Virus record (IMG/VR): IMGVR_UViG_3300013120_000098 | Location: 1 to 32,695 of that record | Source of the DNA: a virus | Strand: one strand, 5' to 3' | Length of the DNA: 32,695 bases | Shown here: positions 1-32,695 of the stretch, piece after piece | Position numbering within the stretch: the stretch's first letter is position 1 | How the letters are laid out: each line of letters starts with the position of its first letter | The notes under the pieces: model-generated | Seen by the model: the letters and a program-made list of their open reading frames with translations, nothing else | What the model was told of the DNA's origin: nothing | The model's database searches: none | Program-made: the position numbers and the translations under genes

Positions 1-515
1 GGCGGAGCCGGGGGCGCAGACGGAGCGGCAGGCGGGGCCGGGGGAGCACTGGGTGCCTGGGTCCCACCGTTACCGTGACCCTGGTAGGGCTGACCCTTGA
101 CAGGAGCATTGCCCTCGGCGTCGAGAAACGCCTTGTGCTCGTTGCCCTTGCCTTCGGAACCGTTCTGCTTGGTGTACGTCGTCTCTTCCAGGCGGATACG
201 GAATGGCTTGCCGTGAAGCTGCTGGGTGTCCGTCATGTTGATCAGACCGCACACGTGGCAGATGCTCGACAGGTCGCGGTAAGCGATCTCGACTGCCTGG
301 GTGCTCTGGTTCTGAACGTTCAGGCGGATAGCATACCGCTTGCCGCGGAAGCCTTCATCCTGGCAGACCGCTTCCAGGACGAGCATCGTGCCACCCTTGG
401 AGGACTGCTTCAGTTCCGACTTGGCGATCATGAACATGTATTCGCCGGCCGGGAAGAAGTCCTGTCCGCCGGTGGACGGATCGACGTCACCTGCGTTAAA
501 AGTAAGCTGTACTAT
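1..515 (-). CDS. DUF669-family phage protein, partial, apparent ATA start
   Basis: The frame reads from 515 down and runs off the left edge of the window. The N-terminal sequence (VQLTFNAGDVDPSTG), a PAGEY motif and a central AVEIAYRDLSSICH region resemble the DUF669 family. Members usually sit beside a Sak4-type annealing ATPase in phage recombination cassettes, as here, and are thought to act on single-stranded DNA. The tail is rich in Ala and Pro, like the disordered tail of many ssDNA-binding proteins. There is no ATG, GTG or TTG at the expected start. A strong AAGGAGG lies 8 nt upstream of an ATA codon (513-515), exactly where the family's initiating Met belongs. The first ATG in frame comes about 26 codons later, inside the conserved domain. 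Family assignment is fairly sure; start choice is inferred. Confidence 0.75.
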   Translation of the reverse strand, partial: MVQLTFNAGDVDPSTGGQDFFPAGEYMFMIAKSELKQSSKGGTMLVLEAVCQDEGFRGKRYAIRLNVQNQSTQAVEIAYRDLSSICHVCGLINMTDTQQLHGKPFRIRLEETTYTKQNGSEGKGNEHKAFLDAEGNAPVKGQPYQGHGNGGTQAPSAPPAPPAAPSAPPAP

Positions 516-528
516 TGGTCTGCCCTCC

Positions 529-1074
529 TTAGGCGTCCGTTGTGAGCGTGCTGGTCGCTCGTTTATTTTGGGCTTGCTGCGACGCAGTAGCCCACCGACA
601 ATTACCAGGCTCGCAGCCAAGCTCTGGATTTTTACGATCTAGCGTCATACCCTCGGGGCGTTCGCCCATATCCGAGAAAAATGCCTTTGGATCGTCTAGC
701 CATTTGTCACAGACGGTAACACCTTTTTCAAAGTAGTTTTCCCGACCATGACCAGACGCGGCCGTGGGGCCACACCTTTGTTTCATTGCCTGGTAGCTTC
801 TATACCACCCAGGCCATTCACCTTGCTTAAGGCCAAAGCCTTTATCGTTGCTCTTCCAACGCTTACCGCATGATTGCGAGCAGTATTCTCGCTTATGCTC
901 TTCAGACTTAAAGTTAAACTGCCTGTTCGTAAACTCGGCTGTTTTTCCGCAGTCGCATTCAACACGTACTCCCCACCTGGGCTTTCCGTCTGATTGCATA
1001 AGCTGAACGTCGTTAGCTACAACCACCATATGACCTTGGCGTAAGCCTATGGGTAGTGTAACTCGTGATGCCAT
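529..1074 (-). CDS. Free-standing HNH-type homing endonuclease
   Basis: This 181-aa protein has two Cys pairs (C40/C42 and C65/C69) that could hold zinc, a central YRSYQAMKQRC segment, and a C-terminal block with MTLDR (143-147), GNCRWAT (157-163) and QQAQNKR. That ending is typical of the small HNH-like nucleases scattered through phage genomes as solitary mobile genes. Such enzymes cut DNA at a specific site and spread by repair. It lies between the Sak4 and DUF669 genes, which are normally neighbours, and looks lower in GC than they do. It has its own promoter-like sequence and an AAAGGA leader. Its stop codon overlaps the ribosome-binding site of the next gene. The nuclease family call is good; catalytic residues cannot be proven by eye. 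Confidence 0.75.
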   Translation of the reverse strand: MASRVTLPIGLRQGHMVVVANDVQLMQSDGKPRWGVRVECDCGKTAEFTNRQFNFKSEEHKREYCSQSCGKRWKSNDKGFGLKQGEWPGWYRSYQAMKQRCGPTAASGHGRENYFEKGVTVCDKWLDDPKAFFSDMGERPEGMTLDRKNPELGCEPGNCRWATASQQAQNKRATSTLTTDA

Positions 1075-1109
1075 TTGGTCATTCCTTTGCTTAGCTGGTT
1101 AGTAAGGCT

Positions 1110-1139
1110 AGGATACAGCGGCTGAAGCGCCGCTGTAAA
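1110..1139 (-). promoter_or_regulatory. Promoter of the HNH gene with hairpin in the spacer
   Basis: On the minus strand TTTACA (1134-1139) and TATCCT (1110-1115) are separated by 18 bp. The spacer is almost entirely an inverted repeat, ACAGCGGC/GCCGCTGT with a 6-nt loop (1115-1122 and 1129-1136). No T tract follows, so it is a poor terminator. It may be an operator, or an mRNA-end hairpin of the upstream ATPase gene. Confidence 0.5.
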
Positions 1140-1148
1140 CTCGTGAAA

Positions 1149-1829
1149 TTAAGACTTTGGAGTCAAAATCTTATTCACTAGGTACGTGAAGTCGGGGTAC
1201 TCCACGGCGTCCAGTACTCCCGACCGGTCTTTAGCGTCGGCGGATTGGGTGGCATGCGTCTGCAGGGCGTGGTAATCACGACCTTCCGGGTCCTTGCCCA
1301 TGAACGAATGCATCACCAGGTCGAAGAGGTACGGCAAGGCTGGACCGACCTGCTGACCAGGCGACTGGGGCATGGCCTTCGCGACGCCGGTGATCGGGTC
1401 AGTCGCCACGGTGGCCTTACAGGTCACCAGGACGTTGAACTGGTTGAGGTCCCGGAACTCCTTCACGATGTTAATGACCTGGACCGCGAGTTCGCCGTAG
1501 GCCTGGCGTGGGTCCTTGGTCTTCTTCTTCTCGTCGGCAAGGCACACTTCCGCAATCTCGGAAATGGAGTCCAGGCAGACGGTCTGGATACCATGCTTGG
1601 CCGCGTCCGCTCGGCACCAGGCGAGTGCGTCGCGCACCTGCTGGAAGTTGGACACCTCGGTGAACGGGATGGCCTTGTTCCGTAGGGACAGCAAGCCTCC
1701 TTCCGCCGAGATGATGAACGGACTGGGCGCAGTGCCGCACAGCGTGGTTTTACCCGAGCCAGCTGCCCCGTAAACCAGGGCAGCCACTCGATCGACGGCG
1801 GTATCCGTCGTCTTGATATTGATATTCAC
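1149..1829 (-). CDS. Sak4-like RecA-fold ATPase, single-strand annealing recombinase
   Basis: The 226-aa protein has a Walker A motif GAAGSGKT (21-28) and a Walker B strand TVCLDSISE (83-91). This fits the single-domain RecA/Rad51-like phage ATPases known as Sak4. These bind ssDNA and promote annealing or strand exchange, usually with a single-strand binding partner encoded nearby; here the DUF669 protein may fill that role. It starts at GTG 1829, directly after the TAA of the upstream gene, with AAGGAG as ribosome-binding site. It sits in the leftward early operon. A general AAA-ATPase label is the safe fallback; Sak4 is favoured by length, motifs and neighbourhood. Confidence 0.85.
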   Translation of the reverse strand: MNINIKTTDTAVDRVAALVYGAAGSGKTTLCGTAPSPFIISAEGGLLSLRNKAIPFTEVSNFQQVRDALAWCRADAAKHGIQTVCLDSISEIAEVCLADEKKKTKDPRQAYGELAVQVINIVKEFRDLNQFNVLVTCKATVATDPITGVAKAMPQSPGQQVGPALPYLFDLVMHSFMGKDPEGRDYHALQTHATQSADAKDRSGVLDAVEYPDFTYLVNKILTPKS

Positions 1830-2489
1830 TTATTCTCCTTGTGCGTTGGTTGCCCCGATCGAACCGTCGACGCGGGTATACGTTTCTTTGCCCTGAGCCA
1901 AGGCCTTGCGCCGGCGAGCATCATTTTCCTGGTGAATGACGTGGCTCATGGAACCGTCGGCGTTAGTGATTTCTTGCGTGTTGGTAAGCTCAGACGCTTT
2001 GATCCTGGCGCCGCCGTCGATAAGCTCGGCGCTGAGCGAACCTTTCACAAACTCGGCGCCTTCTAGCTCGTTGTTGCCAAGAAGCTGACGGCGCGCAGCG
2101 TTAAACTTATCGTCTCCCAGGTTCTTCTTGACCTTCTCAAGCCGCTCGAATACCTCATGCGCCGCAAGCTCGTCTTCGGCGTCGGCTTCGCGAGCCTTGA
2201 TTTCGTACAGACGTGCCATATTGACTTTGGCCACCGCGTGTTTAAGCGCAGACAGGGCGCATCCGACATGAGCGATCCGGACGTTGGTCTCGGTGACCTT
2301 GACCAGGCAGAGTGTGTCCCTGGTCTCGACGACCACGACGTCGTCCTTGGCCAGGTCCAGACCGACAGCGTTCTTGAACGCATAAGCTTTGCTACCGCCT
2401 GCTGAGTTAGCGCCGTCCAGATACGTTGCCTTGAAGATCGACGCTCCGCCTTGGAGTTGCATGAGGGCGATCATTTCTTTGGTATCCAT
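1830..2489 (-). CDS. Hypothetical early protein, 219 aa (internal-start form)
   Basis: This is the preferred gene model within a longer open frame. ATG 2489 is preceded by AAAGCAAAGGAACAAAGACC, the extended leader seen before most early genes here, so initiation at this codon is well supported. The product MDTKEMIALMQLQGG... has a beta-rich first half with YLDGANSAGGSKAYAF and a VVVVETRDTLCLVKV strand that looks like a small barrel. A charged, helical middle (about residues 90-140, rich in Glu, Lys and Ala) may form a coiled coil, and the tail is polar. I do not recognise the family. Its place between a coiled-coil protein and the Sak4 ATPase suggests a part in replication or recombination. 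Confidence 0.75.
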   Translation of the reverse strand: MDTKEMIALMQLQGGASIFKATYLDGANSAGGSKAYAFKNAVGLDLAKDDVVVVETRDTLCLVKVTETNVRIAHVGCALSALKHAVAKVNMARLYEIKAREADAEDELAAHEVFERLEKVKKNLGDDKFNAARRQLLGNNELEGAEFVKGSLSAELIDGGARIKASELTNTQEITNADGSMSHVIHQENDARRRKALAQGKETYTRVDGSIGATNAQGE

Positions 2490-2741
2490 GGTCTTTGTTC
2501 CTTTGCTTTCCGGGTGCGATGCACTCCGGCAATTTATCGTTTCGTTGAAGTACTCCGCCAGGACGCGCTTTTCCATCTCGGAGAAGTCTGCTTGCGTCAT
2601 GGCGCTAAGATCGAGTACGGGTTGTTGGCTGTAGCGAGGCACGTAACGACCCAGGCGGGCGTCCCACGTAGCTATGAGCTCGGCAGGTTCGACAGGTATA
2701 CCGCCGTAAGCCATACGGAAATATTCTTGCTTGGTTACCAT
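1830..2741 (-). CDS. In-frame 5' extension giving a 303-aa long form
   Basis: The frame of the 219-aa protein stays open upstream to ATG 2741 and adds 84 residues that begin MVTKQEYFRMAYGGIPVEP. The stretch is protein-like, with aromatic and charged residues and an AMTQADFSEMEKRVLAEYF helix. No stop separates it from the downstream start. GGTGGGG precedes ATG 2741, and the stop of an 18-aa leader ORF lies 3 nt upstream, so coupled initiation is plausible. Either two nested products with a shared C-terminus are made, or two former genes fused by loss of a stop codon. I do not recognise the extension. Confidence 0.5.
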   Translation of the reverse strand: MVTKQEYFRMAYGGIPVEPAELIATWDARLGRYVPRYSQQPVLDLSAMTQADFSEMEKRVLAEYFNETINCRSASHPESKGTKTMDTKEMIALMQLQGGASIFKATYLDGANSAGGSKAYAFKNAVGLDLAKDDVVVVETRDTLCLVKVTETNVRIAHVGCALSALKHAVAKVNMARLYEIKAREADAEDELAAHEVFERLEKVKKNLGDDKFNAARRQLLGNNELEGAEFVKGSLSAELIDGGARIKASELTNTQEITNADGSMSHVIHQENDARRRKALAQGKETYTRVDGSIGATNAQGE

Positions 2742-2744
2742 GGC

Positions 2745-2801
2745 TTACCCCACCGAGTTGGAACGGTGGAACACAGCACAGCTGAAAAATGTGGTCTTCA
2801 T
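2745..2801 (-). CDS. 18-aa leader ORF
   Basis: A short ORF encodes MKTTFFSCAVFHRSNSVG. Its ATG (2799-2801) follows AAGCAAAGGAACAAGAC, one of the best matches in the window to the early-gene leader. Its TAA (2745-2747) ends 3 nt before ATG 2741 of the next ORF, and its last codons form that gene's GGTGGGG. This layout suggests a coupling or attenuation leader, though a real microprotein is possible. The ribosome-binding site is the main evidence. Confidence 0.5.
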   Translation of the reverse strand: MKTTFFSCAVFHRSNSVG

Positions 2802-2826
2802 GTCTTGTTCCTTTGCTTGAGTTAAT

Positions 2827-2854
2827 GGTAACCGCAGATTATGCCGCGGTTACC
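2827..2854. promoter_or_regulatory. Perfect 9-bp inverted repeat GGTAACCGC/GCGGTTACC
   Basis: The arms lie at 2827-2835 and 2846-2854 with a 10-nt loop, between the stop of the coiled-coil gene and the leader ORF. No T tract follows on either strand, so it is not an obvious intrinsic terminator. It could be an mRNA-stabilising or processing hairpin, or an operator. Confidence 0.45.
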
Positions 2855-2868
2855 AGGAAGTAAATGGC

Positions 2869-3378
2869 TTAATCCAAAGAAAGCGTCGGGGTGGCGTATT
2901 TTGTCACCAGGCAGCGAGAGAAGGCGTTCGCGGCGGCAGGGGACAGCTTGTCGTAATTCCGCTTGTCTAGTTCATACTTGACCCGGAGTACGTCGTCGAA
3001 CGCCTTGTCGCCGGGTTGCGCCGCTTCTTCGTAGAACTTGCGGGCTTCCTGGAGCGCGGAGGCCTCGACCTTGCGATCGACCTTATGGGTGAGCTTGAGC
3101 TTCCGGTCGTTCGACAGGGTGTAGGTATTCACGCCTTCATTGAGATTGTCGCCGAAGTAGGACCGGAGGCTTTCCGCATACCGGTCACGCAGGATGCGCT
3201 CTTCTTTGTTGATGCCGTCCATCGCCTGCTTGACGGCTTCCTGCAGTTGCTGCAGTTCGTACCAGTCGTTCAGGCACTCTTCGAATTCGTTGGCCGGTTC
3301 GTGCACGGCCTTCAGGTCGTTCAGCTTGGCGAACGCGCGAAGTTCCGCCAGGAAGCGGTCGATTGGTCTGGTGGTCAT
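2869..3378 (-). CDS. Hypothetical coiled-coil early protein, first gene of the leftward operon
   Basis: This 169-aa protein opens with MTTRPIDRFLAELRAFAKL. It continues as a long charged helix with probable coiled-coil character to about residue 70, then has a beta segment VNTYTLSNDRKLKLTHKVDRK and a helical C-terminus. The layout of a helical hairpin followed by a short beta element recalls small phage proteins encoded beside recombinases, including Gam-like and host-nuclease-blocking proteins. I see no signature strong enough to name a family. The start at 3378 is supported by AGCAAAGGAGCCTGAC before the ATG and by a promoter about 28 bp upstream. As promoter-proximal gene of the operon it is probably made early and in quantity. 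Confidence 0.8.
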   Translation of the reverse strand: MTTRPIDRFLAELRAFAKLNDLKAVHEPANEFEECLNDWYELQQLQEAVKQAMDGINKEERILRDRYAESLRSYFGDNLNEGVNTYTLSNDRKLKLTHKVDRKVEASALQEARKFYEEAAQPGDKAFDDVLRVKYELDKRNYDKLSPAAANAFSRCLVTKYATPTLSLD

Positions 3379-3405
3379 GTCAGGCTCCTTTGCTCTGTAC
3401 CGTTG

Positions 3406-3434
3406 ACGATAAGCCTTTATGGGTCCTCTGTAAA
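3406..3434 (-). promoter_or_regulatory. Early leftward promoter
   Basis: The minus strand has TTTACA (3429-3434), a 17-bp spacer and TATCGT (3406-3411), directly upstream of the leftward operon. The spacer contains, on the plus strand, TGGGTCCTC (3420-3428). The same motif lies in two rightward promoters and is a candidate operator. Confidence 0.65.
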
Positions 3435-3482
3435 TAGCCTATTTTCATAGTATGCTCCGGCTGCCTGTGAGACGATCTATGC

Positions 3483-3494
3483 CCCTGGCCAGGG
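3483..3494. promoter_or_regulatory. Palindrome CCCTGGCCAGGG in the divergent control region
   Basis: A perfect 12-bp palindrome lies near the middle of the 3379-3639 intergenic region. It is flanked by ACGAT on the left and ATCGT on the right, so the dyad extends imperfectly outward. No gene overlaps it. It is a candidate binding site for a dimeric regulator that acts on both divergent operons. The palindrome is seen directly; the function is inferred. Confidence 0.35.
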
Positions 3495-3580
3495 TCTATC
3501 GTGCCTAGGCTAGTCACGACATACTAGAGAAGGTGCACGACCTGAACGTGGCTTCCTATTTTTGAAGGACTAAAAAATGC

Positions 3581-3609
3581 TTTACTTTTGGGTCCTCCTA
3601 TAATATCAA
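3581..3609 (+). promoter_or_regulatory. Rightward promoter of the regulator/primase operon
   Basis: TTTACT (3581-3586) is followed after 17 bp by TATCAA (3604-3609), and a perfect TATAAT (3599-3604) overlaps. The spacer holds TGGGTCCTC (3589-3597), shared with the divergent promoter. Eighteen of 19 bases from TTTACT onward match the promoter at 8644. Confidence 0.6.
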
Positions 3610-3639
3610 GAAAGCTCAGTCAGACCAAAGGAACACCAC

Positions 3640-3831
3640 ATGCATGACCAGTCTGACGCGCAAAAGCGCGGACGACCGCCTGTGCCAATCAAGCTAAGCG
3701 AGCAAGTCAAGGTGAGCCTCAGCAAAGACCAGCTTGAGGCTCTTAGACAGGCTGCGGATACCGACGGAAAGCGGGTAGCAGCTTGGGCACGACAGGTAAT
3801 CCTAAAAGAACTAGGCATCGCAGATGATTGA
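3640..3831 (+). CDS. Small ribbon-helix-helix-like DNA-binding regulator
   Basis: The 63-aa protein has a basic N-terminal arm containing KRGRPP, like an AT-hook. A short strand follows (EQVKVSLSKDQLEALRQAA) and then a helix (RVAAWARQVILKEL). This strand-helix-helix layout is typical of Arc/MetJ/CopG-type regulators, which bind operators as dimers through the paired strands. It is the first gene of the rightward operon and borders a divergent control region with repeated motifs, the usual place for an autoregulated repressor. The start follows CCAAAGGAACACCAC. Its 3' end overlaps the primase start by 8 nt. Fold assignment is by pattern only. Confidence 0.7.
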   Translation: MHDQSDAQKRGRPPVPIKLSEQVKVSLSKDQLEALRQAADTDGKRVAAWARQVILKELGIADD

Positions 3832-6343
3832 AAGAGTATGCACCGGTAAAGGTAGCCGGGAGTACAGGGCAGAAGGAAGCCTGAACCCCTTCGATACAAT
3901 CGGCCTCGACGAAATCTGGGCCATGGTCGCGAACCCGGTTGAGCTTCCCAAGGACCAAGCGCCCTGGATCATTCCCAGTGCCTACCACCTGGCAGACGCG
4001 CGCGACTTCTCGGTCCAGCGTCATAAGGGCGAGTACAAGCTCCTCTGCTGGGACATCGATAAAGGTAACCATGACCTGCAGACCGTCGTTAACGTGGCGG
4101 AGCAGGTCGTAGGTAAAGAGACAGCGTTCGCTGTCTATAGCTCGAGCAGCAGCAAGCCTGACCAGCGCAAGTGGCGCGTACTCGTTCTTATCGAACCCAA
4201 TCCCCCGCTTAACGGCTTCGGGTACAACGCCTTCCAAACGGTCTTCTTCGACCGGATGGCCGAACTGGGCGTGCGACCTGACTACGCCCTGGCGCGTTCT
4301 GCCCAATTGGTCTACCTGCCGAACCGAGGCGAGTTGTACGAGTACCACTATAACAACGGTGGCTACCTGAACCTCTCGCAGCATCCGCTGTCGTACCTCG
4401 CGGCCGCCGTTCACAAGGAAGCCTTGGCTGCTAGCAAGGTCCAAAGGTCCGACAAGCAGTTCGGACACCATAGCTACCTGGGCGCGTTCCGTCGTAAGCA
4501 CGATATAACTAGCTTGCTCCATGCGTACGGCTTCCAGACGAAGAACGGGATTAACTGGATCAACCCGTATAGCGAGTCTGGCAGCTACGGCGGGTTCAAG
4601 CTCTTCGAAGACGGTGGATGGTTTAGCTCGTCGGACGGGATGATCCAGAACCACGTCGGCAAGAGCGCACAGGGCGGACGAGCCGGTGACGGCTTTGACC
4701 TGTACGTGCACTTCTCCTGTCGAGGCGACTTCAACCTGGCGATCGAATACGCGAAGCAGTGCCTGGCGGAAGAGCTTGCTAACGATCCGTTCGTGCAGCA
4801 CGGTCGCGAGGTCTTCGAGAACCTATTCGTATCGGGCGAGCCAGCAGGACCCAAGGCGGTCGAGGCAGCGAACGAGGCCAGGGTCACGGCGAACAACGAA
4901 GCACTGAAGGAGTTCCACTCGACGGTGGATAAGGGCTTCACGAAGTTCACGGTCCTGGGTCCGCTCACCGGCTTCACCGAGCGTCTGGCAGACTGGATCG
5001 ACAAGCACTTCATGTTCTATGACCAACCGGAAATTGCCAAAGTGGCCGCGCTCACCGCGGTAGCCGGTTTCGTCGGTCGTAAGGATAGCTTCAACGACGC
5101 GGCTCCGGTCTTCAACTGCCTGGGCCTCGGTATTACCGGTATCGGCAAGGACATTGTTGATGGCTTCCTGAACGTGCTTATTGACGACCTGTCCAGTAAG
5201 TATGACGAGTTCAAGCACAGAGAGCTTCATGTTTTCAAGCCGATGACAATGAACGAAGGCGTGCGCTCGTATAACAGGGAGATGAGTCGCAGGCTATCGA
5301 CGGTCATCATTCTGCCTGAGTCGGGCATGAACAAGAACAGCAAGGCTGGCGACCGAGAGAAGGTCCAGTCGTACATCATGACGAACATCGCCGGTTCCGC
5401 TTACCGGCAGCTTCGGTTCAGCCAGCAATCCATTGGGCTCCTGGACGTCTACGGCGTTCCGCACTCGGTGTTCGAGGAGTCGACCTTCGAGGCGTACAGG
5501 GATCACCTGAACAATAACGCTCATGCGACGGGCGAAGCTGCACGGCGGCTGTTTTATCGGTTCGACGTCTCCAGGGGGAACACCTCCGGGCGCATCCGGT
5601 CAAGCGAGCTTCCTGGCTGGATACTCGATGGGTTTTACCGTCTGGCGATGGAAGGGCTCAGGGGCGAAGACGAAGCCATGCGTACGACGATAGACGATCT
5701 GCCGGCGCCAGGAACCCTGCGCAGTCCGTACGACCAGAGGAACAGGTATCAGCCAAGCCCGGAAGTCCAGGCCGCGTTCCTCAAGATGGAAGAGGAGACC
5801 ATCGAAGCCCGGAAGAACAACACGGAGAACGTCGCAGATATTAGCTGGGGCCATAAGTCAGGTCGCCAAATCCTTCTGCACCGTCAGCTTGCTTTGCTCC
5901 TGGCTCGGACAGATGCCGTCGTTGATGGAACGGCCGCCGTGGTGGAGATGAGACACCTGGACGCAGCGAACCGTCTGATCATCGCGAGCCAGGCTACCGA
6001 GCTTGCCAACAGCGATAGCTTCGGGAACCCGCTGGACGAACTGGCGAAGTCGGTCCTGGAGATGATGGCGAAGTTCTTTACCAAGGAACCTAACGCGACG
6101 TACAGAAAGAACTGGGGGATCGGTCGCAATCCTGACATTTGCTTCGCGCAGCACTGGTTCCCATGGGCAATGGTGACGACCAATCCGAATATGTCGCGTA
6201 AGGCCGATAGCATAGTCAACGGCGCATATAACAAGAAACGCGTCTGGGAAGACCTGCAGAAACACGGCCAGGACCTAGGTTATTGGCAGATAGAGCTTGA
6301 CAATAGGAAGGTCTATGTCATTCCTAATCTTGATAGGCTGTAA
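3824..6343 (+). CDS. Replicative primase-helicase (AEP-like primase plus DUF3987-like helicase)
   Basis: This 839-aa protein appears to join two replication activities. The N-terminal part has CWDIDKG with an Asp pair (D77, D79), a YSSSSS turn, KWRVLVLIEP, and RPDYALARSAQLVYLPNR (D153). This pattern fits an archaeo-eukaryotic-type primase core. The C-terminal half has a P-loop GITGIGKD (436-443) and a Walker B-like VIILPES (494-500), as in DUF3987-type phage and plasmid helicases. The last P-loop position is Asp instead of Ser or Thr, an oddity that may mark a subfamily. It overlaps the regulator gene upstream and is followed directly by the iteron-rich origin candidate, so it probably primes and unwinds there. 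Confidence 0.8.
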   Translation: MIERVCTGKGSREYRAEGSLNPFDTIGLDEIWAMVANPVELPKDQAPWIIPSAYHLADARDFSVQRHKGEYKLLCWDIDKGNHDLQTVVNVAEQVVGKETAFAVYSSSSSKPDQRKWRVLVLIEPNPPLNGFGYNAFQTVFFDRMAELGVRPDYALARSAQLVYLPNRGELYEYHYNNGGYLNLSQHPLSYLAAAVHKEALAASKVQRSDKQFGHHSYLGAFRRKHDITSLLHAYGFQTKNGINWINPYSESGSYGGFKLFEDGGWFSSSDGMIQNHVGKSAQGGRAGDGFDLYVHFSCRGDFNLAIEYAKQCLAEELANDPFVQHGREVFENLFVSGEPAGPKAVEAANEARVTANNEALKEFHSTVDKGFTKFTVLGPLTGFTERLADWIDKHFMFYDQPEIAKVAALTAVAGFVGRKDSFNDAAPVFNCLGLGITGIGKDIVDGFLNVLIDDLSSKYDEFKHRELHVFKPMTMNEGVRSYNREMSRRLSTVIILPESGMNKNSKAGDREKVQSYIMTNIAGSAYRQLRFSQQSIGLLDVYGVPHSVFEESTFEAYRDHLNNNAHATGEAARRLFYRFDVSRGNTSGRIRSSELPGWILDGFYRLAMEGLRGEDEAMRTTIDDLPAPGTLRSPYDQRNRYQPSPEVQAAFLKMEEETIEARKNNTENVADISWGHKSGRQILLHRQLALLLARTDAVVDGTAAVVEMRHLDAANRLIIASQATELANSDSFGNPLDELAKSVLEMMAKFFTKEPNATYRKNWGIGRNPDICFAQHWFPWAMVTTNPNMSRKADSIVNGAYNKKRVWEDLQKHGQDLGYWQIELDNRKVYVIPNLDRL

Positions 6344-6359
6344 TCCGTCATGAAGGGCC

Positions 6360-6680
6360 AACCTACTAATACTACTATCCGGGCTACTAACAAACCTACT
6401 ACGCTAGAAAAGGCCCTTTTTGGTAGTAAAAACAAGGGCTTAGCCCAACCTACTAACATTACTAATAGGGGTACGGGGGGGGGCCCCGGACAGGCCCCGG
6501 GAAGAGGCCTCTCGAGCGTCATAAAACGAATAAGCGTCCGAACCCCCCGCCCCCCCCAGTGTAATGCTAGTAGGTCGTGGTAAATAAGTAAAAAAATATA
6601 ATAATAATAATAACTTAGCCTATTTATATATTACTAATGAATGCTACTACAACCTACTACAAATCAAGCCCAACCTACTA
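6360..6680 (+). repeat. Iteron array AACCTACTA
   Basis: Five perfect 9-bp direct repeats lie at 6360-6368, 6393-6401, 6447-6455, 6651-6659 and 6672-6680. Imperfect copies sharing TACTA occur between them. Two copies are 21 bp apart (about two helical turns) and another pair is 33 bp apart (about three), as expected when protein monomers bind on one face of the helix. Confidence 0.75.
6581..6637. other. AT-rich block, candidate DNA-unwinding element
   Basis: About 57 bp made mostly of A and T, with repeated ATA units, sits between the left and right iteron groups. In a GC-rich genome this is the most easily melted stretch of the window and suits strand opening at an origin. Confidence 0.6.
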
Positions 6681-6712
6681 CAATCGAAAATCAGGGGCCT
6701 TTTGGTACTTAT

Positions 6713-7480
6713 ATGTCGGATCATGAATCGAATACGCAATGGTGGCTTTCCAAGTCTGATATTTATTGGACCCAGGCTGAACTCAGACAGTTGAAGGACG
6801 ACGTACCTGATCTTGATGAGTACTGGAAAATCTTCACCCTGTACGAGGACCCGTATGAATATACGCCCGGTCTGATAAGCCAGCACCAGGTCCGACGTCT
6901 AATCTTGCTTGATAGCGTCCAGCCCGAGTGCTGGTATGACAGCAATCCGGTCGTTGCAGACAGCGGAGCTTTCGTGCCTCGATCCGCGGTGGCCGCGATC
7001 GGCAAAATGTGCATCCCGTACGGAGTTGCTGTCGTCTTCGACCAGGGCCGTCTGTCATACATCGGACGCCGCGAACCGGTTGAGATGATAAAGGAACTCA
7101 TCCAGGGAATGGCCAAGCGATGCCGGTCCATGCAGAGTATCCTCCCACGGAGGCCCGGCGTGCGTCGCAAGCAACAGGTCGCTGATTGGTGGAGCGTCTT
7201 CGACCAGGAAGCCAAGTTCATCCTGGACCTGTACGCCGAAGAGCTTCGCTTCATGCCGACCAGCGTCCTGGAAGGTTATCGCCGTCGGGTGTCCCTGCTC
7301 AAACTTCAGCATGCTGTCTACCAGGTCCATCAGGGCTTCCGCAACTGGGAACCGCCAGAGGGTTCGCCCGAAGTCGTGTTGAAGCCTGTTGACGACGGTG
7401 GCCGTTTGCTGGGCGGAGTGGTCTGGCGCCTGGATACCTACGAGACCCAGGAGGGTCTAACATTTTTAGGACTGGGTTAA
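6713..7480 (+). CDS. Hypothetical protein following the origin
   Basis: The 255-aa product starts MSDHESNTQWWLSKSDIYW. The frame is open back to ATG 6641, but the extra 24 residues are encoded by the iterons (QPTTNQAQPTT), so the later start is preferred even though its ribosome-binding site is weak. The protein is rich in Trp, Tyr and charged residues. It has a likely alpha/beta N-terminal half and a helical C-terminal half with RRKQQVADWW and RRRVSLLKLQHAVYQ. No signal peptide, membrane segment or known motif is visible. Adjacent position suggests replication or its control. I do not recognise the family. Confidence 0.75.
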   Translation: MSDHESNTQWWLSKSDIYWTQAELRQLKDDVPDLDEYWKIFTLYEDPYEYTPGLISQHQVRRLILLDSVQPECWYDSNPVVADSGAFVPRSAVAAIGKMCIPYGVAVVFDQGRLSYIGRREPVEMIKELIQGMAKRCRSMQSILPRRPGVRRKQQVADWWSVFDQEAKFILDLYAEELRFMPTSVLEGYRRRVSLLKLQHAVYQVHQGFRNWEPPEGSPEVVLKPVDDGGRLLGGVVWRLDTYETQEGLTFLGLG

Positions 7481-7546
7481 AATCACTATATGTACGACGT
7501 ACTGGACGCCAGGTATTCTGAACCTACTCAACCAGAGGAGCCTATC

Positions 7547-7702
7547 ATGGAAGACCAACCAGTATACCAACTGAACCTGACTGAACATGAGAGACAGGTA
7601 CTTCAGGGACTCCTGGGCAAATATCTGGAGATTGATGTCCTCAGGAAGCTCTACAAGGACCTGGACCCTGACCAGTTGATTAACCTGGACCCTGAAGACT
7701 AA
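7547..7702 (+). CDS. Small hypothetical protein, 51 aa
   Basis: The start at 7547 is chosen because AGAGGAG lies 8 nt upstream; an earlier in-frame ATG (7490) has no such site. The product MEDQPVYQLNLTEHERQVLQ is acidic and probably all-helical, with LTEHERQVLQGLLGKYLE and EIDVLRKLYKDL helices. It resembles the small acidic regulators or inhibitors common in phage early regions, but no family is evident. A strong terminator follows at once, making it the last gene of the regulator-primase transcription unit. Confidence 0.65.
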   Translation: MEDQPVYQLNLTEHERQVLQGLLGKYLEIDVLRKLYKDLDPDQLINLDPED

Positions 7703-7709
7703 CTAACTA

Positions 7710-7738
7710 GGGGGTCTGTTATGGACCCCCATCTTTTT
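7710..7738 (+). terminator. Rho-independent terminator
   Basis: GGGGGTC (7710-7716) pairs with GACCCCC (7724-7730) across a 7-nt loop and is followed by TCTTTTTCT. It ends the rightward operon that begins at the promoter near 3581. Confidence 0.85.
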
Positions 7739-7760
7739 CTGTCTTTCTTGCAAATAGTGG

Positions 7761-7789
7761 TTTACAGCCAGGCTCACTGGGTGTATCTT
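7761..7789 (+). promoter_or_regulatory. Sigma70-type promoter TTTACA-17-TATCTT
   Basis: TTTACA (7761-7766) and TATCTT (7784-7789) are 17 bp apart, just behind a terminator and about 25 bp before the start region of the next small gene. It opens a new transcription unit. Confidence 0.7.
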
Positions 7790-7814
7790 ATATTTATAGC
7801 AAGGAGTACAGACC

Positions 7815-7982
7815 ATGATGACCAAGTTCGAAAAAATCCGCCAGGCTGTTATCGACCTGGAAATCGCCGAGCGCAACGTCCGTAAGTACGAAATGACCGG
7901 CACCACCCAGCAGCAGGTTAACGCCGACGCCGACCTGATGATTGCCCGCAAGGCTCTCAGCGACGCTCGCAAAGGACGCTAA
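7815..7982 (+). CDS. Small helical hypothetical protein, 55 aa
   Basis: The product begins MMTKFEKIRQAVIDLEIAER and ends SDARKGR. AGCAAGGAGTACAGACC precedes the double ATG (7815 and 7818), close to the leader shared by other early genes. The sequence looks like one long charged helix or helical hairpin, with IRQAVIDLEIAERNVRKYE and DADLMIARKALSDARK segments. It ends one base before the ATG of the next gene, so the two are probably coupled. No family recognised. Confidence 0.7.
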   Translation: MMTKFEKIRQAVIDLEIAERNVRKYEMTGTTQQQVNADADLMIARKALSDARKGR

Positions 7983-7983
7983 G

Positions 7984-8265
7984 ATGATCCTCCAGTTCGA
8001 TACTGCCAAAGGCTACACGGTCCACGCTGAACTCCAGCGTGGCACCGATCCACTGGACGGGACAATCGGTCTCTACGCCAACGAAATCTCGGGGCGTACA
8101 CTGCGTGCGCTCCAAGCAAATCACGTCGTCGAAATCTCCGACCAGGGTGGCAACTACCTGGACATCCTGGTGGAAGACCTGGACGAAGCGAAGGTCGTGC
8201 TGGACCTCCTTGAGGCGCATGGCACCGACATGGATCAAGTTGCTGTCGAGTTCGACGGCGAGTAA
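7984..8265 (+). CDS. Hypothetical protein, 93 aa
   Basis: ATG 7984 is preceded by AAAGGA and lies just after the stop of the upstream gene; an earlier in-frame start at 7942 would overlap that gene heavily. The acidic product alternates short strands (MILQFDTAKGYTVHAEL, HVVEISDQGGNYLDILV) with a helix (DLDEAKVVLDLLEAHG). This suggests a small alpha/beta fold. It is followed by a GC-rich hairpin. Neither homology nor function is apparent. Confidence 0.75.
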   Translation: MILQFDTAKGYTVHAELQRGTDPLDGTIGLYANEISGRTLRALQANHVVEISDQGGNYLDILVEDLDEAKVVLDLLEAHGTDMDQVAVEFDGE

Positions 8266-8275
8266 CTAACCTGGA

Positions 8276-8296
8276 CCCGGGCCATTTGCGCCCGGG
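8276..8296 (+). terminator. GC-rich hairpin CCCGGGC/GCCCGGG
   Basis: A 7-bp perfect stem with a 7-nt loop lies between two small genes. No T run follows, so termination would be weak; mRNA 3' protection is an alternative. Confidence 0.45.
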
Positions 8297-8321
8297 CCAA
8301 CCACAGCAAAGGACTGACCAA

Positions 8322-8606
8322 ATGCCCCAAGCCGGTGATATGACCTGCCGCTCCATTGGTACTCGCCAAGGTATCTACCGCCCTCAAGTCGGGTACTACT
8401 ACTATAGCGAGAAGTACGACGGTATCTTCTGCGAGGTGTTCGACCTGCCCATCCCTGCCTACCGAGACCGGGCGAAGGCGGTCAAAGCAGCACGCGAGTG
8501 GATGAAGCGTCCTGGTTCCCAGGAAGCGATCATCGCTGCCAAGCAGGTCCGGTCTGGACTGGACAAGAAGCAGACCGTCCGCGACATTCTCAAGCGCGTT
8601 GAATAA
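8322..8606 (+). CDS. Hypothetical protein, 94 aa
   Basis: The start at 8322 follows CAGCAAAGGACTGACCAA, the early-gene leader; a longer frame from 8286 lacks such a site. The product has an N-terminal region with four consecutive Tyr (GYYYYSEKYDG), a short EVFDLPIPAY strand and a basic helical C-terminus (RAKAVKAAREWMKRPG, QTVRDILKRVE). Size and location suit an accessory host-takeover factor, but this is not shown by the sequence. No family recognised. Confidence 0.75.
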   Translation: MPQAGDMTCRSIGTRQGIYRPQVGYYYYSEKYDGIFCEVFDLPIPAYRDRAKAVKAAREWMKRPGSQEAIIAAKQVRSGLDKKQTVRDILKRVE

Positions 8607-8614
8607 GTGACAGG

Positions 8615-8636
8615 GGCCCGGGAGACCGGGCCTTTT
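8615..8636 (+). terminator. Rho-independent terminator with GAGA tetraloop
   Basis: GGCCCGG and CCGGGCC form a 7-bp stem closed by a GAGA tetraloop and are followed by TTTT. It closes the unit of small genes that begins at 7761. Confidence 0.8.
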
Positions 8637-8643
8637 CATGACG

Positions 8644-8672
8644 TTTACTTTTGGGTCATCCTGGCCTAGCGT
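8644..8672 (+). promoter_or_regulatory. Promoter of the proline-rich/NusG-like pair
   Basis: TTTACT (8644-8649), a 17-bp spacer and TAGCGT (8667-8672) follow a terminator. From TTTACT onward 18 of 19 bases match the promoter at 3581, including TGGGTCATC (8652-8660). The weak -10 box suggests dependence on an activator or low basal activity. Confidence 0.55.
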
Positions 8673-8697
8673 AGGCCTGTAAGCAAAGGAACGGACC

Positions 8698-9069
8698 ATG
8701 ACCTATTACCACGAGACCAGGAAGGACGCCGAAGCCAAGGCAGCGCAGTTCTCCGAGCACTTCCATACCAAGGCTGAGCTTGAACCATATAACGGCTGGG
8801 TGATCGTCCTCGTGCCCAAGAGCGCTGACGTACTGAAGTGGCCCTTGGCCGACCTGCTGGATCATGCCGAGATTGAGTTCCCGACCAGGCTGAGCAAGCA
8901 CCGTCGCGAGAAGGTCCGCCCACCGAAGATCGAGAAGGACAAGCCTGCCAGGAAGGCTCCGCCACCACCGCCTCCCCCGCCACCTCCGCCAAGTGGAGCG
9001 ACGGTGGCCGCTCCTAAGCCTGTGGCGCCTCCGCCACCTCCTCCTAAACCACCGGTACCTGCTACATGA
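8698..9069 (+). CDS. Hypothetical protein with polyproline tail
   Basis: This 123-aa protein has a folded-looking N-terminal domain (MTYYHETRKDAEAKAAQFSE to about residue 70), a basic stretch, then 11 consecutive prolines and a second run of six. The Pro codons are mixed CCG, CCA, CCT and CCC, so the run is not simple DNA slippage and appears selected. Such tracts form stiff rods and stall ribosomes unless EF-P acts. The start follows AAGCAAAGGAACGGACC. The stop overlaps the next gene's ATG (ATGA at 9066-9069), so output of the NusG-like protein may depend on translation through the tract. No function can be named. Confidence 0.8.
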   Translation: MTYYHETRKDAEAKAAQFSEHFHTKAELEPYNGWVIVLVPKSADVLKWPLADLLDHAEIEFPTRLSKHRREKVRPPKIEKDKPARKAPPPPPPPPPPPSGATVAAPKPVAPPPPPPKPPVPAT

Positions 9070-9614
9070 AGTTCTCTGTCTATTCGTGCCGTCTTACTTT
9101 CGAGCTATGCACCGAGGCCAAGCAAGCGGGGTTCCAGCATGTTTGGACCCCGCATCGTCTTGCCAGGAAGCTGCGATCGCCTAAGAACCGGTTCCCGTAC
9201 GTCGAGGAAGTGTGGGAAGCCGCCGTGCCTGGCTACGTGTACGGACCGGCCAAGGACCAGGCCAGGTTCAGGAACTGGTGCCCAGCCAAGTTCAACCTGT
9301 CCCCGCTCACTGAGTTCTATGGTCCGCCTGGCTTGCCCAAGCACCTTCATACCAACTTCATTCGAGCCGCAACCGTCGATCTGGAAGACCTCCAGGATCA
9401 CGACGCCGCGGTGCGAGCCCTGCACCGGCTGCTGGATGCCAGGCCTGCCCGGCCTGAGTATAGCCCAGGCGACGTCGTGGAGCTTGAGCACGCTGGCGCA
9501 GTGGTACAGGGCGTGATCCACAATTTTAAAAGTAACAACCGCGTGAGAATTAGAATTAGCCTCGGCTTTATTACTACCAATCTAAATCAGATTAAAAAAG
9601 TGGTTAATGGATAA
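9066..9614 (+). CDS. NusG-like transcription elongation/antitermination factor
   Basis: The 182-aa product has the outline of a NusG/RfaH-type protein. An N-terminal domain begins MKFSVYSCRL and reaches a WEAAVPGYVYG motif (50-60) that matches the conserved PGYVFV of NusG N-terminal domains. A linker leads to a C-terminal KOW-like barrel with YSPGDVVELEHAGAVVQGVI (132-151). NusG paralogues bind RNA polymerase and change pausing and termination. Its gene is the last before the promoter of the 23-kb structural operon, so it is a good candidate for the late antiterminator. The 3' end is AT-richer than the rest. Fold recognition by eye is moderately sure; the role is inferred. Confidence 0.65.
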   Translation: MKFSVYSCRLTFELCTEAKQAGFQHVWTPHRLARKLRSPKNRFPYVEEVWEAAVPGYVYGPAKDQARFRNWCPAKFNLSPLTEFYGPPGLPKHLHTNFIRAATVDLEDLQDHDAAVRALHRLLDARPARPEYSPGDVVELEHAGAVVQGVIHNFKSNNRVRIRISLGFITTNLNQIKKVVNG

Positions 9615-9633
9615 AATTGATGAAAAATCACGG

Positions 9634-9662
9634 TTTACTTAAAACAGGCCCCAACCTATATT
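9634..9662 (+). promoter_or_regulatory. Late promoter TTTACT-17-TATATT
   Basis: TTTACT (9634-9639) and TATATT (9657-9662) are 17 bp apart, in the gap before the small terminase gene. No other clear promoter is seen in the structural region, so this probably drives the late operon. Confidence 0.7.
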
Positions 9663-9665
9663 CAG

Positions 9666-9740
9666 TATAAGCTAATTGCACGCGGAGCGGCGATAAGGCG
9701 GATTGGACAGGTTTTGAGCCCTGTCTGCAACGCGGGGGAA
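9666..9740 (+). promoter_or_regulatory. Structured late leader RNA, possible antitermination site
   Basis: The leader between the late promoter and the terminase gene contains GACAGG/CCTGTC (9706-9711 and 9720-9725) with an 8-nt loop. It is bracketed by TGCACGCGG (about 9678) and TGCAACGCGG (about 9726). A structured leader at the head of a long late operon, next to a NusG-like gene, suggests a recruitment site. The function is inferred. Confidence 0.35.
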
Positions 9741-9765
9741 AGACACTTTAGAGGAAGTCAACCAA

Positions 9766-10242
9766 ATGGGATATGCAGAGCAGTTACTGACCGGCCGTCA
9801 GCGCAGCACGCTTTATACCGATCCTGGCGACTTTCTCATTGCCGCGGCCGATTACTTCCAGTGGTGCGAGGATCACCCCATCCTGGAAGAACAGGTCAAC
9901 GTCTGGCAGGGTAGCGTCGTACGAACCGACCTCAAGAAGTGCAGGGCCTTCACCAAGACCGGCCTGGCCAATCACCTGGGTATCCCGGTCAGTCGCTTGA
10001 CCACCTACAAGGAGAAAGGCGACGACTGGGCAGAGGTCATGGCGCTCATCGAGCAGGTTATCTACACCCAGAAGTTCGAGCAAGCCGCGGCTGGCACCCT
10101 GAACGCCAGCATCGTGACTCGCGACCTGGGCCTGGCAGACAAGCAGGACTTCTCCTCGTCCGACGGTACCATGGCTAGCAAGCCGACGGTCATTGAATTC
10201 GTTTCACCTGAGATTGATGAAAATGACGACGGCGACAGCTAA
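9766..10242 (+). CDS. terS: Small terminase subunit (P22 gp3-like)
   Basis: The 158-aa protein resembles the gp3-type DNA-packaging family: a YFQWCEDHPI motif, a KKCRAFTKTGLANHLG helix-turn-helix, and VIYTQKFEQAAAGTLNASIVTRDLGLADK near the C-terminus, which closely parallels P22 gp3. The small subunit forms a ring, recognises the packaging site and stimulates the large subunit. GAGGAAGTC precedes the ATG. Its end overlaps the large-subunit gene. A gp3-type recogniser would fit headful packaging from a pac site, but no cut site is visible here. Confidence 0.9.
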   Translation: MGYAEQLLTGRQRSTLYTDPGDFLIAAADYFQWCEDHPILEEQVNVWQGSVVRTDLKKCRAFTKTGLANHLGIPVSRLTTYKEKGDDWAEVMALIEQVIYTQKFEQAAAGTLNASIVTRDLGLADKQDFSSSDGTMASKPTVIEFVSPEIDENDDGDS

Positions 10243-11491
10243 GGCACCGGTCAAGGTTCAAATCCAGGAGATACCGAAGATCACCCGAGCGTTCGCCAAG
10301 CCGGCGTACACTCGGGTCTTCCGCGGTGGCCGAGGCGGAGGCAAGACCCAGGCGATCGCCAAGCGGACTGCCCTGAGGATTTACCAGCTTGCCGAAGTCG
10401 GCGTCGAAGGCGTCTACCTCTCGTCGCGTGAGCACCTCAACTCGCTTGACGAAAGCTCTATGGCCGAAATCAAACAAGCTATCAAGTCTGAGCCCTTCCT
10501 GGCCGACTACTTCGAGCTTGGTGAGAAGTACGTCAGGACCAAAAACCGACGCATTTCATATGCGTTCACTGGCCTCCGTACGAACCTGGACAGCATCAAG
10601 TCCAAGTCGCGTATCGTAGGCAATTGGACGGACGAGGCCGAGAACGTCTCAGACGCAGCCTGGCGCAAGCTCATCCCGACTATCCGCTCGGAAGGACCCG
10701 AAGGCGGTGGCTGGTACGCCGAGAACCTGATTACCTACAACCCTGAGTCGGAGCACAGCGCGACGCATCAGCGGTTCGTCGCTACCCCTGACGATCATAC
10801 GATCGTGACGGACATCAACTGGCGGGACAATCCCTGGTTCCCGAAAATCCTGGACATCGCGCGGCTCAACGACATGAAGCTGCGCCCGGATACATACGAT
10901 CACGTCTGGGAAGGCGCGTTCCTCACTCTGACCGAAGCTCAGATCTTCCGGAACAAATACCGGGTTGACGAGTTCGAGGTCAAGGAAGGCTGGCAGGGCC
11001 CATATTACGGTATGGACTTCGGCTTCGCCAAGGACCCCACGACGGCCGTGGAATGCTGGATAAACGGGAACACCCTGTATATCCGGCGCGACTGCGGTAA
11101 GGTCGAGCTAGAGCTTGACCATACCAGCAAGTTCTTCAAGGACAGGCTGCCAGGCATTGAACGCTTCGTGACACGCGCCGACTCCGCTCGGCCTGAGTCC
11201 ATCAGCTATCTCAAGCGCCATGGCCTGGCTCGCATGGAGAGCGTGAAGAAATGGCCTGGCTCGGTCGAGGACGGCATTGAGTTCATCAAGAGCTTTGACG
11301 AGGTGGTCATTCATCCCGACGCAGAAGGTACTGCCAGGGAGTTCAGGCTCTACAGCTACAAGGTCGACCGGTTGAGCGGTGACATCCTGCCCATCGTGGT
11401 GGACGATCACAACCACTATATCGACGCAATTCGATACGCCCTTGCGCCGATGATGAAGCGCTCTGGCTACAACCTCAAAGGGATTTTCTGA
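10217..11491 (+). CDS. terL: Large terminase subunit
   Basis: This is the packaging motor, an ATPase plus nuclease docked on the portal. Counting from ATG 10217, Walker A is GGRGGGKT (37-44) and Walker B ends in TDEAE, with D139 and E140. The nuclease domain shows YGMDFGFAKDP (D267), an internal RADSARPE (D322) and HNHYIDAIRYAL (D403), the acidic residues expected for RNase H-like metal binding. At 424 aa it has normal length. A longer frame from TTG 10193 is possible but starts deeper inside the small-subunit gene. Its stop overlaps the portal ATG. Confidence 0.95.
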   Translation: MKMTTATAKAPVKVQIQEIPKITRAFAKPAYTRVFRGGRGGGKTQAIAKRTALRIYQLAEVGVEGVYLSSREHLNSLDESSMAEIKQAIKSEPFLADYFELGEKYVRTKNRRISYAFTGLRTNLDSIKSKSRIVGNWTDEAENVSDAAWRKLIPTIRSEGPEGGGWYAENLITYNPESEHSATHQRFVATPDDHTIVTDINWRDNPWFPKILDIARLNDMKLRPDTYDHVWEGAFLTLTEAQIFRNKYRVDEFEVKEGWQGPYYGMDFGFAKDPTTAVECWINGNTLYIRRDCGKVELELDHTSKFFKDRLPGIERFVTRADSARPESISYLKRHGLARMESVKKWPGSVEDGIEFIKSFDEVVIHPDAEGTAREFRLYSYKVDRLSGDILPIVVDDHNHYIDAIRYALAPMMKRSGYNLKGIF

Positions 11492-12846
11492 TGCTGCATA
11501 TGATCAGAGACGGGCTGGTAAACCTTGCCTCTGGCATGGGCACCATCCGGGACAAAGGCGGGCAGGGCGACTATATCCGTACGCGGATCGCACGGCATAA
11601 GCTCATCGATACCTATTACGCGTCGAGCATGGTGCGTAAGATCATCGAAATCCCGGCCGAGGACGCGGTTCGCCAGTGGCGCGAATGGCAAGCCAAAGGC
11701 TCGGACATCGACAAGATTGAGGCCCTGGAGAAGAAGCTGAACCTGAAGCAGAAAGTCTACCAGGCACGTCGCATGGCTCGCCTGCTCGGCTTCTCGGCTA
11801 TCCTGATCGGTGACGGATCGAACGACCCCAGCCAGCCTATCGTTCCTGGCCTGCGTGACCTGCGCTACCTGACGGTCCTGGAGCCTAGCGACCTGGCGAT
11901 CGGCGAAATCGAGCTTGATCCCATGTCGCCTTACTTCCGTCAGCCTGCATACTGGCGGTTCATGAGTGCGACCGGTGGCCACTTGAAGGTCCATCCGTCC
12001 AGGCTCGCGATCTTCCACGGTATCGCGCCGCTCTCGACGTTCAGCAGCGAGCGCTCGACGTACGACGGGGGTGAGAGCGTGCTGACCGGCATGATTGACG
12101 CAATCAAGCGCGTCGACGAGACAGCCGGCAACATCCTCAGCCTGGTCTACGAGGGCAAAGTCGATGTGATCCGCATCAAGGACTTCATGGACAACCTGCG
12201 CACACAGGGCGACGAATACACTGAGCAGATGATGAAGCGTCTGAGCCTGGCCATGTCGGCCAAGGGCAACAACGGGACGCTCATCCTCGACGCTGAAGAG
12301 GAATACGACCAGAAGCAAACCAACTTCGGCGGTCTTGGCGAGATTATCGACAAGTTCATGGTGTTGGCTTCCGCTTCTGCGGGAATGCCGATGACGCTTC
12401 TGTTCGGAACTTCGCCTGCTGGCCTCAACGCCACTGGCGAGTCCGACGTACGCAACTACTACGACCGGGTGAAGGTACAGCAGGAACTTCACATGTCCCC
12501 GGCCATGTCGTTGTTGGATGAGTGCCTAATCTGGACAGCCTTGGGCTCTCGCCCTGCCGAACTCCACTATAACTGGCGACCGCTCTGGCAAGAGAGCGCC
12601 AAGGAGAAGGCCGAGAACGCCGACAAGATCACGTCGGCGGCGCAGAAATTCCACGCGCTGGGCGGGACGAGCCCCGAAGCCATCACGGAAGCCACCACGA
12701 ACGCCCTGGTCGAGGCTGGCACTTTCTCAGGCCTGGAAGCCGCGATGAAGCGGTACCCGGGAGTAGACGACGCCGACCCTGCTGAAGACGGCGCCGACAT
12801 CAAGCGTCCTGGAGACGAGGAGAACGATGATGACACTGCGGTTTAA
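11491..12846 (+). CDS. Portal protein (DUF1073/Phage_portal_3 type)
   Basis: The 451-aa protein matches the DUF1073-type portal family: a RHKLIDTYYASSMVRKIIEIPAED start region, an ARLLGFSAILIG strand, FHGIAPL, and a late GMPMTLLFGTSPAGLNATGESD motif. The portal forms the 12-subunit ring through which DNA enters and leaves the head. The C-terminal end is acidic. Databases often label this family with anti-CBASS Acb1 because some members carry that domain; length here fits the portal alone. The start overlaps the terminase stop and the 3' end overlaps the protease gene. Confidence 0.9.
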   Translation: MLHMIRDGLVNLASGMGTIRDKGGQGDYIRTRIARHKLIDTYYASSMVRKIIEIPAEDAVRQWREWQAKGSDIDKIEALEKKLNLKQKVYQARRMARLLGFSAILIGDGSNDPSQPIVPGLRDLRYLTVLEPSDLAIGEIELDPMSPYFRQPAYWRFMSATGGHLKVHPSRLAIFHGIAPLSTFSSERSTYDGGESVLTGMIDAIKRVDETAGNILSLVYEGKVDVIRIKDFMDNLRTQGDEYTEQMMKRLSLAMSAKGNNGTLILDAEEEYDQKQTNFGGLGEIIDKFMVLASASAGMPMTLLFGTSPAGLNATGESDVRNYYDRVKVQQELHMSPAMSLLDECLIWTALGSRPAELHYNWRPLWQESAKEKAENADKITSAAQKFHALGGTSPEAITEATTNALVEAGTFSGLEAAMKRYPGVDDADPAEDGADIKRPGDEENDDDTAV

Positions 12847-13930
12847 CGACGCCGCCGAAATCAAGGGTGCTCGTCTCACTAACGACGGGTACCTCGTGGC
12901 CGAGGCTTTCGTAGCTCGCGAAGGCGTCCAGACTTACCTGGGCTCCGAGGTGGGAATGCCTGACCGGGAGTTTGTCCGGGTCTACCGGCCTGCGTCGGAA
13001 GTGACCGACGCGAAGAGCGTGCAGGGCTACAGCCACACGCCGATCACCATGGGTCACCCCAAGGACTTTGTCGACGCAAAGAACTGGGCCTCGCTTGCCA
13101 AGGGCGAGGTCTCCACGGAGGCTGAATGGCGTGACGGGAAGCTCAAGCTGCCTCTGATCATCAAGGACTCAGACGCGATCGCCGCGGTTCAGTCCGGTAC
13201 CCGGGAGCTTTCCGCCGGCTACCTGAGCGAAATCGAGTTCACGGACGGAGTGAGTCCCTCTGGCGAGGCGTACGACGCCGTGCAAAAGAACATCCGCATC
13301 AACCACCTTGCCATTGTGGCAGCCGGTCGAGCGGGTAGCGAGTGCCGCATCGGTGATGCGGATACCTGGGGCTCAGCCCCGATCACCATGAGCAAGGAAA
13401 AGGGGGAAACCATGCCCGATGCTCTCAAGACGGTGGTGCTGGGTGACCAGGCCGCTGCAATGACCGCCGAAGCTGCGGCCACCGTGGAGGCTTTCAAGGC
13501 CGACACGACCAAGAAGCTGGCTGACGCCGAGGCTGCGCGCGAAGCTGCGGTCAAGGCGAAGGACACCGCCGAGGCTGCGCGCGACGAAGCCCTGGGCAAG
13601 GTCCTGACTGCCGACGCTCTGGACGCTCGCGTCGCAGAACGTGCCGAACTCCTGGCTCGTGCCCAGAAGCTCGCCCCTGAGGTGAAGCTGGCCGGTCTGG
13701 GCGACGAAGCGATCCGCACCGCGGTCGTCAAGGTCCGCTGCGGTGACTCCGCTGTGGAAGGTAAGAGCGCCGACTACATCGCTGCTCGGTTCGACGGTCT
13801 CGCCGAGACCAAATCGGCCGACCCGATCCGCGGCGCATTCAAAGACGCGGCTCCGCGTCAGATCAACGACGCCGACCATGGCTGGGGCCAAGTCCTCACG
13901 TCCACTGGTCTTGCCAAGAAGGGGGCTTAA
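12827..13930 (+). CDS. Prohead protease fused to scaffold (DUF2213-like)
   Basis: The N-terminal 190 residues look like a DUF2213-type capsid maturation protease, with GYSHTPITMGHP (His70, His77), GTRELSAGY (Ser129) and NHLAIVAAGRAG. The C-terminal half is Ala- and Lys-rich, helical and probably coiled (about 205-275), as in scaffold proteins. An internal ATG at 13412 with its own ribosome-binding site could give scaffold alone. The protease trims scaffold and capsid during head maturation. GAGGAG precedes a double ATG (12827 and 12830). The gene sits between portal and decoration protein, its usual place. Confidence 0.9.
   Translation: MMTLRFNDAAEIKGARLTNDGYLVAEAFVAREGVQTYLGSEVGMPDREFVRVYRPASEVTDAKSVQGYSHTPITMGHPKDFVDAKNWASLAKGEVSTEAEWRDGKLKLPLIIKDSDAIAAVQSGTRELSAGYLSEIEFTDGVSPSGEAYDAVQKNIRINHLAIVAAGRAGSECRIGDADTWGSAPITMSKEKGETMPDALKTVVLGDQAAAMTAEAAATVEAFKADTTKKLADAEAAREAAVKAKDTAEAARDEALGKVLTADALDARVAERAELLARAQKLAPEVKLAGLGDEAIRTAVVKVRCGDSAVEGKSADYIAARFDGLAETKSADPIRGAFKDAAPRQINDADHGWGQVLTSTGLAKKGA
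13412..13930 (+). CDS. Nested scaffold protein from an in-frame internal start
   Basis: ATG 13412 (Met196 of the protease-scaffold) lies in the protease frame and is preceded by AAGGGGGAAACC, a strong ribosome-binding site inside a coding sequence. It would give a 172-aa helical, Ala-rich protein that begins MPDALKTVVLGDQ. This arrangement parallels lambda C/Nu3, where scaffold is made in excess from within the protease gene. Confidence 0.65.
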   Translation: MPDALKTVVLGDQAAAMTAEAAATVEAFKADTTKKLADAEAAREAAVKAKDTAEAARDEALGKVLTADALDARVAERAELLARAQKLAPEVKLAGLGDEAIRTAVVKVRCGDSAVEGKSADYIAARFDGLAETKSADPIRGAFKDAAPRQINDADHGWGQVLTSTGLAKKGA

Positions 13931-13933
13931 GCC

Positions 13934-14299
13934 ATGGCAATTCTGACCGACAGCAACGCTCGCAACGCCGCGTTCCTCCTCACCGAAGCCAACGACTGGC
14001 GCTCGCGTGACGAGGTGAACGTCGACGCTTCCGGTGGTGCTCTGGAAGCCGGCACGATCCTCGGCCGCGTTACCGCCTCGGGCAATTTCGTTCGTCACGC
14101 TCCTGGCGCGGCTGATGGCTCGCAAAACGCCGTGGCCATCCTGATGTTCGGCATCGGCGCCGAAACCGGCGAGCGCACCGTCATCGCGCGCGATGCCGAA
14201 GTCATCGCTTCTGCGCTGATCCACGGCGACGGAGCAACCACGCAACAGCAGACCGATGCTCTGACCGCCCTGGCGGGCGCCGGCATCATCGCCCGATAA
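13934..14299 (+). CDS. Head decoration protein (lambda D-like)
   Basis: The 121-aa protein shows the decoration-protein pattern: a short N-terminal arm (MAILTDSNARNAAFLLTEAN), a GTILGRVTASGNFVRHAPGA strand pair, GSQNAVAILMFGIGAETG and a C-terminal helix ending in AGIIAR. Trimers of this family cap the expanded capsid at three-fold sites and stabilise it. It lies directly before the major capsid gene, as in lambda. The ATG follows the protease stop by 3 nt, with AAGAAGGGGG overlapping the end of that gene. Confidence 0.9.
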   Translation: MAILTDSNARNAAFLLTEANDWRSRDEVNVDASGGALEAGTILGRVTASGNFVRHAPGAADGSQNAVAILMFGIGAETGERTVIARDAEVIASALIHGDGATTQQQTDALTALAGAGIIAR

Positions 14300-14313
14300 G
14301 GAGATAACCCGAC

Positions 14314-15336
14314 ATGGCGACCATGGATATTTTTAATGACGACGCCTTCTCGGTGACGTCCCTGACCGGGATGATCTCGAAGGCGGACTACCAGCCTGGC
14401 CTGCTTGGCCAGCTTGGCATCTACGAGAAGACGCCGGTGCGCACTCGCAACGTCTTCGTCGATCGCGAAGACAGCAAGCTGCGGCTGATCAGCACTTCGG
14501 CAGACGGTGCTCCGCCCGAGCCGCTCGAGCCGACCGACCGCGACGCGGTCTCGCTGCGTACGACCCGCCTCACGAAGCGGTTCACCCTGTACGCTCACGA
14601 ACTGGACGGCATCCGGGCCACCGGTTCCGAGTCGGAGCTTATGTCGGTTCAGACCGAATACGCTCGTCGCGCTGGTCGCCTTCGGGCCGACATGGAGCTT
14701 ACCCACGAGTTCCACCGTCTCGGTGCCCTCCAGGGCAAGCTGCTCGACGCCGACGGCACCACGGTGATCCGCGACTACTTCGCTGAGTTCGGTGTGGCTG
14801 AGCCGGCGTCGATCGCGTTCAACCTGAACGACCCGAACTTCAACGTGCGCCAGGCTCTGGCAACGATGGTTCGCGATATGGCTCGCGGGAGCCGGGGCAC
14901 TTTCACCCCGACCACCACGGTCCACGCGCTGGCGGGTGATGAGTTTTACGACAAGCTCACCATGCACCCGACGGTCGAAAAGACCTACCTGAACTGGGCG
15001 GCTGCTGCCGACCTTCGTTCCGGCGTCGCTGTGTTCAGTTCCTTCACCTACGGTGGGGTCACCTGGCACAACTACCGCGGCACGGACGACAACTCGACGG
15101 TGGCTGTGCCTTCCGACGAGGTGAAGTTCTTCCCGGTGGGCGCGCAGGACGTGTTCGTGGAAGCGATGGCTCCGCTCGAGACCCTCGACTACGTGGGTAC
15201 TCCGGGCCAGGAAGTCTACATGATGAACATCCCGGACCGGGATCGGAACATGTGGACGAAGGGCGAAATCTACAGCTACCCGCTGTATATCTGCCAGCAG
15301 CCGGACGTGCTCCGCAAGGGCCACATCGGCGTCTAA
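14314..15336 (+). CDS. Major capsid protein (lambda E type)
   Basis: The 340-aa protein fits the Phage_cap_E family: MDIFNDDAFSVTSLTGMISK at the start, ELTHEFHRLGALQGKLLDADG in the middle, and a C-terminal MNIPDRDRNMWTKGEIYSYPLYICQQPDVL motif that is diagnostic. It builds the icosahedral HK97-fold shell. A strong AAGGAG precedes the ATG. A stable hairpin follows the stop. Codon use is strongly biased to GC-ending codons, as expected for the most expressed late gene. Confidence 0.95.
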   Translation: MATMDIFNDDAFSVTSLTGMISKADYQPGLLGQLGIYEKTPVRTRNVFVDREDSKLRLISTSADGAPPEPLEPTDRDAVSLRTTRLTKRFTLYAHELDGIRATGSESELMSVQTEYARRAGRLRADMELTHEFHRLGALQGKLLDADGTTVIRDYFAEFGVAEPASIAFNLNDPNFNVRQALATMVRDMARGSRGTFTPTTTVHALAGDEFYDKLTMHPTVEKTYLNWAAAADLRSGVAVFSSFTYGGVTWHNYRGTDDNSTVAVPSDEVKFFPVGAQDVFVEAMAPLETLDYVGTPGQEVYMMNIPDRDRNMWTKGEIYSYPLYICQQPDVLRKGHIGV

Positions 15337-15343
15337 GCAGCAG

Positions 15344-15366
15344 GCCAGGGCTGAACAGGCCCTGGC
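15344..15366 (+). terminator. Hairpin downstream of the capsid gene
   Basis: GCCAGGGC (15344-15351) and GCCCTGGC (15359-15366) form an 8-bp stem with a 7-nt loop, 7 nt behind the capsid stop. Only TT follows, so it is more likely a partial terminator or mRNA stabiliser that raises capsid output relative to downstream genes. Confidence 0.5.
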
Positions 15367-15394
15367 TTAACCCCGTCGAAACATGGAGAAGAAA

Positions 15395-15727
15395 ATGGCG
15401 AAAGCTCATCTCTACACTATCAAGAACGGGAACACCCGTGGCAAGGCGTTCCGCGCTTGGGGCGGTCTGCACATCGTTCCCGCCGGCGAAGAACAGGTGG
15501 TCGGTCTGAAGGCTGAACTCACCGACGATCAGATCGATGCGTACAAGGCGCAGAACGTGAAGATCAAGGAAGGTGGCGGTCGCACCAAGGCTGTCAACAA
15601 AGACATCCTTCCGGAGGAAGACGACGAGCGCGAAGACGCCCCGGCCGGCTCGGCTACGTCGGTCAAGACTGGCGCTCCTGCGGCGCCGAAAGCCCCGGCT
15701 GGTGCTACCACCCCGGCCAAGAGCTAA
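15395..15727 (+). CDS. Hypothetical head-associated protein, 110 aa
   Basis: ATG 15395 is chosen because GGAG lies 6 nt upstream; ATG 15383 itself contains that site. The N-terminal 60 residues look folded (MAKAHLYTIKNGNTRGKAFR, GGLHIVPAGEEQVVGLKAEL). The C-terminal third is a disordered Ala-Pro-rich tail (APAGSATS to PAKS). Position between major capsid and connector genes suggests a minor head or neck role. I do not recognise the family. Confidence 0.8.
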   Translation: MAKAHLYTIKNGNTRGKAFRAWGGLHIVPAGEEQVVGLKAELTDDQIDAYKAQNVKIKEGGGRTKAVNKDILPEEDDEREDAPAGSATSVKTGAPAAPKAPAGATTPAKS

Positions 15728-15739
15728 GGGAAGATCATC

Positions 15740-16126
15740 ATGGCATACGGCAGCATCGCAGCTTGGCAGACGTACGCGGGCGACCGGGGTCTGGCTCTGC
15801 CAAACGACAACCCGATCGGGCGTTCCGCACTCGAGCGCGCAAGCGACTACATCCGCTATACCTACGTGCTGCCGTATAGCCTTGACGAGACGAGCCCTCT
15901 CGTGGCCGAAGCGACGTATATCATCGCTCAGCTTGAACTGGCCACGCCTGGCATGTTCAGCAAGTTCTACTCGCTGGCCGATCGCAAGGTGCTGACCGAA
16001 GTCAAGGGCATCAAATGGACGGTGCTTCCTGGCACGAATGACCCCAGGCCTGTTGTGCCTGCCGTGGAGTTCATGCTCAAGTCGATCCGCCGTCCTGGCC
16101 GTCTTGACGCAATTAGGGTAGTGTGA
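15740..16126 (+). CDS. Head-tail connector (DnaT-like/gp6-type fold)
   Basis: The 128-aa protein has the helical pattern of small phage connectors. These are often labelled DnaT-like: AAWQTYAGDRGLALP, then SALERASDYIRYTYVLPYS, AEATYIIAQLELATPG and a C-terminal VEFMLKSIRR. Such proteins bind below the portal to form the first neck ring. Its place after the capsid gene agrees. The stop TGA overlaps the next ATG. The DnaT name reflects fold similarity only. Confidence 0.75.
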   Translation: MAYGSIAAWQTYAGDRGLALPNDNPIGRSALERASDYIRYTYVLPYSLDETSPLVAEATYIIAQLELATPGMFSKFYSLADRKVLTEVKGIKWTVLPGTNDPRPVVPAVEFMLKSIRRPGRLDAIRVV

Positions 16127-16500
16127 TGGCTGAGTACGAAAACATCCAGGCCGAGATTGCCGGAGCGCTTGACGAAGTTGGTCGCGTGCTTGGCACCGGG
16201 CCTCTGAACGGGTTCATCCTGCGCGCAGGCGTTCGCGACGACTCGACCTATCCTCCGACGCGCGGCCCCGGTCAGCGCATCCTCATTCAGTTTATGTACG
16301 ACGAGCTAAACCTCGCCGACGAGGCTCAATCGCTTATCCCCGAGAGCGACATGCTCTTGCTGGTCGCAGCGACTGGGCCTGTACCGCAATCGACCGATCG
16401 CCTGGAGCTTGAAGACGGGCGTGACCATGAAGTCGTGAGAGTGAAGCCTTTCCAACCCGGTGGCCAACCTCTTTACTATACAGTGCAGGTGAAGCGATGA
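16126..16500 (+). CDS. Neck / head-closure-like protein
   Basis: The 124-aa product MAEYENIQAEIAGALDEVGR... has an N-terminal helix and several strands (QRILIQFMYDEL, DMLLLVAATGPVP, HEVVRVKPFQPGGQPLYYTVQVKR). This beta-rich pattern and its position right after the connector resemble head-closure or stopper proteins. ATG 16126 overlaps the previous stop; a GTG at 16123 would add one residue. Its own stop overlaps the next gene by 4 nt. Function comes from context more than from a motif. Confidence 0.65.
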   Translation: MAEYENIQAEIAGALDEVGRVLGTGPLNGFILRAGVRDDSTYPPTRGPGQRILIQFMYDELNLADEAQSLIPESDMLLLVAATGPVPQSTDRLELEDGRDHEVVRVKPFQPGGQPLYYTVQVKR

Positions 16501-17534
16501 GCAACGCGCGGCAAGAGTTCCTGGATAAGCTCGAGGAAATCGAGCCGCGCCTACGCCGTGCATTCGAAGAAGCCGTGCGTGAGCTACAGCGAGGCGCAAA
16601 GTTCGAGGAGCTTCGTCAAGCTATTGCCAGAGAAGACGTCGAGGCTGCGTTCCGCGCCTTGAATATTGACGAGGCAGTCTGGAGCCCGTACCTGGACGAA
16701 ATTCGCGCAGCCTTCAATGAAGGTGGCACATTCGAGACATCTAGCATTCCGAAATCTGCCGAGGTACTGGGTGTTATCGCTCGGTTCGACGGCAACCATC
16801 CTCGCGCGGTGGAGTTCGCCAGGGAACATGCTGCGGAACGTATCACGGGGCAAGACGGCTTTATCCAAGAAGCTAGGCGTCTTGTTCGTCAGGTGATCGT
16901 TGACGCTGCTGAAGAGAACCGGCCACCGCGCGAGACTGCCCTGGACATTATCGGGCGCAGACAACCGAACGGCGAGCGAGCGCCTGGCTTGCTAGGCCTA
17001 AGCACGAACCAAGAGCAGTACGTCGCGAGTATGCGTCGAGCGCTCCAGACGCCCGAGGGTATGCGTGATTACCTGACAAACCGGTGGAAGCGACGTGACC
17101 GTCGGTTCGAGCCTCTCATCCGGCGTGCTCTGAGAGACGAGCGCGTGCTGACGCTGACCGAGCTTAACAAGATCACCGGCGCGTACACTCAGCGTTTGCT
17201 GAAGCTTCGCGGCGAGACGATTGCCAGGACCGAGAGCCTGGGCGCCATGAACGCCGGCAGGTACGAGGGCGTACGACAAATGCTCGAGAAGAACGGTTTG
17301 CCGAACGACGCTGTGACGATGGTCTGGCAGTCTACCCCGTCGAAGCGGACGCGGGACACGCATATGGCCATGAACAACCAGGAGGTTCCTTTCGGTACCC
17401 CCTTCACGACGTTCAAACACCACCAGCTTTATTACCCTGGCGACACGAAGCTAGGCGCTCCGCCGGAGGAAATCATCAACTGCCGGTGCACAGCCCGGTC
17501 GAAGATCGACTTCACGAGGATGAGACGTGGGTAA
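16497..17534 (+). CDS. Head morphogenesis protein (Mu F / SPP1 gp7-like)
   Basis: The 345-aa protein has a long helical N-terminus and a C-terminal Phage_Mu_F-type domain: RGETIARTESLGAMNAGRYEG (about 235-255), WQSTPSKRTRDTHMAMNNQEVPFG and the closing INCRCTARSKI with its two Cys. Members are minor head proteins carried in the virion with the portal and thought to affect DNA ejection. The gene usually follows the portal; here it comes after capsid and neck genes. It overlaps both neighbours (ATGA start; 8 nt with the next gene). Confidence 0.85.
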   Translation: MSNARQEFLDKLEEIEPRLRRAFEEAVRELQRGAKFEELRQAIAREDVEAAFRALNIDEAVWSPYLDEIRAAFNEGGTFETSSIPKSAEVLGVIARFDGNHPRAVEFAREHAAERITGQDGFIQEARRLVRQVIVDAAEENRPPRETALDIIGRRQPNGERAPGLLGLSTNQEQYVASMRRALQTPEGMRDYLTNRWKRRDRRFEPLIRRALRDERVLTLTELNKITGAYTQRLLKLRGETIARTESLGAMNAGRYEGVRQMLEKNGLPNDAVTMVWQSTPSKRTRDTHMAMNNQEVPFGTPFTTFKHHQLYYPGDTKLGAPPEEIINCRCTARSKIDFTRMRRG

Positions 17535-17991
17535 GTTCTACGAAGGGATCAAAAATAGCAACGAACGCGCCAAGCGTGATATGCACCTGATCTACCTGGA
17601 CGCCGTTCAGACGACGTTTGAACAGGCTACCCGACGCCAGGCGAGCGTCAAGGAGTATATCGGACCCTTCGAGGTAGGCAAGGTCCCGGTCGATACAGGC
17701 TTCCTGATCGGTACGTCGGAGTTCAGGATCAACGGCGCCGTGACCAGCAAAGGGGTTGAGGCCGGCAAACAGTCCACGCCCCCTGACTTCGCTACCGCCC
17801 TGCTCAGCACCGACCTGGACGACGCGGTATCCATCGTGTTCACCGCGCCGTACGCCAGGAGGATCGAATATGGGTTCTACGGCACGGACAGCAAAGGCAG
17901 AAGCTACAGCCAGGCGGGTCGCCTGTACCTCACCACGGCGGCTGCAAATTGGGGTGACAATGTAAACGCGGCTATCGCGAAATTCAAGTGA
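17527..17991 (+). CDS. Tail-completion/neck protein (HK97 gp10-like)
   Basis: This 154-aa protein starts at GTG 17527 inside the end of the previous gene. The middle has the pattern of gp10-type proteins: GKVPVDTGFLIGTSEFRING (VDTG motif), DDAVSIVFTAPYARRIEYGF and a C-terminal SQAGRLYLTTAAANW helix. Members help join head and tail or finish the tail. Place between head genes and the tail terminator agrees. The use of GTG and strong overlap suggests coupled, moderate expression. Confidence 0.75.
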   Translation: MGKFYEGIKNSNERAKRDMHLIYLDAVQTTFEQATRRQASVKEYIGPFEVGKVPVDTGFLIGTSEFRINGAVTSKGVEAGKQSTPPDFATALLSTDLDDAVSIVFTAPYARRIEYGFYGTDSKGRSYSQAGRLYLTTAAANWGDNVNAAIAKFK

Positions 17992-17999
17992 GACGAACG

Positions 18000-18383
18000 A
18001 TGGACGCTATTGACATTCAGAACGCGATCATCACAAGGGTCAGGGACATCGAAGGTCGACCTGCGTTGATCTATGACAATGAAGACGCCGAGGGCGTGTC
18101 ACTGCCCCGTTGGTCAATTCAGAAGGCATCGTCGACGGCTCGTGGCGTGTTCATAAATAAGTCGGTCACAGAGACGGACGCAGAAGTAATGGTCAGGGTC
18201 GAGACGCAAAGCGGTGATTTCGACGGCGAGATGAACCAGCTAGTAAAATTGCTGCTTGCCGCGTTCCCTGTCAACTCGAGATTTTCGGGAGTAAGGATCA
18301 TCACACCCCCGAAAGTACAGGCACCTTACCAAACAGGCGCCTCTTACGCGGTCCCGGTAATCATCAGGGGCCGCGGCTACTAA
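18000..18383 (+). CDS. Tail terminator-like protein (DUF4128-like)
   Basis: ATG 18000 gives 127 aa: MDAIDIQNAIITRVRDIEG..., with strands SLPRWSIQKASS and AEVMVRVETQSGDFDGEMNQ, a helix LVKLLLAAFP and RFSGVRIITPPKVQAPYQ. This alpha/beta pattern and position before the tail tube gene match lambda U-like terminators, which cap the finished tail and contact the neck. A GTG at 17988 would add four residues and overlap the previous stop. GC content is slightly lower than in neighbours. Confidence 0.75.
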   Translation: MDAIDIQNAIITRVRDIEGRPALIYDNEDAEGVSLPRWSIQKASSTARGVFINKSVTETDAEVMVRVETQSGDFDGEMNQLVKLLLAAFPVNSRFSGVRIITPPKVQAPYQTGASYAVPVIIRGRGY

Positions 18384-18420
18384 CCGCCCGTTTGGGCACA
18401 ACTTGCCATAGGAGATTATA

Positions 18421-18885
18421 ATGGCTGACGTCTATCCCGTCGCGGGCGCCAAGTTCTACATCGGCCCCGTCACTGCAACCAAGAAAGCCGACTTCGTGGC
18501 CGCCGACTTCACCGGCATTATTGCCAGCGACTGGGACGAAGTTGACGGCTGGGAAAACGCCGGCGCGTACGGTGACGCAGCTGCCGTCATCACCTCGCAG
18601 CTTATCAACCGTAAGCGCGACACGAAGCAGAAAGGTACGCGCAATGCGGGCCAGATGCCGAACCAGTTCGTGGATATGCCGGCTGACCCCGGTCAGATCG
18701 CCATGGCCCTGGCCGAGAAGTCGAGCAACAACTACGCCTTCCGTATCGTCTACGATGACGACGCAAACACGACTCATTACTTTGTGGGCCTGGTAATGTC
18801 GTGGTCGAACGCGCTGGGTGGCGCGAATGACCGTCGTCTTCGTGACGCTTCCATCGAAATCAACTCGAACATCGTCGAGGCGTAA
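18421..18885 (+). CDS. Major tail tube protein
   Basis: The 154-aa protein begins MADVYPVAGAKFYIGPV and has NYAFRIVYDDDANTTHYFVGLVMSWSNALGGAND near the end, a pattern of lambda V-like tube subunits with a final acidic IEINSNIVEA. Hexamers stack around the tape measure to make the tail. A strong TAGGAG precedes the ATG, fitting high expression. It lies just before the frameshifting chaperone genes, as in lambda. Confidence 0.9.
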   Translation: MADVYPVAGAKFYIGPVTATKKADFVAADFTGIIASDWDEVDGWENAGAYGDAAAVITSQLINRKRDTKQKGTRNAGQMPNQFVDMPADPGQIAMALAEKSSNNYAFRIVYDDDANTTHYFVGLVMSWSNALGGANDRRLRDASIEINSNIVEA

Positions 18886-18886
18886 G

Positions 18887-19291
18887 ATGGAAGCAGCCGC
18901 GCTCAAGTCCACCTCGGACGCAATTGAGGCCGGCGAGTGGGTCGACGATCTTCCTAACCTGGGAGACGTCGGCCTGCGCATTCGCTCGGTCCAATCGTAC
19001 ACTGTCAAGCGTGCGATGGGCCGGGCAATGCGTAACGTCCCTAAAGAAGGGCGTGACGGCTCCGGTAAAATACTGCCTGAAGTGCAGGATGAAATTGATT
19101 ATCAGATTGCTCTTGACTACCTGCTGGTAGACTGGCGCAACCTGACCCAGGACGGTGAGCCTTTGCCTTACAGCAAGGAGCTTGCTGCCGAATGGCTTAA
19201 GCTGCCTATCTTTGCTGAAGCCGTACAAGTTGCTATTCGTCGTGCATCGCTCCAGGCATCCAAGCACTTGGAGGAACTGAAGGGAAACTAG
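18887..19291 (+). CDS. Tail assembly chaperone G
   Basis: The 134-aa helical protein starts at ATG 18887, one base behind the tube gene stop. It holds PNLGDVGLRIRSVQSYTVKRAMGR and WLKLPIFAEAVQVAIRRASLQASK. Position between tube and tape measure identifies it as the G chaperone, which coats the tape measure during assembly. Its last codons are AAG GGA AAC TAG, so the slippery heptamer GGGAAAC sits directly on its stop. Confidence 0.85.
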   Translation: MEAAALKSTSDAIEAGEWVDDLPNLGDVGLRIRSVQSYTVKRAMGRAMRNVPKEGRDGSGKILPEVQDEIDYQIALDYLLVDWRNLTQDGEPLPYSKELAAEWLKLPIFAEAVQVAIRRASLQASKHLEELKGN

Positions 19292-19623
19292 TGCGCGCCG
19301 TCGAAATGTCTGTTTCGGGCGGCGCGATCGAAGACCTAATGCCTGGCGCAACGGATTGGCTCGAAGAATTCTTCGAGCTTACAAACGACAGGTCAGTTTC
19401 AGTGTCAATGTCTGGCATGTATATTGGCGCGATACCTGCGTCCTCGATTAGCCGGGTATCGGCTAATTACCCCGGAGAAGAAGAGGCTTTTACGGAATGT
19501 ATGCGAGCAATGGATGCGGCCTACTTGGCTTATGTTCGCGCTCCGGCAAAAGACAAGTCGCAATTTAAGGTTAACCGCTCACGTACATTTGGGCCGGACC
19601 TTATGAAGGCCGCAGGAAGGTAA
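18887..19623 (+). CDS. G-T frameshift fusion of the tail assembly chaperone
   Basis: A -1 slip at GGGAAAC (19282-19288) moves reading from the G frame to the next frame before the TAG. It continues CTA GTG CGC GCC through 19623, giving about 245 aa: 134 shared plus 111 new. The downstream part has ATDWLEEFFELTNDRSV and EEAFTECMRAMDAAYLAYVR helices. The lambda gpGT product links chaperone to tail tube through its T domain. The -1 frame is open only from 19219, so the slip must occur there, and GGGAAAC is the only good site. The join is G frame up to 19288, then -1 from 19288. Confidence 0.85.
19282..19288 (+). promoter_or_regulatory. -1 frameshift slippery site GGGAAAC
   Basis: The heptamer fits X XXY YYZ in the correct phase (G GGA AAC) and is followed directly by TAG. 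Lambda uses GGGAAAG at the same place. Slip by both tRNAs bypasses the stop. Confidence 0.85.
19291..19623 (+). CDS. T part of the chaperone (mainly expressed by frameshift)
   Basis: This frame could begin at GTG 19291 (110 aa), which overlaps the TAG of the G gene, but no good ribosome-binding site is seen. The content, with VEMSVSGGAIEDLMPGATDW at the start and SRTFGPDLMKAAGR at the end, looks like the T domain. Independent translation is unlikely; the G-T fusion is the probable product. Confidence 0.5.
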   Translation: MRAVEMSVSGGAIEDLMPGATDWLEEFFELTNDRSVSVSMSGMYIGAIPASSISRVSANYPGEEEAFTECMRAMDAAYLAYVRAPAKDKSQFKVNRSRTFGPDLMKAAGR

Positions 19624-19627
19624 CAGC

Positions 19628-22600
19628 ATGGCTGACGCGCACGAGCTTGGTCTAACCGCCCGGGCTACTGGCTTCAAAGAAGCCGCCAAGGATATGGACG
19701 ACCTGACGATTGCGGCCAAGAAGGTCGAGAACGCGTCGGCAGGTGTAGAAAAGGCGACCAAGAAAACGACGCCGGCCGTGAAAGAGACCGGCAAAGCCGT
19801 CGAAGAAACTGGGAACAAAGCCGGCAAAGCCAAGCCCAAGGTTGACGGGTTCGGCGAGGCTACCGAACGCGCAGGTAAGCGGTCTGGCAAGGCCAAGCCG
19901 CAAGTCGACGGCATGGGCAAGAGCACCAAGCAGACCGGCGATCAGGCCCAGGTAGCTGCTCCCAAGGTCGATGCGTTCGGCGAGGCCGCGCAGCGTTCGG
20001 CTACTCGTGCCAAAAGCGCGAGCACGCAGATGCGGCTGGCGAGTATGCAAATCTCGCAGATCGCTCAGCAGACCACGGCCGGTACGTCGTTCATGCAGGC
20101 GTTTGCTATCCAGCTTCCTGACCTCATGCTGGGCTTCGGCACCCTGGGTATCCTTGCCGGTGCTGCGGTAGGTCCGCTTCTGGCGGTCGGCGCAGCTATG
20201 GTCAGCGGTGCCAAAGATGCCGAAGAGATGGAGACCAAGCTGAACGACCTGATCGATGCAATCGATCGTGTGTCGAGCGCTCGCTCTGGTTCCACGACGT
20301 CGCTCACTGGCCTTGCCGGTGACTACGGAAGCCGAGCCGCGAACGCGCAGAACCTCCTGGCGATCGAAACCGAGATTGCCCGCGTCGTTGCTCAGCGCGC
20401 ACTCACGGCGGCTTCAGGCTCGGTAGCAGGGTCCTTCGGCGGTATCGCCGAAGAGACCGGCAGCGACGTGCAGGCCATGCTCAAAGCGCTGATTAGCCTT
20501 GAAGAGGGATACGACGATGCGCTGGACATCATCTATAACCCGAGCCGCGCTGTTGGCGATAACCCTGTCATTCAGCAGCTTGCTGAAGACATGGGCGTGG
20601 CGGCGGACAAAGCGGTAGCTAAGCTCAGCCGGTTCCGCAACAACCTGATCGAACTCCAGAACAAGCTGGATGTTACTCCCGACCAAGCGGATCGCTTGGC
20701 CGATGCACTCGCACGTATGGGCACTGCCGAAGGAGTAGAGGCGCAAGTCTCCGCTGCCGAGGACCTGTCTGTCGCTATCTTCGAAGCCACCGGTGGTCTC
20801 GAGGGAATGGACGATGCGACGCTCGACCTGTACCAATCGCTCCTGGAAGTAGCCAAGCAGGGCCAGAAACTCGCGGGCCTGGATATGTCTGCGCCTATGG
20901 CTGCTGTGGACGCGTACGCCAAACGCACGGCGCAGCTTAACGACCTACTGAACGAGCGTGCGCTTGCTGAGGAAGCTCTGGCTACTGCCATGGCCGAGAA
21001 CAACACGCACGAAATCGAACGGGCCGAACAGGCTATCGACGCGATCGATAAAGAGGCCGAGAGCATCACCGACGCGACAGGTCGCCTGGAAGATATGAAC
21101 AGTACGCTCGACGTGCTGGAAAAAGCCATGGCTAGCGCCGAGTTCGATAACGAAGGCGAGCTTCGCCAGGCAGCCAAAGAAGCTCGTGAGCAACTTAAGG
21201 CTGCAGCGGATAACGCCGACAACCTTAGCGACGCAGACCTGACCGCGCTGGAAGCTAGCATGCGGGCCCTAGCGTCCTTTGCTCAGGTCATGTCTGGCGG
21301 ACTGGCCAGCAGCGTCGAGAGCCTGGGTCAAGGCGCCACCATCAGCCAGATGATGCAGGGCTACGGTAACGCCTACCGGAGTATGGAGTACTCGCGGCAG
21401 AACCCGGACCTGGCCTTTGACCAGCGTACGCGCGACGCAGCAGGTCGAGGCATCCTGGACCTGATTGCGGCTGCCGAAGGTACCGACGCAGGAGACGGCT
21501 ATAACGAGACCCTGGGCTACGGGGCATACACCGGCGGCGACGTCGACTTGGTGAATATGACGCTTCGCCAGGTATACGAGCTTCAGCAGCGCATGCTTGC
21601 GCACCCGGACAACTCGTATAATTCGAGCGCTGCAGGCCGGTACCAGATCGTTGGGCAGACGCTCAAGGACCTTGTGGATAATGGCAACCTTGGTCTGGAC
21701 TGGGATCGAGATACCTTTAACTCATCTACCCAGGACCGGATGGCGCAGGCTCTTCTCCGTCGTCGTCAAGGCCAAGGGTACACCGGCATGGTCAATGAGT
21801 GGCAGGGCCTGGGTCGTGTTGACCCGAGCTTGGTCACGACGGCTATGCAGAACAGCGAACTTCCGGCGTTCGACGCGGCCGGTGAGCGCGCGATGGAAGC
21901 CGCAGCCCGTGAAGCCGAGACCTTGGCTCGAGCACGCGAGCAACTGATGAACCAGTATCAGGGCATGGTTGCCGGCGTCGACGCGGTGGCCGCCGTGGAG
22001 CTTAAGTACAAGGATGCCCTGGACCTCGTGAACGAAGCCGAGCAGGCTAACCTAATCACCGCCGAGGAAGCAGCCCTGCGGCGCACGCAGGCAGCCGTAC
22101 AGCGCGATGAGGGCCTAGCCAAGGTGAAGGAGGAGGCCCAGGCGACCAGGGAGACGTACGAGAGCCTCATGGCCTCTCTGGACCCCCTCACCGCGGCTAC
22201 CCTGGACTATCGCGACGCATTGGCCGTAGTGGATGAAGCTCTGAAGGCGGGTACCATTTCGGAAGAGGAAGCTCAGCTTGCGCGAGAAGCCGCTAAGCGC
22301 GCGCTTGACGAGACGATTGAAAAGATCGACGAGATGGGCAAGGCTGGACGTCGTGGGGCCCAGGCCCTGAGCGATATGTTCATCAGCATCCTGGACGGAA
22401 GCTCGTCTGGCAAGGAAGCGCTTGCCTCCCTGCTGGAGCAGATCGCTAAGGTACAAATCGCCAAAGCCATGATCGGCCTATCGGAAATGGGCGGAGCAAC
22501 AGGCGGGTTCTTCTCGGCACTTGGCGAGATGCTCACTATGCCTAGCGCAGACGGCGGTGGCTGGACTGGTAACGGCGCCAGGGCCGGGGGTCTGGACGGT

Positions 22601-22840
22601 AAAGGCGGGTTTCCTGTTATGGTGCACCCGCGCGAGCAGATTATTGACACGACGAAGCCAGGTCAGCAGATGGGCGGAAGCCAGGTCGTGGACGTTCGCG
22701 TCGGTATCGACGGAGACGGCAACATTGGCGCCTTTGTAGATCGCAGGGCGAACCAGGCTGCTCAGCAGCGTGTGAGCGAGTATAACCAGGGTTTTGGCTC
22801 GCGCTTGCGCCAGCATAAAAACGACGTAAGGAAGCGTTAA
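19628..22840 (+). CDS. Tape measure protein with embedded lysozyme-like domain
   Basis: At 1070 aa this is the longest helical tail protein and sets tail length. Residues about 60-130 hold three imperfect repeats (KPKVDGFGEATERAG, KPQVDGMGKSTKQTG, APKVDAFGEAAQRSA). A hydrophobic region follows (about 155-195) and may insert into the host membrane. Residues about 605-740 form a muralytic-type domain: LDLIAAAEGTD (catalytic Glu near 616), YNETLGYGAYTGG, NSSAAGRYQIVGQTL and DRMAQALLRRRQG. It probably opens peptidoglycan during DNA entry. The C-terminus has the usual GLDGKGGFPVMVHPREQIID motif. AGGAAGG precedes the ATG. Confidence 0.95.
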   Translation: MADAHELGLTARATGFKEAAKDMDDLTIAAKKVENASAGVEKATKKTTPAVKETGKAVEETGNKAGKAKPKVDGFGEATERAGKRSGKAKPQVDGMGKSTKQTGDQAQVAAPKVDAFGEAAQRSATRAKSASTQMRLASMQISQIAQQTTAGTSFMQAFAIQLPDLMLGFGTLGILAGAAVGPLLAVGAAMVSGAKDAEEMETKLNDLIDAIDRVSSARSGSTTSLTGLAGDYGSRAANAQNLLAIETEIARVVAQRALTAASGSVAGSFGGIAEETGSDVQAMLKALISLEEGYDDALDIIYNPSRAVGDNPVIQQLAEDMGVAADKAVAKLSRFRNNLIELQNKLDVTPDQADRLADALARMGTAEGVEAQVSAAEDLSVAIFEATGGLEGMDDATLDLYQSLLEVAKQGQKLAGLDMSAPMAAVDAYAKRTAQLNDLLNERALAEEALATAMAENNTHEIERAEQAIDAIDKEAESITDATGRLEDMNSTLDVLEKAMASAEFDNEGELRQAAKEAREQLKAAADNADNLSDADLTALEASMRALASFAQVMSGGLASSVESLGQGATISQMMQGYGNAYRSMEYSRQNPDLAFDQRTRDAAGRGILDLIAAAEGTDAGDGYNETLGYGAYTGGDVDLVNMTLRQVYELQQRMLAHPDNSYNSSAAGRYQIVGQTLKDLVDNGNLGLDWDRDTFNSSTQDRMAQALLRRRQGQGYTGMVNEWQGLGRVDPSLVTTAMQNSELPAFDAAGERAMEAAAREAETLARAREQLMNQYQGMVAGVDAVAAVELKYKDALDLVNEAEQANLITAEEAALRRTQAAVQRDEGLAKVKEEAQATRETYESLMASLDPLTAATLDYRDALAVVDEALKAGTISEEEAQLAREAAKRALDETIEKIDEMGKAGRRGAQALSDMFISILDGSSSGKEALASLLEQIAKVQIAKAMIGLSEMGGATGGFFSALGEMLTMPSADGGGWTGNGARAGGLDGKGGFPVMVHPREQIIDTTKPGQQMGGSQVVDVRVGIDGDGNIGAFVDRRANQAAQQRVSEYNQGFGSRLRQHKNDVRKR

Positions 22841-22841
22841 A

Positions 22842-23477
22842 ATGGCCGTCACTTTTCCAATCAGTGCCGATGACTTCTTCAAGGCGCTGCCAGTCACCGA
22901 TATGACTTTCACGCTTACCGATCAACGAGCCTCTGCATCCACACGCAGAGGTGAGTTGATTATCTCCGACAGTGGAGACCAGCTTTGGGAAGGAACGGTC
23001 ACACTTGACATCCAGGACTCAATAGAACTTGAGCGGGTCTACGCTTTTGCTGAATTGCTTAAGCTACCTGAAGCGTCGTTCATGGCTGCGCCTATTCACG
23101 TTTCTCGGTCGTTCCCTGGCTCCACCCCAAAACTATCCGCAGTCAGGAACGGAAATGAGATTAAGATTAATGGGCTGGCACTGGGCACCGTAATTGAGCC
23201 CGGTTCTTTTCTGTCATTTCAATACGGGTCAAATCCGGTTAGGCACGGCCTTCATCAAGTTGTTGCTTTTGACGACGAGACTATTGGTGTTTCGGGCGAA
23301 ACAACTTATTTGCGTGTTGTCCCCAATGTGGCTCCAGGCTATACTCTTAATAACGCAGTGAAACTAGCCAATCCTGAATGTAAAGCGATCATGGAGCCTA
23401 ATAGCCTGGCACCTGTTTCGTTTACCGGCGAAAAGGGTAACGCTTGGTCGTTTAGGTGGAGACAGACAAAACGATGA
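22842..23477 (+). CDS. Distal tail / tail-tip protein
   Basis: The 211-aa beta-rich protein follows the tape measure by one base. It opens with MAVTFPISADDFFKALPVTDMTFTL and has QLWEGTVTLDIQDSIELER and KLPEASFMAAPIHVSRSFPG. Position between tape measure and hub genes points to the distal tail ring that joins the tube to the tip. GC content looks lower than in the tape measure gene. No catalytic motif is visible. The family is not certain. Confidence 0.7.
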   Translation: MAVTFPISADDFFKALPVTDMTFTLTDQRASASTRRGELIISDSGDQLWEGTVTLDIQDSIELERVYAFAELLKLPEASFMAAPIHVSRSFPGSTPKLSAVRNGNEIKINGLALGTVIEPGSFLSFQYGSNPVRHGLHQVVAFDDETIGVSGETTYLRVVPNVAPGYTLNNAVKLANPECKAIMEPNSLAPVSFTGEKGNAWSFRWRQTKR

Positions 23478-24067
23478 ACTGGGGTGCTTCAGCCATTTCT
23501 TTCCTCGCAGCGGGTGGACCGATTTCGGTCCGCTCGCTTATCTATTTTCAGCCTAAACAATTTGGCACTACAATCCTTGAGCCGTTCGGGTTCTGGACAG
23601 GCGGAGACCATAGGACATTTGTCGTTAACGGTGAAAGCCGCTTGTACTACGGGGCCCAGGGTCAGCTAGCTATCCCGGCCACCGTTGAAGAGGGTGGCAC
23701 GACAATCCAGAACTTCAGCCCGTCAATGCTCATCCCACCGGAGGCCGAGACAATGGCCAGGGGATACGACCTGACCAACTGCCCGGTTGAAGTGCACTGC
23801 GCGCTGTTCAACCCGGTCGGGAACGCCTTGGTAGAGATTGCTAGCCAGTTCAAAGGGTATATTGATACGTACCTGATCACGTCGGGAGCCGAAGGTAATC
23901 CGTCCCGTATCGACTTTGACATCAAGAGCAGTGCACGGCGTGGAACCAAATCCTCCAGTGCTCACAAGTCTCACCAAAGCCATAAGCTCAGGGACGCCAA
24001 CGATGAATTCCGTAAATACTCCGACCTTGGAAACGCGATGGCCGATACGTGGGCGTACGCGGATTGA
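23474..24067 (+). CDS. Tail-tip/hub protein
   Basis: ATG 23474 overlaps the previous stop (ATGA) and gives 197 aa. The protein begins MNWGASAISFLAAGGPISVR. It has strands typical of hub components (LYYGAQGQLAIPATVEEGGT, NCPVEVHCALFNPVG) and ends with a KSHQSHKLRDANDEFRKYSD motif common in siphovirus tip proteins of this position. It should sit between the distal tail ring and the fibre. Assignment rests on order and general pattern. Confidence 0.7.
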   Translation: MNWGASAISFLAAGGPISVRSLIYFQPKQFGTTILEPFGFWTGGDHRTFVVNGESRLYYGAQGQLAIPATVEEGGTTIQNFSPSMLIPPEAETMARGYDLTNCPVEVHCALFNPVGNALVEIASQFKGYIDTYLITSGAEGNPSRIDFDIKSSARRGTKSSSAHKSHQSHKLRDANDEFRKYSDLGNAMADTWAYAD

Positions 24068-24455
24068 GCGTAGCCAGGGCTGGGAGAACCGGCTGGTTGA
24101 CTACATCGGTTCGGTACGCGGCAAGCGCTTTCGCTGGGGTGAACTGGACTGCGGAGGGTTCGCGCTTGGCGCCGTCAAGGCAATAACTGGTGAAGACTAC
24201 CATGAACCAGTGAAGCCGTATCGGTCCATGATCGAACTGCTCGACCGGCTAGAAGCCTTGGGCTACGACGGACACGAGAGCTACATCGCAGGCATCTTCC
24301 CAGAGACGCCTGTCGTGCTGGCCCTGCCTGGCGATATAGCCCTCACTCCCGACGGTGCACTGGGTATCTTCCAGGGCGCGTCTCTATATCAAATGTCACC
24401 GACCGGACTGGGGCTTACGCCTCGCTCTGCTGCCGTTAGGGCCTTTATCGTATGA
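24003..24455 (+). CDS. DUF6950/NlpC-like tail-tip peptidase or fold relative
   Basis: ATG 24003 gives 150 aa. The motif RFRWGELDCGGFALGAVKAITG places a Cys in the context of NlpC/P60-type peptidases (as in DUF6950 proteins), and PGDIALTPDGALGIFQGASLY matches the later strand region. A clear catalytic His after the Cys is not seen; the usual H-V-G motif is replaced by GALGIF. It may therefore be inactive or only structural. In lambda the matching gene (K) is a tail peptidase. It overlaps the hub gene and the fibre gene. Confidence 0.75.
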   Translation: MNSVNTPTLETRWPIRGRTRIERSQGWENRLVDYIGSVRGKRFRWGELDCGGFALGAVKAITGEDYHEPVKPYRSMIELLDRLEALGYDGHESYIAGIFPETPVVLALPGDIALTPDGALGIFQGASLYQMSPTGLGLTPRSAAVRAFIV

Positions 24456-27400
24456 AACTGACCGTCGCGCTCTTGGCCCTGGCCTTCTCGCTTCATGCAA
24501 CCGCTGCGGATGCAATCCCTGCGGCTTTTGTCATCACCCAGCTAGGCATCACTGGCGCACTTGCGACGGCGGCCACATACGCTGCTGTGGGCCTGGCGAA
24601 CTACGGCTTGTCCAGGCTGCTGTCCAGTACGATCGCAGGCGAAGCGTCGAACCCAGGCATCAAGACCAAGGTCCGCACCGAAGGTGGCACGGTTGGTCAG
24701 AACCTCGTGCTTGGTCGAACGGCTCTGGCCGGCAACCTGACTGCGCCCATGTACGCCTACGGTGACAGCGGCAAGTACGAGAACAGCGATCGCTGGACGA
24801 TCCTGGACCTCGCCGACAAGCCCATCACCGACGTGACGGCTATCTGGGTGGACGGTACCAAGCTCGAGCCTGCGGACTTCGACGCGGCATGGGATACGGC
24901 GGCAAACGCCGGTAAAGGCGCCAAGGTTATAGCCGGCAAGTACGCTGAGCAGGGAGACAGCCTGTACTTCCGCCTGTTCAAGGGTAAGCAGACGACGGCA
25001 GCCGTGGGTCTAACCGATCGCTTCTCTACACATTCCAAGCGTCCCTGGACGTCGGCGATGATCGGCAAAGGCGTGGCTTACGGCCATTTCCTTTTTGAAT
25101 ACGACCCCGACGTTTATCGCGGCGAGCCTGAGGTTCTGTTCGAGGTCAAAGGCTCCGCCCTGTATGATCCTCGCAAAGACAGCACGCGCGGGGGCGCAGG
25201 CACGCACAGACTGAACAACGAGAGCACCTGGGAGTATACCGAGAACCCGAAGGTCATCCAGTATAATATCTTCCTGGGTATTCCTATGCCTGATGGGACG
25301 ACGTTTGGCCTGGACGTAGACCCGGACGACTTGCCGCTCGACTACTGGGTCGCGGATATGAATAAGTGCGACGAGGACGTAAACGGTGAGCCCCGCTACA
25401 CTGCAGGTGTCAACGTACGTATTGGTCTGCCTGAGTACGGCGGAACCACGCCTCTCGACATCATTGATAAGCTTGACGCAGCTTGCGACGGTGAAGTGGC
25501 CGACGTGGGTGGTGTCTGGTACACGCGCTGCGGTGGCCCTGGTCTGCCCGTCCTGGACATTGAAGACGGCGACCTGATCCGCAATGAAGATAACGACCTG
25601 CGTCCGTTCCCTGAAGCGACCGAGCGTTTCACCGGGGTTCGCACCGTCTTCAAGAACCCAAACAAGCAGTGGAACGATACCGAGTCGCCACTTCGCACGG
25701 ACCAGGCCGCGCTCGACCAGGAAGGCGAGCCTCGCATCGCCAAGCTGAACCTCGAAGCCGTATTCTCGCGCAAGCAAGCTCAGCGCTTGGGCCGGGGTCT
25801 GCTCAAGGACTCCATGCGTCGTCGTGTTCATCGCCTGGTGCTTGGCCCGCACGCCAGCCACCTGAAGCCTTTCCAGGTTATCCGCTGGAACTCCGACGAG
25901 AACGGATACGTCGGTAAGACGTTCATGATCGAGAAGAAGTCGGTCGACCCATTGACGCTTACCACGACGCTTGTGATCCGTGAGCGGGATAACTCCGACT
26001 ATGCCTGGAGCCCGACCGATGAGCTTCCTGAAGCCGCTGTGGATAGCACCAAGCGCAACCTGTCCCTGGGCCCAATTCCTGGCGCAGCGTTCGAGCAATT
26101 TCGGGTAAAGGACGGTAGCGGTAAAGATCGTCGCTCGGCTATTCGCGCCAAATGGACGGTTCCGCTCAAAGGCATTCGCACGCTGCAAATCAAGGTTCGT
26201 AACGTCGCCACAGGTGAGCTTGTCTACCGCGGTACGACGCAGGACCTGGAAGAAGGCGCTCACGAGATCACCGGCGGCATCGTTCCTGGCGTTGCGTATG
26301 AAGGCGCCATGCGTGGCCTCCGTCGCAAGACCGCTTGGACCGCGTGGCTTCCTGTCACGGCCCCCGACGTCAAGCTAAAGAAGGAGGACATTGGCGACGG
26401 CGAGATCACCGACGAGAAAATTCTGGGCATGTCGGTGTCCAAGTTCCAAGGGCTTATCCAAGACGCCCAAATGGCTGGCATCTCCGCGTCCAAGCTCCAA
26501 GGGCTTGTCCAGTCGGCGCAGGTCAACACGCTCGATGCCGTCAAGCTGATCGGCAGCATTCCCAAAGAGCGGATCACCGCCGTCCCGGTCGGGAGCCTCG
26601 ACGGGCAAATCGCTGACGCCAACATCGCGGGCTTGTCCGCCTCCAAGCTCGCGGGTCTGATCGCGGACACGCAAATCCAGACGCTATCGGCCTCCAAACT
26701 CTCCGGCCTCGTCCAGTCGGCGCAAATCAATACGGTTGACGCACAGAAGCTATTCGGCACCGTGGCGGAGGCCCGCATCGCGTCGGTCAACGCCACCAAG
26801 ATCGCCGGGCAGATTACAGGCGTCCAGATCGGGCCAAACGCTGTCACAGCCGAAAAGATCGCCGGGCGCACGATCACCGCAGCGCAGATCGCCACAGGGA
26901 CGCTCTCTGCTAACGAGATTGCGGCAGGCGCTATCGGTGCCGACCAGATCGCGGCAGACGCTATCTCCGCTCGCCACATGGTCATGGGCAGCAACGGCGA
27001 TGTCCTCAACCTCGCGTTTGGCTACCCCATTGAGCTAGACGATTGGTACAACCATTCCGGAGCGGGCGAGCTTGAGGTCCGGACGACGACGAACGCATCC
27101 GTAGGCGGAGCGGTCCTCAAGGTGGGCAATCGCTCTGGCGATGACCAAGCGTGGATGCACTACAAGCGCCTCTACCCTTATGACCCGAAGAAGCTCTATC
27201 GGGTGACCGTCCGCGTCTATAAGGCAGCCACTGATCCGGGCACGGTATACTTCGGATTTGACGGGTTTGACGAGGCCAAGAACCGCTGCAACACCGGGGG
27301 CACCTCCTCATGGTCGTCGCAGCACTACTTCGTGGCCTCTGGGCAAAGTCCGAGCGGCTGGGTCGAGTACGTCGGGTATGTCAAGGGCTACGGCGGAGGC

Positions 27401-29026
27401 CGCGAGGGAGTGTCTACCAACTCCATCGACAATCCCTCCACGATGCACGCGAATGTCCGCTACTTCGCGCCAATGTTCATCGCAAACTACTCCAACCAAC
27501 CCGGAATTGTGGAAATTGACTTCTTTAAGGTTGAGGAGGTCATCCCCGGCGAGTTGATCGTCAACGGCGCAATCACCGGCGAGAAGATCGTCGGGCGTAC
27601 CATCGACGCGGGCAAGATCGCCACCGGTACCTTGACGGCTACCGAAATCAAAGGCCGGGCGATCACGGCAGCGACCATCGCCACCAACGCGATCACCTCC
27701 AATGAGATCGCGGTCCGGACCATCGTTGCGGGCAATCTCGTCGCGGGGACAATCACCGCCTACGAGATCAAAGGCCGCGCGATCACCGCGAACGAAATTG
27801 CCACAGGCACTCTTACGGCGAACGAGATTAAGGCCGGGGCTATCGGTGCGGACCAGATCGCGGCGAACGCCATTGCGGCGAAACACCTCCTGATCGGGGA
27901 TTTCGTCAACTACGCCGCCGGGTCTGATTTTGAGACCCAAGAGGAGGTGCCGTGGGCCGGGATGAATGGGGACGTCTACACTTCCTCCACCCGACCGAAA
28001 AACGGCTCGCGATCGCTCCGGGCAAACCCGACTCACACGTCGCTGCGGCTAGAGCGAAAAGTCTCCGTGGCCCCCGGAGAGGTCATCTACGCGGCGTTCT
28101 GGTGCTATACCTCCGGCTTCAACGGTGATAGCGGAACGAACAAACTGCGTTTCGGGGATGCAGGCAATAGCTACGTCTCCGCACTTGACTACCGGGATTC
28201 CAATAACACTTGGACCCGGCGGGAAACCTCCTTTACGGTCCCGGCAGGCGTCACGTCGCTGACAATTGACCTCAGCTTTAACTTCACCTCGGGCAATGTG
28301 TGGATCGACGACATCGTCATCCGCAAGAAACTCAGTGGCGAACTCATCGTCGACGGCGCAATCCGGGGCAACCACATTGAGGCGAACTCCATCTCCTCGA
28401 CCGAGATCAAGTCGCGGACGATCACCGCTGGCAATATTGTTTCGGGGACAATCACAGCGAACGAACTCGGCGCAAGCTCTGTCACCGCTGACAAAATCCT
28501 CGCGGGCGCGGTCACGGCGGCTAAGATCAACGTCAACAACCTTTCGGCCATCAGCGCCGACCTCGGTAGTATCAAGGTCGATGGGGCGCATATCGAGAAC
28601 CTCACAGTTGACACCGCGCATATTAAGGCGCTGTCGGTCGGAACCGATAAGATCAAGGACCGCGATGTAAGCAATTATGCGACGTCCTACCTATCAGGGA
28701 CAAAGACCCTCAGCGGAACCACACAGGTCAATACCCTAAGCTTCAAGGCGGTCCACGATAACAAGGTGCATATCCACGTCAATATCGAATTGGACGTGGC
28801 CTCAAGTAACCAATATGCGCTGATTATTAGGCGCGACGGAAACATTATCTATTCCGCCGCGACCTATTGGGAAGAGACGCAAGGAAACGGCGGGGGCCTT
28901 ATGTCCTCCTCATTCGTAGCCGACGCCACGATAGGGACAAACCATACTTGGAGCGTCGATATTGGCTCCTCATCCGAGGGGTCCGCCAGCAACCGATTTA
29001 TGAGTGTAACGGAATTGAAGAAATGA
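24452..29026 (+). CDS. Tip attachment protein J-like / central fibre, mosaic, 1524 aa
   Basis: The first 640 residues resemble lambda J-type tip proteins and contain HRLNNESTWEYTENPKVIQY and LDIIDKLDAACDGEV. They open with a signal-like hydrophobic segment (MKLTVALLALAFSLHATAADA). From about residue 647 come short repeats (SASKLQGLVQSAQ, ITAAQIATGTLSANEI) interrupted by two beta-sandwich-like modules (about 848-1030 and 1148-1293) that may bind surface sugars. A last module (about 1407-1524) ends the protein. The repeat part uses different codons from the J part, with more TCC, CTC and GGG. It should bind the host receptor. Confidence 0.85.
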   Translation: MKLTVALLALAFSLHATAADAIPAAFVITQLGITGALATAATYAAVGLANYGLSRLLSSTIAGEASNPGIKTKVRTEGGTVGQNLVLGRTALAGNLTAPMYAYGDSGKYENSDRWTILDLADKPITDVTAIWVDGTKLEPADFDAAWDTAANAGKGAKVIAGKYAEQGDSLYFRLFKGKQTTAAVGLTDRFSTHSKRPWTSAMIGKGVAYGHFLFEYDPDVYRGEPEVLFEVKGSALYDPRKDSTRGGAGTHRLNNESTWEYTENPKVIQYNIFLGIPMPDGTTFGLDVDPDDLPLDYWVADMNKCDEDVNGEPRYTAGVNVRIGLPEYGGTTPLDIIDKLDAACDGEVADVGGVWYTRCGGPGLPVLDIEDGDLIRNEDNDLRPFPEATERFTGVRTVFKNPNKQWNDTESPLRTDQAALDQEGEPRIAKLNLEAVFSRKQAQRLGRGLLKDSMRRRVHRLVLGPHASHLKPFQVIRWNSDENGYVGKTFMIEKKSVDPLTLTTTLVIRERDNSDYAWSPTDELPEAAVDSTKRNLSLGPIPGAAFEQFRVKDGSGKDRRSAIRAKWTVPLKGIRTLQIKVRNVATGELVYRGTTQDLEEGAHEITGGIVPGVAYEGAMRGLRRKTAWTAWLPVTAPDVKLKKEDIGDGEITDEKILGMSVSKFQGLIQDAQMAGISASKLQGLVQSAQVNTLDAVKLIGSIPKERITAVPVGSLDGQIADANIAGLSASKLAGLIADTQIQTLSASKLSGLVQSAQINTVDAQKLFGTVAEARIASVNATKIAGQITGVQIGPNAVTAEKIAGRTITAAQIATGTLSANEIAAGAIGADQIAADAISARHMVMGSNGDVLNLAFGYPIELDDWYNHSGAGELEVRTTTNASVGGAVLKVGNRSGDDQAWMHYKRLYPYDPKKLYRVTVRVYKAATDPGTVYFGFDGFDEAKNRCNTGGTSSWSSQHYFVASGQSPSGWVEYVGYVKGYGGGREGVSTNSIDNPSTMHANVRYFAPMFIANYSNQPGIVEIDFFKVEEVIPGELIVNGAITGEKIVGRTIDAGKIATGTLTATEIKGRAITAATIATNAITSNEIAVRTIVAGNLVAGTITAYEIKGRAITANEIATGTLTANEIKAGAIGADQIAANAIAAKHLLIGDFVNYAAGSDFETQEEVPWAGMNGDVYTSSTRPKNGSRSLRANPTHTSLRLERKVSVAPGEVIYAAFWCYTSGFNGDSGTNKLRFGDAGNSYVSALDYRDSNNTWTRRETSFTVPAGVTSLTIDLSFNFTSGNVWIDDIVIRKKLSGELIVDGAIRGNHIEANSISSTEIKSRTITAGNIVSGTITANELGASSVTADKILAGAVTAAKINVNNLSAISADLGSIKVDGAHIENLTVDTAHIKALSVGTDKIKDRDVSNYATSYLSGTKTLSGTTQVNTLSFKAVHDNKVHIHVNIELDVASSNQYALIIRRDGNIIYSAATYWEETQGNGGGLMSSSFVADATIGTNHTWSVDIGSSSEGSASNRFMSVTELKK

Positions 29027-29472
29027 TTGAAACGCACACAAGCTTTATCGTCACCGCTCCCGGAGAGGCGGTCGGACCGGCAGTGCCCATTGAGGCGTAT
29101 CAGTCCGGTGTCGTCGAGGATATCAACCTCCCGGAGGACCGGGATTGGCAACCGGCGGCGGGGTGGACCCACGACATCCGGCGTTCCGGAGACGAATGGA
29201 ACTCCTCCTATTATGACGCCGACGAAAACCTGATAAAGCCTCGACCGGAGTTGCCGGGCCTGCCCACCGAAGGCCCTGCCCCTCTCACACTGGACCTCAG
29301 CCCTCTGCCGGAGGGCACCACGCTTACCCTGACAAATGAGGCGGGCGACGCAATGACCTTAAGCCTTCCGCTGACCGAACCGCTAACCCTCACCGACCCC
29401 GGAGCCTATCGGGCGCGCATTGCACCGCCGTTCCCTTGGCTTCCCAGCACTCAGGAGATTACCGTTGCCTAG
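29023..29472 (+). CDS. Hypothetical fibre-associated protein, 149 aa
   Basis: ATG 29023 overlaps the fibre stop (ATGA), with GGAATTGAAGAA upstream. The product is acidic and Pro-rich: MIETHTSFIVTAPGEAVGPA, RDWQPAAGWTHDIRRSGDEW, then two beta-like segments (PLTLDLSPLPEGTTLTLTNE and MTLSLPLTEPLTLTD). It shares the codon style of the distal fibre and probably moved with it. It may be a fibre accessory protein or chaperone. No family is recognised. Confidence 0.75.
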   Translation: MIETHTSFIVTAPGEAVGPAVPIEAYQSGVVEDINLPEDRDWQPAAGWTHDIRRSGDEWNSSYYDADENLIKPRPELPGLPTEGPAPLTLDLSPLPEGTTLTLTNEAGDAMTLSLPLTEPLTLTDPGAYRARIAPPFPWLPSTQEITVA

Positions 29473-29878
29473 TTTTGGCCAGAACCATGACGCGGGGCGG
29501 GCCATCGCCCTCAAGGCGCTTGCGGACTTTTTGGACCGCGCCACTGGAGCCCTCACCGCCGGGGTGCCCCTGAGCGAGCAGCTATCTTGGGCGCCTAAGG
29601 AAGAGTCCGCCAAGCGGTACCTCGACGGTACGCATGGCCCTGACGACCTGGCCATGCTCGAGGGCGAGGCTGAAGAGACTGGTGAGACCCTGGAGGAATT
29701 GGCGCAGCGTGTACTTGCTAAAGCAGACGCCAATCGTCGGGCGGTGTCTAAGCTGACCGGAATACGTCGTAAGGCCGAGGCTGATATTCACGCCTCGAAC
29801 AATAGAGATACCGCCCAGTCCGTGCTAGACACGGCTAAGGCTCAATGGTATCAATTCATATCCCAGCTTGGAGCATAA
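29465..29878 (+). CDS. Tail fibre assembly-like protein with TTG start
   Basis: The best start is TTG 29465, preceded by CAGGAG at 7 nt, overlapping the previous stop; no ATG fits. The 137-aa product begins MPSFGQNHDAGRAIALKALAD and is mostly helical, with EEELAQ-type heptads (EAEETGETLEELAQRVLAK) and a C-terminal TAKAQWYQFISQLGA. Position and the TLEELAQRVLAKA pattern resemble fibre chaperones of the Tfa/DUF4376 type. The codon style changes back to that of the phage backbone within this gene. Confidence 0.65.
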   Translation: MPSFGQNHDAGRAIALKALADFLDRATGALTAGVPLSEQLSWAPKEESAKRYLDGTHGPDDLAMLEGEAEETGETLEELAQRVLAKADANRRAVSKLTGIRRKAEADIHASNNRDTAQSVLDTAKAQWYQFISQLGA

Positions 29879-29879
29879 A

Positions 29880-30302
29880 ATGGTTATTACTCGCGTAGTA
29901 GACGATCTTGACAGCAACGCCCGCAATTGGCCTGGCTATATCCTCATTAAGCGGGGGATCAAACATTCAGCCGCCGTGTGGGCCCAGGAGTTCTATGAAG
30001 CGCAGCTAAAGCTCAATCCGGTCAATACACTAAAAGTTGTGTTCTCCAGTGACTTTAGGCGCGATATGGAGATAATGGGGCACGAGATTGAAGTGCAGGC
30101 CGCAGTGGCCATATACGACGTTAATGAGGAAGTCTACAGATCAAAGGAGGCAAGAGACCTTACCCGGTACGATGAATTCCGTGATAAGAAAATGACGCGC
30201 GAGCAGGTCTACGCCCTAATGGAAAACGTGAGGCTTGAAGCACGTAAGTTTGTCAAGCAGAACATGAAAGAAATTAGGCAGCATGATTATCCAGCCGGAT
30301 GA
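29880..30302 (+). CDS. Hypothetical protein, 140 aa
   Basis: ATG 29880 follows GGAG by 6 nt and overlaps the previous stop. The product MVITRVVDDLDSNARNWPGY... is soluble, with a helical and charged C-terminal half (DEFRDKKMTREQVYALMENV, EARKFVKQNMKEI). GC content is lower than in the tail genes. It stands between fibre and lysis genes, where phages often carry accessory genes. It overlaps the next gene by 20 nt. No family recognised. Confidence 0.7.
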   Translation: MVITRVVDDLDSNARNWPGYILIKRGIKHSAAVWAQEFYEAQLKLNPVNTLKVVFSSDFRRDMEIMGHEIEVQAAVAIYDVNEEVYRSKEARDLTRYDEFRDKKMTREQVYALMENVRLEARKFVKQNMKEIRQHDYPAG

Positions 30303-30624
30303 TTACCCTTACGACTGGTACGGCTGGTTAACTAACCAGTGTGGTCATGCGTTAATTGGCGTCGTGTCGTTAGGCGTGATGTGGTTTAGCAATATTGATC
30401 CGCTGGTCGCCGTTCCTGCGATTGTCATTTTCTACTTCTTCATCGTAGAGTCTTGTTTGCAAGGATTGGACAAGCCATGGGACTCTTTAACGGATACCTG
30501 GTTTGTCTTCTTGGGGTCATTAGTATCCTCGTCGTTGATTACCTACAACGCAAAAATGTTTTTTGGATCAGCCATGGTTCTGGGCATCTCTTTTGCTGTA
30601 GGTTGCTTGAGGAGAAGCAAATGA
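30283..30624 (+). CDS. Small membrane protein, about three segments
   Basis: The 113-aa protein has hydrophobic stretches at about 20-36 (CGHALIGVVSLGVMWF), 42-57 (AVPAIVIFYFFIVES), 73-88 (WFVFLGSLVSSSLIT) and 95-108 (SAMVLGISFAVGC). This gives three or four membrane segments and a short basic tail (RRSK). It has holin-like size and is upstream of the endolysin, but a clear holin gene lies downstream. It may be a second holin, an antiholin or a superinfection factor. Start overlaps the preceding gene. Confidence 0.65.
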   Translation: MIIQPDDYPYDWYGWLTNQCGHALIGVVSLGVMWFSNIDPLVAVPAIVIFYFFIVESCLQGLDKPWDSLTDTWFVFLGSLVSSSLITYNAKMFFGSAMVLGISFAVGCLRRSK

Positions 30625-31064
30625 CGTTTAAGATAAGGTTCAAAGATCGCGTCTTTGAATGGTGGCTTGCATCTGGCACAGCAGGGTTTGGCTGGTTCGT
30701 CATTATGCCTCCTCCCAGTATGGACTCACCCGCGTACTCGCAACTCGTCGAATGGTTTAGCGAGGCGTACTGGGGCTTCTTCTTTCTCGCCACAGGTATC
30801 CTGCACCTCACAGCTTTGGTAATCAACGGCCGCCGTTGGTGGACGCCAATTGTTCGGTCATTTACGACGGCGCTCAATACCTTCGCGTACGTCTTCCTGG
30901 CCTTCGGCTTTTTCCAGACAGACCCATGGTCTACTGCGGTTTTCTCTTACGCCCCTATGATTGGAAGCGCAGCCCTTATATGCTTCTTTAGGGCCATGAA
31001 AGATACGCGCCACGCAATAGTCAATAGACAGCGTGGACACGTTAGAAAGGGGGCAGTGGAATGA
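30621..31064 (+). CDS. Membrane protein, about four segments
   Basis: ATG 30621 is preceded by GAGGAG and overlaps the previous stop (ATGA). The 147-aa protein shows hydrophobic segments GTAGFGWFVIM, YWGFFFLATGILHLTALVI, TTALNTFAYVFLAFGFF and YAPMIGSAALICFF, and a basic tail. It is unlike the preceding membrane protein in sequence. A role in lysis timing or in host membrane modification is possible. An overlapping ATG at 30477 would add a hydrophobic stretch in the frame but has poorer spacing. Confidence 0.65.
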   Translation: MTFKIRFKDRVFEWWLASGTAGFGWFVIMPPPSMDSPAYSQLVEWFSEAYWGFFFLATGILHLTALVINGRRWWTPIVRSFTTALNTFAYVFLAFGFFQTDPWSTAVFSYAPMIGSAALICFFRAMKDTRHAIVNRQRGHVRKGAVE

Positions 31065-31342
31065 GTGGTGGCGAAATGTCTGCCGAACAGGTAATCGGCA
31101 TTATCGCAGGCCTCACCGCTTTGATCGGGGTAATCGGCAAGCTTGCCTGGAACGTCGCTAAAAAAGAAGAGGCGCCAGGTATCAGGCTCATGTCCTACGA
31201 AGAACTGGACCGAGAGCTAGACGACACGAAGGGTCTTCTACGCCAGCAGCATCAAGAGATGCGGATAAACGATCAAGGAATGAGGGACAGGCTAGTAGCT
31301 ATTGAGACCAAGATTGACTCGATCTTGCGACGTCTCAACTAG
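31061..31342 (+). CDS. Single-TM coiled-coil protein, spanin- or holin-accessory-like
   Basis: The 93-aa product has a hydrophobic segment near the N-terminus (VIGIIAGLTALIGVIGKLAW, about 11-30) and then a charged coiled coil (SYEELDRELDDTKGLLRQQH to IETKIDSILRRLN). This layout fits an inner-membrane spanin or an XhlA-like accessory. No lipobox partner is seen nearby, so the role is open. The start overlaps the previous gene (ATGA) and the endolysin follows. Confidence 0.7.
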   Translation: MSGGEMSAEQVIGIIAGLTALIGVIGKLAWNVAKKEEAPGIRLMSYEELDRELDDTKGLLRQQHQEMRINDQGMRDRLVAIETKIDSILRRLN

Positions 31343-31351
31343 GAGAACAGC

Positions 31352-32056
31352 ATGGACTATGACGTAAAAGAAGTGCAAGGAATGCTAAAAGACCAGGGCT
31401 TCGATCCTGGGCCCGTCGACGGCATCTGGGGTCCTCGGACCGCAGCGGCCGTTATTGCGTTTAAGCGCTCCATTGGTTTTCGGCCCCGCGATTACGTCGG
31501 TCCGCTTACCTATGCCGCGCTGAAAGAGGGTAGCCTTCCCGACACGCACATTACCAATGTCAAGCTGCCTTGGCTTGTCGAAGGCTACAAGGCTATGGGC
31601 TGGCACGAGCGCTATGACAGCAGCGCCTTGACCGGATGGCTCCGCAGCGACAATCACTTCCTGGGTGATCCTGCGCAGCTTCCATGGTGCGGTGACTTCG
31701 TAGACACGGCTTTGCGCCTGGCGCTTCCCGACGAACCACGCCCAGGCCCGCTTGGTAAGAACCCGTACTGGGCCCTGAACTGGCGTCACTTCGGCATCCC
31801 GTGCAAGCCTATCATTGGTGCCGTCTGCAGCGTGTCTCGCCCAGGCGGAGGCCACGTCGGCTTCCTGGTTGGCCAGGACGACAAGCGCTACTACCTCCTC
31901 GGAGGCAACCAATCTAACCGAGTGTCGGTCGCTCCCCTGGATAAGACCAGGTTCGTTAAGGAGTCGTTCCGCTTCCCGTCTACCTACCTTATGGACAAGG
32001 TTGCGGGCGTTCCCTGGATGACCTCCGACGAGGCATCCTCAATCAACGAAGCATAG
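31352..32056 (+). CDS. Endolysin: peptidoglycan-binding domain plus CHAP/NlpC-like peptidase (TIGR02594-like)
   Basis: The 234-aa protein starts with a peptidoglycan-binding domain (about 1-58: VQGMLKDQGFDPGPVDGIWG, then TAAAVIAFKRS). A cysteine-peptidase-like domain follows, with LPWCGDFVDTAL (C113), GGGHVGFLVG (H168) and GGNQSNRVSVA (N186), the Cys-His-Asn set expected for this family. It should cut cell-wall peptide bonds at lysis. There is no signal peptide, so it needs a holin for release. AGGAGAACAGC precedes the ATG. Confidence 0.9.
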   Translation: MDYDVKEVQGMLKDQGFDPGPVDGIWGPRTAAAVIAFKRSIGFRPRDYVGPLTYAALKEGSLPDTHITNVKLPWLVEGYKAMGWHERYDSSALTGWLRSDNHFLGDPAQLPWCGDFVDTALRLALPDEPRPGPLGKNPYWALNWRHFGIPCKPIIGAVCSVSRPGGGHVGFLVGQDDKRYYLLGGNQSNRVSVAPLDKTRFVKESFRFPSTYLMDKVAGVPWMTSDEASSINEA

Positions 32057-32065
32057 GAGAAGGCC

Positions 32066-32434
32066 ATGCTTGACTTTCTGAACCAGCTACTCAGCGACGA
32101 GGCCTTCATCGGCGGCGTTGTATCCATCGTCGGTACGATCGTGTCGTTGGCTGCGGCTTGGGCTGCGGCTACCTTCAAGAAGAAGACCGGCATCGAAATC
32201 GATGAGAAGCACCTGCGTGCTTTTCATGAGGCTATCAAGACCGGTGTCGAGAGCGCCATGCGCCACGACGTCAATGCCTCCGTGAGCACTGTGCGTGCAC
32301 ACGTCGTGCAGCACCTCAAAGAGAGCGTGCCCGAAGCGCTCACCCGCCTGACGCCTGGCGACGGTGTGATCGACCGCCTCATCGAGCGCTACTCTGTCCA
32401 GATGCTCAACAAGCTCGCTGCTGAGCCCAAGTAA
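32066..32434 (+). CDS. Holin (superfamily 6, LLH-like)
   Basis: The 122-aa protein has one membrane segment (about 14-36: IGGVVSIVGTIVSLAAAWAA). A cytoplasmic helical domain follows, with FKKKTGIEIDEKHLRAFHEA and IKTGVESAMRHD, the pattern of the Phage_holin_6_1 family. It follows the endolysin gene by 9 nt with AGGAGAAGGCC as ribosome-binding site. It should make the membrane lesion that frees the endolysin. Confidence 0.8.
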   Translation: MLDFLNQLLSDEAFIGGVVSIVGTIVSLAAAWAAATFKKKTGIEIDEKHLRAFHEAIKTGVESAMRHDVNASVSTVRAHVVQHLKESVPEALTRLTPGDGVIDRLIERYSVQMLNKLAAEPK

Positions 32435-32461
32435 TCAAACTGCCACTGAAAGGAAAACACA

Positions 32462-32695
32462 ATGGCACTTCAAGCTTCCACGGCCGTCCGCAATGCCATG
32501 CTGGACGCTATCGAAACGACTATCGGTGCATCTCCTGTTCTGGAGATCCGCTCAGGCGCGGTCCCGGCCAATGCTGGCGCAGCTGACTCTGGCAGCCTTC
32601 TGGCATCCATGACTCTGCCAGCCGACTGGATGGCCGCTGCCGCGAACGGCTCCAAGGCTCTCTCTGGCACTTGGTCCGATGCTGCCGCCGATGCG
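32462..32695 (+). CDS. Hypothetical phage protein, 3' truncated by window end
   Basis: The ATG follows AAAGGAAAACACA and the frame is open to the last base (78 codons). The N-terminus MALQASTAVRNAMLDAIETT and the SGAVPANAGAADSG and TLPADWMAAAANGSK segments recall a short protein often found near the lysis genes of lambda-like phages and described as virion-associated. The name is not settled and the rest of the gene lies outside the window. Confidence 0.7.
   Translation, partial: MALQASTAVRNAMLDAIETTIGASPVLEIRSGAVPANAGAADSGSLLASMTLPADWMAAAANGSKALSGTWSDAAADA

Follow-up and report, generated by a model that had tools for sequence, protein, structure and literature searches.

Phages are known to achieve antitermination through Q, N, p7 or put RNA, and among these lambda Q and Xp10 p7 act on the elongating polymerase and are encoded directly before the late block. 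The 182-aa protein considered here, which is encoded by a virus record of 32,695 bases (the window), has its gene likewise directly before the late genes; no similarity to any such antiterminator family was found, however, and its predicted fold points to NusG. RfaH is a NusG paralog that is recruited to a leader element (ops) and aids long operons, and it is among the top Foldseek matches of the 182-aa protein; it differs in working in trans on cellular operons, and the leader of the window has no ops-like site. LoaP of Bacillus velezensis is a NusG paralog for the long dfn/mln operons, and both the hairpin and the terminator of the leader have been put to experimental test in that system (PMC12691694). 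The window resembles this system in its probable NusG paralog and long operon, and a leader with hairpin and intrinsic terminator is shared by the phage relatives L238 and L241–L245, whereas LoaP is bacterial, serves polyketide operons and uses a UNCG hairpin; the leader of the window lacks a terminator, and a UNCG loop is missing from its hairpin.

In the available parts of two reviews, NusG-type factors are described as cellular or plasmid regulators only (PMC7819879, PMC6391919), and our literature search found no paper on phage NusG or tying a NusG antiterminator to phage terminase and late genes. A NusG-like phage gene is not a lone oddity, as PHROGs and viral UniProt already hold phage NusG/RfaH-like proteins. 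These comprise phrog_6386 and phrog_25909 (“transcription antiterminator”) and the RfaH/NusG antiterminator entries of viral UniProt, all of them named by similarity, and no experimental paper on any of them was found. They are likewise phage-encoded NusG-like proteins; the 182-aa protein is too diverged to match either PHROG.

The 182-aa ORF (9066–9614, + strand) starts with an ATG that overlaps the stop codon of a 123-aa ORF (8698–9069, + strand) as ATGA; the latter has a proline-rich C-terminus and no Pfam or PHROG assignment. This small operon is preceded by an intrinsic-terminator-like hairpin on the + strand (8615–8632, GGCCCGG-GAGA-CCGGGCC followed by TTTTCATG, −15.9 kcal/mol). Downstream, the late block opens with genes assigned by Pfam and PHROG to the terminase small subunit TerS (9766–10242, +; GP3_package, phrog_606) and the terminase large subunit TerL (10193–11491, +), and gene annotation places the rest of it, all co-oriented, at 11491–32434 (+), with portal, protease, decoration, major head, head morphogenesis, major tail, tape measure, distal tail and endolysin-like genes. 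The ORF is real, and since TerS and TerL are followed by co-oriented head and tail genes up to 32434, it does lie directly before a long late operon, as had been claimed, the block measuring about 22.7 kb where 23 kb had been given. In the middle of this block, within a tail-protein ORF (23456–24067), lies a terminator-like hairpin stronger than any other on the + strand, a perfect 13-bp stem (23509–23538, −24.4 kcal/mol) followed by TATCTATTTT.

Searches of Pfam, PHROGs and PDB sequences returned no match for the 182-aa protein, including none to antiterminators of the lambda Q or N type in Pfam or PHROG; the profiles PF02357 and phrog_6386 both missed it, and tblastn found no relatives in phages, IMG/VR or GTDB genomes. 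A profile was built from 46 NusG-family proteins of related loci and genomes. In hmmsearch with this profile the 182-aa protein scored 11.6 bits, which placed it first among 3,818 ORFs and higher than any of 1,000 shuffles; hhalign gave a probability of 84% and a score of 38.0, compared with 24.4 for the best of 200 shuffles and 24.3 for the best of 1,717 other ORFs. The alignment, which joins residues 15–178 to positions 17–166 of the 166-position profile, is collinear, includes the PGYV motif and the hinge region and continues past the GDxV motif as far as the final strand. When nine further phage NusG-like proteins were added to the profile, the signal fell to 38% (score 28.6, with shuffles reaching 18.3) and the protein dropped to rank 4 in hmmsearch; with a phage-only profile it was outranked by a tail-like ORF of L007, a hit rejected as a false positive. 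The N-terminal half alone matched NusG at only 8.5%, although the full-length profile match does cover the NGN part.

The predicted structure was consistent with the profile result. A single-sequence AlphaFold model was useless (pLDDT 38), whereas AF2 with an alignment of nine sequences, eight of them relatives and NusGs among these, gave a mean pLDDT of 63, with an NGN-like order of strands and helices at low confidence in the N-terminal half and a five-stranded KOW/Tudor-like barrel at the C-terminus (encoded by 9453–9602, +; pLDDT about 82–94 over most of it, NusGs being in the alignment). The probable architecture is thus an NGN domain (residues ~1–100), a linker and a KOW barrel (~130–178). 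Foldseek placed NusG (4.8e-5 and 4.8e-4) and RfaH (2.4e-3) at the top of the PDB matches of this model, and its first and third viral matches are annotated as RfaH and NusG antiterminator. The barrel alone was less discriminating: in VIA-align it matched many Tudor folds equally, and among the 50 matches listed there were no NusG chains except Spt5/DSIF entries. Because NusG sequences entered the AF2 alignment, the model is not independent of the profile result. The NusG-like reading of the first-pass annotation survives the objection named there, a predicted fold unlike NusG, though at the strength of remote homology, and the PGYVY motif and KOW-like C-terminus it had pointed out are both present. 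We consider it likely that the 182-aa protein is of the NusG type, and profile and model together suggest a very diverged phage protein probably of the NusG/RfaH/LoaP kind.

The leader between this gene and TerS (9615–9765) was less distinctive than the protein. The end of the gene, including the end of the KOW domain, falls in a stretch of 31% GC (9521–9670), which is one of the two most AT-rich of the window; the most AT-rich, 6521–6730, with 29% GC at its lowest, lies around the gap before a 279-aa ORF. Within the former stretch, the putative “only clear late promoter” is a site on the + strand, TTTACT-17-TATATT (9634–9662), that agrees at 9 of 12 positions. From 7.8 to 18.2 kb it is indeed the sole match on the + strand, and its position makes it plausible, but its score is at chance level, such matches occurring in the window at the chance rate (5 found vs 4.9 expected). 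A similar outcome was obtained for the leader hairpin (9698–9733, +), in which an outer 3-bp and an inner 8-bp stem can be formed but with ordinary stability (z −0.72; 26% of 51-nt windows are equally stable), and for the two near-repeats TGCACGCGG (9677–9685, +) and TGCAACGCGG (9726–9735, +), each of which occurs once in the window, in the leader, but which are not significant, an equally good gapped repeat being found in 125 of 500 shuffled leaders. Repeats and hairpin were accordingly rejected as specific signals, neither exceeding chance. No intrinsic terminator was found in 9615–9765, Rfam recognized no family in the window or in the leader, and ops-like sites were at chance level in the window and absent from the leader.

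A clearer picture emerged from other phages. Among the relatives of TerL, a co-oriented NusG-like gene was found upstream in L009, L031 (identical to L091), L041, L089, L100, L111, L056/L084 and L224. In L009 it directly precedes a TerS gene, as in the window, and its product matches phrog_6386 (6.6e-5), as do those of L031 and L041; in the virus record of L056 it lies about 5 kb upstream of the terminase. Two isolated phages also encode NusG-like proteins, annotated as hypothetical, just before the terminase, namely Bradyrhizobium phage ppBjS10J-1 (L238, 4384–5016, WAX24484.1) and Synechococcus phage MinM1 (L239, 4387–5016, UXQ89129.1). An intrinsic terminator is situated between the NusG-like gene and the terminase in L031, L041, L089, L100, L111 and L238. 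Terminators upstream of the terminase are also common where there is no NusG-like gene (20/53, vs 5/6 with one, p 0.04), and for this reason a random-segment test (P 5e-8) was rejected as stand-alone proof from the leader terminators.

The leaders of L224 (6753–6777) and L238 (5277–5301) have a 25-nt element in common, TTTCACCCGCCGGGKGGCTTGTGTC, which does not occur in the window. When IMG/VR was scanned blind for exact copies of this element, six other contigs were retrieved (L240–L245). One of them, L240, breaks off at the element and was left out of the upstream count; in each of the five others a NusG-like ORF on the same strand (E 1e-20 to 1e-23) ends 77–250 nt before the element. All six carry an intrinsic terminator (−14.5 to −25.4 kcal/mol) 22–54 nt beyond the element, and in each the first ORF above 250 aa thereafter encodes a terminase, either of the phrog_38 or of the phrog_2 type. 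L224 has the element with no terminator close behind, unlike L238 and L240–L245. Conservation extends beyond the searched word into its flanks, AAATC and GGCCGGT being examples. Some of these contigs are fairly close relatives, with proteins 81–89% identical, and across the element-bearing phages the identity of the NusG-like proteins goes down to 43%. As the element follows NusG-like genes across two terminase families and down to this identity, gene and element travel together. That they stay paired while the terminase changes is the behaviour expected of a factor and its site; conservation of neighbours alone is no proof of mechanism.

A phage NusG-like protein that acts on its own late leader is thus well supported as a module, one that seems to be genuine and to recur among phages and that is comparable with LoaP. 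We infer that the window uses this module, of which it is probably a diverged example with a leader that is not readable so far. The window itself provides the ORF, the gene order, the remote NusG similarity and the predicted KOW barrel; the clear NusG-like gene, the conserved leader element and the intrinsic terminator before the terminase come from the relatives only, and nothing in the window ties the 182-aa protein to the leader. The first-pass proposal of a viral NusG paralogue acting on its own late leader thus gains support from other phages, but not from the leader of the window, which is at chance level and has no terminator.

The best explanation, which we hold with moderate confidence, is that a NusG/RfaH/LoaP-type protein loads on its own leader and sustains late transcription. 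The 182-aa protein would be made ahead of the late genes, its NGN-like N-terminal domain would bind host RNA polymerase, loading would take place while the polymerase crosses the leader between the protein's own gene and the terminase, and the polymerase would then be kept going through the 22.7-kb head and tail block despite pauses, Rho or terminators. NusG proteins can associate with elongation complexes independently of any site, and such binding, together with a window leader that has neither a terminator nor a distinctive element, would suit a protein that acts on host polymerase generally, by blocking host NusG or Rho or by host shut-off. We regard this as unlikely, since in many phages a NusG-like gene occupies the same position directly before the terminase, and NusG-like genes are followed by a leader element across different terminases.

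Position also counts against an unrelated phage protein with a small C-terminal KOW/Tudor-like barrel and no NGN domain, for example a nucleic-acid-binding or packaging accessory protein, the gene being placed as NusG-like genes are elsewhere. The poor match of the N-terminal half alone, the low confidence of the model there and the equal fit of the barrel to many Tudor folds would agree with such a protein, whereas the collinear full-length match, with PGYV motif and hinge and far above 1,717 decoys, would not, and we judge it unlikely as well. More doubtful still is late control at initiation, with the NusG-like gene merely the last of an early operon: the 31% GC block does carry the only promoter-like site nearby, yet initiation from it leaves unexplained why other phages repeatedly combine a NusG-like gene with a leader element and a terminator. 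Returning to a NusG-like factor acting on its leader, we tentatively propose, at just short of an even chance, that many phages start their late genes through their own NusG-like factor, which would load on a cognate leader element immediately behind its gene and read through a terminator situated ahead of the terminase, and that the window represents a fast-diverged branch in which the leader differs and an intrinsic terminator is lacking. If this is true, a phage NusG-like gene with a conserved leader and a terminator before unrelated terminases would be a further solution to antitermination, and the better-preserved relatives suggest a little-studied phage route for switching on late genes.

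Finally, among the relatives, a sequence block was noted whose core did not turn up elsewhere in the phages and genomes searched: two Aureimonas prophages share a conserved noncoding stretch of about 40 nt directly 3′ of the NusG-like gene (L031, 3760–3805; L089, 4270–4315).
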